DNA of 64,000 nucleotides from Yamadazyma tenuis. Lineage: Eukaryota > Ascomycota > Pichiomycetes > Serinales > Debaryomycetaceae. This document shows positions 1-64,000 of this stretch, piece by piece. The stretch spans positions 1,240,001 to 1,304,000 of the forward strand of contig NC_089462.1 in assembly GCF_029203305.1 (NCBI RefSeq), read 5' to 3'. A model generated the notes under the pieces. The model was not told the DNA's origin. It did no database searches and was given only the letters and a program-made list of their open reading frames with translations. The translations under genes were made by a program, and so were the position numbers. How positions within the stretch are numbered: position 1 is the first letter of the stretch; each line of letters opens with the position of its first letter.

Positions 1-94
1 TAATCTTCACATCTTCTGGATGCTGTACTTGAGGTTCAATGTAGTCACTGTGGAATCGCAAATCATTCTTGCCGTGGTACACAATTGCTTTCAT
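1..94 (-). CDS. N-terminus of a zinc-type medium-chain dehydrogenase (partial)
   Basis: The reverse strand has an ATG at 94-92 followed by 31 open codons running off the left edge. The peptide begins MKAIVYHGKNDLRF and continues with a short acidic and proline-containing stretch, then EDVKI. This is the usual first strand of the GroES-like domain in butanediol, sorbitol and threonine dehydrogenase relatives. These enzymes oxidise or reduce polyols and acetoin with NAD(P). Only the N-terminus is visible, so the zinc ligands and substrate class cannot be judged. BDH1/BDH2-like is my best guess, by inference. Confidence 0.6.
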   Translation of the reverse strand, partial: MKAIVYHGKNDLRFHSDYIEPQVQHPEDVKI

Positions 95-966
95 ATCTTC
101 TTACTGTCTGGGTGAAGAGATGAAATTGGTGTTGAAAACCGAGACCCCTCGGACTGTCTCGCAATTTTAGACCTGCATCTCGGGCTATCAAATACGGCTG
201 GCCCACAGTGCACCAAACAAGGTTTATACGCAAAATAACAATGTTTGGAGACCGTACGATGTCCATAATATTCGTGTGAAAGGGAAATGTCAAAATGGAA
301 CTAACATTGTCAATATCCGGACAACTTTGTGGTGAATAGGTACATTTTCTCAGGTAACCACAGACACACGCTAATTGTTTTTGGCGATTGGTAACCTCCA
401 ATTTTCCTGCCATTATACACAACCCTCCAACCTTTCTCCAATTCAACAGTTTGAAGTACTCAGTAGAGGACAGATAGCCGAGTATGTCCCTTAATCGCTT
501 TTCCTTAAATCATATTTGAGGCTTCAAACGCTTACTACCATAATTATGGCAAATTTCATGTTCAATAATATCACTGGTCTAATTAGCCCGTAAACCCTAT
601 GCTCTAGAGCTAATTGTTCCTATTACTTTATCTAAGTCTTTATCTTAGTCTATTGTTTTCGCAGCTTAGAGCTGGCTGCTAAACTCGTTTCAAGTAAAGT
701 CGTGTCGATACCTATGTATTTGCACTTTGTCATAATGGGTGCAAAATGATTGTTTGGCAGGTAAGAATGTACCACTGCTACAATGAGATGAAAGTTGACA
801 ATTGAAGAACCACAATAATTGTAGGGGTTAGGTATACATCTCTCTTGTTAAATCGTTGTTAATAAGCTGTCGTTCCTGATGAGCAAAATTCCCAACTTAT
901 GTATTTAATCTGCAGATTCGTCCACCTAAATATTTATCAATAACCTCATAGACGCATTCTATAGAC
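95..966. promoter_or_regulatory. Divergent intergenic region
   Basis: This 0.87 kb stretch separates the leftward dehydrogenase from the rightward small secreted precursor and must hold both promoters. The open frame crossing 63-446 on the minus strand overlaps the dehydrogenase start and has no domain logic. I see no RNA gene. The stretch before 967 is AT-rich but I could not assign a specific TATA box. Confidence 0.5.
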
Positions 967-1305
967 ATGCAACCCACTTTCATTTCATCTTTGTTGGCGC
1001 TTTTCTCTTTCGTCTTTGTTGTTCACGCTGCTGCTATCTATGGGAGAGATGCTATCCCAATTTTAAAACCGTTAAGAGCCAGAAGAAGTATCTGGGAAGA
1101 AGGTACTTTGACCAGAAAAGTCGAAGCGTTCTCCAAGAGAGATAACTCCACATTGGCTACTACAGCACTAGTGGGAAAGAGAGAGAACTCTACGTTAGTC
1201 ACTAGAGTCATAGCTGAAAAGAGAGAGAACGCTACCGATGTTGCAATCAAGAAAAGGTTTGCTGACCTTGATAAAGAGTTGGAGAGAACTAGACTTACGT
1301 ACTAA
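967..1305 (+). CDS. Small secreted precursor with Kex2-flanked peptide repeats
   Basis: This is a 112-residue protein with a clear signal peptide (about residues 1-22, hydrophobic core SLLALFSFVFVV, then HAAA). After a spacer with RR at 39-40, lysine-arginine pairs at 57-58, 71-72 and 85-86, and KKR at 95-97, cut out related peptides. Each begins (D/E)N-(S/A)-T with an N-glycosylation sequon; the first two share NSTL. The 14-residue spacing is regular. Kex2 cleaves after KR in the late Golgi, and this layout is that of pheromone precursors and of Kex2-processed repeat proteins. The repeats do not look like any alpha-factor I know. A secreted peptide function is inferred; a cell-wall protein is possible. 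Confidence 0.7.
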   Translation: MQPTFISSLLALFSFVFVVHAAAIYGRDAIPILKPLRARRSIWEEGTLTRKVEAFSKRDNSTLATTALVGKRENSTLVTRVIAEKRENATDVAIKKRFADLDKELERTRLTY

Positions 1306-1673
1306 CGCTTCAGGGCTAGATCCATCCACAATGTTTTTACTTTTTTTTTAGTCTTCGTTTATTTCCGTCTATATATTTTCTAATCCGTTTCTACTTTTTT
1401 CTTATTCTCAAATAATATACAATGCCCTAATGAGCCCTCTACATGGTCAATATCACTGAATTAACATAAAGGAATAGAAGGCTCTGGATCCTTCAAGGAG
1501 AATTGCTAACCAATTGCTAATTAGCTTTAGTAACAAATTCTGTTTCTGCAGCCGCTTACATCGCGGAAAAATTCATTTTACTAAGATCTTACAAACGAGA
1601 AATATATAAAGTGACCAAATTCATTGATTATTTGTCAACGCCTAGGTTTTCAGAGAAACTATAAATACGGTGA
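1306..1673 (+). promoter_or_regulatory. Pirin promoter region with TATA box
   Basis: This intergenic stretch has a TATA-like AATATATAAA at 1601-1610, about 65 bases before the first pirin ATG (1674) and about 150 before the second in-frame ATG (1761). Transcripts starting at different points could include or exclude the first ATG. Nothing else is recognised. Confidence 0.45.
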
Positions 1674-2774
1674 ATGAATCTCCAGATATTCATAATATCA
1701 ATTTTTTTGCTTAGTTTAATCAAAAAGACCTTGAGTACTAAAATCCCCGAATCTAATCTAATGAACAGAACCGTTAAGAAAATCATACATGCTACTGAAA
1801 GACCTGAAGGAGTTGGAGCAATCGTCAGAAGATTCGTCGGTGTCGATGGAATGAGGCAGTTTTCGCCATTCCTAATGGCTGACCACTTCAGCGGTGGAGA
1901 AGGTGGATTTCCAGAACATCCACATTTAGGACAAGAAACCATTACGTACATTACTAAAGGAGCCTTTGCGCACGAAGACTTCACCGGATCCAAAGGAATC
2001 TTGTACGCTGGTGACTTGCAATTTATGACTGCTGGTAAAGGTGTTGTGCATTCTGAAATGCCTGTTCGGTTACCAGATGGTGTCACACCAGCAGGTATTC
2101 AGCTCTGGGTAGATTTACCCCATGAATTGAAGGAAGTGTCCCCAAGGTACAGAGATTTGAGAGCCTATGAGATCCCAGAAGCTGTTGAACAAGATGGAAA
2201 GTTGACAGTCAAAGTCATCAGTGGAAACTCGTATGGTGTTGAATCCTTAAAAGATTTGGCATACACTCCAATCCACTATTACCACTACATTATGAAACCA
2301 GGCTCGATATTCGAACAACCAGTCCCAGAGAACTTCAACGTTTTCCTTTATGTTACTCAAGGTAATGGCTTGAGGTTAAGCGACGGAAACACTTTGAAGC
2401 AAAATAGTGCTGCTTTTTTCAAAATGGACGGATCTTCCATCAAAGGAGCCAATCCTTTGGATTCCGATAACAACATTGAGTTCATGTTGGTTGGAGGAGA
2501 AGTGTTGGATCAACATACTGTCCACTACGGACCTTTTGTTGCCAAGGACCAAGAAAGAATCAGAAGAGCCTTTGCTGATTATCAGAATGCCAGAAATGGG
2601 TTCGCAAACTTGAAGACATGGAAGACTTTAATTAGCGGTGGTGTTACTGAAGACATGATTCAAAACGATTTGAATGGGTCTTTAGAACTCAGAAAAAAGG
2701 CCGAACAAGAATACTTATCCAGGAAGGCTGCTGAACATCAAACACCAATAGAACCTGTGAAAGACGAATTGTAA
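1674..2774 (+). CDS. Pirin-family protein with N-terminal signal-like extension and C-terminal KDEL
   Basis: The 366-residue reading frame carries a bicupin pirin core that begins at the second Met (residue 30, MNRTVKK). The iron-binding histidine/glutamate pattern is visible as HPHLGQETITY, then HED, then VVHSEMP. Pirins are usually nuclear or cytosolic iron-dependent redox sensors or quercetinases. This one has an extra 29-residue N-terminus with a hydrophobic stretch (IFIISIFLLSLI), and it ends in PVKDEL. A signal sequence plus KDEL would place it in the ER lumen. Starting at residue 30 (position 1761) would give a normal cytosolic pirin, so dual localisation is possible. Candida species have several PRN genes; which one this matches is unknown. 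Confidence 0.85.
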   Translation: MNLQIFIISIFLLSLIKKTLSTKIPESNLMNRTVKKIIHATERPEGVGAIVRRFVGVDGMRQFSPFLMADHFSGGEGGFPEHPHLGQETITYITKGAFAHEDFTGSKGILYAGDLQFMTAGKGVVHSEMPVRLPDGVTPAGIQLWVDLPHELKEVSPRYRDLRAYEIPEAVEQDGKLTVKVISGNSYGVESLKDLAYTPIHYYHYIMKPGSIFEQPVPENFNVFLYVTQGNGLRLSDGNTLKQNSAAFFKMDGSSIKGANPLDSDNNIEFMLVGGEVLDQHTVHYGPFVAKDQERIRRAFADYQNARNGFANLKTWKTLISGGVTEDMIQNDLNGSLELRKKAEQEYLSRKAAEHQTPIEPVKDEL

Positions 2775-2894
2775 AAGGTCTAACTATTTATTTTATGTGT
2801 CCGTGTATAGTAAAATCGTATTTATTAGTATTTTGATGATTATTTCGCAGCTCTCAATTCTCGCGTCGCGTGAATTTAATATTTGTATTTTGTA

Positions 2895-4079
2895 ATGACG
2901 ATGGGAGATTCACAAAAGGAGGTTGAATACATCTCCGACAAACTCTTCAAGGACAACTCCATTGTTTCTTACTCTCAGCTATCCAAAGATTTGGGTGTAC
3001 CTTTGAGCCGTTCTAAAGAAATCTTGTATAATTTCTTCAAGTCCAATAAGACAAAATTGAATGCTTCATTTATTATAACTGGAACCGTTAAAGGTGCCAT
3101 CGAGCTTAAGTTCGTCGAGTTTGAAGATCAAGTCAATGAGCATTTGAAAGCGTTCGATAAAGTCTCCAGTGTGCACATTTACTCTTTGAGTTTGAGTGAA
3201 TTCAAATACTCCGTTAAGGACCTTGTTTTGAACCAATTGAAGATTCAGGTTAGCGTCGATAAGTTGGATTACTATTACGACTTGGGGATGATTAAAGGCC
3301 CCGCATTGGTAGCCTCTTCAAACAGCCTTCTACAGCCTGTCAAAGCAGAGGTTGTACCAATTAACAATAGCGCGAGGTCCCCAACCAATGTGAAGCAGGA
3401 GCCCAAAAAGTTCAACACTGGTCTTTCATCAGGTTATGTATCGAGGAAGCAACAGAAACCTGCCCCTATTGGATCCGATATAACTAAGATGGCTTCGACA
3501 AAGAGAAAGGCAGAGCCAGTACCAAAGTACCAGTATAAATCACGGAAGCCTGCAACTCAAAAGCCGGATAAGGTGGTGATGTCTCACGACTATGACAACG
3601 ATGACGAACACGCGGATCTTGATGTGGCCAAGAAGATAACCAAGGAAGATAAAACCAAGCTCTCAGCCATGTTTGAGGATGATTTTAGTGATAATGATGG
3701 CAACGTTAACGAACTTGAGGAGCCTATTATGGCAGAAGACAATGAAGACGAAAATGTGGAATTATTCAAGATGGAGGCCGATGAAGCGAAACCTGCAGAA
3801 GTAGGAGTCGAAGAAGTTGAAGCCCCGGAAGAGGGGATGACAAATTTTGAGCTTGAACAGCCCCAAGAACCCGAGTATGATGAGGATGGTTACATAATAA
3901 CACACCGCCCAAAGCCTAAAGCCAATAAAGCGGCTAAATCAGCAAACAAGCCTAAAGCCCCACTGCAAAACAATGCACCTACAGAAATAGGCTCAGCTCC
4001 TCCTCTGAGTAAGATAGCCCCCAAAACGGGAAACAAAAAACAAGCCTCACTCATGAACTTCTTCGGGAAGAAGAAATGA
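2895..4079 (+). CDS. POL32: DNA polymerase delta third subunit
   Basis: This 394-residue protein has the Pol32/p66 layout. A compact N-terminal domain (about residues 1-145) binds the Pol31 subunit. A long acidic and lysine-rich disordered middle follows. At the extreme C-terminus is a PCNA-interacting box, QASLMNFFGKKK, which fits QxxLxxFF. It makes polymerase delta processive and supports break-induced replication and translesion synthesis in the nucleus. The first ATG of the frame is at 2895, with a second at 2901; upstream codons in frame lack an ATG. It sits about 120 bases downstream of the pirin gene on the same strand. Confidence 0.9.
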   Translation: MTMGDSQKEVEYISDKLFKDNSIVSYSQLSKDLGVPLSRSKEILYNFFKSNKTKLNASFIITGTVKGAIELKFVEFEDQVNEHLKAFDKVSSVHIYSLSLSEFKYSVKDLVLNQLKIQVSVDKLDYYYDLGMIKGPALVASSNSLLQPVKAEVVPINNSARSPTNVKQEPKKFNTGLSSGYVSRKQQKPAPIGSDITKMASTKRKAEPVPKYQYKSRKPATQKPDKVVMSHDYDNDDEHADLDVAKKITKEDKTKLSAMFEDDFSDNDGNVNELEEPIMAEDNEDENVELFKMEADEAKPAEVGVEEVEAPEEGMTNFELEQPQEPEYDEDGYIITHRPKPKANKAAKSANKPKAPLQNNAPTEIGSAPPLSKIAPKTGNKKQASLMNFFGKKK

Positions 4080-4421
4080 ACATCGCTAGCAATGCAAACA
4101 TTGGTCTGTATATTGCTTATGCCTTTTAATGGATATTTCTTACAAAATTACGCTTTCCCTCACAAAACAAAAGAACTTCCTTATTGGGAAATCATTAATT
4201 ACATTTCCTAATTAGGTGCACATTTTGCAATAACACTTTGAAAATTACTTTAATAGGAAAAGATATTTATTTACCAAGACTATAATCCCCATAATCATAA
4301 TGCGAGAGGGTGAAACTAATCCTTTACTCTCTACGGCAGCATAAAACCCGCAAGGAGTCCAACAAATTATTGTTATTAAAATAATTTCATTTTAGTATAT
4401 CCCCCATCTCCATTCGTTACT
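4080..4421 (+). promoter_or_regulatory. Intergenic region upstream of the OP4-like gene
   Basis: This is an AT-rich spacer of 342 bases between POL32 and the next gene on the same strand. I see no ORF, RNA gene or clear repeat. It presumably contains the promoter of the downstream secreted protein. Confidence 0.4.
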
Positions 4422-5429
4422 ATGAGATTGAGTACTACTGCTTTGCTTACAATTGCCATAACTACTTCCATAGTTAATTCAGCTCCGACAGTGGCAGAAT
4501 CCGGTGTCGGAGTTATTGCTAAGAGAAGCGATGACTTGGAAAATATCTTGCTCGACTTGCAAAACTTCAAGGACAAGCGAGAAGAAACCTTGAGCACTTT
4601 AAGCAAGAGAGAATATCAAATTGTTACTGATGTTTTGAAAGCTTTGAACGATACGGAATTGGCTCCTAAGATCATTCACTACTTGGCTACTAATTCCACT
4701 TTACAGCCCATTGTCATCAGTACAATTGTCACCGTGTTGAAGAGCGGATTGTTGAACATGACAACATTGTTCAATGCTTTGGATCAGTCTGGGTTGGTTA
4801 CAACGGTGGTACAAGACTTGATTTCTGACTGTTCTTTGTATGTGTCGTTGTTCAGAACTGCAGAAGGAATCATTTCTGACTTGGTTTCTAAGGTTCAATC
4901 TGCTATTAACTCTTCCAAGAGAGATTTGAAGGCCGTGCAAAGACAGGAAAAGCGTACTGCTTTGAAATCTGTTTTAGAAGCTAGATCTAATTTGGATGCT
5001 AGACTTGACTTAGATGAGGTTGTGGTTAATTTGTTGCAATCGTTGGCTAACTCAGGATTAGCCAGTTCGGTTGTTAAGTCTATCATCACTGATTCATCTT
5101 ATATCCCATTTGCCGAAAGCTTGATTTCCGCAGTATTGTCTAGTAATGCCTTGGATTTGGGTGAATTAGTTGATGCTGTTGAAAATACCAACTTGGCTTC
5201 TGATTTGCTTAAGTCCATTTTGAATGTTAACACCTTCGATACTGTCGTCACCAATGCTTTTGCTGCTTTCTCTGGTGATTGTTCTACCTCGTCTGGTTCG
5301 GGCTCGTCTGGTTCTTCTGCCGCCACTACTTCTGCTGGCTCATCGGGTTCTACTTCTACCACCACCACTACTGACCCATGTAAGAAGAAGAGAAGAAGAA
5401 GAAGAAGAAGAGCTAACTACAACTACTAG
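4422..5429 (+). CDS. Secreted OP4-like protein with arginine-rich tail
   Basis: This is a 335-residue protein with a signal peptide (residues 1-20, ending VNSA). Candidate Kex2 sites follow near residues 34-35, 52-53 and 62-63. Two related alpha-helical segments rich in Leu, Val and Ser carry motifs of the kind LAPKIIHYL and LASSVVKSII. A Ser/Gly/Thr-rich linker then leads to a basic tail (a KKK-R7 run before ANYNY). The helical repeats and basic end recall the opaque-phase protein Op4 of Candida albicans and related secreted proteins of CTG yeasts. I make that link from family memory, with moderate confidence. The tail is encoded by an AGA/AAG microsatellite near 5382-5411, so its length may vary between strains. 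Function is unknown. Confidence 0.55.
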   Translation: MRLSTTALLTIAITTSIVNSAPTVAESGVGVIAKRSDDLENILLDLQNFKDKREETLSTLSKREYQIVTDVLKALNDTELAPKIIHYLATNSTLQPIVISTIVTVLKSGLLNMTTLFNALDQSGLVTTVVQDLISDCSLYVSLFRTAEGIISDLVSKVQSAINSSKRDLKAVQRQEKRTALKSVLEARSNLDARLDLDEVVVNLLQSLANSGLASSVVKSIITDSSYIPFAESLISAVLSSNALDLGELVDAVENTNLASDLLKSILNVNTFDTVVTNAFAAFSGDCSTSSGSGSSGSSAATTSAGSSGSTSTTTTTDPCKKKRRRRRRRANYNY

Positions 5430-5815
5430 AGAGACCTGCTCAGGGTACCGTTAAGAAACCCAAAAAAACTGGTCTTTCTTGTGGCGACAACTACGGAAAC
5501 GGATACGAATATCATACCACTTAATCACCCTTCTGTATAATTGTATAATTCTTCAAAAATATATTTTATGCGAATATTATTATGAAGGGCCCCATCCATT
5601 TTACCTTATTAGGCGAAGGCGATGACTGCGAAAAATTATCTTCCGCATTCGGGGCCATTGTAAACACTCGCACTCTAGATAGTTTCAGTAGCACTGTTCC
5701 TTTTAAACTATAGTGAACCCATAGATTGGTTTTGTTCTTTAGGTCCTTCCTTTTAATTAACCATTAGCGGATCGTTGTTCCTTAGCTATTATCAATCTCG
5801 AATTGGTCAGCAATC
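5430..5815 (+). promoter_or_regulatory. Intergenic region upstream of the Bud8/9-like gene
   Basis: This is a 386-base spacer. A frame on the minus strand (5782-6105) overlaps the next gene and is a shadow. No RNA gene or repeat is recognised. Confidence 0.4.
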
Positions 5816-7438
5816 ATGAACACTGATTCTGAAGCTATCTCGCCTTCAAGACATAAGAGACTTGGGACGTCCGAATTCCAATCTCCTACCAAACCATTGC
5901 ATAGCATCTTTAGAAGACAAAATTCATTTGATTCGGCGGACAGCTCCACTAGTTTTGGCTCCAATCGTCGTTCTATTTCTCCTATAAGAAAGTCCTTGTC
6001 TAACTCGTTGTATAATCCCACAAGCCCTTCACGACTCAGCACTACTGCAGGTAAGCTCAGAAATCTTGTTCCAATGCTTTCAGGGTCCCGATCATCAGTA
6101 CACACTGATGTATCTCAGATCACTTCCCTCACTTCCCAGTTGTTTCAGCCGGTACAAGATGATTCAACATCCATCAGAGATTTTGCAGACACTTCAGGAG
6201 ATGATGATGATGACTCTGGCTCTAAATACAGTGCAAGTGTAGAAAGCATACTTCAGGAATACACTGACGATAGTCCCAAAAAGAAGTTTTTCTTCAATGA
6301 GCACTTTGATGAGAAATCTCTAGCTTCTGTGAAGAGAAACATAAGCACGAAGTCAGTGATCGAGAGGACTCTCAATGAAACCAGGAGCGATTTTGAGGGT
6401 ACCTCTGGGTCTCATAATAGTTCAGTCGGTCGGTCTTCAAAGGATTTTGCTATCTTTCACGATGCTAGTGGTTTCATTGGCTCAAGTAGCAGTAATCGCA
6501 GCAGTTCTGCCAACCCTGCTGCCAATAAGCATATGACAGCATTATCCAGCATCGATAATAATACCTCATCCTCAAGCAGTAGGAATAAAATTTACTATGA
6601 TACCACTACTTATGATAACTTAAATGAGACTTCCGAGAGACCGTTATTTGAACAGAAGAGTTTCATAAATTCCAGAACCTCATTGAATTCCGGAGAATTA
6701 TTATCCAAATTGAACCGCTCTTTATCTGATGTAGCAGATCGGCATGTACATCCTTCTAGAGCCGTGGTTGCATATCGAGTGAAGAATTCTCAGTCTCCCA
6801 AACTCATCCAAATTCCCAATCCTGAACCAGCTCATTACCATGATTCTGATATCAGCTCCGAAAACTCGATTGGCTCGATAACAGTCCCAACCACACGTGG
6901 TATTGTATCTAAGGCTCCTAAGTTTGGTTCAGCTTACCTTGGATCTGCTAGAAGACCTCCTCCACAGGCACCTGTTCAAGATTCATTGTATAAATACAAC
7001 CAACATGAAGATATGTACCAATCACAAACAACCAAAACAGTGGTTGACGGATTTCCAGCCATTGGAACTGCCCAAAGTAATGTGACATCTCCAGACTACA
7101 CGGACTATGATGAGAGTTATTTTGGAAACTTAGAAGAGAAACAATCTCAGGAATATGTTGCTCCTCAACATTTCTCATGGTCTTATTTTGTACTTCTCAT
7201 GGGAATAGGTTTAATTCTTCCACCTATATATTTCTTGGTTTCATTGGGGATTTTCGACAAGTTGAAAAGCTCTAAAAACTATTACAACGGAATCTATTAT
7301 CAGCAGCAGCTTCTGGTAAATAGGGGTAGGGTAGTCAAGTTTAGTCCTCGGCAAAAACTTGTGAGCTTCTTTGTTGGAATTCTTTGGTTTTCTATAGTGC
7401 TCGGTATGATAGGAGTCGGTTTTGGGTTAACGCAATGA
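5816..7438 (+). CDS. Bud8/Bud9-like bud-site landmark candidate
   Basis: This 540-residue protein has a long Ser/Asn-rich N-terminal region with no signal peptide. Two transmembrane helices lie at the very end (about 457-480 and 515-537), separated by a short basic loop, with only a few residues after the second. That architecture is typical of the yeast bipolar budding landmarks Bud8 and Bud9, whose serine-rich part is outside the cell. The match is mainly architectural, because the N-terminal part evolves quickly. An unrelated two-helix plasma-membrane protein is possible. The start ATG at 5816 is the first in the frame. Confidence 0.45.
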   Translation: MNTDSEAISPSRHKRLGTSEFQSPTKPLHSIFRRQNSFDSADSSTSFGSNRRSISPIRKSLSNSLYNPTSPSRLSTTAGKLRNLVPMLSGSRSSVHTDVSQITSLTSQLFQPVQDDSTSIRDFADTSGDDDDDSGSKYSASVESILQEYTDDSPKKKFFFNEHFDEKSLASVKRNISTKSVIERTLNETRSDFEGTSGSHNSSVGRSSKDFAIFHDASGFIGSSSSNRSSSANPAANKHMTALSSIDNNTSSSSSRNKIYYDTTTYDNLNETSERPLFEQKSFINSRTSLNSGELLSKLNRSLSDVADRHVHPSRAVVAYRVKNSQSPKLIQIPNPEPAHYHDSDISSENSIGSITVPTTRGIVSKAPKFGSAYLGSARRPPPQAPVQDSLYKYNQHEDMYQSQTTKTVVDGFPAIGTAQSNVTSPDYTDYDESYFGNLEEKQSQEYVAPQHFSWSYFVLLMGIGLILPPIYFLVSLGIFDKLKSSKNYYNGIYYQQQLLVNRGRVVKFSPRQKLVSFFVGILWFSIVLGMIGVGFGLTQ

Positions 7439-7757
7439 AATGTAAAATAGAATATACATGATCATATCCCCGTATTCGGAGGTGAGATCTAGACTAATTC
7501 TTTTTAAAAATTGTTCTTTGTCATAGAAACAGAATTACAAGAATCTGGTATGGATGTAGCAGTAGTCAACATTTGGGATTTAGTATATAACGCTAGCAAT
7601 AGCCCTAAAGCCTGTTTCATATTCAAATATCATTCTCCAACAAGGGTTTTTGCAACTGTCGGATTAGGAGAGGTCGCGAATTAATGATCACAGATGCGAG
7701 CAACTGGGGAATTTTGTGGTTTCAATCTTACCCGTACAAGATCTACATATTCACAAA
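7439..7757 (+). promoter_or_regulatory. Intergenic region upstream of SIP5
   Basis: This 319-base spacer includes non-ATG codons in frame with SIP5 from 7716. The real start is the ATG at 7758, because it gives the conserved MGN N-terminus. Nothing else is seen. Confidence 0.45.
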
Positions 7758-9266
7758 ATGGGGAATACACCAGCAAAGGAGTCCAGACCACGGGCTTCGT
7801 CTTATAGCAGCAGTAACTCCGGTAGCTATCCTGGGGTAGATACTCAACCGAATCTTGGGTACAGTTACAATTATGGCTACGGCCGGAGCCCAGGATCCCC
7901 ATTTAACTCCTACTTGGGTGAATCTCGGTCTCGACGTAATACTACATCCTCGGTGTTTGGTCATATAGTACCATCACGTAAGTCCAAGAAACTGGAAGAA
8001 AAGGATCGACTTCGGGAAGAACATTATATGAACTTGATCGTTAAATTTGACGAATCAGTTGATGGCGGATATTTGGCACCTTACGGAACTTACAAATCCA
8101 ACTTGGATTTTGACCTGGAAATAGTCAGAGGCTTGATAGTGGCTCGGCGGTTGGCCCCATTCTACACGCCTTTACAGGATTTTGATGAATCTTGGAGTGA
8201 TCAAGAGTTACTTATTATCATCAAACAACTCACATTGCACCTGATTGAAGGAGCATATAGTGGGGAAGAGGAAGATGATGATATAGACAATCATAAGATT
8301 CATAGGTCGTCTAACTTTTACAAAAGACAAGAACAGAAGATCAAGTTGAAGATGCTCATCGAGAAGATTAAAGAGTTACAGAAACAACAAGAAGATAGGT
8401 ATTTGGAAGCCAAGACATCGAGCTCAGTGGTGAAGTCTTTACCATCCAATAATCTTTTATTGAGGTTATATAGAAACCCAGTTGAATGTCCCATCTGTTT
8501 TGTGTTCTATCCGGACAACTTGAATCTCTCCCGTTGCTGTTTGCAGCCAATCTGTTCTGAATGCTTTGTGCAAATCAAGAGATTAGATCCCCACCCTCCT
8601 CACGATGATCCCACCAATGCCAATACTGTGAAAAGAACCACGGAAGAATTACCACACACATTGATCAGTGAGCCATCTAACTGTCCTTACTGTGCTATGA
8701 CAGATTTTGGAGTTATTTTTGATAAAAACCTTGATTTTTCTACCGGCATCAATGGCATTCCACCGCATGATTTTGAACAAACGAACAAAAGTACACCCAA
8801 TGTTAATGATAATGATAATGAAAGTGATGAACAAGCCGTAATGTCGTCATCACCTACCAGTGAACAAGAACCGTCTATAATTCCAACGAAGCTTCGCAAA
8901 AGAAGGGAATCTGTTCCGGCAAATTCTCCTCGTGTCATCACGATCGATCAGATACGACCTGACTGGGAAAGTAAGCTTTTATCGGCGAGAAGCAAGTTGG
9001 CCCGTAAGGCTGCTGCTGCTAGCGCAATTCATGCTTCCAATTTAATCATTAACCCGGAGACTGAGATGGCTGAGTACGACACCCGTAGAAGAAGAAACAC
9101 GGGTAGCTCCACGCAGAGCCAACAGAATCTGCGATTGCAAACGATGGAAGAGCGAATGATTGAAGAAGCTTTACGTTTGTCGATCATAGATGAAGAAGAA
9201 CGCAAACGTAAAGAGGAGGAAAAGAAACGCAAAGATAAGTCTAATAGAGATAGATCCTTTTCATAG
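7758..9266 (+). CDS. SIP5: Snf1-interacting protein Sip5
   Basis: This is a 502-residue protein beginning MGNTPAK, an N-myristoylation signal as in S. cerevisiae Sip5. Conserved Sip5 landmarks include the segment with ETVDGG-type sequence (here ESVDGGYLAPYG), then LAPFYTPLQDFDESW. A RING-like cysteine cluster follows, from about residue 244 (CPICFVFYP, CCLQPICSECFVQIKRLDPH) to CPYC near 309. The C-terminus is a charged coiled coil ending EERKRKEEEKKRK. In budding yeast Sip5 links the Reg1-Glc7 phosphatase with the Snf1 kinase in glucose signalling. The acidic and basic tail may form an extended helix. Confidence 0.9.
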   Translation: MGNTPAKESRPRASSYSSSNSGSYPGVDTQPNLGYSYNYGYGRSPGSPFNSYLGESRSRRNTTSSVFGHIVPSRKSKKLEEKDRLREEHYMNLIVKFDESVDGGYLAPYGTYKSNLDFDLEIVRGLIVARRLAPFYTPLQDFDESWSDQELLIIIKQLTLHLIEGAYSGEEEDDDIDNHKIHRSSNFYKRQEQKIKLKMLIEKIKELQKQQEDRYLEAKTSSSVVKSLPSNNLLLRLYRNPVECPICFVFYPDNLNLSRCCLQPICSECFVQIKRLDPHPPHDDPTNANTVKRTTEELPHTLISEPSNCPYCAMTDFGVIFDKNLDFSTGINGIPPHDFEQTNKSTPNVNDNDNESDEQAVMSSSPTSEQEPSIIPTKLRKRRESVPANSPRVITIDQIRPDWESKLLSARSKLARKAAAASAIHASNLIINPETEMAEYDTRRRRNTGSSTQSQQNLRLQTMEERMIEEALRLSIIDEEERKRKEEEKKRKDKSNRDRSFS

Positions 9267-9831
9267 TTCTGGGTTTTAGTTTTTATACACATATGATAAG
9301 AAGGCTTTGTGTTCACCAATTGTAGTAAAGTTAAAGCTTAAATATCCAAGTTAAACAAAAATGCACTAGATCGCAAAAATTGCAAATTTCATACTTAGAA
9401 TGTGCATAACTGTATATCTGCTTACCAGAGGACTCGGTATAATTGACAAATTACTGTGTTATTCACTTCCATACTATACTGGTCCACCAAGTCCACATTT
9501 CTATACAACCAAGTACAATACATTGTATTTTACTGTCATCACGTGATGTGTTGCGAAGAAAATTTGTCGTCAACTAATACATGTTTTATGGCAAATGTTA
9601 CATTTATCATATCTGAGAATTTCACCCGATTTGGAAATCGCTATCTAGGTTGGGCTAATCTCCACCTTTAATCACATCAAGTCAAAATCGTGCTATCCTT
9701 CAGCTAACTTCTTCCCCAGTTCAGAGTATTTTATGACAAGAATGTCACGGGATGAACAGCGCCGCATAAAGCCGTTAAGCGAGAAAATAGTGCGGTGAAA
9801 ATAAACCTTGCATATTCATAATTACAGTTAA
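9267..9831 (+). promoter_or_regulatory. Intergenic region upstream of the MDR-like gene
   Basis: This is a 565-base AT-rich spacer. A short frame at 9456-9671 has no coding signature. I see no RNA gene or repeat. Confidence 0.4.
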
Positions 9832-11274
9832 ATGGAACAGTTGTCCCAGCTGGTGATAGGAGGAGGTGATGAGTACCTCGTACCTGAGCCCATTAATCAG
9901 GTACCAGTAAAGCGACTATTCGATTTTCAGACAGGGAAACTAAAAGAATCCATGAAATTACCAAAAGACTTTGAGCTAGACGACAGCGAAATCCTATTCA
10001 AAATTAAATTAATAGCCGTCAACTACGGCAGAGACTTTGAGCTTATGAAGCAGTATAACACAGAAACCAGTACTCTGGGAGGTCGGATTCTACCGTCCAA
10101 TATCGTTCCGTGCAATAAATTTATTGGTAAGATCTATGCCAGTAACGATGTGAACTTAGACTTCGAGTTGGACAACTCAAAATTCCTTGTGTTTCCTCAT
10201 ACTACTTGTATTCAACAAGGTTTCCCTACATTATGCAAGAACTGTACCCACTATTTGTCGTCACATAGGTCGGCAGTCGGTACATCAAGCTTTTTGCCTT
10301 GTTTGGCCAGATTCGAATTTGGGTATAATGTTGATGGGGGTTTACAAGATTTTATCAAGATCAAAAATAGTCTGGAAATATTGATCAAAGTCCCCGATAA
10401 TGTCAGTACACATGATGCAGCTCTCTCATTGGACATCCTGTTGCCATTCTATAGCTACTTCAAGTGGCTTCAAAATAGTGGTAATTATAATCCTACTGAC
10501 AAAATACTATTGGTACTCAGTGACTCGAGAAAGGAGATGAATGATGTGCTCGTAGTATTCAAAATGCTTCAACTAATAGAGAAAAACGTCACAATTATAG
10601 ATGCTCCCCAGATTAAAGCTATGACGCCAAGCGAAGAAAACACCTTTCTGTCCCACTTTAATATGGTGTTGACGTTTGATTTCAATCATAGAGTGTTGAA
10701 TTTTTGCTTCAATAGTATCATTTCCACCGGTCTTGAGTCCACTAAGTCTCGGTACCGGTTTGTCATGTTTAACCAATACTTTCCGGTGGATTTTTCCAAC
10801 TACAAGCAGTTTGATTTAACTGATAAGGTCATTACCGAGTTTAAATTGAATTGGTTTCATAAATTTGACCTTATTGACTTGCTCTCATATTTGTCTAGTT
10901 TGAACAATTCCACTCCTCGCAAGAGTTTAAGTTCGGTTGAAGATTCGACGACGAAAAGCCCTACCAAAAGCGTTTTTTCCGATGCTTCTACAACACTGGA
11001 AACCACGTCGTCTTCAACCAAAGGAAAAACTGAAGAAGACTACCATAATAATCGTTTTGTCAAACTGCACGAAATAAATGAGCTTTTGTCACTACCATCA
11101 AAAGTACATTGGCTTTATTATGAAAAAGATGTGGACTTGGCCAACGAATTTCAAAAAACAGACAACTCTCACTCTACGAGGCATATCAATAAACTAATGA
11201 AGCTGAACAAAAATGTCAAAATATGCTATAACAATAGACCCAACAAGAGCAAAGTCAACGCTTTCATCTTGTAA
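9832..11274 (+). CDS. Divergent zinc-type MDR (alcohol dehydrogenase-like) protein
   Basis: This 480-residue protein has a recognisable GroES-like N-terminus (LFKIKLIAVNYGRDFELMKQ). A lobe like the structural-zinc site of alcohol dehydrogenases follows (C-x9-C-x2-C and a later C before LARFEFGYNVDGGLQDFI), and then a Rossmann-like half (DKILLVLS). The nucleotide-binding glycine motif is not clear, and a Ser/Thr-rich insertion (about 360-405) interrupts the C-terminus. Such degenerate members often act as regulators or membrane-trafficking factors rather than enzymes (Ast1 in S. cerevisiae, for example). I do not recognise a one-to-one orthologue. Its gene converges on DUG2 with a 78-base gap. 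Confidence 0.5.
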   Translation: MEQLSQLVIGGGDEYLVPEPINQVPVKRLFDFQTGKLKESMKLPKDFELDDSEILFKIKLIAVNYGRDFELMKQYNTETSTLGGRILPSNIVPCNKFIGKIYASNDVNLDFELDNSKFLVFPHTTCIQQGFPTLCKNCTHYLSSHRSAVGTSSFLPCLARFEFGYNVDGGLQDFIKIKNSLEILIKVPDNVSTHDAALSLDILLPFYSYFKWLQNSGNYNPTDKILLVLSDSRKEMNDVLVVFKMLQLIEKNVTIIDAPQIKAMTPSEENTFLSHFNMVLTFDFNHRVLNFCFNSIISTGLESTKSRYRFVMFNQYFPVDFSNYKQFDLTDKVITEFKLNWFHKFDLIDLLSYLSSLNNSTPRKSLSSVEDSTTKSPTKSVFSDASTTLETTSSSTKGKTEEDYHNNRFVKLHEINELLSLPSKVHWLYYEKDVDLANEFQKTDNSHSTRHINKLMKLNKNVKICYNNRPNKSKVNAFIL

Positions 11275-11352
11275 CTTGTAAATTATTGTATTATAATTAT
11301 GAAATATGTATGTATAGAACTGTGGTGTTTTAATACACATGCAATATAAATA

Positions 11353-13959
11353 TTACTTGCTCAAATCGTGAATGCTATCTTTGACAACATCTTTCAATTT
11401 CACTAAATTGAGGAATCTCAATTTTTCATCTTGTAAATGGGCATTATCACTTGATTGGCCACAAGGAATTTGACATGCTGGGGCATTCAATGTTTTCTCC
11501 AAGAACCTAATACTTGGGATAGATCCACCTTCACGGATTAGCAAAGGTTCAATTTCCCAATTCTTTTGTAAGTTTGCATACAAAACCTTGTAGAATGTGT
11601 TTTCAACATCACCTAACCAAGGCTCAACTTCGTGGCTTATAGAAATGTCAATTTTATTTGTGGAATTCAACTTGGTGAAATTGTCGGTCAAGAAGTTGAT
11701 TAGACTATCTTTTATTTGGTTGACTTCTTGATTTGGCACGATTCTCATCGACACTGAAGCTGTGGCAGTTTTGGGGATGATAGTATCATTATTCGGGCCA
11801 CTTACTTCAATCTTGTGTATGGTAAATGAAGGCTTTGTCCATTGAGCAATCAATTCATCAAGCCTGAATTTGGGATTGTATGAAACAATTTTATCGAAAA
11901 ATTCAAGTTCCTTGGGACTACTTTCATTGATATTATCATAGAAATTAGGGATAAGAATTTCATTCGTCACTGGGTCACTCAACGTATTCAATACCTGGAC
12001 TAGGTCCATTGTGGGTTCCTTGCAAACACCACCATGGACACCTGAATGTCGATCTGGATGATCACTCTCCACTTGAATAGAGCAGTTTATAACACCTCTT
12101 AAGCCGTAATTTAAGCATGGTCTCTCATCATCTAGCCAATAAGAGTTAGACAATAAAATCCAATCGATATCACCGATTAAATCCAAGTTCTCCAACACAG
12201 TCTCCTTAAATTGCTTGGAACCATTTTCTTCTTCACCCTCAATGACAAAAGTAAAGTCAACATCCAATTCATTGGATTCGAAAAGCTCAGCAATAGCGTG
12301 GATTATGGCTAAAGTGGGCCCTTTGTTATCACTAGAGCCTCTTCCGTATAAGTACCCATTTTTATTGGTTAATTCAAAGGGGTTCACTGACCAGTTGTTC
12401 CTCTCCTCTGCTTCAACCACATCATAGTGGCCATAGTACAAGAGTCTCTTGGCATTCTTACTATTGGAAGTATTCTTGAATGTAGAAATAATAATAGGAT
12501 TACCATTGTCGATAGGAATCAAATGAGTAGACTTTGCACCAAAACTATCAAAAAGCTTGATCAAGAACTTGGTACAATTTCTGGAATCATCCATACATAA
12601 TTCAGGATATTTCAGAATAGTTTTATAGCTTATAAATTTCTTCAAATTCTTCACTAGCATGTCATTGTTCAAAACACCTTTGAAGGTTTTGATTGTCTCC
12701 CGTTCTGAAGAGCCCACCATATTGTAAAGAGTGACTACCTTCTTTCCACCTGCCACCAAAGCTATCTGGTCGTCGGGCCTATATTCGTAGGAATATAAGG
12801 TTAGGATTGGATCGCTGTTAAGTTTATAGACTCTTCGATTGTAGATCAAATTCAAACCTAACTTATTCCCATAAATTATCATTTGACCCATTGTCACCAA
12901 TGCATTCACTTGCTCATTATTAGGAGTACTGAAAGACTTGATCATTTGAAACGTCAACAAGTCCCATACGTTGATTACCCCGCTGGATAACCCAGCATAC
13001 AAATACGTCTGATTTATGTGCATTGAGAGAATTGACTCTTCGTTATGCAAAGATTCAACCTTTGAAAGTGTCAACTTCTCTGTCTGAGGATCACATTGAA
13101 TTCCCCAAATATTAATCAAACCATCACCTCCCCCACTTATTAAAATCTTGGAATATTGAGGAAAATTGGACAATAGAAACTCATTGGTAAACACCCGAAG
13201 GTTGTAAATATATCCAAAATGAGCAAACAGTACTGAATTTATAGTTTCGACTTCACATAAACTAATTTCTTTCAAAAAATTGATTTCTTTAGCCTGAGTG
13301 CTAACTTTTCCTCCGGGCCCAGTTGAATCAAAAAACTTGTTGTATCTCAAATGAGGTAAATTATTTCTGTCTATGGCTATGGCATAGTCTACATTCGAAA
13401 AATCAACTTTGCACCACACAATGGAAGCGTTTTGGCAACCGATAAATAAATGTTTCAAGAATTCACAGTAGTAAATGGAGAATATATCTCCGATGTCTAT
13501 GGAAGAATAAATGATCTTGATACACTGGATTCTCTCACTGCTCAAATCATATATCTTGATCAATGAATCACTTCCAGCCGTAAATAGGTACTTTTCATCT
13601 TCGGTTAAGCTGAGACATAAATTTGAACCAGTCATTTCTGGTTCACTTAGTGTTTCCAAATGTGTGTAATCTTCAAGTGAATAGATAAGGATCTTTCCAT
13701 TCTGGGTACCACAAATAAGCCGTTTTCTGAGGGGGGCAATAATGCTGGAAATAATACTGTCGTCACTGTTCCATAAGTGGGTCAAGTGAGGTGGTTCAAG
13801 CGGGAGACTTTCGGAATTCATTGTGTCTTGAAGACAAGAGGGTTTAATGGAGCCACTAGGAGGTATTGAGGAAGATGGAAACGGACTAGGAGAGTAGCTC
13901 TCTCGTAATTCGGTGGCCAGCTGAAAGGAAGAGTTCCTTATGGTATCCACGTAGTCCAT
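11353..13959 (-). CDS. DUG2: Dug2, WD40 plus M20 peptidase subunit of glutathione degradation
   Basis: This 868-residue protein has an N-terminal beta-propeller (about residues 50-430, repeats such as LFTAGSDSLIKIYDL and LISGGGDGLINIWG) fused to a C-terminal M20 metallopeptidase. Metal-binding positions are visible: His511 in GHYDVV, Asp544 in GSSDNKGP, and Glu576/577 in EGEEENG. Near the end is PCGQSSDNAH. Length and order match Dug2 of S. cerevisiae. There, with the glutamine amidotransferase Dug3, it forms the cytosolic complex that cuts the gamma-glutamyl bond of glutathione. The ATG at 13959-13957 gives the expected N-terminus. Confidence 0.93.
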   Translation of the reverse strand: MDYVDTIRNSSFQLATELRESYSPSPFPSSSIPPSGSIKPSCLQDTMNSESLPLEPPHLTHLWNSDDSIISSIIAPLRKRLICGTQNGKILIYSLEDYTHLETLSEPEMTGSNLCLSLTEDEKYLFTAGSDSLIKIYDLSSERIQCIKIIYSSIDIGDIFSIYYCEFLKHLFIGCQNASIVWCKVDFSNVDYAIAIDRNNLPHLRYNKFFDSTGPGGKVSTQAKEINFLKEISLCEVETINSVLFAHFGYIYNLRVFTNEFLLSNFPQYSKILISGGGDGLINIWGIQCDPQTEKLTLSKVESLHNEESILSMHINQTYLYAGLSSGVINVWDLLTFQMIKSFSTPNNEQVNALVTMGQMIIYGNKLGLNLIYNRRVYKLNSDPILTLYSYEYRPDDQIALVAGGKKVVTLYNMVGSSERETIKTFKGVLNNDMLVKNLKKFISYKTILKYPELCMDDSRNCTKFLIKLFDSFGAKSTHLIPIDNGNPIIISTFKNTSNSKNAKRLLYYGHYDVVEAEERNNWSVNPFELTNKNGYLYGRGSSDNKGPTLAIIHAIAELFESNELDVDFTFVIEGEEENGSKQFKETVLENLDLIGDIDWILLSNSYWLDDERPCLNYGLRGVINCSIQVESDHPDRHSGVHGGVCKEPTMDLVQVLNTLSDPVTNEILIPNFYDNINESSPKELEFFDKIVSYNPKFRLDELIAQWTKPSFTIHKIEVSGPNNDTIIPKTATASVSMRIVPNQEVNQIKDSLINFLTDNFTKLNSTNKIDISISHEVEPWLGDVENTFYKVLYANLQKNWEIEPLLIREGGSIPSIRFLEKTLNAPACQIPCGQSSDNAHLQDEKLRFLNLVKLKDVVKDSIHDLSK

Positions 13960-14437
13960 TTTTTTCGGCTGCTGGATATGATCACTTCCAGGTATTCTTT
14001 GTGGTACAAAAAACTGTGGCAGAATTCAGATCGCGAAGGATTGCAAATGATGAGCTCGAGGTAGAAACATGAAATGTATTGGACAAGTTTATGAAAAATT
14101 CTGGAGATTTTCGAAGACAAGCACTTATCATAAGTGTTCTGAGACATTTCATCGATGCATATGGCTGTTTTAGAGCAGCTTTAGAGGCGTATTTCTGAAC
14201 TATTTCGTCGTAAAAGTCTCCATTTAGCCTCAGGAAGGTACAGAAAATATCGTTGAGATACATACCTTCTCTCTATCCTTATGAGTATGGTTCCGGGTGT
14301 TATGTTTACTCTGATACCCTTGAAAATTTTCTCTACCGCCGATAATTGGCATCTGCCAAATTGCCAAATCGCCAAATTCGCATCAGCCTCCATGAAAATC
14401 AAAATTGTTAAGTGCTCCTCGTGTGAAAACAACAATT
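13960..14437. promoter_or_regulatory. Divergent DUG2/SAC1 promoter
   Basis: These 478 bases lie between two genes that point away from each other. Two overlapping minus-strand frames (13982-14263 and 14181-14435) share a GTATGT at the start of the first. They could be an unrecognised spliced leader or small gene, but nothing in them matches a family I know, so I treat the region as promoter. Confidence 0.45.
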
Positions 14438-16267
14438 ATGTCCTTGGTGTTTGCGGATCTAGAAGATTCCTTGGTGTTCTTACACAAATCTAGTGGTGGA
14501 TGCTTAGTGGCATCTAACGGCGTGATTGGTGTGAAATCCTCTGTTCCATCGATTTACAAACAAGTGAGTTTTACACCTGTTAGTTGTATTATTGGTCTCA
14601 TCAGACTTAAGGTCAATTCCTATTTAATCATCGCCAACAGTCATGAAGATGTCGGTCAGATAATGGGTGAGACCATTGGTAGAGTTTCCAGCTACAAAAT
14701 TCTCCCAATCAACAAACACAAAGATGTTTCTAGTAATCAGGAGGAAACTAATTACTTGAAGTTGGTCAAAGAACATTTGAATAAGAATGATTTCTACTTT
14801 GCTGTTAACAACGTGTTTGATTTAACTAATAACTTGCAGACACAGTACACGGAGCCAGGCACCAAGATTAACCTGGAGTTCTGGTGGAACAAGTACTTAA
14901 GTGAGAGCTTGCTTGACGCCGGTGCGAGTCAAGAGTTTATCACTCCAATCATCAACGGTTATGTTAAAAGTAAGTCTATAAAGTTTGCTGGTAGTTATCA
15001 TAATGAATTCAATTACATTTTGATCACCAGAAAATCCAATGCAAGAGTCGGTACAAGATATTTTAGAAGAGGTATAGATAACGAAGGAAACGTTGCTAAT
15101 TTCAACGAAACCGAACAAATCATCTTTACCAATAATGATCAAGTTTTGAGTTTCTTACAGATTAGAGGGTCGGTTCCACTTTACTGGAGTGAAATCAACA
15201 ACTTGTGCTATAAACCAAACTTGGTCGTTTCTACCAAAAATGCTATTGACGCTACTGTTCAGCACTTTTCGAATCTGGTGTCCAACTATGGGGAGATTTT
15301 CTGTGTAAATCTCGTCAACAACAAAGGCTATGAATTGCCTATCAAAGAAGGATATGAATCGATTGTGAACAGTTTGCCCTCTACTCTTAAGAAGGCAGTA
15401 CATTATGTCTACTTTGACTTTCATCACGAATGTAAGAACATGAAGTTTGAAAATGCTGACAAATTGATCCCAATCTTGGAAAATATGGGCTTTGACCAAG
15501 CCAACTACTTTCATTATGATTTCAAGAATCAAAAAGTGGTGAATTTACAAAAGAAGTGTGTCAGGACAAATTGTATGGACTGTTTGGATAGAACTAACGT
15601 GGTACAGTCTATTCTCTCTCGGTACATTTTACAGAAGAATTTTAGTGAGTTGGGATACTTAGACTATGCTACCCCTTGGAAACAAGTGGACCCAGAGTTT
15701 AACTTTATATTTCAGAATATTTGGGCTGATAATGCTGATGCCGTTTCTAGAAGTTACAGCTCAACTCCAGCTTTGAAAACTGACTTTACTAGGTTGGGCA
15801 AGAGAACTATAAGAGGATCCTTACTGGATTTGAATAATTCCATTATCAGATACTACAATAACAATTACCACGATGGTGTTAGACAGGACTCATTTGACTT
15901 GTTTCTCGGAAAGTTTAAGCCGTATGAACTGGTTGAAAATCCGTTCATCGATTACAGACCAAACTATATTCAATTGCTTCCATACTTGTTAACAACCTCG
16001 TTCTTGATTTTGTTTTCTATGATATTATACCCTAAAGGGTCTTTGACTAACTTCAAGAACTTGCTTACGGTGTCGGTCTGTTTAGCATTCCAATTTAACC
16101 TGTTCAAGTACATTTTAGCCAACTCTTATCAATTTGTGAACTGGCCCAACTTGGTGAACTTGGACTTTTTGACTAAAACCAAGGTAAGAGATTCCACTAG
16201 AAGAGTTACCGGTATCAAGTACGATACTGCCAAGGACTTTAAAGTGCAAACCAAAAAGAGTAATTAA
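14438..16267 (+). CDS. SAC1: Phosphoinositide phosphatase Sac1
   Basis: This 609-residue protein has a Sac domain followed by two C-terminal membrane helices (YIQLLPYLLTTSFLILFSMIL and LLTVSVCLAFQFNLFKYIL) and a basic tail. The catalytic CX5R motif is RTNCMDCLDRTN, with Cys379 and Arg385. Sac1 is an ER/Golgi membrane enzyme that removes phosphate mainly from PtdIns4P and controls lipid transport at contact sites. The ATG at 14438 gives MSLVFADLED. Frame extending upstream to 14405 lacks a conserved N-terminus. Length is close to the usual 620. Confidence 0.95.
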   Translation: MSLVFADLEDSLVFLHKSSGGCLVASNGVIGVKSSVPSIYKQVSFTPVSCIIGLIRLKVNSYLIIANSHEDVGQIMGETIGRVSSYKILPINKHKDVSSNQEETNYLKLVKEHLNKNDFYFAVNNVFDLTNNLQTQYTEPGTKINLEFWWNKYLSESLLDAGASQEFITPIINGYVKSKSIKFAGSYHNEFNYILITRKSNARVGTRYFRRGIDNEGNVANFNETEQIIFTNNDQVLSFLQIRGSVPLYWSEINNLCYKPNLVVSTKNAIDATVQHFSNLVSNYGEIFCVNLVNNKGYELPIKEGYESIVNSLPSTLKKAVHYVYFDFHHECKNMKFENADKLIPILENMGFDQANYFHYDFKNQKVVNLQKKCVRTNCMDCLDRTNVVQSILSRYILQKNFSELGYLDYATPWKQVDPEFNFIFQNIWADNADAVSRSYSSTPALKTDFTRLGKRTIRGSLLDLNNSIIRYYNNNYHDGVRQDSFDLFLGKFKPYELVENPFIDYRPNYIQLLPYLLTTSFLILFSMILYPKGSLTNFKNLLTVSVCLAFQFNLFKYILANSYQFVNWPNLVNLDFLTKTKVRDSTRRVTGIKYDTAKDFKVQTKKSN

Positions 16268-16350
16268 AGTGGTATTTTTTGTTCCGTATGTATTTTGAAT
16301 GTAGATAAAGCGACTGAAAAATTAATTTGAGAACTCAAAAAAACTCCTAC

Positions 16351-17012
16351 ATGAGCGTGACAGAAGGTGAAGGAATCGTATGTGATGATATTATGATAAG
16401 CCCCATTATTAGAGGTCTCTTCCGTGTACTGGAAGACTCCGGGGATGTATGGCGGCACTTTAAGCCAATATGACTAAGGAAAACGCAGACTAACCAGTAT
16501 AGATTCCTTCTTACATTACTGAATTGACATCAAACCCTGTCATCAGAATCAGGAACATCCATCCAGAATTAACAGAAGATGACTTATCAGGATTACTCAG
16601 TCAAATTTCACCCGTAGAATTTGTCAAGTTCGACGCTGATAAGAAGTCTGTTGCTTACTGTGGTTTCCAAGAAAACTGGTCAGAAAACAACGCTGAATCC
16701 ATCAAAAAGTTCGACGGTAGAAAGGCAATGGGCAAGATTTTGATTGTGGAGGATCCTTTGAAGCCTAAAACAGTAAAAAGTTTGCAAGACCGGTTGGGAC
16801 CACTTCCTGGGGCTAGAGAAAGAGGATTCAGAGGACCCAAACGCAGAGATAATCGAGGCCCAAGAGGTCCTAGAGATTCTAGAGATTTCAGAGACCCTGG
16901 CGATATCAGACAAAAACAGCGAGGTAGAAGAGAGCCTCCTAAGCCCAAAAAGGTGCCTAAGTCGGTTGAGGACTTGGACAGAGAGTTGAGTGAATATATG
17001 AACAGCACTTAG
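16351..17012 (+). CDS. Yra1/Yra2-like mRNA export adaptor, two exons
   Basis: I predict exon 1 at 16351-16377 (MSVTEGEGI) and exon 2 at 16503-17012, giving 178 residues. Exon 2 has no ATG in its first codons, and an in-frame TAG coincides with the 3' splice site, so splicing is needed. The protein has an RRM (VIRIRNIHPELTEDDL through VAYCGF), then PKTVKSLQDRLG, an RGG/RGP-rich stretch, and a C-terminal helix EDLDRELSEYMNS. That helix is the Sub2/UAP56-binding motif of the REF/ALY family. These nuclear proteins hand mRNA to the export receptor Mex67. The N-terminal Sub2-binding motif of Yra1 is absent. I cannot decide between YRA1 and YRA2. Confidence 0.8.
16378..16502 (+). other. Intron of the YRA1/2-like gene
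   Basis: The donor is GTATGT at 16378-16383, the branch point GACTAAC is at 16488-16494, and the acceptor is TAG at 16500-16502. Both exon ends are phase 0. The length is 125 bases. The branch-to-acceptor distance is short, as in many CTG-group yeasts. Confidence 0.8.
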
Positions 17013-17031
17013 ATAGATTTTGTACTATTAT

Positions 17032-18486
17032 ATGTTAAACGCGGCCAGAAGTCGCACACCAGAATTAAAAAAAAGTTTAGTGTTAGAGGTACAGATGAAC
17101 AACGAGTTGAAGCAGCTCTCCGAAGACCTTCACCAGGTGAAAGGATGTGTAGGGCAACTTCAGGGGGCATTTCAGCATATTATGAAAGTTTTTCCACCTC
17201 CGAAACAATATGAACAACTCGTACAACTTGTGAATTCTCTAGACCCATCTGGGTTGAGTGCCGACGACAATACCATTTTACAAAAGTTGAAGAACTTGTT
17301 AAATTGTGCGCCTGTAAAGGTGGGAGCCAAGATTAAGCTGCTTGTAGATGAAGATAAATTGCCGTTTCTCCAAGCCCTTGGTGCCATACCAAGCATGAAG
17401 TTTCTTCAAGCACCTACTCTTGACTATCTACTTGACTATGGCCATGAATCCTATCGCATAAGTGAGGATTTGGCTATCCTCAAAGAGCTTGAGTCCAGTG
17501 AGGATGATCTTCAGGACTCTGCTGAGTATGGAAAAGGAGAAATCCAATTGCCGATGTTATTACCTTTACAAGATGAACTTCTTTTCCAGAAAGCATTTCA
17601 TGACCCTTCATTCGTGGACCCCATAATAGAGATTCAAGACGTGAGCAAGTACACGCTGTTCTTCAACACTAAACTTATCCACCAGGGAACTTACTATTTG
17701 AAGTTGATATTGTGGGAACTTGTTGACTTTAAATATCCCCACATATATTATGCTGATGCTGAAGTACTTGTACTGAAGCTCATGGATCATAATGTGCTTT
17801 TCAAGTTATCACTAGTCTACAGGCTTGTTGATAATTTCAAGTTCAAATTGTCAGACCGGATTTCTTTTGAAAACAAGATTTCCATGATAAGTGATCTCTT
17901 TCTAAGTTATATGGGGGCATTATCAATTGAGAAATCATTGCCTGAGCTCAAGATTTGGGTTTATAAAGTGTTCCGAGTTATTCTCCCAAAGCTAAAACAA
18001 CAAGACTTCAAGTCCAACACGTTAGGACCTGCTATTCGGAGTATGTTCACGTTTACGTTCTCTGAAATGAACTATCATTTTGAGACTCTTGAATCAGATC
18101 CATACGTGGTGAAGCTATATATCAAAGGGGTTTCCACGATTGGAACCAACTCTAAGAGCGAGGAATTGGCACAACTTAATGCCATCAAAGAGTTCATGAA
18201 CAATAAAGACTATAAGCACAAGTTGCTACACGAACAATATCTTATCTCCTACAAAGCAAACGAACTCAAACAAGATGTTGATAGGTTTGAAAAGCTTCTT
18301 CAAGACAATAATATTGCCGTCAGCTACGAGACCAACTCTGCTGGACCCGTTTATCACTGTGTCATTAAATGGAACGCGGTAGTTTTGGGAGTAGGTATCG
18401 ATAAAAGTGAAACCATGGCCATCAAAAAAAGTCAGCAATCAAGTTATAATAACCTCAGTGTGTTGTTAAAACAAGATAATCTCTGA
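17032..18486 (+). CDS. Catalytically degenerate RNase III-like protein with two dsRNA-binding domains
   Basis: This 484-residue protein starts only 19 bases after the YRA-like gene; a second possible start is 17095. Residues about 188-320 resemble an RNase III domain: FHDPSF for the first helix, NTKLIHQGT (about 212) where active enzymes have NERLEFLGD, and DLFLSYMGAL (about 288) where they have DxFEAxIGAL. The two acids of the first motif and the glutamate of the second are replaced; the aspartate remains. Two dsRBD-like segments follow (about 335-400 and 420-484, the second with AIKKSQQSSYNNL). This layout recalls yeast Dcr1/Rnt1 and a Dicer-like paralogue reported in Candida. Cleavage activity is unlikely; RNA binding or a partner role is inferred. 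A mitochondrial ribosomal L44-like role is less likely with two dsRBDs. Confidence 0.65.
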   Translation: MLNAARSRTPELKKSLVLEVQMNNELKQLSEDLHQVKGCVGQLQGAFQHIMKVFPPPKQYEQLVQLVNSLDPSGLSADDNTILQKLKNLLNCAPVKVGAKIKLLVDEDKLPFLQALGAIPSMKFLQAPTLDYLLDYGHESYRISEDLAILKELESSEDDLQDSAEYGKGEIQLPMLLPLQDELLFQKAFHDPSFVDPIIEIQDVSKYTLFFNTKLIHQGTYYLKLILWELVDFKYPHIYYADAEVLVLKLMDHNVLFKLSLVYRLVDNFKFKLSDRISFENKISMISDLFLSYMGALSIEKSLPELKIWVYKVFRVILPKLKQQDFKSNTLGPAIRSMFTFTFSEMNYHFETLESDPYVVKLYIKGVSTIGTNSKSEELAQLNAIKEFMNNKDYKHKLLHEQYLISYKANELKQDVDRFEKLLQDNNIAVSYETNSAGPVYHCVIKWNAVVLGVGIDKSETMAIKKSQQSSYNNLSVLLKQDNL

Positions 18487-19094
18487 CATTGTAAATTCAA
18501 ACTCCCTTCACACATATCTAGCCAACCAAATATTAAGCATCGCAAAGTACCCGAAGTGCTCTGCAACAAACAAACGACTTCATAATCCCTTTCTCCTCTC
18601 TATATCATGGTGCAGGATTAATCTTATACGTGGTATTGTGTGTATAACCTGTCCGTAGAACTCTACTTGCTGTAGTGAAACCTGTAGGCTTATTTGGAGT
18701 ATTCTTCTTACAAGTTCACAAAGCCAAATCGAGGACCCGGAGGTGCCAAGACAAGGTATATACCTGAGATATTTGCAAATAAATTACATTCGCATTATAC
18801 ATATGTATTATTAGCATATATTAAAGTGACATCCGAAGTTTCCATGGTGTCACATAAAACCAACACCCTATAACTAAAAGTTGCAGCCATTTTCCATTTG
18901 CAGAATCCCGGAAGGAATCGCTGCCATTCAGGAACAAGCGATCAAAGTCGTGGCAGGATCGCGGAAAAAAAAAACTTTTTGCTCCCATTGGTCGGTGCTG
19001 ATATAAAGGTGCCGAATCCTCGAATCTAATTGAATTTCATAATTTTTTCCTATCATATTTATTCATAGACTTTTCAGGACAGATATCTTTGAAA
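18487..19094 (+). promoter_or_regulatory. MIR1 promoter
   Basis: These 608 bases lie upstream of MIR1. The proximal part has a TATA box (ATATAAAG, 19001-19008), an inverted CCAAT box (ATTGG, 18987-18991) and a poly-A tract just before it. CCAAT elements bound by the Hap2/3/4/5 complex are common in genes for respiration, which fits a mitochondrial phosphate carrier. No other gene is seen here. Confidence 0.55.
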
Positions 19095-20015
19095 ATGGCT
19101 TCTTCTGCTACTGGATTACCTAACTATACTGCTACTGATTACGCCAAGTTTGCTTTGGCCGGTGCCATTGGATGTGGTGTTACCCACGGGGCCATGACTC
19201 CCATCGATGTGATCAAAACCAGAATTCAATTGGAACCAACTGTTTACAACACTGGTATGGTTGGATCCTTCAAAAAGATCGTTGCGGGTGAAGGTGTCGG
19301 TGCTTTATTGACTGGTTTGGGACCAACCATCTTGGGTTACTCTATGCAAGGTGCTTTCAAGTTTGGTGGATACGAATTATTCAAGAAGACCTTCGTCGAA
19401 TACTTGGGTTTGGAAACTTCCAAGAATTACAAGGATGCTATCTACATTGGTTCTTCTGCTTTGGCTGAATTCTTCGCTGATATTGCTTTGTGTCCATTGG
19501 AAGCTACCAGAATCAGATTGGTGTCTCAACCTACCTTTGCTAACGGTTTGATTGGCGGTTTCTCCAGAATCTTCAAGGAAGAAGGTGCTGGTTCTTTCTA
19601 CAACGGTTTCACCCCAATCTTGTTCAAGCAAATTCCTTACAACATTGCTAAGTTTTTGGTTTTCGAAAGAGCTTCTCAAGCTATCTTCGGTTTCGTTCCT
19701 ACTCCAAAGTCCGAATTGTCCACTCTTTCTTTGACTGGTATCGACTTACTTGCTGGTATCATCGCTGGTTGTTCTGCTGCTTTCGTTTCTCAACCTGCTG
19801 ACACTTTGTTGTCCAAGGTTAACAAGACCAAGAAGGCTCCAGGTCAATCCACCATTGGCTTATTGGGTCAATTGGCCAAAGAATTGGGTGTCAAGGGCTC
19901 ATTCGCCGGTTTGCCAACCCGTTTGATCATGGTGGGTACTTTGACTTCCTTGCAATTTGCCATCTATGGTAAGATTAAGGGTGCCTTGAACTGTCCTCCA
20001 GCTGTTACCTTGTAA
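19095..20015 (+). CDS. MIR1: Mitochondrial phosphate carrier
   Basis: This 306-residue protein has three mitochondrial-carrier repeats and six helices. The carrier signatures are [16 protein letters not shown] and PADTLLSK. Sequence such as [26 protein letters not shown] is characteristic of the Mir1/PIC phosphate-proton symporter of the inner membrane, which supplies ATP synthase. The start is the ATG at 19095. Codon use is strongly biased to preferred codons, and I found no CTG codon, as expected for a highly expressed gene in this group. Confidence 0.95.
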
Positions 20016-20304
20016 GCATTTTGATGTATATATATATATATTGTAGTAATTGCCCTGCTTTTCACCAATAGAAATCTGGCGACTTTCATGGCCTTTAACT
20101 GACACGTAGTAATGTTCGATAAGATAGACGAACTAGAAATTTTTATGATTTTTGCGAGTTTTAATTAATTACCTTTGTAATGAGATCCAGCTTTCGATGT
20201 TTTTTCCGTGTTCCTTTTCATACCAAAACCGTGTATAATTCATATAATTCTATTATCACTATAACTAGCTATGAAGAATAACAAGAACTTTGGATCTCTG
20301 GCAC

Positions 20305-21153
20305 TCAGACCTTGGAATCTCCGTCGCTGAGCCCTCCAGTGTCCTCGTTTATTGGGCCCTTGCTGAACCAAACAGTGTTCACCATAACGAAGGCTGAGAT
20401 GAACTCCATACTAGTTCCCAATGTATACTCATAAATGGTCATATCTTTGTGGTTGGCTATGCTGATGTAGTTGGAGATGAGGAAGTAATCCATTTTATCA
20501 ATGTAGATGGATACCAACCCGTACACACCTCTCATGGTGATGAATGGGATGATGACTAACAACATCTTCATAGAGACACTTCTCAAGTTCTTGAAGAAAT
20601 AGCTGTGGATACTCAATGCCGATACGCTGAGAGACTGCACCAAAAAGATAGCTTGACCGGTGGTTCTCAAAGCCCTGGAAGTAACGATTTTAGAATGGTT
20701 ATTGGCCAACTGTTGGACTGTTAATCCTGTAAGCATACACCCACCGGCGATCAAAAGTGCATTTCCTGGAACCAAAATAAGGTGGAACAATGACTTATAG
20801 GATCTCTTAGCACCACGTATAGTAATAAAGGGAGTTTCTAAAGGAGATACTCCCCATACCCTCTTCTGCTCGATGCATAAGATGTAGAGGGAAGCCATCA
20901 CCAAGGCAAAATACCCTTCAACAGACATAACCATATAAGCAATCAACCATTGATAGTGGGTCTCTCCAGCAATGGCGAAACCCACTCCTGAAACTTGGCC
21001 TCCAGTTCGAACAATTCCATAGAAAAAGAACCACAGGTAAACACTTTTGAACCCTTTTTGGGTTATGGCATAAACTGCAAGTCCGAAGAAGCAAAGGTAA
21101 AGACCCAAGAATACACTGGCAGCAATTCCTAAATCGACAATTTCAAAACCCAT
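20305..21153 (-). CDS. Seven-helix fungal membrane protein
   Basis: This 282-residue protein has about seven hydrophobic segments, a short N-terminus (MGFEIVDLGIAASVFLGLYL) and a hydrophilic acidic tail. It has no signal peptide. The pattern, with a conserved-looking RTGGQVSGVGFAI segment in helix 2-3, fits a family of fungal-specific seven-helix proteins of unknown function (DUF7702-like, from memory). It is not a typical Rta1 or GPCR by motif. It converges with MIR1, with a TA-rich 289-base gap. A transport or sensing role cannot be inferred. Confidence 0.6.
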   Translation of the reverse strand: MGFEIVDLGIAASVFLGLYLCFFGLAVYAITQKGFKSVYLWFFFYGIVRTGGQVSGVGFAIAGETHYQWLIAYMVMSVEGYFALVMASLYILCIEQKRVWGVSPLETPFITIRGAKRSYKSLFHLILVPGNALLIAGGCMLTGLTVQQLANNHSKIVTSRALRTTGQAIFLVQSLSVSALSIHSYFFKNLRSVSMKMLLVIIPFITMRGVYGLVSIYIDKMDYFLISNYISIANHKDMTIYEYTLGTSMEFISAFVMVNTVWFSKGPINEDTGGLSDGDSKV

Positions 21154-21937
21154 TATAGATGTTAATAATTATTGTTGACAGAAGCAAGTTTGACAGGAAA
21201 CCCGTATTTATATGTGTTCTTCGATGGTGACAACATCAAAGGACGATTATGAGATGATTACATAAGCGTCGTTACCCAATTGACGTGAGCTCCGCCCCGC
21301 GGGAAGCGTGATCCAGCCGTAGCAAGCTATCAAAGTGCACCTTATGTCTGCAGGCTGAAAAATGATAAAGGCTTAGACTGTATTCTTTCACATACGAGGG
21401 ATAAGCTGTACTATTCACTGGATACATGGCACCAATGGATAAAATATACAATTTGAGACACACCGCAGAGGTCGAAACTATATGCGAAATGGCCGTATTG
21501 TTTGCACTGATGGCTACGAACTATATCATCTACCAAACCATTCTGGTACGTCATAGTAGAAGACGGTAGTCACGTTTTTTTTGTATTAACCGACTGGTAA
21601 GGAGAGAAATTATCAACGATATGGCAATGTGGCTTGGATTGATTGTTTTGTATATACGAGGTCATCTACGGATGCTCCCGATAGGGTACGTCAAGTACGG
21701 ACCGTGCCCGCGAATTGGCGCAGCGGGGAGACTGTAGTAATATTCGAGGCGGATCGGGCAACTCTACTGCAATATCTGTTATGTGTTCTATCTATCCTGC
21801 ATTCCTTCGGTGGTATATGAGATCTTCAGCCTAAATCTTCCTGTTCAAAATGTTTTCGCGGTCCTGCACACACCTCTTAGTTCTCAAATTTTTCAGACTT
21901 CAGATGAGCATCTAAACGTCGCATACCCACTGCACTG
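21154..21937. promoter_or_regulatory. Divergent intergenic region with possible small two-exon ORF
   Basis: These 784 bases separate the seven-helix gene and RPA34. Inside, an ATG at 21426 opens 40 codons up to a GTACGT donor-like site (21546). A TATTAAC (21584-21590) and an AAG follow. Reading on from 21602 in phase gives 73 further codons to the stop near 21818, with a hydrophobic end. The AAG acceptor is unusual and the product resembles nothing I know. Treat it as a speculative gene within promoter DNA. Confidence 0.35.
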
Positions 21938-22561
21938 ATGCTGTACAAGTCCGACAAATACGTCAACTCCGACTCCCTGGACTCTGAGGAGGAGTATGTG
22001 TACGAGCCTTCAAAACACTTCAGGCCATTCGTGCCAGCCCCAGTTTCCTCTTCGGATTTTGGTGACAAACAGGTGTGGTTACTCAAGCACCCCAAGAACT
22101 TCAAGTTCAAAGTATCCAAGTTACCCATAAACTTCAAGACATCCAAGAGCAAATTGAGTCAGGGAAGCTCCTCTTATGATATTGTGGAGCTGTCGAGTGA
22201 CAACATCGATGGTGAAGATGAATATAGCAAGTACCAGATCTTCATAAATAAGCAGAATGGAAAATTCACTGGATCAGATTTGAAAATCACAAAATTCTAT
22301 AGCATAAACGAGGTGGTGGATATCCCCGAAATAGACTGGGAGGCTGTCAAGAAGCCTAGAACCGATGTGCCTAAGGTGGAGAATTTAAGAATGAGACACT
22401 TTCCTACTGGGTACGAAGCTTCAGATTTCGTTCAGGACACTGATGTGAGGGTTCCGGCCACTTTGAAACTGGAGTCCAGCTCTAAGACCGAAAAGAAAGA
22501 GAAGAAAGAGAAGAAAGAGAAGAAACACAAAAAAGACAAGAAAGAGAAAAGAGAGAAGTGA
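21938..22561 (+). CDS. RPA34: RNA polymerase I subunit A34.5
   Basis: This 207-residue protein has the Rpa34 landmarks: a Ser/Asp/Glu-rich N-terminus, VWLLKHPKNF, IPEIDWEAVKKPRTDVPKVENLRMRHF split by short gaps, GYEASDF, and a C-terminal lysine/glutamate repeat tail (KKEKKEKK). It dimerises with Rpa49 and helps RNA polymerase I initiate and elongate on rDNA in the nucleolus. The second codon and a codon in the acidic cluster (SDS-x-DSEEE) are both CTG. Serine there matches the S. cerevisiae protein (MSK, SDSDSDDE), which supports CTG-to-Ser decoding. Confidence 0.92.
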   Translation: MLYKSDKYVNSDSLDSEEEYVYEPSKHFRPFVPAPVSSSDFGDKQVWLLKHPKNFKFKVSKLPINFKTSKSKLSQGSSSYDIVELSSDNIDGEDEYSKYQIFINKQNGKFTGSDLKITKFYSINEVVDIPEIDWEAVKKPRTDVPKVENLRMRHFPTGYEASDFVQDTDVRVPATLKLESSSKTEKKEKKEKKEKKHKKDKKEKREK

Positions 22562-22789
22562 GACAATATAAAGAATGTTTATGGCCAAGCCTACAGAGTA
22601 CACATTCAGTCAGGACCGAAAACACAGCATTATTACATGTTCATGCTTACAATAACGATATTTACAAGTAATAAACCCCAATATAATCTACTTTAACGAG
22701 CATTTCTCTATTTGTTAAAATTGCACTATCGTGCTGTTGTTGAGCATCCGCGATTTAATCACCTTCTCAACTTAGTGTATTAGTTCCTG

Positions 22790-23416
22790 ATGGGAAATAA
22801 AGCTTCTACCGCCAGAAAACTTCAGCTGGAAGTTAGCCACAAGTCCGATTCATTTGTACGGTCCAAGGTTAACCAGCTTCCTTCGAGCGAACTAAAACAG
22901 AAGTTTATCGACCAACAGCAAGGTCCTAAACCAAATGTTCCACAAGTTGAAGGGAAAGATGGATTTGATCCCCAAATGACTCGACAAGAGTCCCGAGATT
23001 TCATCGACACCATAACCAGTTTAGGCCGAGTAATCGAGTCTAGTTCAGATGTTCCTCACAAGCAAGATTCGGTTTCTATTGATCAGTTGAAAAATCGTAA
23101 GAAATTGGAGACCTCTACACAAGAATTCAGTGCCCAGCAGTTGACGGCCCTTCTAAACGAGATCCATGACTTGCGGTACACTAAGGAGCAAGTTCTCAAG
23201 GACTATGACTTGAGTGATAGTTGGCTTCTAACTTTGAATCGATTCAAAGTAGCTAACACCTATAAAGAATTCAAAGAACACAAGAAAGACGAGATCACTC
23301 ACCACGGGATTTTTGAGGATAAGACGCTCATCGATGAAGAACTACTTCGAGAGAGCAGGCTATCAGACGAGTCATCGGCCAAAGCCTTGGAAGACAGAAT
23401 TAGTGTGGATAAATGA
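22790..23416 (+). CDS. Conserved hypothetical protein with N-myristoylation signal
   Basis: This 208-residue protein begins MGNKASTARKLQ, a good N-myristoylation sequence with nearby basic residues, so membrane association is likely. It is mostly helical and charged. A compact central part (QQLTALLNEIHDLRYTKEQV, then LKDYDLSDSWLLTLNRF) looks like a folded domain. I do not recognise the family; some yeast mitochondrial proteins have a similar size and start. The ATG at 22790 is the first in frame. It lies 228 bases after RPA34 on the same strand. Confidence 0.65.
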   Translation: MGNKASTARKLQLEVSHKSDSFVRSKVNQLPSSELKQKFIDQQQGPKPNVPQVEGKDGFDPQMTRQESRDFIDTITSLGRVIESSSDVPHKQDSVSIDQLKNRKKLETSTQEFSAQQLTALLNEIHDLRYTKEQVLKDYDLSDSWLLTLNRFKVANTYKEFKEHKKDEITHHGIFEDKTLIDEELLRESRLSDESSAKALEDRISVDK

Positions 23417-23670
23417 AAAACATACAGTTTCTTCTAAACACATGACTTCATGGAGCTAAAATTCCATATTTACTGCTGGTCTTGTTGCACAGATATCTCT
23501 GAAAAGTTGTAATAATCTCTGAACTTATTCCCACCTTCTTGTAAATAGATATATATATATATAATCCACCAATAATACTCAATATTGTGAATAATGTCCG
23601 ATGACCCGAAACTGTGAGAAATGTTCAAGTTCAACTCACACAGTGTTTTCTTTGACAAACCACAGTCGCA

Positions 23671-24360
23671 ATGGATAAGCTCCTTAAGTACAGTATTTGT
23701 GATATTTCGGATGCATTGGTGAAGTATGGGGTCAAAGATGGAGGCTTCTTGCCCAATTTAACAATGCAAAGTTCTGTGAACTCCACGGTCATAGGGAAAG
23801 CCTACACCGTATTATATGCTCCCAAGTCTGATCCAAGGCCGGAGGTTTCCGCCAGTTACATTGACCAGTTGCCTGCCAACAGCGTATTGATAATGGGCCT
23901 TCCTCCTAGTCTCCAGATGGTCAATGCTCCTTACACCAAGGTGAATAATGCCTTGTATGGGGGTCTAATGTCTACCAGAGCACTGTATTTGAAGTGCCGG
24001 GGCTCAATAATTTTAGGAAGAGTAAGAGACTTGGATGAGCACAATGCGTTGGAGTATCCAGTTTGGTCCTACGCTGTAGGCTCATCAGCTCCAGGTCCAG
24101 TTTTGAAAGTAGTGGGAATTAACGTTCCTATTGAGGTGAAAGTTCACTCAATAGACAATGAATACGACATTAAAGTGGTTGAGCCTAACGATATCTTGAT
24201 GGGTGATAACAGTGGTATAGTTATAATCAAGGAGAGCTTGTTGGCAGATGTGGTGGGGTATGTTCCAAAAAGAGTGGAAGCGGACCAAAACGTTGCTAAT
24301 GATATCAAGAATGGTAGACCGGCCAAGGAGGCCCAGAAATACTGGAGACTGAAAATCTGA
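23671..24360 (+). CDS. RraA-like / HMG aldolase-family protein
   Basis: This 229-residue protein has the swivelling-domain fold of RraA and 4-hydroxy-4-methyl-2-oxoglutarate aldolases: SICDISDAL near the start, NALYGGLMSTRAL for the substrate loop, and GSIILGRVRDLDE where the conserved Arg and Asp bind metal and oxaloacetate-type substrates. It resembles S. cerevisiae YER010C, which has oxaloacetate decarboxylase/aldolase activity in vitro. It is probably cytosolic and trimeric. The ATG at 23671 gives the family's usual short N-terminus. Confidence 0.85.
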   Translation: MDKLLKYSICDISDALVKYGVKDGGFLPNLTMQSSVNSTVIGKAYTVLYAPKSDPRPEVSASYIDQLPANSVLIMGLPPSLQMVNAPYTKVNNALYGGLMSTRALYLKCRGSIILGRVRDLDEHNALEYPVWSYAVGSSAPGPVLKVVGINVPIEVKVHSIDNEYDIKVVEPNDILMGDNSGIVIIKESLLADVVGYVPKRVEADQNVANDIKNGRPAKEAQKYWRLKI

Positions 24361-24668
24361 TCGGTTTGTTGGTTTAGAGTTTATAGGGTTTGACTTTTAA
24401 TGTTTTTACAATGCACGCTTTTGTATTTCTGTCCCTGTCTTTGATAGACTCTGGGGTATTTGATTTTGCGATTCGCATTTAAGATTTCATTTATCTATCG
24501 TCTGTGGCTATTCCGGGTTGTATCTTTTAATAAATACCAATCACTTGCAATCAAACAGACACTCGAGTGTGTAAACAATAGTTTCAACTGCTGTTACTAG
24601 TTAACGTTACCTATAATTGTGTGGTGTGCAGTTCTAAGCCTCATCCCTTTTTTTGTGACTACCCCAAA
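24361..24668 (+). promoter_or_regulatory. Intergenic region upstream of VID28
   Basis: This is a 308-base AT-rich spacer. Open codons in frame from 24621 begin with GTG and are not conserved; ATGs at 24669 and 24675 are the likely starts. Nothing else is seen. Confidence 0.4.
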
Positions 24669-27383
24669 ATGACCATGGATATCAACCAACTTCGAATTTC
24701 CATCATCGGCAACATAGACGTCAAGTACAAGTTGGCAAACGATGAAAGGTTTATAAAAGAGATAGTGACAGAGTTATCCAAAAGTCTTCTGACTCCAGAA
24801 AACCTTATTGATGGTCTTACTGTCATTAAGTTCTTGGCCAAGTTTGATCATAAGGTCTTGCAGTATGATGCGTTTAAACAGTTAAACTCAATCCTAATTG
24901 AAATTATTGATCAATTCACGGTTTATATGATCTATCACAACAAGAACAAATCGGTTTTCGAATTGACAAAGTCCAACTACGAAGCGGTCAGCTTATGTAT
25001 TGAGTTATTGAACATTTTGTCTATTAAACAGCCAAGTTTCAAATTGTCACGGTTTGTTTTGGTGTTGTTGGAAATTAATTACGAATCCAGCTTAACTTTG
25101 CCTCAATCATATACTACTAGTTTGATCACCCAATGTGTTGATTTGATTCCCATAATCTCGAACCCTCAATTAGAGCCTTTGCTTATCACAAAATTAATAA
25201 GCAGAATCAACTTTGAAATAAGCTCTACCAAACCGTTAAGCTTGAAATTCATCTACAAGTTAGTGTTGAATTTGAACTACATTTTGAGCTATGAGCTGAT
25301 TCACAAATACAACCTTGAACTCCTCGACTCAACAAAATTGGGGTTGTCTAATTTGATCAAATTCGATAATGAGCTTTTGAACTTGAACATTATCAACTTA
25401 TTGTTCTTGTTCGAAAAGGATCTTCAACCTAAAAATTATCAGGTCCAAGCTTATGTGTCTTACGATGAAAGTGTCAATTATGTCAATAAGCTCATTGAAC
25501 TTATTGAAATCAACCAATATTCGATCAACCCATTCAAAACACTATCGAACTTGATCATTAAGAACGATAACTTGGTTTCTGAATTGATCAAATTCAAGAT
25601 CGATTTGAAGCTCATCAACTATTTGAAGGTCAACCTAAAGACTTTCAAATTGAACAAGTTGATAGAAATAAACTTATCAGATATTTTATTACTCATTAGT
25701 TTGTTGACCCATAACCAAGAAGAATTTCGGGTCAGGTTCGTGAACAAATTCAACTTTAAGCATTTGTTGAATAAATTGTGCATAGACTACCGAACTTTTC
25801 TTATTCGATTTGCGAAGAAAGCATCCAACAATGAGTTGAGTCCTAATGATACACTATTCAAGTTTATTAACCATAAGATTTTTACAAACTGTTTCAATAT
25901 GATTAGATCTCTCTCCAGGTCTATAATTTTATTAAGAACCTTCTTCATTGACTTAAATATTGTGGATATCTTGATTGATATTTTGGCGTTGTTGGAAGGC
26001 TTAAGGATTAAATCTGAGAATAAGTCCATTGTTTTAAGTATATTTGCTAACTTGATCTTGGATTTCAGCTCCTTCCGTTACAACTTAATCAACAATGAAA
26101 AATTTTTGAATACATTGTTGAAGGTCAACGAAAACAATCAGGCAATTGATGAAGGTGATGCTATCTACAAAGAACAACTTAACCTCATATTCCTTCAAAT
26201 TTTGAAGAATTTGATGTACAACGAAAATGAAGAAAACAAAATCAAACTCATCGAATCTCATTTCTCATTGACCTTATTGTTAAAATTTATAAGATATGAT
26301 AGGACTGAAGATGGGACTGAACTACACAGCTTGAGATTGAAACAGAAGTTGGCGAGCTTTGATATCGTCCGGAACTTATCATCAAACTCCAATTACTTTA
26401 ATAGTCATTTATCAGAGTTCTTTAGCTCCCACTTGGATATGAGCTGGTATCATTTATTAACCTTGAATATCGTCAACTTGTCAAATTTCGACAGAAACTT
26501 GACACGACTCACTCATGATAATCTCCTCAAGCTCATTCACAATAGTGACTACGTTAATCTAATTCTTTCCATCAACTACATTGAAAACCACAAGATTTTG
26601 ACCATCAATGATCTTCACTTGAACAAAAACTTTTTAGGTTTATGGCTTGTGTTTTTGAATTTGTCTCCATTCAATAAAACCGATATCAATGCCAGCAAGG
26701 CCCAGATGTTCAAATTCTATTCTAATCTAAATGCCATCAAAATGAGTATCCTCTGGATCTTATTGAATCTTACCTGGCAAGATAAAAAGTTCGATATCAT
26801 ATTGTTCAACGACTCCACTGAGTTGACCCTTGAAACCTCGGACGATACCGATTTGATCGGTGACTTCAAAGAGCATATTTTCAATGGGAACTCGACATCT
26901 GCCCCCTCGGAAACAGTAAATCTCAGTGACATCGTCACCAGGGTAACGTTTTTGAAAGATTTCGGATTTGTGAGCTCGGTTAAAAGGCTCAAGAACTCGC
27001 TCACCACTCAGTCAATCATGGCCCACCTGAAAGAAGACGGGTTTATGATAAACGATCTCATCGAGAAGACTAGTTCGGTGTTGCACCAAGTAGATTGTGT
27101 GCTTAATGGAAAACCAAACCGCCCATCCCATATTCAAGACCTCAAACGATACAGTGCCTATGGTGCTCCTGAGCCTCCAAAATTTATCCACACGACGTTC
27201 CACCCTGTTAACCGTGGTGGTGAAGGATTTGGCTACGACTCGGACGATTATGTCGATGCGGAGGATATTCAGGTTCAGGATGCCGAAGAGGACGAACCTG
27301 CTGATCACAATGAGACCCGTGATGAAGATGAAGATGACGATGTGGACGGAGTTGACGATGTGGATGATCTTTGGGTTCGGTGA
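24669..27383 (+). CDS. VID28: GID ubiquitin ligase armadillo subunit (Vid28/Gid5, ARMC8)
   Basis: This 904-residue protein is almost wholly alpha-helical repeats of armadillo type, rich in Leu, Asn and Lys. The C-terminal repeats have a hallmark IKMSILWILLNLTWQ, like the ARMC8/Vid28 family, followed by a strongly acidic tail (a run of D/E ending VDDLWVR). S. cerevisiae Vid28 is 921 residues. It is the scaffold of the GID/CTLH E3 ligase that joins the substrate receptor Gid4 to the complex and degrades gluconeogenic enzymes when glucose returns. The assignment rests on length, repeat type and the C-terminal motif. Confidence 0.72.
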   Translation: MTMDINQLRISIIGNIDVKYKLANDERFIKEIVTELSKSLLTPENLIDGLTVIKFLAKFDHKVLQYDAFKQLNSILIEIIDQFTVYMIYHNKNKSVFELTKSNYEAVSLCIELLNILSIKQPSFKLSRFVLVLLEINYESSLTLPQSYTTSLITQCVDLIPIISNPQLEPLLITKLISRINFEISSTKPLSLKFIYKLVLNLNYILSYELIHKYNLELLDSTKLGLSNLIKFDNELLNLNIINLLFLFEKDLQPKNYQVQAYVSYDESVNYVNKLIELIEINQYSINPFKTLSNLIIKNDNLVSELIKFKIDLKLINYLKVNLKTFKLNKLIEINLSDILLLISLLTHNQEEFRVRFVNKFNFKHLLNKLCIDYRTFLIRFAKKASNNELSPNDTLFKFINHKIFTNCFNMIRSLSRSIILLRTFFIDLNIVDILIDILALLEGLRIKSENKSIVLSIFANLILDFSSFRYNLINNEKFLNTLLKVNENNQAIDEGDAIYKEQLNLIFLQILKNLMYNENEENKIKLIESHFSLTLLLKFIRYDRTEDGTELHSLRLKQKLASFDIVRNLSSNSNYFNSHLSEFFSSHLDMSWYHLLTLNIVNLSNFDRNLTRLTHDNLLKLIHNSDYVNLILSINYIENHKILTINDLHLNKNFLGLWLVFLNLSPFNKTDINASKAQMFKFYSNLNAIKMSILWILLNLTWQDKKFDIILFNDSTELTLETSDDTDLIGDFKEHIFNGNSTSAPSETVNLSDIVTRVTFLKDFGFVSSVKRLKNSLTTQSIMAHLKEDGFMINDLIEKTSSVLHQVDCVLNGKPNRPSHIQDLKRYSAYGAPEPPKFIHTTFHPVNRGGEGFGYDSDDYVDAEDIQVQDAEEDEPADHNETRDEDEDDDVDGVDDVDDLWVR

Positions 27384-27667
27384 TAGACAGCAACATCAGC
27401 CGAGGCGAATCTAGTTAGCAGCTACGGGCTATAAACCAATATAGGAAATCGGACGTAGCATATGAAGCATACGAGAGCTAGACAAAATAGTATAGGTAAA
27501 ATACCAACCAATACGGATTTAACACAGGTATGGTAGAGTGGAAGGTCGCGACGTTGAAAAAGATTTAGATTGATGTCATCAACTAAACGTCATTTAAGTC
27601 TAAAAGCATCATCTGCCCGCGCACACAAAAAAATTTTAATTGGGAAAAACGGATTGCAAGTAAAGAT

Positions 27668-28822
27668 ATGAATATAATGAACCAAGAGCCCCATATTATG
27701 ACCGCTAGTTCAACTGGTGAAGTTAATATAGCCAGTACAACACCCATAGATGAAGTCGTGATGACTAGTGGCTCGAGTGGCAGTGGAGCCGATGATGATA
27801 AACCATCTTCCTCCCAGTCCAAACGGTCTAAGCATTTGGATAAAGATACCACCACCAAGGGCAAGTACACGCTAAACGATTTCCAGATACTTAGAACCCT
27901 TGGAACAGGTTCTTTCGGTCGAGTCCATTTGGCCCGGTCCATTCACAATGGGAGGTTCTATGCCATGAAGACGTTGAAGAAAGAACGAGTGGTAAATATG
28001 AAGCAAGTAGAACACACAAATGATGAAAGAAGAATGTTGAAGTTGGCCCAGCACCCCTTCATAATACGTATGTGGGGCACCTTCCAAGACTGCCATAATT
28101 TGTTCATGATTATGGATTATATCGAAGGAGGAGAGTTGTTTTCGCTATTGAGAAAGTCCCAAAGGTTCCCCATTCCAGTGGCTAAGTTCTATGCCGCTGA
28201 AGTGTTCTTGGCCATAGAGTATCTACACGATTTGGATATCATCTATCGAGATTTGAAACCAGAAAACATTCTTTTGGATAAAAATGGACATATTAAACTA
28301 ACGGATTTTGGCTTTGCTAAAGAGGTGATCGATGTAACCTACACCTTATGTGGGACTCCTGACTATATAGCCCCCGAGGTGGTGGCAACAAAGCCCTACA
28401 ATAAGTCGGTGGACTGGTGGTCATTTGGGATCTTGATATTTGAGATGTTAACTGGGTATACCCCTTTTTACGACCCGACGCCCATGAAAACTTACGAGAA
28501 CATTTTGAATGGCACAATAAACTATCCCGACTATTTACCACCTGATATTTTGGATTTGCTCCAGAAGTTGATTGTGAAGGACTTGACGTTACGGTTGGGA
28601 AACCTCCAAAACGGTAGTGATGACGTAAAAAACCATCCATGGTTCAAAGAAGTGATTTGGGAAAGGCTATTGAGTCGAGACATAGAAACCCCATATGAAC
28701 CTCCTATAACTAGTGGTGTGGGAGACACATCGCAGTTTGACCGGTACCCTGAAGACAAAGATCTTGATTATGGGATTTCAGGAGTGCCGGATCCATATGG
28801 TGATATGTTTAACGATTTCTAA
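27668..28822 (+). CDS. TPK2: cAMP-dependent protein kinase catalytic subunit
   Basis: This 384-residue AGC kinase has a short Ser-rich N-terminus. The glycine loop is [11 protein letters not shown] (about residue 79) and the catalytic loop is [11 protein letters not shown] (about 192). The motifs DFGFAKEV and [12 protein letters not shown] (activation-loop Thr near 225) follow. The C-terminal tail ends [10 protein letters not shown], providing the FxxF hydrophobic motif. Sequence such as [18 protein letters not shown] and [15 protein letters not shown] is near identical to Tpk2, and the DPYxxxFxDF end also favours TPK2 over TPK1. It acts downstream of Ras-cAMP in growth and filamentation. Confidence 0.92.
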
Positions 28823-29491
28823 TGTTTCCGCCCAAAACTTCCCGCTGACATGTACAAAAATATCAAAGAACAATCAACCCCTAACAATCTTCCGTTGTTT
28901 GTTTCTCTACGACGGTATATCTACTAATGAGTCTTTCAGCCATACGAAGTTAACAGAGAACTAAAGTTCTCCCTCAAAAATTAGTCGGAAAAGGCGGACC
29001 AACTCATGTTCCTGAGATCTGGTGTCTAGAACCTTACCCCTAACCCCCATTAATGTCAATATCCTGTATTATACACCTAGGTTACGATCTCACCAGTAGT
29101 TTATTTATTCTCACATTCTGACTAAGCACGAGACTCTACGCGTTTACCTTCGCAGGCCATGCACGCGTGCAACTGATTGATTTTCCCCCTTGAAGCCAAT
29201 GTGGTGGCCGCGGCACGACCATTTTTCTCGCTTAATTATCTTGAGGCGACTAACAGTCTGGCAGTTGTGTAAATTTATTAGGATCTATAAACAACTTAGA
29301 GATCCCTACCATTTGTTGCAAACTCTAGGCACAATCCTTATACCTACGATCTTCCTTTCCTTGGATCGTTGTGCCTTTGCCCGTTGAGCTATCCGTCGTT
29401 TGAAAATAATCTGTTTCAGATTTGATTCGTCTGTGATTCGAATCATTCCCCAGTGTTTTTTACGTGTTTGACTACGCCTACTTAAACCCAA
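28823..29491 (+). promoter_or_regulatory. Intergenic region upstream of CLA4
   Basis: This 669-base spacer lies between TPK2 and CLA4. A small frame at 29190-29387 has no recognisable features. A TTCGAATC word near 29430 looks like part of a tRNA B box but has no paired stems. No gene is called. Confidence 0.4.
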
Positions 29492-31702
29492 ATGACTACA
29501 ATCTACACCTCCGATATCAAGCATCATAGAAGAGCACCTCCACCGCCTTCTCAAGCCACTGAAAGAGAAATTAAATTAAGCATCAACTCCAGTAGTAAGA
29601 GACAAAGTGGATGGGTTCATATTAAAGATGATGGGATCTTTACGTCTTTCCGGTGGAATAAACGATTTATGGTTATCAATGATAAGACGTTGAACTTTTA
29701 TAAGTCTGATAACACCCTTAATGTGCTGCCAGATTTATCGTTCCCTCTTAATTTAATTCATTCCATTAACCTAAAGAATAACACCGGCTATACCAAAAAC
29801 TCCTACAGTTTTGAAATCATTCCCAAGAATAATAACAACAAGCCTATCCTCATTTCCATCAAACATAATAACGACTACTTAGATTGGTTGGATGCATTTT
29901 CCACCAAATGCCCTTATATAAATGTCAACTCGTCGTCTAGCTCGTCAAGTGTAGTGGAAAATTTGGGCAGCTTGAATATTGGGGAGTCCTCGTCCAACCA
30001 GGTGTCTAACCCCATCAACTTCACACATAAGGTTCACGTTGGGTTTGATCCAGCCTCGGGAAACTTCACAGGTTTGCCAGAAACATGGAAAAGTTTGTTA
30101 CAACATTCCAAAATCACCAACGAAGATTGGAAAAAAGACCCGGTGGCTGTCATCGAAGTATTGGAGTTCTATTCCGACATAAATGGATCCAATGCAAATA
30201 CCCCGATCAATTCCCCGTATCTAAACCACCTTAAGGGACCTGGAACTAGCAGCTTTGCTAACTTGACCCAACCTCCGAAGAACTTTAAGCCCACCAGGCA
30301 GGCACCCAAACCACCTGTGCCGTACCATTTGTCTAAGGGTAACGAGACCGCAGGTGGTGCTGGTACTACGGCTACGGTTTCACCTTTGAACAATCTTTTG
30401 AACAATTCAGGCTCAAGCACCAATATCAATAATCCTACGTTGGCTCCTATCAGAAGGGCCCCCCCTCCACCTAGAGAGAAGGTGGGCCAGTTGCCTTTGG
30501 GTTCCTCTTCGGTTGTTCCTAAGCAACAGCCTCCTACTTTACCAGGTGCCACTAAACCCAGCCAGTTCAATGTAAAGAACCCTCCACCTCAAGTCCAAGT
30601 ACAACCTCTGCAAAAGCAGCTGCAACAAAAAAGCCACTATGTCACCAAACCTGTGTCTCCAGAGTCTCAAATGCAGAAGCCGGCACCTTCAGACTATCCT
30701 CACAAGGCCCATGCTCAGCAAGAGACTGTTTTGGAAAGTAACGAAACCAAACCGCTTCAGATCAAGCCTAAGCAGAAATCTGCTAAGCAGTTAAAGCGTG
30801 AAAAGGAAAGGCTCAATGAGATGCAAATTCTCGCCAAGTTGAAGACGGTGGTGAACAGTAACGATCCAACCCCATTGTTTAAAATCATTGAAAAAGCTGG
30901 ACAAGGAGCTTCTGGATCGGTGTACTTGGCCGAGATGGTATCCAACCAGCAAAAAGTGGCCATTAAGCAGATGGACTTGAATGTGCAACCACGGAAAGAA
31001 TTGATTATCAACGAAATTTTGGTGATGAAGGACAGTCAACACAAAAACATTGTGAACTTCTTGGACTCCTACTTGAGATCCAGCAATGACTTATGGGTTA
31101 TCATGGAATACATGGAAGGAGGATCTTTGACAGAAATCATCGATAACAACGAAAACAAACTCACAGAATTGCAAATTTCTGTGATTTGTCGAGAAACTTT
31201 GTTGGGATTGCAGCACTTGCACAAGAAACATATTATTCACAGAGATATCAAGAGTGATAACGTCTTATTGGACTCCAGGGGAAATGTTAAGATCACTGAC
31301 TTCGGCTTCTGCGCAAAGTTGACCGATCAGCGTAACAAGAGAGCAACCATGGTGGGAACTCCATACTGGATGGCTCCCGAAGTGGTTAAGCAAAAAGAGT
31401 ATGATGCCAAGGTTGATGTGTGGTCCCTAGGAATCATGACTATTGAAATGATTGAAGGGGAGCCACCATACTTGAATGAAGAACAATTGAAAGCTCTTTA
31501 CTTGATTGCAACAAATGGAACTCCCAAATTGAAACATCCCGAGTTCTTATCGACCCTGATCAAAAAATTTTTGAGTATCTGCTTGTGTGTTGATGTAAGA
31601 TACAGAGCCACCACTGATGAGTTGGTCAAGCACAGTTTTGTCAACAATAACGGTACAGTTGAAGATTTGGCTCCGTTGTTGGCGTGGAAAACCAGAATCT
31701 GA
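29492..31702 (+). CDS. CLA4: PAK-family kinase Cla4 with PH and CRIB domains
   Basis: This 736-residue protein has a PH domain at about 38-140 (SGWVHIKDDG, WNKRFMVI, YLDWLDAF). A CRIB/PBD motif at about 172-200 (ISNPINFTHKVHVGFDP) binds GTP-Cdc42. A Pro-rich linker with PPP motifs follows, then a Ste20-type kinase domain from about 461 (KAGQGASGSVYLAE; HRDIKSDNVLL near 582; GTPYWMAPEVV). The PH domain separates Cla4/Skm1 from Ste20. Cla4 acts in septin assembly, cytokinesis and hyphal polarity. It is shorter than Candida albicans Cla4, mainly in the linker. Confidence 0.94.
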   Translation: MTTIYTSDIKHHRRAPPPPSQATEREIKLSINSSSKRQSGWVHIKDDGIFTSFRWNKRFMVINDKTLNFYKSDNTLNVLPDLSFPLNLIHSINLKNNTGYTKNSYSFEIIPKNNNNKPILISIKHNNDYLDWLDAFSTKCPYINVNSSSSSSSVVENLGSLNIGESSSNQVSNPINFTHKVHVGFDPASGNFTGLPETWKSLLQHSKITNEDWKKDPVAVIEVLEFYSDINGSNANTPINSPYLNHLKGPGTSSFANLTQPPKNFKPTRQAPKPPVPYHLSKGNETAGGAGTTATVSPLNNLLNNSGSSTNINNPTLAPIRRAPPPPREKVGQLPLGSSSVVPKQQPPTLPGATKPSQFNVKNPPPQVQVQPLQKQLQQKSHYVTKPVSPESQMQKPAPSDYPHKAHAQQETVLESNETKPLQIKPKQKSAKQLKREKERLNEMQILAKLKTVVNSNDPTPLFKIIEKAGQGASGSVYLAEMVSNQQKVAIKQMDLNVQPRKELIINEILVMKDSQHKNIVNFLDSYLRSSNDLWVIMEYMEGGSLTEIIDNNENKLTELQISVICRETLLGLQHLHKKHIIHRDIKSDNVLLDSRGNVKITDFGFCAKLTDQRNKRATMVGTPYWMAPEVVKQKEYDAKVDVWSLGIMTIEMIEGEPPYLNEEQLKALYLIATNGTPKLKHPEFLSTLIKKFLSICLCVDVRYRATTDELVKHSFVNNNGTVEDLAPLLAWKTRI

Positions 31703-32647
31703 AATGATATATAACATTATAGCGCATTTAAAACCGCCCAAAACAATAGAATTCATTCACGCACTTCTCCGTCATCGTTGTACGGCGATTAGTCTGATCG
31801 GCACTCGTACATATAAGAGTGAGTGATAAGAAAGGTGACCCACATGACCAATATTATTTTTTGCAAGCAAAGCGTGGTGATTTTCTCGGCTATTCCTAAA
31901 TTGTAGGACATAAGCGAGTGCGAAAATATTGTCTCTTGGTCTAACTCTCAATCTCGATAGCGAAGGTTTTTTTCCTCTTTGTCGCAACACTTGCATGAGT
32001 GTTGTCCTCTTTAACCGACGGTCTGAGCAGGCGAAAAATAACAAATGGGCTTTACGAACTGGTGAAAGTCTGCATTTGCATGTGAATACGTGTACGTCAG
32101 TGTACTTTGTATTCAGGTGTGGTGTTGGGTGTGGGAGGGACAAACGAGTGCCTTGTGCTTTGACGTTGATATTGACGATAGAAACATGGCCTATTGGGCC
32201 CTTCCGCGCCGCATCGTGGGGGGTGATCAGTCAGCACGGACTATAACGAACAAATCCGGTGACGCATAAAACTTTAATATACCTTAGATAGACATTATGT
32301 TAAAGCTTATATGATGGCTCAGATAGGAGCCGAGTACCCAACACAAAACCCCATCTTCACTTAATTATACACTTATGTGGGGTTGCTTAGAGGCGTCAAG
32401 CCATACAAAGACGCCTTGATTACCCGCGCAGGTGCAATTGCAGGTTTGTAGGGTTAAGGGTCGACCTGCATGTACGCATGTACACATGTACACCACACAT
32501 GCAACTAGCGCAATTCAATTATAAATGTGGTCAATCTCCGTGCTACATGTTGCATGTTGCATATGCGCCAATTGAAATTCATTGTATCTTTGGGTAAACT
32601 CGTTAATCAGTGTTCATTAATTATACAGCTATTTTACAAATTTGGTT
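31703..32647. promoter_or_regulatory. Convergent intergenic region between CLA4 and WOR1
   Basis: These 945 bases are unusually long for a tail-to-tail spacer. They hold an exact Wor1-type 9-mer on the minus strand (AAACTTTAA, 32269-32277), a cluster of ATGTAC words at about 32468-32495, and overlapping long frames on both strands (31772-32143, 31929-32246) that look like chance. A long WOR1 3' untranslated region is possible. No RNA gene is recognised. Confidence 0.4.
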
Positions 32648-33892
32648 TCACGTGTTGTATACGTAGTGTTCGTCATGGTGTGGGTGCAAGTCGTTTTCGT
32701 ACATCTTCAAGCGTTTGGCACCGGTATCGGCACCAAAGCCTTGAGGAAGTGGGTAATATTGCAGCTGTGGAAATGGCTGCTGGTTATGGTTATGGAGGTG
32801 GTTGTGTTCGTAATGCGGTTGGTGGTGTGAGTGCGATTGCAGTTGGGAGTGACCCTGCAGTGTCTGCGGAGCGTGGGCACCATGATGCAGCTGTATGTCG
32901 TGGTAAAAGAAGTTCAAGTTCGACAGTAAGCTAAAGTTGGATCCTGTAATAGGCAAAGCTGATCCCTGATACGGGCTGGCATAAACGTTTGAAGAGTCGA
33001 ATTTAGCATGTTCGGAAATACCCTGTGAAGTGGCAGCACTGCTGGTGCTGCTTGTGGAGCTTCCTCCTGACACCGAGCTATTCGTAACAGGAGTATTACT
33101 GCCATAGTAGTCGTAGTTGGATGGCACCGATAACATAAAGTTGTTCTTTTGGTAGTACACTGGAGGTGGAGGTGGGGGAGGTGCCGAATACTTGTTGTTA
33201 TTGGTTGCATTAGTACCCATTGGCATCGACATATTCAGGAGCTGATAGTTGTTGTCCAAAAAGTAATGGGCTTCATCTTCAATGGTGATCTTTCCTCCAA
33301 GATTACTCTCCTTTATGGCAGACCAGAGGTGACCATTGATATGCACGTTCTTCAAGTCACTCTCTGAGGGCCTCAAGAGCTTCCTACTTGTCACATCTGT
33401 AGCAGAGTAGTAGCTGATCAAATGGATGGTTTGTTTAGTGGTATTATCATGACTTAGGTTGAGCTCTTTGAGGGTAGTATTGATACTCAAAGTCTTCTTG
33501 ATAAGTCCATGATCCTTGAATCCGTGCTGGCTTCCCACCAATGGACTTATGCTATCGATGTCTTCACTGGTTAAACTCAGTTTACGTTTCCTATTCTTAA
33601 ACTTCTTATCATCTTGCAAGCTATCTTTGTCCAATTCCCGGTACACGAGAAAGCGACCAAGAATCCGGCTGGGGGACCAGCTAATACCGTCGGTCCACCG
33701 CTTGATTCCACTGTGCTCTTCAATAAAGATGAAGACGTTTCCACTACGAATCAAATCTGACCGCTCCCGTTCATGTGGCCGCCTGGGAATCAATCCAAGT
33801 TGACGGTTAAGTGTGGCCTGAATGATCAACAAGGCGTCCTTTGTAGATCCCACGTATCCAAAGTATGAAGGGGATAATTTTGTACTGCTCAT
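32648..33892 (-). CDS. WOR1: WOPR-domain transcription regulator of the Wor1 type
   Basis: This 414-residue protein has both halves of the WOPR DNA-binding domain: YFGYVGSTKDALLIIQA, RRPHERERSDLIRSGNVFIF and GIKRWTDGISWSPSRI in the first, and LIKKTLSI, LISYYSATDVTS and LLRPSESDLKN in the second. A disordered C-terminus follows with poly-Pro, Ser/Thr and His/Gln-rich stretches. In Candida albicans Wor1 is the master switch of the white-opaque state; homologues elsewhere (Ryp1, Mit1, Gti1) control morphology. This protein is about half the length of Candida albicans Wor1, the difference being in the linker and tail. The start ATG is 33892-33890. The long upstream region supports WOR1 over the Pac2-type paralogue. 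Confidence 0.87.
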   Translation of the reverse strand: MSSTKLSPSYFGYVGSTKDALLIIQATLNRQLGLIPRRPHERERSDLIRSGNVFIFIEEHSGIKRWTDGISWSPSRILGRFLVYRELDKDSLQDDKKFKNRKRKLSLTSEDIDSISPLVGSQHGFKDHGLIKKTLSINTTLKELNLSHDNTTKQTIHLISYYSATDVTSRKLLRPSESDLKNVHINGHLWSAIKESNLGGKITIEDEAHYFLDNNYQLLNMSMPMGTNATNNNKYSAPPPPPPPVYYQKNNFMLSVPSNYDYYGSNTPVTNSSVSGGSSTSSTSSAATSQGISEHAKFDSSNVYASPYQGSALPITGSNFSLLSNLNFFYHDIQLHHGAHAPQTLQGHSQLQSHSHHQPHYEHNHLHNHNQQPFPQLQYYPLPQGFGADTGAKRLKMYENDLHPHHDEHYVYNT

Positions 33893-34091
33893 TGTGCTCA
33901 GTTGGTCGCAAATAAAATGTGGAGCTTAGGATATATGTATGTTTGGGTGTACGTGTGTAGTTTATAATTGACTGGTTTCAGAAACCTTAACTTATTTAGA
34001 CCAAACTTAGAGGACCTTAATTTGCCTCCGACTGATATGATAGACAAATACTTGAAAAAAAACTTGAAGACGAGCGGCAAGAGCGTTTATA

Positions 34092-34099
34092 TATGCATA
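34092..34099. promoter_or_regulatory. Efg1-type TATGCATA palindrome
   Basis: An exact TATGCATA lies about 200 bases upstream of the WOR1 start. In Candida albicans this word is a described recognition element of the APSES regulator Efg1, a repressor of WOR1. The link is inferred by motif only. Confidence 0.4.
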
Positions 34100-34189
34100 A
34101 AAAGGTTTCAGAGTAAAAAATCAAAGAATATGGGCGTCATATGTCAAAAAAGAAAATTAATGAGAGCCTCACAGCCGGATTTTATTTCA

Positions 34190-34204
34190 TATGCATAAAG
34201 TTTG
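34190..34204. promoter_or_regulatory. Overlapping Efg1-type and Wor1-like motifs
   Basis: A second exact TATGCATA (34190-34197) overlaps ATAAAGTTT (34196-34204), one base short of the Wor1 word TTAAAGTTT. The two palindromes are 98 bases apart. The overlap would allow competition between activator and repressor; this is inference from motifs. Confidence 0.35.
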
Positions 34205-35684
34205 CTTGCAGGCTGCATATAAAACAGAGTGGTTCCAATGCCTTACAGCCGTAAGTGCAGGTTGTGTTGAAATTAAGGTTAATTTTTGATTTCAGGGTCC
34301 TAAAAGAGCTCTACCGCTCTTGCCGTAGCCACTTGTTATAGAGGGGTGGGAGGCTATAGTAGGGGGTCAGCTAATTATAGAATAGCCAATAATTCTTTGA
34401 AATCCCTCTATCCCGAAAGCCGATTTTTGTGTACAAACCTGAGTTATTTCCTTGGTTCGTATCCGTTGAAGCGCGCTTGTTTCCCGAGAACCAGATAATA
34501 TTTTCTATGGGCTGATGACCCAGGCAGATCTAAAAATATCCCTACACACAAAAAATTGGAGTAATGCGCTTCTGCGAATGCAGGAATATGTAGGGTTATT
34601 CTAGAACCCTACAATAAATGCCAAGAGGTTATATCACCCTTGCCTTCTGTTGTTTGCATACAGGCTATCTTATTACCGTATATGTGCAAATCGGTACTGT
34701 TTATAACAACTTTTTGCGTCCGTAAATGCTTGAGATACATAAACAAAGGAGGACTTAATGCACTATGTCACCCTTCCAGACTGCAACAAACAATGTCTCA
34801 AGAATGCACAAGCATTAAAACAGTTCGAAGGTACTTGAGCTGATAAAAGGAGTCATTTCTCAAGGGTTCAATTTTTTGACAAATTTGAAGTTGATTTAAG
34901 GGATTTCAGTTCTAGAAAGAATTTCTAGATTGCTTAATACAACTTCTAATCCATGAGGTCTCGGCCGACAGTTGTTTGCTTCGTGCATATAGTTAAGCAA
35001 AAGACGTTTGGAGGGGCGGCCCTCACCATGCATGGCGCATAATACATGCATGCACGAGAAGCACTCGACAAAAAAATCAATTTGCGCGAACGCACAATTG
35101 CCTCTATTGGTCAATAACCATTGTGATTAACTCCTGCGAACTGTCAAATCCCATAGGTTTTTATTTTTAATAATCTATTTTTGGTGGGACAATGCCAATT
35201 TAGGCCCAGCATTTTGCCCCTAAACCACTATCCGCAACTACATTCCTAAGCCGCCAAAGCTTTACGTATATGTACATCATACAATTTTTACGCAAGCAGT
35301 CGGAATTCATTGATATATTTGATTGCCTGGTTGCAAAACTACCTCTAGGCAGCTAAACAGGCTCCTGACTGCTCGCTAAGCTTTCATTGACACACCTTCT
35401 AATCTAAGAACTCAAATTATATCTGGCCTTTCTCACTATTGTCCAACTTTAACTACTTTATCTATCTCATCAGCTAACTCTTATTACTGCCAGTCGTACA
35501 TCTGTCAACCTGTTTACAAACCCGGCAAACGATTAATAAATGTCATATGAATAAGCTCTTAATGGGGGCTGTATCGTGGACGAAGAATATTTTATAATAT
35601 CAGTTAGCATTTTTTTGCTACGGAAACCTGGTGTGTTTTTTTTAATTTATGATAACATGGAATACGTGAAGCGTTAACGGCGAT

Positions 35685-35693
35685 TTAAAGTTT
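35685..35693 (+). promoter_or_regulatory. Exact Wor1 recognition word
   Basis: TTAAAGTTT occurs about 1.8 kb upstream of the WOR1 ATG. WOPR proteins bind this 9-mer and Wor1 feeds back on its own promoter in Candida albicans. One chance hit in a region of this size and AT content is not improbable. Confidence 0.35.
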
Positions 35694-37303
35694 GTATTTT
35701 CTGGTCCTGGTTCCAGGAAAATGCTCGCACATGGCTGCCATTTTTAGCTGAGCTTGCAGATGCGTTCATACACTGGTCGGCTTCAACTTCCACACATATA
35801 TTCAGTTACCAACCGTTGCCATGAAGGAATCATAGGTTCCACCATTACCACATACCGTTGGCTTTTGGCTTTTGGCTTTTCTGTGACAATTGAATATTTG
35901 ACTTTTGGGTGTGATAGATGAGCCATTTTGGTGTGCATGTCAGACGGATGTGGGAGGGAAGCCTTGGTAGCGGATCTAGCCTACCAGCGGCTAACTAAAA
36001 TGGCTACCATGAATAATCCCTCACCCTCCTATTCTTAGGCTCTGATCCAAGAGGTCTTCGCATGGAGGTTACAAAACTATGGCGCAGGTGCATCCAAAAA
36101 TAGATCGTTTTCGCCGCAGAAAAATGTTATTGGCTCTCATCTGTGCACCACCACGTAGTACAGCCGTCCGTCCTGACTTTACGTACAATTTGTTTATCGT
36201 GAGTGCTTCCTAAAGACAGAGTCAAACGTAGTAGTAACACTGCTTCAAGTAGTAAACTGCTTATTTATTCTTGTTCCAATAGATGATTACGGTCGGCAAA
36301 CACTCTTGTCTCTCACAAACCTTGTTGGTAGTGCCGTGCTTAAATAACTCCTAGTTTTTTTTTTGCGTGGTTTCCTTTGTTTCCTGTATTTATTTTAGTA
36401 GTTATTTACGCGGAGAGGGTTTATGTAGGTGACGCTTTTTGATTCATTTTGACTTTGGGTCAAGAATAACGATGGCTTTTATCGGGCCGGGTAGGACGGG
36501 CCGAATACCTGCCGGTCTTGGCTTTTTCGGTGGTAAAATTAGGTTACAATCCTTTTTCGCAACTTCAGAGACCAACGCTTCAACCTTTTCACTCACAGAT
36601 TGACACACACCACTAATATTCTTCACCAATTCTCACCAGCATGACCACTTTCATTCACCATGATAGAAGACGAAATGTCTTGAACTTCGGCATTGGCAGA
36701 CGAGGAATGACATTTACAGAGTGGAAGGTTGAACCCCCCACGGCAAAAGTGGGGGCGGTCACGTGGTCCGCCGGGCCAGCATTTCCTTGTTCAATACTTC
36801 TCATAGTCTCCACCATAGATACCGCCTTATTCCGAAATTTTTTTCTATGTATGACGAAGTCTCCTCTGCTACTCACCCTTCGTAGGAACGTCTACAAATG
36901 GACGTAGTTTTAATCAGTATTCATGTGTTTCTGTCCTCTTGTCTCTGAAGTGAGGCGATTTAGTCGTGTGAGGGGTTGGTCTCACCGGTCGGCACCCCCG
37001 CCCCCGCTACCATCCTCCCCATATTTCAGCCAATGCCGCAGCAACAGTTGAGCTCGCACGCCCCTGGTAACAGATCATCCTATCTCATATTGAGCCGTTT
37101 GCAAACAACCCCTATTCACTAATTGTTTTATTGTATACTATTTTGTGAACTGTTATCATTTGAAACCAGTCACATTTACTTCCTCAGTTTGCCACACTCC
37201 TCTACTTCATCACTCCACAGTATTGCCCTACCAATTGTGCATTTAACTTAAGGCGTTTGTCCTCAATTCAGTGACTTGTTTTCCCCAAACACGTATTTTT
37301 TTG

Positions 37304-39100
37304 ATGAATCAACTAGATTATCACCGCCACTTACCTCCTTACAGATCCCTCCTCAATCCCAATGCCAAATATGATTATCAGCTACACTCCCTTATTCCCA
37401 TCAGCCAGAATGAGTTGAATAACTTGAAACTCATCTTCATGAGAAATGAGGGCAATCAAGGAAACTCCCAGCAGAAGCCTACATTCAAAATGAAGTACAA
37501 GAGTTTACTAAATGATGTCAATAGAAAGATATCTCTTAAGATATCCAATCCTAGTTTCTTGAACTCCTCAAGTTTGGCCCCCAATGTCAATACTCCTGGC
37601 TCCGGCTGTTCCCCTTTGTTATGTGTGAAGGAACTGTTATCATTTAAATCGCTTCCAATTGAAATCCAGTTCCATGTTTTCTCATTCTTATCGAAGAAAG
37701 ACCTTCAAAGCACTATTGTAGTAAACAAGGACTTCTATAAGCTTTCTAAAAAGTTTTTGTACAAGAACTTGGTGTTTGACTCTTCGTTTAGATTTGCTCA
37801 ATTCATAACCATTTTGAGAATCAACTCTAAATTGGGTAACCTAGTGGAAACCATTGACTTGTCGGGGTTGAAGCCTTGCGATTATGATGTACAGGATGAC
37901 TCGAATGCGTTAACAAACCAAACTTCAATCAGTTCAGATAGTAATGATGAGGAAGGTGAGCTAGTATTTGCCGATAATGACAAAGTCAAGGCTGGCTGGA
38001 GAGATTGGAAGTTCTTGAGAAACCCATTGTACTCCAGTGGTTTAGGATTAACAAGGATTCTGTCCAATTCGCCCAGTTTTAACTCAAACAAGTCCTTGAA
38101 CTCCAATAATAAGAAGAAGTTGAAATTTTCATTCTTAAAGTCCAAGAGGAATAAACTCGGCGGACATGTTCATTTAAATGGTATTCATTCTATCCACCAT
38201 CAAGCCAGCACTCATGCCCAAGGATCTTTGAAAATACATCCTTCTATAAACAAGTTTTTGATAAACTATTCCAATACCAAGGACTTGCCAGTTGGTTACG
38301 TCTTACACTTGCTTAACATGTGTCCAAACTTGACTTCCATTAACCTAGGTAATTTGCAATTATCTGTCGATTATGAAATCAATCCTAATTTTATCTACAA
38401 GTTTCACACGTTTGATGTCATTCATAATTATCCTTCCAGTCTACTTATGCACATAAATGATTTAGATGACTCCAACTCAATTTACAACATGGATTTGTTG
38501 GAGAATCTCAATCAAAGATATGATGTTGACAACATGTCAATGATTTCAAGTTCGTCTTCCAGATCAAGATCTAAGTTAAAATCCATCAATAAGTCCCAAA
38601 AACCGGTTTGGAAGTATAACTCTCTACTTACTCCAATGCCTAACCTGAACTATTTGAACAAGAATGATGGAAAATTGTACTTAAGTGACTTGAACTTAAA
38701 GTCAATGAATCAAAACTATTTGGTTAAGTTGAACGAATTTGATATCTTAAATTTGCTTATCAAGTGTCACAAATTCAATATTAACTTCAAGTACTTGAAT
38801 CTTAGTTCCATGATTTGGCTCAATAAGAAACTCATCCAAAATTTCTTCTCAAAATTCTTGAGACCCAATTACTTGACTGACCTCGAAATGGAATTTGTGC
38901 CTAGAAACTTGGTAATCGATTTAACCAACTCGGGTATGTACAAAGATCTAGTGTGGGCCAGAAAAATTGACTTGAACAAACAAGAAAGTTTCGATATCCT
39001 AATCAGAATCTTGAAAGACGAATTATTAAACGTCTGGGAGCTGAGATTAAGAGAGGATAGAATAAGAAGAGGTAGAATGGCAGAAAACTATCTTTCTTAA
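37304..39100 (+). CDS. F-box protein
   Basis: This 598-residue protein has an F-box at about 115-155 (SLPIEIQFHVFSFLSKKDLQS, then VNKDFYKLSKKFLYKNLVF). A leucine-rich, loosely repeated region follows (LRINSKLGNLVETIDLSGL, LLNMCPNLTSINLGNLQL, FKYLNLSSMIWL), interrupted by an acidic and a basic low-complexity insert. The F-box would bind Skp1 in an SCF ubiquitin ligase, with the LRR-like part selecting substrate. It resembles S. cerevisiae YDR306C in style, but I cannot claim orthology. The ATG at 37304 is the first in the frame; it is divergent from WOR1. Confidence 0.75.
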   Translation: MNQLDYHRHLPPYRSLLNPNAKYDYQLHSLIPISQNELNNLKLIFMRNEGNQGNSQQKPTFKMKYKSLLNDVNRKISLKISNPSFLNSSSLAPNVNTPGSGCSPLLCVKELLSFKSLPIEIQFHVFSFLSKKDLQSTIVVNKDFYKLSKKFLYKNLVFDSSFRFAQFITILRINSKLGNLVETIDLSGLKPCDYDVQDDSNALTNQTSISSDSNDEEGELVFADNDKVKAGWRDWKFLRNPLYSSGLGLTRILSNSPSFNSNKSLNSNNKKKLKFSFLKSKRNKLGGHVHLNGIHSIHHQASTHAQGSLKIHPSINKFLINYSNTKDLPVGYVLHLLNMCPNLTSINLGNLQLSVDYEINPNFIYKFHTFDVIHNYPSSLLMHINDLDDSNSIYNMDLLENLNQRYDVDNMSMISSSSSRSRSKLKSINKSQKPVWKYNSLLTPMPNLNYLNKNDGKLYLSDLNLKSMNQNYLVKLNEFDILNLLIKCHKFNINFKYLNLSSMIWLNKKLIQNFFSKFLRPNYLTDLEMEFVPRNLVIDLTNSGMYKDLVWARKIDLNKQESFDILIRILKDELLNVWELRLREDRIRRGRMAENYLS

Positions 39101-39616
39101 CAAGTCTGCACTCTGGAAGTCAGAATGTTTAACATTAAAACAGTACTAGGAGTTACTGAAACTTGAATTCTTCAATTCTTTTCTTACATGCTACTCCAAG
39201 TGATAATATCCAATGGATTAACATTATCATCTGGTTTAGTGTACTTTAAGTCCTAATCACCTGTGTTTTATGGCCATAGATTTATAGATTTGTATTATTA
39301 CCCAGCTTCCATAAACATTTTATGTCATTCAGGAGATAAAATGTGAAATGTATCAGTTATCAGGTCATCACCATTTCATGGGCCAGCTAAAATCTCAAAA
39401 GACTAGCGACCTTAAAAGCGATGGTTTTAAAACTGAGTTATCCTTATGGGATACGCGGCTTGTGATCTTCTTAGCTACAAAAGTTAATGCTGTGTTAAAA
39501 AACCACAAGTCGAAGCATCCGTATTGAAAAAAAAAATTTTGAAAATTTTAAATCTGTAAAGTCGCGGAACTATTTTCATCTATTGCGTCAATACATAATT
39601 GGGGTGGTGTTTAGAT
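39101..39616 (+). promoter_or_regulatory. Intergenic region upstream of TFA2
   Basis: This is a 516-base AT-rich spacer with an A-run near 39525-39537. No gene, RNA or repeat is recognised. Confidence 0.4.
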
Positions 39617-40474
39617 ATGAGTGACTTGAGCTCCCAATTGTCAGCTTTCAAGAACAAGATCAGAAGCGGACCTTATGTTCCAACGCCACGCCAGGCTATT
39701 AATAAGGCTAGTGATCTAAATCCCGTCTCCAACGAAGTGCCGGTCAGAGAAGCCAGAGACGTGACTACTGCTTCCTCAAACAAGAGACCTCCTGACACAG
39801 TCAATGAGGCCATCAAAAGACAAAGAACTGCTTTGAGAAATATGCCAGGATCACATTTGTCTACTCAGTTACATTTGGCGGTAGAACACATCAAGCAAAA
39901 TGATAAACCTATTAAAGTCAAAGATTTGCAAGAATATCTATCATTCGACATTACTCAAACATTATTGCCATTATTGAAAGAAATCGATAGACTAAAGTAT
40001 GATCATAAAAGTGATACATTTGAGTACGTCAGTTTGCACAACATTCGTTCTTCTGAGGACTTGTTAAACTTTCTAAGAGTGCAGCCCACATTTAAAGGGA
40101 TTCCAGTTAAAGAATTAAAGGACGGTTGGGCTAACTACTTACAGTCTATCAATGAACTTGAAGCAGAAAACAAGATATTGGTATTGAGAACTAAGAAAGA
40201 GAACGCCCCTAGACTAGTTTGGGCCAATTTCGGAGGGAATTTGAATACTATTGACGAGGATTTCAAATACATGTGGACAAGGGCGAAAATTCCTAATCCT
40301 GATGACTTGTATCAAGACTTGGTAGATCAAGGATTGAAACCGACAGGCGCTGATCCTAATATCATAAAACGTAAACCCAAAAAGGAGGAAAAGAAACAGA
40401 AGAAAACCAGAAGAGGAAAAATCACTAATACGCACATGAAGGGTATATTAAGAGACTATTCTCAATTCATGTGA
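39617..40474 (+). CDS. TFA2: TFIIE small (beta) subunit
   Basis: This 285-residue protein matches yeast Tfa2. The N-terminus is flexible (MSDLSSQLSAFKNKIRSGP). Two tandem winged-helix segments follow: STQLHLAVEHIKQNDKPIK with LQEYLSFD, and LLNFLRVQPTFKGIPVKELKDGW. The C-terminus is conserved (RLVWANFGG, DEDFKYMWTRAKIPNPDDL) with a basic tail. With Tfa1 it recruits and regulates TFIIH at RNA polymerase II promoters. The ATG at 39617 fits the conserved start. Confidence 0.92.
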   Translation: MSDLSSQLSAFKNKIRSGPYVPTPRQAINKASDLNPVSNEVPVREARDVTTASSNKRPPDTVNEAIKRQRTALRNMPGSHLSTQLHLAVEHIKQNDKPIKVKDLQEYLSFDITQTLLPLLKEIDRLKYDHKSDTFEYVSLHNIRSSEDLLNFLRVQPTFKGIPVKELKDGWANYLQSINELEAENKILVLRTKKENAPRLVWANFGGNLNTIDEDFKYMWTRAKIPNPDDLYQDLVDQGLKPTGADPNIIKRKPKKEEKKQKKTRRGKITNTHMKGILRDYSQFM

Positions 40475-40686
40475 CTCTATAAATGGACTATTTGTTTGAA
40501 TCTATAATGCAAGACTAGTAACTTTTGAAATGAATAAGATGGTTCCCCAACCATGCGCGTACTTTTCAAACCGGTTTGCTATATAGTTTGCGTAACTTTT
40601 ATCCCTACCATCTACATCAACTTCGCACCTGTCTCTGAGTGAATGAAAAATTTAGATACAGAAACAAAAGGATCGAACAAGGAATA

Positions 40687-41333
40687 ATGTCTGGTATGTA
40701 CCGTGAACTGGAAATTCAAACTAAGTATACAAGGAGGGTTTAATATCTGCTAAACTAAATGCCAATAATGTCTAGACTGCATCGAAATTCCAGCAAATCC
40801 CCCAAAATGTTACTTCCTACGTATATTTGTGAAATGATAAATGACACTGATTATAGCCGTGTCCCAAACCATTCCACACTGGGATCAGCTTATGAACTCC
40901 ATCTTACTTTTGCTGTTTGATCGAATATTCCCCGCATGAGTCACCTTACTAACCTCGTATATTAGTTGATTTCAACACCGTCGCAACTGAATTCTGTAAC
41001 TTCTACTATCAGCAATTCGATTCTGATAGAACACAATTGGGTAACTTGTACAGAGATCAATCAATGTTGACTTTCGAAACCTCTCAATTACAAGGTGCTA
41101 AAGATATTGTTGAAAAGTTGGTATCTTTACCATTCCTGAAAGTGAGCCATAGAGTTTCTACCTTAGATGCTCAACCAGCTTCTCCTAATGGTGATATTTT
41201 GGTGATGGTCACCGGGGAGTTGTTGATTGATGAAGAACAAAACGCTCAGCGTTACTCTCAAGTATTTCATTTGATCCCAGATGGAAGCTCATACTATGTT
41301 TTTAACGATATCTTTAGATTAAACTACTCTTAG
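40687..41333 (+). CDS. NTF2: Nuclear transport factor 2, two exons
   Basis: Exon 1 is 40687-40693 (ATG TCT G) and exon 2 is 40966-41333, giving 124 residues. The product starts [20 protein letters not shown] and runs through [19 protein letters not shown] to [10 protein letters not shown], nearly the same as yeast Ntf2 along its whole length. Ntf2 is a homodimer that carries Ran-GDP into the nucleus through FG nucleoporins. Without the intron the frame would lack its first 27 residues. Confidence 0.96.
40694..40965 (+). other. Intron of NTF2
   Basis: The donor is GTATGT at 40694-40699, the branch point is a consensus TACTAAC at 40947-40953, and the acceptor is TAG at 40963-40965. It is 272 bases long and interrupts codon 3 after its first base. 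Confidence 0.95.
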
Positions 41334-41521
41334 ACATAGGGCTACCTCTAGGGGGGTGGGTCTTATGTTTTTGGGTAATCTCTATATGTGTTTTTGTTAG
41401 ATCTCAGCTCATTCAGTATTAATAATATATAAGTTGTTGTGCAGAGATACTAGAAAGACTTCATTGCAAGGTGTCGCGGTGTTGATGTAAAATCCCCAAT
41501 TTCATTTCTTTTTAACAAACA

Positions 41522-43381
41522 ATGGAATCAAATACACCAATTGTACCAAAGAGACCCAACAAAAGTGCTTTGATTGAATCAAATTCCTTGGAGGAATATG
41601 TGGAATCTGATACGTTAGTTTCTATTGAAGGATCTAGCAAAGATTCCGAGTCACCATCCACTCCGAGAGTTCCCAAGAGGCCCATCAAACCGGATCCTAT
41701 CAATGCTGACTCGGCAAATTCATTTCCCCTAGTCTCACAGAGGTCTACGTCTCATGAAGAAGGGCAATTGAACTCGGTAGCGAATGCTGAAGGCGATGTC
41801 AATGAGATTGAAGAGGTTGATAATGATGATAATGATGGTGATGGAGATAAGACGCCTGGCAATTCCAACACTAAGATCAGCTTTAAGGATGATATGCCCT
41901 CTGATGTTGACAATTTAGTAGGCACTGATACGTCAAGCTTTGATGATGATCAAGAGACTGTTCTGCAAGAGAAAGAAGAACAGCTTGAACTGAACGAAAG
42001 TCATGCCCCAGAAAACATGACTAAAGAGTCTATCATTGCTTCGAACGTCATGCCTATAATTCCAAAGCGACCTGCTAAATTTGCTTTACCTGCTCTTGAC
42101 GATTCCTTGAGTGCTAAAGAAAGTTCCAAAGAAACTGATGGGGATATAATGCCAATTATCCCGATAAGACCAATGAAAAAGAAAGAGAACCAGACTGATT
42201 CTAAAGAAGTTCAATCCCTTGCATCTTCGGGCCATATCAGCATAGATGATAGCTCTTCAAATGTAAGTGTAGAAACGCTGAAAGATTCCAAATCCCTTGA
42301 AACACCCCTAGACCACCCTCCTGAAGATGAAAACCATGAAGCAGCGAATGAACAACCCATATCTAAAGCAAGTTCTGAAACAAAAGAGGTAGTTACAGCC
42401 GCTGACTCTGTCCATTTGGTGCAAGTCAAACCTATTATCCCTGTACGACCAAAACCGAAGGTAAAATCATCTTCAGACGCGACCTCAGTGGTTTCGTCTT
42501 CATCAGAAGGTCCAATAAATGAGAGAAAGGCTCCTCCCCCAAAGCCAAAAAAATTATCATCCAAGATAGCTGCATTTCAGGAAATGCTCAATAAAGCGCC
42601 TTCAATTGGAGCCCTTGATTCCAATTCGGGCTCCGTTTCTCGTGGACAGTTGTCTAATTCACATATAAAGTTCGCCCAGAACTTACAAGGAATTGTTGGG
42701 AAAGGATTTGCGTTGCCAGGGATGGTAGATCCCAGCAAGGACACACTCCCTATTGACCACCAGCGAGACACTATTGAAGCTAAGATACTAGAAGACCCTC
42801 ATGAGGTAAATGAGTATGGATCTGAAGCTCAGAAGGTTTCAACCAGAAGAGCCAAAGGCCCTAGGGGAAAGAAATTGCCTAAAATCTTATCTACACCTTT
42901 GAGTATACGGCTGGAATCTAAGTTTAAGATAGTCGAGCATAACTTGTGGTCTGTTGAACTTAAAAGGATTACCCCTGTCGAAACTCTTCGTGTATCCAAA
43001 GCCTCTAGCTTGCTGATGGTTACAGAAATAAATGAAAGGACCTTAGAATCTCAAAATTCTTCAAGCGAAGTGAATGTCCCCAATGAAAAACTCAACGAAC
43101 CACATGAAATTGCTAAAGAAGTTCATGAGTCAAGCAAAAAGTCTGAAAAGGATGCAATCATAACTGATAGGATTCCTGAATCTGATGAAGTAGAAACAGA
43201 AGGAGCACATTTATGTTTATTGCACTCGAAAAGTCCCCATGAGAAAGAAACGGAAGAGGTTCTAGGTGCACCAGAAGAGCTCAAGCAAGATTATCCCACT
43301 TGCAAAGAGAATTTGATAAGCAATGAAGAGAAAGAAACCTCGGTTTCTGCTAATAGTATCACAGAAAAATTTTCTGAATAG
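41522..43381 (+). CDS. AIM21: Actin-patch protein Aim21
   Basis: This 619-residue, mostly disordered, acidic protein has five short Pro-Lys/Arg-Pro SH3-ligand motifs (PIVPKRP, RVPKRP, PIIPKRP, PIIPIRP, PIIPVRP near residues 6, 48, 176, 208 and 302). The diagnostic part is KAPPPKPKKLSSKIAAFQEML, split here by the line break of the domain, followed by GKGFALPGMVDP and RRAKGPRGKKLP. S. cerevisiae Aim21 is recruited to cortical actin patches by SH3 proteins such as Bbc1 and Abp1, and with Tda2 regulates barbed-end growth through capping protein. The ATG is 41522. Confidence 0.8.
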   Translation: MESNTPIVPKRPNKSALIESNSLEEYVESDTLVSIEGSSKDSESPSTPRVPKRPIKPDPINADSANSFPLVSQRSTSHEEGQLNSVANAEGDVNEIEEVDNDDNDGDGDKTPGNSNTKISFKDDMPSDVDNLVGTDTSSFDDDQETVLQEKEEQLELNESHAPENMTKESIIASNVMPIIPKRPAKFALPALDDSLSAKESSKETDGDIMPIIPIRPMKKKENQTDSKEVQSLASSGHISIDDSSSNVSVETLKDSKSLETPLDHPPEDENHEAANEQPISKASSETKEVVTAADSVHLVQVKPIIPVRPKPKVKSSSDATSVVSSSSEGPINERKAPPPKPKKLSSKIAAFQEMLNKAPSIGALDSNSGSVSRGQLSNSHIKFAQNLQGIVGKGFALPGMVDPSKDTLPIDHQRDTIEAKILEDPHEVNEYGSEAQKVSTRRAKGPRGKKLPKILSTPLSIRLESKFKIVEHNLWSVELKRITPVETLRVSKASSLLMVTEINERTLESQNSSSEVNVPNEKLNEPHEIAKEVHESSKKSEKDAIITDRIPESDEVETEGAHLCLLHSKSPHEKETEEVLGAPEELKQDYPTCKENLISNEEKETSVSANSITEKFSE

Positions 43382-43791
43382 CTTTTCACCTTTTATCTTC
43401 TATATTTGAATCCCACTTGGTAATTCACCTCTAATTATATTGTGTAAGTCTACCTGGATAAGTAAATGTCGCACTCAAGACTATGACTATATTTTTCATG
43501 TCAAGCCAAGTAAGTAAAACTCGCGCTCAGCTGAGTGGTTGCAAAAAAGTGCCAGCGTCTTTGTGTGCTCGCGTGGTTATCTTGTTTGTGGATCAGCACG
43601 AGTATATAAAGAGTGATTGTCTCATCAGTAGAATTTCTCTTCTTCCCACTCTTTTATTTCCAAGTTTGTTCTTAAACAGTTTGAATTAAAACCTTTAAGA
43701 AAGAACCCCGAAATATATCCCACTTACGCTTCACAGCTCTAACCTTCTAACTTCGTGAGAGTCAGAAGCCAGGATTAACTAAAAAGTCAAG
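43382..43791 (+). promoter_or_regulatory. Intergenic region upstream of the interrupted gene
   Basis: This 410-base spacer has a TATA-like GTATATAAAG at about 43602-43611. A frame at 43483-43689 has no coding features. Confidence 0.4.
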
Positions 43792-45251
43792 ATGATGTTC
43801 GTCCCAACCAACCACAGATCCGTTGAAACTGATTTTCATTTCAGTATCAATGTAAGCCACCCCCAGTTCAACTTACCACCAAAGTCAAAGTTCCGGCAGT
43901 TTATGGCCAACATAAAGGAAACCTTCATTCATCCCAAGTACAGAGGTCCCAAGCACAAAGTCAGGAGAATCAAAAAAAAGCTGTTGATCCCTCAAAACAA
44001 AATTAATCATCACAGATCAAAATACGAAAACAAGAAAAGGGACTTTAGGGAAAAGATAGCAAATGGAAAGGACAAAGTGCATGCCAAGAAGGAGAAGCTC
44101 TTCAAACGTTTTAAGTATGCTAAAACACATGTCAAGTGCTTTTTCGCTTCTGGCACAAAGAGGATGAGTCGGATCCACAAAACCCAAAGCTTGAGAACTA
44201 GAGTAATGCTCCACCAAAGAAAGTTGAGCTGGAAGTGCAGAGCTGATTCAAAGAAGATGAAGGCCTTGATTATTGTCAAGAAATTGAAGGCCCTCATCAA
44301 ATCTTTTATCAGCTCAAGTGCCTACGACTGGCATTCCAAGGTTAGAAACTTTCAGAGGAGAGTTTCTAAAATCAGGTTAAAGTTTAGAGACAGGAGCTAC
44401 AGGCTCCTTGAAAACACAAATATCCAGCTCATGATATTTATGTGCAAATTCAAGGGCATCTTTAACTGGTTAAAGTTGTCCATTCTGCTGCTGATGAGAA
44501 AAATGTGTTCCTCGATGTGCCAGATTTTTGCAACCGCGAAACGGAAACGTTCTCACTTGCGGTTAAAGTTTAGAGACAGGAAACTTAGGCTCAAAGAAAA
44601 GTTGAAGACCTTAGCCAGAAAGGTCAGATACCTCAGGTCTTGCATCCAGAGAGTTTTCTTATGGCCAATGGAAAAGATGGTTTCTATGATCAAAATATCG
44701 ATTAAACTTATTGAAGAGAAACTTAATCGGTGGGGTTTAGATGATAAGAAAATGAGATTTGATTTCTTTGTCAATGATTCCAAGGACACAATTCAAACCA
44801 TCAAAGTAGATACCAAATATCGTTGTCAAAATCTCCTCGAGTTTATTATAGAAGAGATTCAGTTGGAAATTTGCTATAGGAGAAGCGAGATTCCGCAAAA
44901 ATTGAAGAGCTTGGAATCAGTGTTATCTGAAATGCGGAGACATATCGAAGTCAGAATCTCGTGTCGGGTTCTGCATCTCAAAGTGAATCATCCACGTTTG
45001 TTCAAGTTCAACTCTTATTTCAGGACGGGATTTGAAGCTACTCCAAGACCATTGAACGAAATTGACAAGTTCTGGATCGATTATAACAAGACTAGATCCA
45101 GGACATTTAGAGATGATGATCGTCACGTTTCCTACAGACTGCATCACCTATATGCAGCAGGTAGAGAAAGAACCTTCCAAAGGAATTTGAATTCTACTCA
45201 ATTTGAAAATCATGCAGCGCTGATCCATCCTGAAAATAGTTGTGGGTATTA
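43792..45251 (+). pseudogene. 5' part of a basic, helical host gene split by a transposon
   Basis: 486 codons are open up to the TA at 45250-45251 where a Tc1-like element begins. The chromosomal frame then runs 24 codons into the element and stops at 45324. The protein is very rich in Lys and Arg and mostly helical, with an internal near-repeat (RLKFRDR at two places, from DNA at about 44374 and 44559). No domain is recognised. The missing C-terminal 205 codons lie at 50675-51292 in the same frame. The intact allele would encode about 691 residues. As it stands the product is truncated with a short foreign tail. Confidence 0.75.
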
Positions 45252-45298
45252 CAGTGTTTTCTGCATGAATATCGCACCCCCCTTTTATGGATGTCGCA
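45252..45298 (+). repeat. Left terminal inverted repeat of the outer element
   Basis: 47 positions pair with 50628-50674 with 39 identical. Fixed blocks are CAGTGTTTTC at 1-10, GCATGAATA at 12-20, CGCAC at 22-26 and GGATGTCGCA at 38-47. Confidence 0.88.
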
Positions 45299-45688
45299 TA
45301 CTCAGTTGTATTAATTTCGGGTGACCCATCGCCTTAATGACGTATATCTCTTCGAATAATTTCGTAGTCGCAAGAAAAATTTGTCACTTGTTAGGATCGT
45401 TAAAGACGTTAGCCCTATGTTTTATTTTACGTATCTCTTTTTCAAAAAAAGTCGTATATTGTATGTAATTATATCGTAGTTATAAACTAAAAATGGCTCG
45501 AACGAAAGGGACGAAATTCGCACCGGGGTGGAACGAATATCGTAGGAGAAAGTCAAAATTTGTCGCACCGCAACAACGCTAAATGCGCACAACCAAAGTG
45601 AAAAATATCGTTTTGCAATCATTTAAATAACGGGTACACATGTATATTAATATCGTACGTGCTTTACGTTAATGCCGCAAACATATAG

Positions 45689-47017
45689 CTAAAGAGGTTG
45701 CTTTTCCAAGCAAGTCGTGAAACAGTTCTCTGAGTGCCTAATACTGTTCTGTATGTGCTCCACAGGGATTTTATTAGCAGCTTCTTTGATTCTAGAAGTG
45801 AGAGTTTCTTTCTGAAGGAGCTTTTCCCTCTTCAATTTACTCTTTAGCTGGTGCCAAAACTGCTCAATTGGGTTAAGCTCAGGAGAGAATGGAGGCAAAT
45901 AGAGAAGTCTGTATCCTCGAGCCTTGATAATTCTAGCAATACTGGCATTTTTATGAATACTAGCGTTATCCATGACCAAATAAGCGTTTTTCATAATAGG
46001 ATGCACATCGAGAACTTCCATTACATCGAGAAGGAATTGTTTGTAATGACCGGTCACGGTTCCCTTCGAAGTATTTTCTGCTTTATCCAAGTCTATCTTG
46101 CGCTTCTTATTCAGAGAAGGGCTTTTTGGTTTTCTAAGACTGAGCTGAACTACCCCATGATAGCACACAGCTCCCAAAATTGTTCTATTTTCAGCACGAG
46201 TTGATGGTGTCTTGACTACAGGGGTTATTCCCTTTGTTGCCCACCCTCTTGAACGTTTCATGTTGATGTGAAAGCCTGCTTCATCTATAAACACACAGTT
46301 TTGAGTGTACTCAATATCAGATTCTAGCACCGATGTTACATATTCGAATCTTTCTTGTATCTTCTTGAAAGAGTTTCTTTCTACGCTCTCCTTACGTGCT
46401 ACTTTAAAAGTCAACACACACTCGTCCTTCAAGAACTTATGAAGGGTGGTCTTACTAACACTTAATCCCATGAAAGATTGGCTCAAATCTTCTAGCATGT
46501 CATCCAAAGTGCAAGAAGGATTGTCATCTACAAATCCTTTCACATGATCTTTGTGGTCATCATTGAGCTTGGGTTTAGCCACCTTTCCTCTCGTTTTTGC
46601 AATTGGTAGCTCTTCGTCTCCTGTTTCTTTGAATTCCTTCACCCAACGTTGAGCATTCCTTGGTTTGATACCTGGTTGCTTAGCAATTGAGGCAATTGAG
46701 GCCCCTGGCTTCTCTATCCATAGATCAAAAAATTCTTCTCGATCTTTTGTACTATAAACTCTATAATGTCTTGTTGCTTTACCATCGTCATCATTATCTG
46801 ACGAGCTCTCGTCGTCATTCGTGCCTTTCTTCTTCAGAGCACTTCTTTCCACAGCAGGGTCACTCAAGCCTGATCTAACAACTTCTCGATACTCTGTCAA
46901 ATCAGTAAGCTTTTCGAGTGGCATACAATCATCAATGTCTGCTTCATCGAGAATTCGAAACCCTTGCTCGTCAACCATATTACTGTCACCATCATCATAT
47001 ACGAATTGGTATTTCAT
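45689..47017 (-). CDS. Tc1/mariner-type DD34E transposase
   Basis: This 442-residue intact frame starts with the ATG at 47017-47015. An acidic leader is followed by a helix-turn-helix (SIASIAKQPGIKPRNAQRWV) and a second helical DNA-binding part (NPSCTLDDMLEDL, VSKTTLHKFL). The catalytic domain has VFIDEAGFHIN, YLVMDNASIHK and LPPFSPELNPIEQFWHQLK. The second Asp and the Glu are separated by 34 residues, so this is a DD34E enzyme. It cuts and pastes DNA at TA sites. No stop or frameshift is visible, so it may be active. It is related to the IS630-Tc1 group, which includes the Cirt elements of Candida. Confidence 0.92.
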   Translation of the reverse strand: MKYQFVYDDGDSNMVDEQGFRILDEADIDDCMPLEKLTDLTEYREVVRSGLSDPAVERSALKKKGTNDDESSSDNDDDGKATRHYRVYSTKDREEFFDLWIEKPGASIASIAKQPGIKPRNAQRWVKEFKETGDEELPIAKTRGKVAKPKLNDDHKDHVKGFVDDNPSCTLDDMLEDLSQSFMGLSVSKTTLHKFLKDECVLTFKVARKESVERNSFKKIQERFEYVTSVLESDIEYTQNCVFIDEAGFHINMKRSRGWATKGITPVVKTPSTRAENRTILGAVCYHGVVQLSLRKPKSPSLNKKRKIDLDKAENTSKGTVTGHYKQFLLDVMEVLDVHPIMKNAYLVMDNASIHKNASIARIIKARGYRLLYLPPFSPELNPIEQFWHQLKSKLKREKLLQKETLTSRIKEAANKIPVEHIQNSIRHSENCFTTCLEKQPL

Positions 47018-47234
47018 TGTCGCTTTATTTTAGATAAAGTAGTTGTAAAAGCGATATTAATTTATCCCCTGTCGCGACAATTTACATTTCTCTCTGCGAA
47101 TTTTATACACCTCGACCCACGAATTTGAAAATCGAGCGAGACGAAATTAAATTGGGCGGAAAGCGAACTTTTCTACAGTGCTGTGCGACATTAATAGAGG
47201 TCAAATACGCTTGGATTATACTTACCCAGCGATA

Positions 47235-48300
47235 CAGTGTTTTCAGAATAAATAGCGAACCTTCGTAATGAGGATGTCGCATTAACATACTTTCAGTTTC
47301 GTTCTAGCATAAATTTTATATCGCGTGGGACAGGTTCGAACGCCGGAAACTCGGAATATAAATATCGCAAGTATACACTGGAATATCGGAATATCGTTCG
47401 TAAAAGAAAGTAATGTCGCTATTCGTATATTTAATACGAAAAATATCGAGTCTGAAACATTAAAGACTTGACGGAAAATAATGATAATCCAAAACGATAA
47501 CTTCTCTACCACTCGGGCAAATATCCCAACACTCTTGAATAGAAACAATGCTGAGTATCACATTGGTAATATATGTAATATATAAGATAGCTAATGAATA
47601 TATCGTATATATGTATATATGGATCTGCCACTTATAAATTTCGCTTTGTATCGAATCCAATATCCTTGCTTCTACTGAGAAAGGAGATAAATTGAATACA
47701 TATGATTTGTTATGAACAAATTCCTAACAAATGACTGAGAGCTTGACTAATTTGGGAGCCCCGCTTTCGCGACGATCACTACATTTTTAGGGCGAATGTG
47801 TCACAAAACCTACGTGACTAACGCCGGAAAAAGTCTCATGGTGTACTTATACCAGGATTGTTCCATAATTAATCCCCTTATTGATTAAATATGAAAATTG
47901 TTTTTGCAATTGGTTTTTTTGTTCTGTTTCTTAGTTTTTGCTCAGCTGCCACTTCACAGCAATCCTTAGAATTACAGAGTAACATCACGAAATGGTTTCA
48001 CCATGTAACAGAGGAAGGTTTGAATAATTGGGGCCAGATAGAGCTTACTTTAGATGATAATGAGTTACTGGTGTATTATAGTGATTTCCACAACGGTACA
48101 TCCCCGGAGTCATTGCGTATCAGAACTGTTTCTGCTAACATGTGTCCCTTAATGGTCAGACACTATTTTGATAGGCCAGCACCTACCGATGCGAATATTG
48201 TTGCTTCCCTGCATGGCGATATCACTACCAGAGAATACCTGCCAGAAATTAGTTTTGGGGCGTTTGACGTGTCTGCTCTCAACTTTCAAGTGGCAAACTC
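47235..48300 (+). repeat. Left inverted arm of the inner element
   Basis: This arm is near-identical to the reverse complement of 49391-50451. Seen differences include a seven-T tract here against six on the right arm (47914-47920 versus 49767-49772), CTAAC against CCAAC near 47730, and C against T at offset 22 of the terminal repeat. Similarity stops abruptly at GGCAAACTC. Confidence 0.88.
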
Positions 48301-48322
48301 CCGCGGAAGTTCAGATCTGTGA
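47891..48322 (+). pseudogene. Truncated copy of a K28-like secreted toxin-like gene
   Basis: A 143-residue frame starts at ATG 47891 with an intact signal peptide (MKIVFAIGFFVLFLSFCSA). It has N-glycosylation sequons (NIT, NGT) and follows the first part of the longer copy at 49795-48966. At 48301, where the inverted arm ends, the sequence switches and the frame closes after six unrelated codons. It therefore lacks the Kex2 site, the cysteine-rich domain and the HDEL end. It could still be secreted as a short protein; such truncated precursors can act as immunity factors in other killer systems, but that is speculation here. Confidence 0.7.
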
Positions 48323-48965
48323 ACTTGTGGTTCACTAAAATTGTTAGTTGGACCAGGAAGCAGCGCAGGCAGCTGTCAGTTTAGGTGGCTTAAGCACGAA
48401 TTAGTGGGCCACGTCAACCAAGAGAGATACTTGAGTATTTTATATACTGTATTACGAACGTTGGAGATATGTACGATAGGAGACCGGAGATGATTGGTTG
48501 ACATTAAGAATATAATTAGTCGAGAAAATGGGATAAGAGATATCGGAAAGCGTTACTTGAAACTCTTCAATTAAGATACTGTAGTTACACATAATAAATA
48601 AACTATTTAAATTGTTAACAGCGCCCAACCCAGCAAGCTTGTCCAAAATTTTGCTGATGACTGAAAAGGCGATTTACAGAAATCTTGTTTTATTCAATTA
48701 TCATGAGCTGATATGTAGCACAATTTCTTAGAAAAAAGCTCTTGTAAATGTTCGAGTTGTGAATTTTGAACTGGATGAGTCCAAGGATATATATTATAGA
48801 CTATGTGAGATAAGTTTACGATACTTGAAAGATATTCAGTGCCAAGGGCAAGGCAAGACAAGAATGGAATCTTTTGGGAGGTTCTCCATTTGTAGGTACT
48901 TCTGGTTCCCGTAGTAGCAAATATTCCCTGAGACTATCGACTGTCTCCCTGATAAGAACGAGTAT
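48323..48965. other. Unique centre of the inner element
   Basis: These 643 bases lie between the stop of the truncated copy and the stop of the long copy. The DNA is AT-rich except for a GC-richer 100 bases just after the arm junction. No frame has coding features. It would be the loop of a hairpin formed by the two arms. Confidence 0.5.
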
Positions 48966-49795
48966 TCACAATTCATCGTGGTCCCAGGTTGTTCCACATC
49001 CATCACATTCACAGTAATTCTTCGTATACTTAGCACCAGCCCAAATCTTGTAAGAATACATGTTATACTTTGCGCAACCACTATGATTAGGGTATAAACC
49101 ATAATAGTGGTCATCCCCTTTGGCACACCAATGATGTGGCCACAAATGATAAACGATCTCGTAATAACATCTGGCATTATGAACCCAAGCTGACTTCGCA
49201 TAATCATACGAGTTATGGCAGTCACCCAATTCAGTGGTCCAAGTATGTTCCACAAGGAACGGTGTTTCACTATCATCGCAATCACTATTTTCGTGCCTGT
49301 AAACAGTTCCCCATACAACATTTCGCTTTTGTACGGGTGAACTTGAATAATCACTTGAATTGTTTCTTTGGGCACCTCCAAGCTGCGAGTTTGCCACTTG
49401 AAAGTTGAGAGCAGACACGTCAAACGCCCCAAAACTAATTTCTGGCAGGTATTCTCTGGTAGTGATATCGCCATGCAGGGAAGCAACAATATTCGCATCG
49501 GTAGGTGCTGGCCTATCAAAATAGTGTCTGACCATTAAGGGACACATGTTAGCAGAAACAGTTCTGATACGCAATGACTCCGGGGATGTACCGTTGTGGA
49601 AATCACTATAATACACCAGTAACTCATTATCATCTAAAGTAAGCTCTATCTGGCCCCAATTATTCAAACCTTCCTCTGTTACATGGTGAAACCATTTCGT
49701 GATGTTACTCTGTAATTCTAAGGATTGCTGTGAAGTGGCAGCTGAGCAAAAACTAAGAAACAGAACAAAAAACCAATTGCAAAAACAATTTTCAT
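48966..49795 (-). pseudogene. Long copy of a K28-like secreted, HDEL-terminated toxin-like gene, start out of frame
   Basis: The long frame encodes a hydrophobic signal-like start, an N-terminal region with sequons, a Kex2 site (VQKR, near residue 160 of the open frame), and a C-terminal domain of about 118 residues with eight cysteines that ends DHDEL. Signal, KR cut, Cys-rich C-terminal chain and HDEL match the plan of the K28 viral killer preprotoxin, whose beta chain uses HDEL for retrograde travel through the ER. Sequence identity to K28 is not claimed. The ATG that corresponds to the other copy (49795-49793) is out of frame because the following T tract is one base shorter, and the open frame itself has no ATG until well inside. 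This copy therefore looks broken, unless it is a sequencing error in a homopolymer. Confidence 0.7.
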
Positions 49796-50451
49796 ATTTA
49801 ATCAATAAGGGGATTAATTATGGAACAATCCTGGTATAAGTACACCATGAGACTTTTTCCGGCGTTAGTCACGTAGGTTTTGTGACACATTCGCCCTAAA
49901 AATGTAGTGATCGTCGCGAAAGCGGGGCTCCCAAATTAGTCAAGCTCTCAGTCATTTGTTGGGAATTTGTTCATAACAAATCATATGTATTCAATTTATC
50001 TCCTTTCTCAGTAGAAGCAAGGATATTGGATTCGATACAAAGCGAAATTTATAAGTGGCAGATCCATATATACATATATACGATATATTCATTAGCTATC
50101 TTATATATTACATATATTACCAATGTGATACTCAGCATTGTTTCTATTCAAGAGTGTTGGGATATTTGCCCGAGTGGTAGAGAAGTTATCGTTTTGGATT
50201 ATCATTATTTTCCGTCAAGTCTTTAATGTTTCAGACTCGATATTTTTCGTATTAAATATACGAATAGCGACATTACTTTCTTTTACGAACGATATTCCGA
50301 TATTCCAGTGTATACTTGCGATATTTATATTCCGAGTTTCCGGCGTTCGAACCTGTCCCACGCGATATAAAATTTATGCTAGAACGAAACTGAAAGTATG
50401 TTAATGCGACATCCTCATTACGAAGGTTCACTATTTATTCTGAAAACACTG
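49391..50451 (-). repeat. Right inverted arm of the inner element
   Basis: This is the partner of 47235-48300. It contains the 5' part of the long toxin-like gene and about 650 bases of upstream DNA with TATCG and TATATA words. Beyond 49391 toward lower coordinates only this copy continues into the cysteine-rich domain. Confidence 0.88.
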
Positions 50452-50627
50452 TATTATAGTTCTTGAAAAGCCGAAAATCATTGATTTCTTGAACGTCAAA
50501 ATTCATGATAGTGAGCGAAGTCAAACCAAGAGAACCTACGAATTTATTCTGATGTCTTTGGCGCAATTTGAAGATTTCAAGTGCGCTATTATTTCTTTAT
50601 CATAGGCGTATTTAAAATAGATCCAAG

Positions 50628-50674
50628 TGCGACATCCAGTTAAGGAGAGTGCGTTATTCATGCCGAAAATACTG
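50628..50674 (-). repeat. Right terminal inverted repeat of the outer element
   Basis: This is the reverse complement of the left end with 39 of 47 identical positions; it ends in ATACTG followed by the target TA. Its codons lie within the open frame 50627-51292 only by chance. Confidence 0.88.
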
Positions 50675-51292
50675 TACAAGCAAAAAATTGCAGATCAGCA
50701 CGTTAAAATGAATCTTGCAGCACCAGAAACATATGATGTTGTTGTAACTAAGGATAACTATTTTACTGGTGAAGAGAGCTTTGGTACTATTGGTGTTAAT
50801 GCAGGTGTGTTTCCTGTTGGCTTCAGAATCAATTGTGATAGACTTGAAACTGTCGCTGATAAATGTTCTTCAAAAGCTCAGAGTATTGAGATTAACAATC
50901 CAGTAAACGAAAAGAACTTGCTGGAATGGAGTAAAGATGAAAAAGCCAGGGATTCAGAGGGTGTCGACCAAAGTGATATATCCTCCCCCTGCAACAATGA
51001 AAAGGGCCCTTTTACCGTTGTAGAGGAGGTTGTTTCACTACCTGTCAACATCGCTAGTGGCACTGAAAAAGAAGAAAAAAACGAAGATGTTCCCACGTTT
51101 CTGGAGCACCCTACTTTGAGAAAAAGCCCTACTTATTCAAGTATACTTTCCTCGAAAATCACATTCTACGAAAAGAACCAGGAAACTTATTCAAGACCCA
51201 CTAAGCCTAGACTTATACCAAAGGCAAAGTCAAGAGGAACATTAGTCAATTCCATGGTTCTGAAATTTGAGCAATTAGAAGCTGTGGCATGA
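50675..51292 (+). pseudogene. 3' part of the host gene split by the transposon
   Basis: From the TA at 50675 the frame reads TAC AAG CAA, continuing exactly where 45249 stopped if one TA is counted once. The 205 codons encode an acidic, mostly disordered C-terminal region (KDEKARDSEG, EEEKNEDVP-like stretches) with a basic end (PTKPRLIPKAKSRGT). Upstream open codons from 50627 belong to the transposon end. No domain is recognised. A diverged fragment of its last codons is found again, inverted, near 61770. Confidence 0.75.
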
Positions 51293-51990
51293 AGGAAGAG
51301 CTCCATATCAGTGTTTATTCACCTAACTTACTTCCTGGTAATGGCTTGGTCCCTGGTGATACTGATGTTCGGTATGATAATGATGCTGCTGTTATGTGAG
51401 TAGGTTGGAATTATTCCTTTATTCGACCCCATCCTACTCAGATATCACCAACAGAAGAAATTATAGTTAACATGATTGTCCTCAGATCCATACCATTGTT
51501 GTGAATGGGATTTCAAAGGTTTACACGCTCAACATTACCATAATCTGATGGATTGTAAGCTTATTTGAATTAACACCAATACTATTCGACCCCAATAAGC
51601 TTGCAACTCCAACAGAAGAGGAAGTGTTGTATAAGCCCCTGTGAAATCCAAGTCATGACGGAGGCTAAATCATAATGGGTCTTCAGTTGGATATGATGAG
51701 ATCACTGTTGATATGCAAGTAGCTTGGAATTATTTCACCTTTATTCAACCCCAGACTACTTCCAAAATTACAGTATTCCGACAATAGACCTCCACTGACC
51801 CTCAGATACTAGACCACTACTTATGTCGCTGTTGAAAATCCACAACAGGCAAACACCGGATGCTCAGTTACATTATGAGACCCGCACCACAGATAAATTA
51901 GCAAAACGCTGACTATTCAACAACACATTGGAGTAATAAAGACCAAAGTGATTCCTGATATCTGATCAGGTTTTGGAACCAGACTTTTTA
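51240..51990 (+). repeat. Left copy of a diverged inverted repeat
   Basis: This copy pairs with 61235-61790 on the other strand. The best block is 51538-51590 against 61428-61480 with 51 of 53 positions the same. Other matching blocks are around 51245-51266 (the end of the split host gene), 51380-51500, 51820-51850 and 51966-51980. Within the repeat, a word like TTATTCGACCCC recurs at about 51419, 51584 and 51740, so it has internal duplication. Confidence 0.75.
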
Positions 51991-53127
51991 AGCTGGCCTT
52001 GCCTTGGTTCGACCTCGATAATACTTAAACGGACCATAACTTGAATTTCTGGCTATCTCCAAGAAAACCCCAAAAGCATAAAAACAAAATAACTTCAGTA
52101 TCTTATCATGGCTATTCGTTTATATGTACAAGAATTGTTCAAATTTCGGTTAATTTTCTGAGTTAATTAAATGTAACGAAACCCAAACACAGTAAAATGT
52201 ATTCGCTTACAGAAACTACAATAAGCCATTCCTTACAAGTTTAGGTTCAGATTTGTCCATGTAATTCACTCTTATATATAACGCATCGGCGTCTAATAAA
52301 TCACCAATTTGACAACCTATTCTTTCCCTGATAACAATATCAATTAAGAGCCAGAAATGAATAAATTGTCAATTTTCCATTCTATTAGAAGGCTTGATTG
52401 AATTTTGATGCCTCTCTGCATCTAATATTACCCATCTAATATTAGCCATCTAAAATCTACTAATCATATTGCATGAAACAAAGCTCAAGCTCACCCTAGT
52501 TTGTTAGGAAACTTACCACAATACAACATCTTGCTGGATTAATACCTTTCTTCCCCCGCAGAATAGGAAGGGTCAAAAACCTTGAACACCTCATGAATAA
52601 AACTATTTGACAGTTCTAATACTATATTCAAGTTCGCAATGGTAATGTATGTATATTATTGTACTGACTACGTAATCGAAGCAGTAGCAATACCTGTTCC
52701 TATTCTTATGCCCCCTGAGTTGAAAAGAAGTACATCGGTCGTGCAAAAAGCAGATAATAATGGATTCACAATATTGGGGCTAGTTACTCTTCGGCCTACT
52801 TTCATACCTGTGAATTATATATCTAAAAGCCCACTTTTTCAAAGGGAGCATGTCTCGAGTGGAACACCTGTTCAAATTGAACCAAAAATCTCGTAGCTCG
52901 TTCTGGCTCTTCGATATAGCTCAATGACCTGGGTGAATCAATAATTATGCAGCCATTAGCAATCTGTTGGTTATACTTCTGCAGATCTCTTTTCTTCTCT
53001 TTGCCTCAAATTTTTCTCAAGTACGGCAAATCTTTTGGCTTCATCATCTGTGGTTTTATAATTGTGCTTGGATCAGTTATTGCCTTCAATAATGATCACG
53101 ATCTGTTGTATAATGGCTTATAGTGAA
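51293..53127. other. AT-rich spacer with repeat copy and doubtful ORF
   Basis: This 1.8 kb stretch has no convincing gene. Its left third is the repeat copy above. An 85-codon frame at 52639-52896 (MVMYVYYCTDYVIEAVAIPVP at the start) has no recognisable domain and overlaps a GTATGT and a TACTGAC word, so a spliced small gene cannot be excluded. C exceeds G and A exceeds T over much of the strand, as in the left half of the desert further right. Confidence 0.45.
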
Positions 53128-53568
53128 CTACTTTCCGGCTATTATCTGTAATTCCTTCATGTAATTTTGTTTCTTTATCCCCCCCTCACTAGCTTCTTTG
53201 TCTTTCGCTGATCGTATTTCGTCTTCCCTCTCTGATTGATTCATCAACTTATCCCTCAACTCCTTAACTTTCGTATCAACGATGGCAGCCTCCATATCTT
53301 CATTCTCTAATTTATCACGGAGCTCCATACATTTCTTCTCTATGTCTCTAAGCAGTTCACGACTTTCAAGCTCATTCCTGAACCTTGCTTTAATGCTGTC
53401 CATTTGATTGTTTTCGGACCAGCAGCGTCTCCTGTTCTTCACCTTACGCACTCTCTCTTTCGAGTCTTCGTAGGCAATCTTATCACCTAGAGAGGCAAGG
53501 TTTTTCGTAACGTATCCTGATGTTCCTGAGCCTCTAGTACTCTTCAACTCTATACCTTTATAAGACAT
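53128..53568 (-). CDS. CWC21: Pre-mRNA splicing factor Cwc21
   Basis: This 146-residue protein starts MSYKGIELKSTRGSGTSGYV, the signature of Cwc21 and of the N-terminus of human SRRM2. A cwf21 domain, a short helical hairpin, follows (KKCMELRDKLENEDMEAA, KVKELRDKLMNQ). It binds Prp8 and Snu114 near the catalytic centre of the spliceosome and aids first-step conformations. The tail is charged and helical. The gene is divergent from the mannosyltransferase. Confidence 0.9.
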   Translation of the reverse strand: MSYKGIELKSTRGSGTSGYVTKNLASLGDKIAYEDSKERVRKVKNRRRCWSENNQMDSIKARFRNELESRELLRDIEKKCMELRDKLENEDMEAAIVDTKVKELRDKLMNQSEREDEIRSAKDKEASEGGIKKQNYMKELQIIAGK

Positions 53569-53892
53569 ACCGGTAACTATCTCAGGAGTTATAGCTAATT
53601 AATTTTCTGATTATCTGAGACTTGCGGACCCTGATCAACGCGAAAATAATACGATACAGGCTTAGGATATACGCACACAGTTTATATAATATAGATATCC
53701 TAATCAATCCTTCTGCTGCTGGTTGACTGCAAGATGTTGGAATAGCGGGTTATTGTCCTTTCTAGAGATTCGCTTAAGAATAGTCATTACTAGTCAGCCG
53801 AGGTAGTGCCAGCTACCGACACGCGCGACTACAGGAGGAAATTATATCTGAACACATTTCACTTAGTCCTTAAAACAAAAGATATTATTATA
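53569..53892. promoter_or_regulatory. Divergent CWC21/mannosyltransferase promoter
   Basis: This 324-base region has AT-rich TATATAATATAGATA near 53681-53696. A TGTTGGAATA at about 53734 resembles the start of Ty-type long terminal repeats, but no matching end is found. No gene is seen. Confidence 0.4.
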
Positions 53893-55593
53893 ATGTTCAG
53901 ATTAAAAGCTAAGTTTATTGTTCTAGCAATACTGTTAATATTTTTGTTGGTTCTCACTTTGGAAAACTTTGAGAAGTTCATGGAATATGGTCAACTCAGC
54001 TTCTATCCAAGTGACGAAGAAGAGATGAACTTCAAACCTATCATCGGACAGAATATTGATACAGACCCCAGGCATAGTTTTTGGACAGATGTATTCAATA
54101 TTATTGAAGGCGGTAGCATTAACATAACTCAAGGGGATATTAGCACAGCTGTACAGTATGTGGATAAATCACAACAACAAGAAGGACCTAATTCCAAATC
54201 TGTACTATTGTCTAAGGCATATATATCTCCAGAGACGACTAGAGAATTGACAATGAAACACAATTTCGTAATGTCTACGCTACCAAGAAAATTACATAAA
54301 TCCACATACGTGAAGGGTGCCAATGGAATTGTTATTATTGGAGGACAGAAGTTTTCATGGTTATCTTATCTTTCTTTGGTGGCTTTGAGGAAATCTGGAT
54401 CAAATATCCCAGTGGAAATAGTAATGCCCCAACACGAAGACTTCGTTCAAGAACAAGAATTCTGTCAAAAAACCCTACCCAAGTTGAATGCGAGATGTGT
54501 TGTTCTAGCAGAATCCTTAGGAGCTGAGGTTATGTTTAAATGGTCGTCCAATTTTGCTAACTATCAATTAAAGTCACTAGCTTTGATGGTTTCAAGCTTT
54601 CAGAATGTACTATTGTTGGATTCTGACAACATTCTTGTTCAAAACCCGGATTCTCTCTTCACAAGTAAATTATTCAAAGACTATGGAATGGTAACTTGGC
54701 CAGACTACTGGGAAAGAACAATATCTCCAGTATTTTACGACATAAGCGGGTTGAAGGTGAATGAAGATAAACGCGTAAGGTACAACAGATTCCCCTTAGC
54801 GACTCCCGATGGGCTAACAAGCAACTTGAATACGAGAGAATCTATAGCTGATGAGGTGCCTTATCATGATCTAGAAGGTGCCATTCCCAACTTATCTACA
54901 GAGTCAGGTCAAGTTTTAATCAACAAGGATACCCATGCGTGTACTTTATTGTTGTCGATGTATTACAACATGTTGGGTCCAAACTTGTATTATAAGTTAT
55001 TTTCCTTGGGAGAACAGGGAGAGGGTGATAAAGACACTTTTCCTGCGGCGGCTAGTGTGTGTGGAGAGAATTTCTATCAGGTTAAGTCATTTATACGAAC
55101 GTTTGGCTACTTTGATGACGGTGGTAATTTTCAAGGTGTGGCTATGGGTCAAAAGGATCCGCTCGGTGATTACGAAAAGTATCAAAAATATTTGGAAACT
55201 CCTTCAAAATCAAAGGAAAATAAACATATACCTATCAAGTCCCAAATTGAGAACATTGACAACTTACAGAAAGAGCACTTCTCTGGAGATTCTGGAAAAC
55301 TATTTGCCATTCACTGTAACTTTCCAAAATTTGACCCTGTAGGTTTGCTTGCGAGAGAAGATTTGTGGGATGCTGAAAACAAGAGGCTTAAATATCGACT
55401 TTTTAGTGGATTCACCTATGATGATCCTAACATCAAAGCAAAGACTTTGGATTTCGAATTAGAGCAATGGAAAAACATCGAGAAAGCTCTTTGCAGCGAG
55501 ACAATCGATTTTCCGTACTTTAAGTCAGAGAATATTGAAGAAATATGTACGCTTGCAAGAAACCAAGTGAGATTCCTTCAAAGTGTTCCATAA
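53893..55593 (+). CDS. MNN2-type alpha-1,2-mannosyltransferase (GT71)
   Basis: This 566-residue type II membrane protein has a short cytosolic tail and one helix (about residues 8-24, FIVLAILLIFLLVL), followed by a lumenal catalytic domain. Family motifs include IVIIGGQKFSWLSYLSL, a DxD metal site in LLLDSDN (Asp243 and Asp245), WPDYW, SGQVLINK and FPAAASVCGENFYQV. Mnn2/Mnn5-type enzymes add the first alpha-1,2-linked mannose to the alpha-1,6 backbone of N-glycan outer chains in the Golgi. Candida species have six (MNN21-26); which one this is cannot be told. The ATG at 53893 leaves the short cytosolic tail usual for the family. Confidence 0.88.
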   Translation: MFRLKAKFIVLAILLIFLLVLTLENFEKFMEYGQLSFYPSDEEEMNFKPIIGQNIDTDPRHSFWTDVFNIIEGGSINITQGDISTAVQYVDKSQQQEGPNSKSVLLSKAYISPETTRELTMKHNFVMSTLPRKLHKSTYVKGANGIVIIGGQKFSWLSYLSLVALRKSGSNIPVEIVMPQHEDFVQEQEFCQKTLPKLNARCVVLAESLGAEVMFKWSSNFANYQLKSLALMVSSFQNVLLLDSDNILVQNPDSLFTSKLFKDYGMVTWPDYWERTISPVFYDISGLKVNEDKRVRYNRFPLATPDGLTSNLNTRESIADEVPYHDLEGAIPNLSTESGQVLINKDTHACTLLLSMYYNMLGPNLYYKLFSLGEQGEGDKDTFPAAASVCGENFYQVKSFIRTFGYFDDGGNFQGVAMGQKDPLGDYEKYQKYLETPSKSKENKHIPIKSQIENIDNLQKEHFSGDSGKLFAIHCNFPKFDPVGLLAREDLWDAENKRLKYRLFSGFTYDDPNIKAKTLDFELEQWKNIEKALCSETIDFPYFKSENIEEICTLARNQVRFLQSVP

Positions 55594-58500
55594 GTGTCTA
55601 TGGCTGTATTGCATTATCCTATTAGTATTTATTTTTTCATTACAATGTTATCGTAATTCGTTTGTGGCGGCTCTCTTAAAATTAATTGGTATCGTAGAAA
55701 AAAATGACCAACAACAATATGATGTACATTATATACACACATGATGTCTCTACTTTGTACTCAAATACCCGAAAGTGATGAACTTATTCAGTAAAGTTTA
55801 TTGAACAAAATTTATGGAAACTTCAAGACTCCCAGATTCCCTATATAAAACGAACTTCAACAAGTTTCGTGAAATTTGCCAAATTAAAGAAGAGGAAAAA
55901 GACCAGTTAGCGCAAAGTTGACCAAACAATTGACCAACTAGAATAAACATATTTTCCCATTTTGACATCAATGCAAGAAGTGCCAACACTTGAATGCTCT
56001 TGATATCTTCCATACCTAGCATCCATTAAAAAAAGATAAATTTTACTTTACCATAGACTTTTTAGATTTGTTGGTTTTAAATAATGTGTGATGTTGAATT
56101 TTATCAATGGGCATTTCGATATTTGGATCAACAGATTGATTGTTGATAATCACGGTAGTTAACAAAATGAATTCATAGCTGACAATTTTCTTCTTCCAGT
56201 TTTATTATTTCTTTGGTCCTCGATGTTTCTCCCTATTCAGAATATTATAAATATATTGAAGGATCACGCCTTGCCTATCTGATTTCAAACGAGAACTTAT
56301 ACAGTAGAATTATACCTACAATGTAAGTTTTATAATGATATTTCTTTATTAATCAATGATTATAACAGTCAACATTCATAATAGTTGTGAACGTAGAAAC
56401 ATTGGGTTCATAAGATTCAATGGATTCTGCATATTCAAATGACTGTTAACCCTAGTAATGATTCATCCCAACCTTCAGCATGGGGGAATACATAGCTACT
56501 TATATGTTTTCTACATTACTAATAAAGCATTCAGCTACCGTAATAGGGGATTTCTCTACAGCTTCTAGAATAGATGCTAGTTTTAAGTATCTTGCACAGT
56601 TCATTCTATACACTGGAAAATTCTTACATAGCAGCTGACTCTTGATTATTGCCGTAATATTCTAGTAACAAATTGTCACTTCCCACAATAGTGCGTCTTC
56701 TAACTAGGAATGCTTTATTTTACTTTAAATTATTAGACCAGTCAATTAAAATCTTGCACTATAAATTATTTTACTTCTTTAGTAGGCTTCATTCAACATC
56801 ATTCGCTTTTATGGGATATAAGGGGCTGTTTTCTCATTATCCAAATTTTAAATCTCAACACCGCTTGTAGAACTAGGGTGGAAGACTCTTTTGAACCCTT
56901 ACACTCAAGTTTTTGCCTCTACAGAAACAGACGTTAAAGCTGTTGAGACTGCTACCCCACTGATTGCCAATTGTCAGGTACTCAAAGCACTGAGTGACAA
57001 TCAAGCTAGGTAGAATATTCAGAAATTGGCCTAGAATTATCACCAAACCCTTACTGTCTCCAAGAACCATATTTCAATAATGAAGATTCTATAGACGCAC
57101 ATAGTTGAATGAAACCTTACGGTAGATTCTGAGAATAAACAAATAATGAAAATAGCTGTATAGCAGGTATTCCCAATATTATAATACAGACAGTTCTTAT
57201 GTTTAGAATCCAGTAAACCTGAAAGTTCCTCACTTGGTCATCTAAGCCGTTCATCACTTCTTCAGCGGGGAAACATGAATGAAACTACCTCGAGACAAAT
57301 ATATAACTAGCACGAAAGGAACAGCTTAACAGACATGAGAACATCAAACGCATTAAGAGGAGACCATCACAATCACAAGGTAAAATCCATATATCCAACT
57401 TCACAGCGACAGTTTCAACTCAGCATCCAGGCGTCTTTTAAACAACCGTATGAAAGAAAAGACAAGAAGCAAGAAACATGCTAAGTTAAAAGCAATAAAG
57501 TAATATCCTACTAACTGTGAAAGTATGCGTGATCACCAAGCAACTTTTAAACAGCTGAAAATATTTCCATTAATAATCATCCCGTTAATAATACAATTTA
57601 AAACTCAGCTTCAACCCAAAAGTCCACATCAATTAAGCAATCAAATATACCAACAATATTTTAAATAGCGCCACAACTGCATTATTATAGATTTTGGTAA
57701 TATTAATAGATTCATATGAAGCAGACTTTAAACTTCCAAATGAACTACAGAGTTTCAACATGACATCAAAAAAATTACCCATATTCAGAACAATCAAGTA
57801 CTCTAACATAATAAATAGGTAAATTGAAAACATCTATAAATAAGCATGTCCCTAAAACCAAAATGCAATACCTCTAAAAAATACAGTTTTCACCAGTACA
57901 GCACATGATGTATGTCTAAAAACTGGGCTTACAAAATTTAAATGAACTATGTATCTTTTCTATGAAGGCAGTTGATCGAGGCTAAATACTACTATGCGCG
58001 AAGTTAAAGGTACAACATGTACGAAATTGTTTGACATTATTGGTTAAATGACTTTCCAAACAAAAAATACAAACTCCTAAATCTTACAAAGCACCATACA
58101 AGAAAATATTAAAGTCCCATCACGAAACGAATGCCACTTACACAACCAACTGCATTTACCCTAAAAGCCAACTTTAAGAACTGTCGATTTATTAACTGAC
58201 ACAAGATAATGAACAAATTCAAATACAAGCAACCTCCGGACAAGGAAAAATAATTTATTCGTTTACTCTTCTAGTATGAGCGCAACAAAATATTCTCTTC
58301 CACAAGAAGATTCTATTTAATAAATAAATACTGTAAATTTTTACATTAAAACCTCAATCATATGGATATTCCCTAGTAATGAATCAACATTCGAAACGTC
58401 CTTCTTCCAGTTAAACTCAACCTTTATTATGTTAAATTTCAATAGCAAACTAATACGCAATACTACCATTAACATATACTGTATTCCATATCTGCCCTAT

Positions 58501-61500
58501 ACAATTAGATTTATATTTACTAGGAAACGATGCGTTCATCTTGGTTAGCATTTGAGATTTACAAAATACAAGGAATATTTAATGCTATCTAAAACTCTGA
58601 GCGAGATCCTTTTGCATACTTACAACGGTGTTTCAACAATGGGTTCTACCGAACGCAATCAGTCTTCTCCCATGTTACCTGACAAAAGCGAATATTCAGC
58701 TAAAATATCATCATTAGTGAGTTGCCCGAAGACAGACTAATGCTTGTATTTGATAAAAGTTACAAATAAAAAATTTATTAAAAATGATAAAGTTTTTGAA
58801 TGAAACGTGCACTATTAAATTTGTAAGTTCTAGTATATTGAATATTTAAGAATTTTGTATTGAATTTTTAAACATTTATATAATAGACTGTTTTCCAATT
58901 AAAATAGTATATTAAACTATAAATTAGGATATTATTTCTTCGTGCATTGTCGTACTTAACTGTTCTTCCATTCTGTAAACACATATTCTGAACAGCTTTA
59001 AGTTTTTGTATTGTTAAAATAATTGACAATCATGCTAATAATATTTGTAATCATAACGAATAATAATTTTTTCTCTTTAAAGCTATTTAATACTTTAAAC
59101 GTTTGGTAATTTTAGCATCAATTGATATTATTGTAGTTGACTTCCAGAGGTGTTCGTTAATGTTCCTGATTGTTAAAATTGGTATGAAGTGTATAAAGTC
59201 TTTTTGGTAACAGACATGATAATAACTATAGGCTTAGGCAGCAACTTTTAATATACATATCAATTTAAGTATTTGAACAATGCTGATCTAAGTTCATTTG
59301 AATACATAAAAGCTAATTATTTCACATAACGATGTTTTTATAAATATATTAGTGTTAAGGGCTATTAGTGTTACGGACTTTTGTATAGGTGTGTTGAATT
59401 ATAGCAAATAAGTTATTTAATTAAAGCTTCCTTGAAAAGTATGTCATTAATAACTCTCATCATCATTTATAGCTGTATAAAATTGTTAGAGCAATAGTCT
59501 TTGACAACTTTTTATTTAACTTATGGTGAATAAAAAAGCTCAAGCTTTACAGATTAAATTATTAGGATTTCTTTATTCGTTATTCTTGCGTCCGAACTTA
59601 CTAGAGTTTATTTATATACTCTTCGGTGATATTGAATTGCTGATTGTACGCAAAGTATTAATGTGTTTAGAGAAAATGAAAAGGTTTACTGCAATATATT
59701 AAGGATATCGTATATAAAGTCTCTTTGTTTGCAATTGTTAAAGAGTTCAAGTAAGCAAATTTGGTAGGATTTATTTAACTAAGATTAATTTACTATTCAA
59801 AATGTTCATAGGACAGACGTAAGTATTGGGTTTCCTCTCCATGCATAAGTGTTGTTAGCTTTAAATCTTATCAATTTTTCCCTGAAAAAATGGTTAGGTT
59901 TTATTTATAATTTTTAGACCAGTAAAATTAGATGAGCTTCAACGTTTGGATAGTGATTTCTGTCTATTGTGGTAATGATGATGTTGTTTCAGAAATATTT
60001 TAAGTGCGGTAGCAATTGCTTATCTTAGCAGGCTTCTAGGCGCTCACTGATTTTGGGGAGTTTTGCTCTTGTAAGCAAAATCGAAGCTGGTAATACGTCT
60101 ACTAAGTTAACCGTTTTTAACCTTGTCTTCTATTTGTTAGGTTTTATATGGCGGTTAAAAGTTGGGTATATGTCGATACTAACCAGCTACTGATGAATTT
60201 CTCAACAGGTGGCTAGAAAAAGAATTGTTTTCTTGGTCAAGGTCGCTAGTCAATGGAACAAAGACTATACTGATTTTAAGGTAATTCTATTTATGCGTAT
60301 GTTGAATCTCAGCTAACATAATTCAGATATACTTTCATTATACAAAGCCTAGTTATACTGTCTATTCTTATAATGCATTGAATCATTCATTCTTCAGTTA
60401 TTCACACCTATCACTTCTAGATGCGTATCTAGAGAAATATCTGGTGCTCCATACTGATTCAGTGGCCTTTGTTCACATAACTATTCCGTTGCTTGTGGTA
60501 GTTGTCTTTTAAGTTCTTTAGGGTATGTGATAGTGTGAAAACGGTCATTTGCTGAAAGAGTTAAGAACGACCAGTACCTAAACCTAAAGGAGTAGAAAGC
60601 TTCCCTAGTGAAATAAGCTTGTCTAATGTGTCTAATCACGGTACTAGAAATTGCCTTATGTATCTACGCTGTCAAATTTAATTTCTTTGCTACAGTGCCT
60701 TTCGTATGGAGCAGATGATTCATAAGGCTGGAGTTGTGTAGAGTACTTCACCTCAGCACTCAGGGTCCTAGGTACTTAAAATCCAACAATAATTGCAGTG
60801 GGCTTATTTATTCACGTGGTATTACTACATAGATAATGAAATTAGCACCTGGATGTATTACTTTTGTAGAAGCTAATTTATGTATATAGAATATATTTCA
60901 ATCAATCAGCTGCAGTTGAAAGACCGAAGAGTTTTCTTCTTTGTAAGCCCAAGCTAATTAGGATGTAAAGTTGTATAGTAGCTATATCTGAAACAATGAT
61001 TAAGATTCTTACTTAAAGAGTCTCACTAAGAAAATGTTTGTTTAACGATTCAAGATCTTAATTATACTTTTTTCAAACAACCTCTTTTGGGGGAAGTATG
61101 GCTCATCACCAATTTCGTATCGAAACTATGGGTTGTTTTCAACCTCTCACTACCGCTGCCAATGACATGATACTAGGGAGTTGAGCCCATTAAATATAAT
61201 GTATAAGCAGTGCGTAAGTCAAGCATAGGCCTGCAACAAAAACCTGATCAGAATTAATTTCATATTCATACGCACCAGTGATTTGGTAGATAGCTAGGCT
61301 CTTTGTTAATGCATTTGTAGTGTATTTCCCTTGCTGAACCAACGGGCATTTTTCCTGTTGTGGATTTTCAATAGGGCCATTAGTAGTGGTCTAATATTGG
61401 GTCAGCGGATGTCTACGGTAACCTGCTGTCGAATAGTATTGGTGTTAATTCGAATAAGCTTACAATCCGTCAGATTATGGTCATATTGAGCAAAATAACC

Positions 61501-63039
61501 TGTGAAATCCCATTAATAACAATAGCATGGATCTGAGGACAAACATGTAAACTATAATTTCTGGTGGTAATATGTGAGAATAGGATGGGGTCAAATAATG
61601 AAAAATAGTTCCAACTTCTTACACAACAGCAGCAGCATCATCATCATACAGAATTAATTATAATTAAGGACAAAAACAACATTGGCAGGAGGTAATATAG
61701 GCTAAAATTCATCACCAATATGGACCTCTTTATTCATATAAAAACTTCTGACTGCTCATTTTCAGAACCATGGAATTGACTAAGGCTCCCCTTGAAAGAA
61801 GAGTACTTGATAGCTGGTAATATTTCATTCATAATTGTAGTTATATTTTCAAGCTTTATCACCAAAATGAAAAAATTGTTGCAAATAAAGTAAAATTCAC
61901 AATAACTGAAGTAGAGTTAGAGAAAATATAAATGTTTGCTGTAGCACGAAGATGTTAAGGTCTACCTGTCAGAAGTTATGTTTCTACCCAGTTCGGTAAA
62001 CTGGATCATTTATCACTTTGCCTTTAACTCGAACAAGGTGGGGAACGTCAATATTAAGCTGTAGCCAAAGATTTCTTCAGAGAATTTATAAGTATTTTTA
62101 AGGCACAACAACATGCATATCAAGTCCTAATAAGGGAAGATACAGTGGCTAGAAACAATTAAAGTGTTTAGGTGAGGATAATGCTTTTGTTGTTTTAATA
62201 TCCAGGAAAGGAGAGTTTCAATTTGTCAATTTCTAGGAACTTTTAAACATGAGAGTGTAACTAAGAAGGTAGAGGAAAAGGTGATCATAATACTTGATCA
62301 AGAGTCACATATAGTGGAGACCGATCAGGCATTACAATAACGATAGTACTGCACTGCCATCCACGGATTCAAAGTCTAACCACACGATCAATACAACAAA
62401 TCAAGAACAAGTATCAAGCGTTCAAGATTTGGTGCAAAGCTTTTTCTTCTCCATCATCAGAACCCATCAATCCATAGAAGAATAAAGAATATGGGGCAGA
62501 AACAGGAGTTCAATTATATTTATAAGGATTAACAAGATAGATATCAGCAATACCTGCGAATTATTGGCAGTTTGAAATTCTTTCATGAGCACATCTCATG
62601 AGCACATGTGACTTAGTTACACCCTATCGAAAGTAAACTGATTATACCACGTAGACACTGTTAAATCATATCTTGATCCTCAACTATTGCACATCAACTG
62701 AAAACTCAAAAATTTTCTTCCTGGTGGACAAAAAAACGAGCAAGAGAATATTACCCGGATATATCGACTTTTAGTTCAAGTTTTAGGACTGTAAAGATGA
62801 TCAGATCCTAATACTGATATTTATGTTATCGTAGGCTACCCCAAAAACTTCTACTTGCTGATGAATTATACAGGAGTGAAAAGATATTGGAAACAAGTCT
62901 CAAGAAAGAAGGTGAACTTCTTATTGTCGAGCTCTCAGTACACTCTGGTACATTGCTTGGGTAGACAGAGAAATGTCACTCATTTATTGAAAGCTATAGT
63001 CTGTATGTTTTACAACTAGTAATCTTTTAACTCAATGGT
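55594..63039. other. 7.4 kb AT-rich gene desert, candidate centromere or origin region
   Basis: No supported gene occurs here. Strand composition changes near 58.7 kb. Examples over 60 bases: 57361-57420 has A24 T13 C17 G6 and 58141-58200 has A22 T16 C16 G6; 59341-59400 has A16 T26 C3 G15 and 59941-60000 has A15 T27 C4 G14. A weak coding-like relic without ATG lies at 56852-57013, and a 62-codon frame at 58552-58740 spans the switch. Large AT-rich, repeat-flanked gene-free regions with a skew switch are known at some yeast centromeres, which are also early origins; that assignment is inference. Confidence 0.55.
61235..61790 (-). repeat. Right copy of a diverged inverted repeat
   Basis: This is the reverse-orientation partner of 51240-51990. 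It includes a degenerate piece of the last codons of the split host gene near 61759-61780 (TCAATTCCATGGTTCTGAAA on the minus strand). Insertions and deletions are frequent outside the conserved blocks. Confidence 0.75.
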
Positions 63040-63498
63040 TCACTTTTCAGGTCTCAAATCGGACCTAATTGGCACAACTAATGGATGCAATTGGCTTAGA
63101 TAAGTAAATGCCCACATCAAGAACATCATCGAAATTCCTAATATCACTGAAGATCTCCAGACAGTTCTATCTTGTTTTGGCGCAGTTACCCAAAATATCG
63201 AACATATTGCGGCAACAAGTATGAACACAACCAATACTGTATAACTAAAAAAGAATGTTAGTATCCATACAGTCTTTTAAATCTTCGAGAATTCCCCAAG
63301 ACATGGAATATACTCAAATGTGATTTCAAACTCAATGGCCAATGCTCCTCTTATGGAGTAGTCCCTTGTGGTATAAAATTCTCGGTGAACCCCTTTAAGG
63401 GTTTTGTATTTCAAACTCCAAAAAAGACCCGTAAAACACAGAAGAACGATACAGGCTTATGATCGATCACTTATCTAGTATGTTACATACCCACTCAT
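63040..63498 (-). CDS. VMA9: V-ATPase subunit e, two exons
   Basis: Exon 1 is 63498-63491 (ATG AGT GG) and exon 2 is 63244-63040, giving 70 residues starting MSGYTVLVVFILVAAICSIF and ending RSDLRPEK. Two membrane helices and the motifs FWVTAPK, VWRSSVIL, MMFLMWAFTYLSQLHPL and P-x-RSDLRPE match yeast Vma9 over its full length. It is an essential part of the membrane Vo sector that pumps protons into the vacuole. Exon 2 alone would have no ATG. Confidence 0.94.
63245..63490 (-). other. Intron of VMA9
   Basis: On the minus strand the donor is GTATGT (63490-63485), the branch point is TACTAAC (63263-63257) and the acceptor is TAG (63247-63245). It is 246 bases long and splits codon 3 after its second base. 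Confidence 0.94.
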
Positions 63499-64000
63499 TA
63501 TCTCCAATGCTCACTAAAATCCTTGGTGAATAACAATAAAAGAATAAAATGAAATATTCGCCTACAATCAACTTTCTGAAACCGATAGAAAAAATATGTA
63601 TTGGTGCGACAGCGGTCTTCACACGACCAAATAGGCTTCATACTGATTATATTCGTGAAGAAGTGCAGGCTCTTCCAAGCACGTGATTGAGCCTACAACG
63701 AGTCAACGCTATACTGTTCTCTGGAGTAAATGATGGAGCACTTAACCCTTCATGATTGGACTATCATCCAAAACGTGCGAGAACCACATTTGAATACTGT
63801 TCGTAGCGCGATAGCTATTAGGAATTTCGAGAGACAACTTAAAGTATTGAAAATCAAGATATTCCTTGCGGTACATTACTATTGAAAAGTTCTTTCGTTT
63901 CGAATGGCTGATGATCAAAAGCTCAAACAATTGCCCCAGCAATTGATTAATTGGCTTCAAAGTGTATTACAACCTCAATACCAAAACAAGCAAACCACTT
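63499..64000. other. Right-end region, no supported gene
   Basis: These 502 bases are upstream of VMA9. A minus-strand frame at 63742-63960 (72 codons) lacks an ATG at its start and has no known domain. A second minus-strand frame enters from the right edge and stops near 63944 after about 17 codons; it could be the end of a gene outside the window, but cannot be judged. Confidence 0.35.

What the first reader, a model, noticed from the sequence alone, without database searches (positions are those of the whole stretch)
47235..50451. Transposon-borne, inverted-duplicated K28-like toxin gene pair
A transposase-less element with TA target sites carries two head-on copies of a gene whose product has a signal peptide, N-glycosylation sites, a Kex2 site, an eight-cysteine C-terminal chain and a terminal HDEL. 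That is the plan of the K28 killer preprotoxin, normally encoded by a dsRNA virus satellite. A chromosomal, transposon-carried version would be a route for killer genes to spread between yeasts and may be undescribed. The architecture is seen directly; the toxin role is inferred.
Basis: partly seen in the sequence, partly recalled or inferred. Interest (0 to 1): 0.92.

Follow-up and report, generated by a model that had tools for sequence, protein, structure and literature searches.

The report
Jumping gene carrying killer-toxin-like gene
In this yeast genome a small cut-and-paste jumping gene carries a broken gene that looks like a secreted killer toxin, and sister jumping genes in the same genome carry other toxin-like genes, so such elements may be a way for yeasts to move their weapons around.

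Summary
The element is real: 47235-50451 is flanked by TA and ends in inverted repeats of about 1.07 kb. It belongs to the Tc1/mariner group and sits inside a second, related element (45252-50674) that encodes an intact DD34E transposase. Two corrections: the left gene copy is only the N-terminal half, and the right copy, the only one with the Kex2 site, eight-cysteine chain and HDEL, has its ATG out of frame. As assembled, neither copy encodes the whole protein.

"K28" is a resemblance, not membership: no similarity found, one KR instead of two, eight C-chain cysteines against four, HDEL unmasked (K28 has HDELR).

The toxin reading is strengthened by sister elements. Of 10 elements seen with both ends, 4 hold more than a transposase, and by my reading all 4 hold preprotoxin-like cargo. 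One is a confident SMK killer-toxin family member (PF21414, PF21415; solved structure 1kvd). One has a 53%-identical unbroken relative. One is a possible-to-probable decayed relative of the window gene. All four cargoes are broken as assembled. Verdict: Tc1/mariner elements carrying killer-toxin-like cargo in what appears to be a CTG-clade yeast; toxin function inferred.

The parts
45252..50674 (.). Outer Tc1/mariner element (TIRs 45250-45299 and 50628-50676 including TA); about 2.2 kb without the insert (hand count)
   Evidence: TIR pair 49 nt, 84% complementary; TA flanks; TIR family pattern hits at both ends
45689..47017 (-). Intact transposase ORF, 442 aa, DD34E (D245, D350, E385)
   Evidence: PF13358 DDE_3 E 1.6e-28; triad spacing 34; 270 relatives at E <= 1e-20 among 4930 candidates
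47235..50451 (.). Inner non-autonomous element, the finding; TA on both sides
47235..48300 (+). Left arm of the long inverted repeat
   Evidence: 3 differences from the right arm; lengths
49387..50451 (-). Right arm of the long inverted repeat
47891..48322 (+). Left gene copy: signal-peptide region plus N-terminal part, 143 aa, truncated before the Kex2 site
48966..49795 (-). Right gene copy: complete C-terminal part, but the ATG is out of frame with the rest
49323..49328 (-). KR codons, the only dibasic site in the 254 residues read (candidate Kex2 site)
48969..49322 (-). C-chain, 118 aa, eight Cys, ends in HDEL directly before TGA
48301..49386 (.). Unique spacer between the arms (holds the C-terminal half of the right copy)

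Best explanation
A non-autonomous Tc1/mariner transposon carries as cargo a gene for a secreted, Kex2-type preproprotein of killer-toxin style. It belongs to a group of related transposons in this genome whose larger or transposase-less members carry killer-toxin-like genes of at least three kinds with no clear similarity to one another. Shown: TIRs, TA flanks, nesting in a related element with an intact DD34E transposase, cargo anatomy, and an SMK-family toxin in a more distantly related sister element. Inferred: related transposases move the element by cut and paste through the shared ends; the ancestral gene entered the ER by its signal peptide, was cut once after KR, and gave a cysteine-rich C-chain that acts on competing yeasts. 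An inverted duplication of about 1.07 kb then produced the present palindrome with one truncated and one frame-broken copy, so this locus probably makes no complete toxin today. The truncated copy, with an intact start, could at most make the N-terminal part.
For: TIRs, TA and near-identical arms; nesting and intact transposase. Sister element L031 (C3) carries an ORF above the gathering cut-offs of both SMK models (36.7 and 35.7 bits against 27) and matches both chains of solved SMK toxin 1kvd (E 7.2e-8 and 1.6e-7). Sister element L026 (C1), with ends 86-88% identical to the window arms over 66-120 bp, carries a two-piece Cys-rich ORF with a hydrophobic start and KR sites; its larger piece is 53% identical to P0121, which is unbroken. 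Sister element L032 (C6) carries a transposase relic plus a cargo relic with a WPHHxCxKGD match to the window C-chain. Own-genome searches with the window protein, the SMK ORF and P0121 found no further copy outside the elements, apart from one marginal P0121 hit, E 0.03.
Against: No homolog, family or confident model for the window protein itself. HDEL is unmasked, which would be expected to hold the protein in the producer's ER. All four recognised cargoes are broken as assembled, so current function is undemonstrated. The L032 link is weak: tblastn E 0.006, while the same search gave chance-looking hits at 0.011 and 0.014; 1 of 1000 shuffled C-chains reached its score, and the N-terminal half shows no similarity, 367 of 1000. 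The L026 and window cargoes are called toxin-like by architecture only. The own-genome searches are not exhaustive: searches did not report the decayed pieces later seen in L032 and L031.
Confidence: 0.6

Rival explanations
1. The cargo is a captured gene for an ER-resident or secreted protein with no toxin role. HDEL simply retains it in the ER, and the transposon picked it up by chance.
For: HDEL stands directly before the stop, the normal form for ER-resident proteins (general knowledge); K28 instead has a terminal Arg that masks HDEL until Kex1 removes it (PMC5666379 passages). No toxin family matches the protein.
Against: Only the two window copies were found in the genome and no homolog among 5.8 billion proteins at that sensitivity. 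ER-resident families are usually conserved (general knowledge). The KR site before a Cys-rich chain and the SMK gene in a sister element fit a toxin better.
Confidence: 0.22
2. A selfish poison-antidote module: toxin and self-protection travel on the transposon, so cells that lose it are killed. The truncated copy with an intact start could be a left-over protective form.
For: K28 precursor confers immunity (PMC5666379 passages) and PMC9974470 (passage) says a non-toxic precursor could in theory protect. The left copy keeps an intact start and the N-terminal half only.
Against: In K28 the beta part takes part in immunity, and the truncated copy lacks the C-chain. No expression data. The toxin copy is broken, so there is nothing to protect against here now.
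Confidence: 0.08
3. A true K28 homolog, captured from a dsRNA satellite into DNA and then carried by a transposon.
For: Same order of parts: signal region, glycosylation sites and one Cys in the N-part, Kex2 site, Cys-bearing C-chain, HDEL.
Against: No similarity found, though no K28 sequence was compared directly. One KR rather than two, eight rather than four Cys, no masking Arg. [quoted passage not shown]
Confidence: 0.04
4. Dead DNA: palindromic debris in which the gene decays and no present function exists. This concerns the present state and is compatible with a toxin past.
For: Left copy truncated, right copy frame-broken, and the other three recognised cargoes also broken.
Against: The arms differ at only 3 places in about 1066 bp, and the right copy's C-terminal part is open with all cysteines and HDEL, so decay looks recent. 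The frame break could be an assembly error.
Confidence: 0.06

Closest known systems
IS630-Tc1-mariner DNA transposons (DD34E group)
   Same: TIRs beginning CAGT, TA target, DD34E transposase with N-terminal HTH, non-autonomous derivatives, nested insertion
   Different: The larger or transposase-less members here carry preprotoxin-like genes; arms stretched into a palindrome of about 1.07 kb
K28 killer preprotoxin (M28 dsRNA satellite)
   Same: Order: signal region, glycosylation sites in the N-part, dibasic site, Cys-containing C-chain, HDEL; one Cys in the N-chain
   Different: No detected sequence similarity; one KR instead of sites on both sides of gamma; eight C-chain Cys instead of four; HDEL not masked by Arg; DNA transposon instead of dsRNA
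SMK (salt-mediated killer toxin, Millerozyma farinosa; PF21414, PF21415)
   Same: A sister element (L031) carries a member of this family in the same genome
   Different: The window protein does not match either SMK model
Genome-encoded killer toxins linked to other mobile DNA (Starships, LTR-flanked KTA2, near-tRNA KKT genes; passages of PMC12691639 and PMC7888664)
   Same: Killer genes associated with mobile DNA
   Different: Those involve large Starship elements or retroelements; here small TA-targeting cut-and-paste elements

Membership tests
Tc1/mariner transposon (non-autonomous) | Terminal inverted repeats | tested here: met
Tc1/mariner transposon (non-autonomous) | TA target duplication | tested here: met
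   TA at both ends of inner and outer element
Tc1/mariner transposon (non-autonomous) | DD34E/D transposase in matching full-length relatives | tested here: met
   outer element D245-D350-E385, 34 residues between D2 and E; PF13358
Tc1/mariner transposon (non-autonomous) | Mobility of the toxin-bearing element itself | tested here: inconclusive
   Single element in this genome. A related 2,233-bp element has 5 copies with 0-2 mismatches
K28 killer preprotoxin | Sequence similarity to K28 | tested here: inconclusive
   None at E <= 1e-3 among the 125 candidates sharing exact words out of 5.8 billion proteins; no K28 sequence was compared directly
K28 killer preprotoxin | Kex2 sites on both sides of a glycosylated gamma part | tested here: not met
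   one dibasic site in 254 residues
K28 killer preprotoxin | C-terminal HDELR, Arg masking HDEL | tested here: not met
   HDEL followed by TGA; K28 from PMC5666379 and PMC13211469 passages
K28 killer preprotoxin | One Cys in alpha, four in beta | tested here: not met
   one in N-chain, eight in C-chain; K28 from PMC13211469 passage
K28 killer preprotoxin | Encoded by a dsRNA satellite | tested here: not met
   chromosomal DNA; no relative in viral contigs
K28 killer preprotoxin | Erd2-dependent uptake and killing | not testable with these tools
   needs an assay
SMK toxin family | Match to PF21414/PF21415 - window protein | tested here: not met
   0 families
SMK toxin family | Match to PF21414/PF21415 - sister element L031 | tested here: met
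   36.7 and 35.7 bits, cut-off 27 each; 1kvd chains B and A

The most novel reading that the evidence does not exclude
A lineage of small Tc1/mariner elements in CTG-clade yeasts is a specialised vehicle for killer toxins: related ends and transposases have repeatedly taken up different preprotoxin genes (HDEL type, SMK type, a twelve-cysteine KR-processed type) and move them within, and perhaps between, genomes, with toxin plus self-protection paying for the transposon's upkeep.
Probability: 0.38. Interest if true: 0.9.

Novelty: new variant of a known kind. Interest (0 to 1): 0.75.

Why it matters
How killer genes appear sporadically across unrelated yeasts is open. dsRNA satellites, plasmids, retrotransposition and Starships are the vehicles named in the passages I read (PMC12691639). 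A small cut-and-paste transposon family carrying several different killer-type genes would be a further and very simple vehicle, and toxins could be found by scanning transposon interiors, which similarity searches for known toxins miss. It also gives a testable case of toxin cargo favouring a DNA transposon.

Tried and rejected
Protein-level search for the window protein: 125 candidates, none at E <= 1e-3. IMG/VR: no relative. Plasmids: one chance hit, E 0.4. PDB: nothing for the two window pieces, chance hits for the L026 and L032 pieces (E 6.6 and 1.2). Pfam, NCBIfam, PHROGs: nothing above chance for the window protein; a weak sub-threshold Pfam hit (PAW, E 0.036) for L032 was set aside. 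AlphaFold of the C-chain without an alignment: mean pLDDT 34; of P0121 with the L026 pieces: 39. Both unusable, so no fold search was run. CTG-codon excess as a sign of foreign origin: Fisher p 0.04 for the window gene and 0.013 for L032, seven sets tested without correction, so inconclusive. SMK and P0121 in viral contigs: none. Single TIR ends (8 of 26 pattern hits): 4 were read downstream in six frames and one by its ORF list (C3), no cargo recognised; the C7 one was only covered by the tblastn; two (C2:25768, C4:236344) were covered only by that tblastn and not read by eye. Reading both copies as working genes was rejected. dsRNA-hairpin silencing from the palindrome was considered, not tested.

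Full report
Where it lies. A tRNA with anticodon CAG at C6:602651 has G at position 33 and a final G. I read this as the tRNA-Ser(CAG) of CTG-Ser-clade yeasts; that diagnosis is recalled knowledge, and ARAGORN itself labels the gene tRNA-Leu from the anticodon. In this host CTG should then read Ser, which changes three letters in the 254 residues of the window protein. The host species was not identified.

The element. Arms 47235-48300 and 49387-50451 (1066 and 1065 bp) are inverted copies with 3 differences. TA stands outside both ends. Its ends belong to a TIR family whose pattern is seen at 26 places in the genome, against 1 for the control pattern. The element is nested: 45250-45299 and 50628-50676 are TIRs of an outer element (84% complementary). 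Taking the insert away leaves about 2.2 kb (hand count), like the 2,233-bp transposase-only element present in five copies with 0-2 mismatches to the first. The outer transposase (45689-47017) is open, matches DDE_3 (E 1.6e-28) and has D245, D350, E385 with 34 residues between the last two. Of the 120 relatives listed (270 in all at E <= 1e-20), the first eight are unnamed entries (74-49% identity); named ones further down include many Mucoromycota, Candida pseudojiufengensis and Metschnikowia pulcherrima.

The gene copies. The plus copy (47891-48322) starts in frame but leaves the repeat after the N-terminal part; it has no KR, no cysteine-rich chain and no HDEL. The minus copy is open from 49805 to 48966. 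In the part read (49730 to 48969) it holds five N-X-S/T matches, two of them overlapping and one in the C-chain, one Cys before and eight after the only KR, and HDEL directly before TGA. Its ATG at 49795 is out of frame and ends after 25 codons. No signal-peptide predictor was run; the hydrophobic start is judged by eye. Among 183 stop-to-stop frames of at least 100 codons in the window and 19 held loci (some overlapping), 2 end in xDEL: this one and a pirin-like one.

Search for relatives. None in 5.8 billion proteins at the sensitivity of that tool, in IMG/VR, in PDB or in family libraries. In the own genome only the two window copies were reported by protein search; that search did not report the L032 relic described below, so it is not exhaustive for decayed copies.

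Sister elements. I count 10 elements with both ends seen: five 2,233-bp copies, the outer element, the inner element, and those on C1 (L026), C3 (L031) and C6 (L032). Six hold only a transposase of their own (in the outer one the inserted element is left aside). The other four (inner, L026, L031, L032) hold, by my reading, preprotoxin-like cargo. L031 is 4,437 bp; its ends (82% complementary) are more distant from the window's and were not hit by the TIR pattern, and its transposase relic is 57% identical to the window's. Its ORF 4442-5104 (minus) matches SMK beta (36.7 bits) and SMK alpha (35.7 bits), both above the cut-off of 27, and both chains of the solved SMK toxin 1kvd. A stop lies between this ORF and an upstream hydrophobic start (by eye). 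A second SMK-alpha-like piece lies on the other strand (E 4.5e-4). L026 is 1,257 bp with ends 86-88% identical to the window arms over 66-120 bp. It holds two pieces of a Cys-rich ORF with KR and N-glycosylation sites, interrupted by one TGA. P0121, an unbroken 197-aa protein from an unnamed 1,577-bp contig, is 53% identical to the larger piece. L032 is 2,392 bp with 298-bp TIRs (95%). It has a transposase relic with stops and a cargo relic: one piece has KR, then 14 residues, then Cys, the same spacing as in the window (read by eye), and a piece in another frame has a 17-residue, 53% match to the window C-chain (WPHHxCxKGD). That match had tblastn E 0.006 with the window chain as query and 3.8e-4 the other way round, over 206 kb; in the same table chance-looking hits reached 0.011 and 0.014. 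With shuffled C-chains, 1 of 1000 reached the score of 62; three control element interiors gave 34-45; for the N-terminal half 367 of 1000 shuffles reached the score, that is, no similarity. I call this a possible-to-probable decayed relative.

Are the cargoes host genes? Own-genome searches with the window protein, the SMK ORF and P0121 found nothing outside these elements except one marginal P0121 hit, E 0.03, at C1:1371762, not followed. The L032 cargo was not searched for by itself. One search did not report the second SMK-alpha-like piece in L031, so decayed copies elsewhere can have been missed.

Limits of the count. Eight further TIR hits are single ends, some with 3 mismatches and perhaps chance. 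Four of them were read downstream and one by its ORF list, and showed no cargo that I recognised. L026 and window cargoes are toxin-like by architecture, not by family. Only the SMK case rests on a curated model.

Compared with K28. From passages of PMC5666379 and PMC13211469, K28 has a gamma part cut out at dibasic sites, one Cys in alpha and four in beta, and HDEL masked by a terminal Arg so that the toxin can leave the producer. The window protein has one KR, eight Cys in the C-chain, and an unmasked HDEL. It resembles K28 in the order of its parts, is not shown to be a member, and the unmasked HDEL would be expected to hold it in the producer's ER unless retention is leaky. A mechanism like K28 (uptake through the HDEL receptor) is possible, not favoured.

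Mechanism, most likely. Cut-and-paste movement through the TIRs by a related transposase (inferred from ends, TA and an intact DD34E enzyme next door). Cargo acts as a secreted antagonistic protein (inferred from anatomy and the SMK sister). A local inverted duplication made the palindrome. Present function at this locus is probably absent.

Novelty. Ten library searches (search listings, with passages from nine papers) gave no report, in the listings and passages seen, of a killer toxin gene inside a Tc1/mariner element. The library holds open-licence papers only, and one paper that I looked for was not held. A passage of PMC12691639 links transfer of killer genes to retrotransposition, plasmids and Starships and describes an LTR-flanked killer gene (KTA2). 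PMC7888664 passages place K1-like genes mostly in subtelomeres. A passage of PMC10427833 already raises the possibility that killer genes are associated with transposable elements, citing a large transposon (Enterprise) with Spok genes. Transposon-linked killer genes are thus not a new kind; this vehicle and its repeated cargo appear to be a new variant.

Noticed in passing
window 43556-45249 and 50677-51984; L027 1081-2797, L037 889-2251: Host sequence on both sides of the outer element is duplicated on C1 (97% and 92%), and both copies are interrupted by the same transposon family at TA dinucleotides 3 bp apart.
   Followed up: partly
G000:C1:1293767-1317943 (L027, L035, L036, L028): About 24 kb bounded by two near-identical 2,233-bp elements in opposite orientation with TA at the outer ends (a third copy lies inside), holding two GLEYA/PA14 adhesin ORFs: looks like a composite transposon.
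   Followed up: partly
L031 6017-6127 (+) and 6198-6392 (-): A second decayed SMK-alpha-like piece and the start of a second transposase inside the SMK-bearing element, suggesting nesting there too.
   Followed up: no
window 1674-2774 (+): Pirin-like 366-aa protein (name from general knowledge) with a hydrophobic start and a terminal KDEL, which seems unusual for a pirin.
   Followed up: no
L028 1429-3661 and 6712-8944: Two transposon copies on C1 with the same left flank 5.28 kb apart, pointing to a local tandem duplication.
   Followed up: no
window 53806-55593 (+): Mannosyltransferase gene (PF11051) near the element; a related-looking ORF lies in the C1 region L035 5763-6893, judged by eye.
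   Followed up: no
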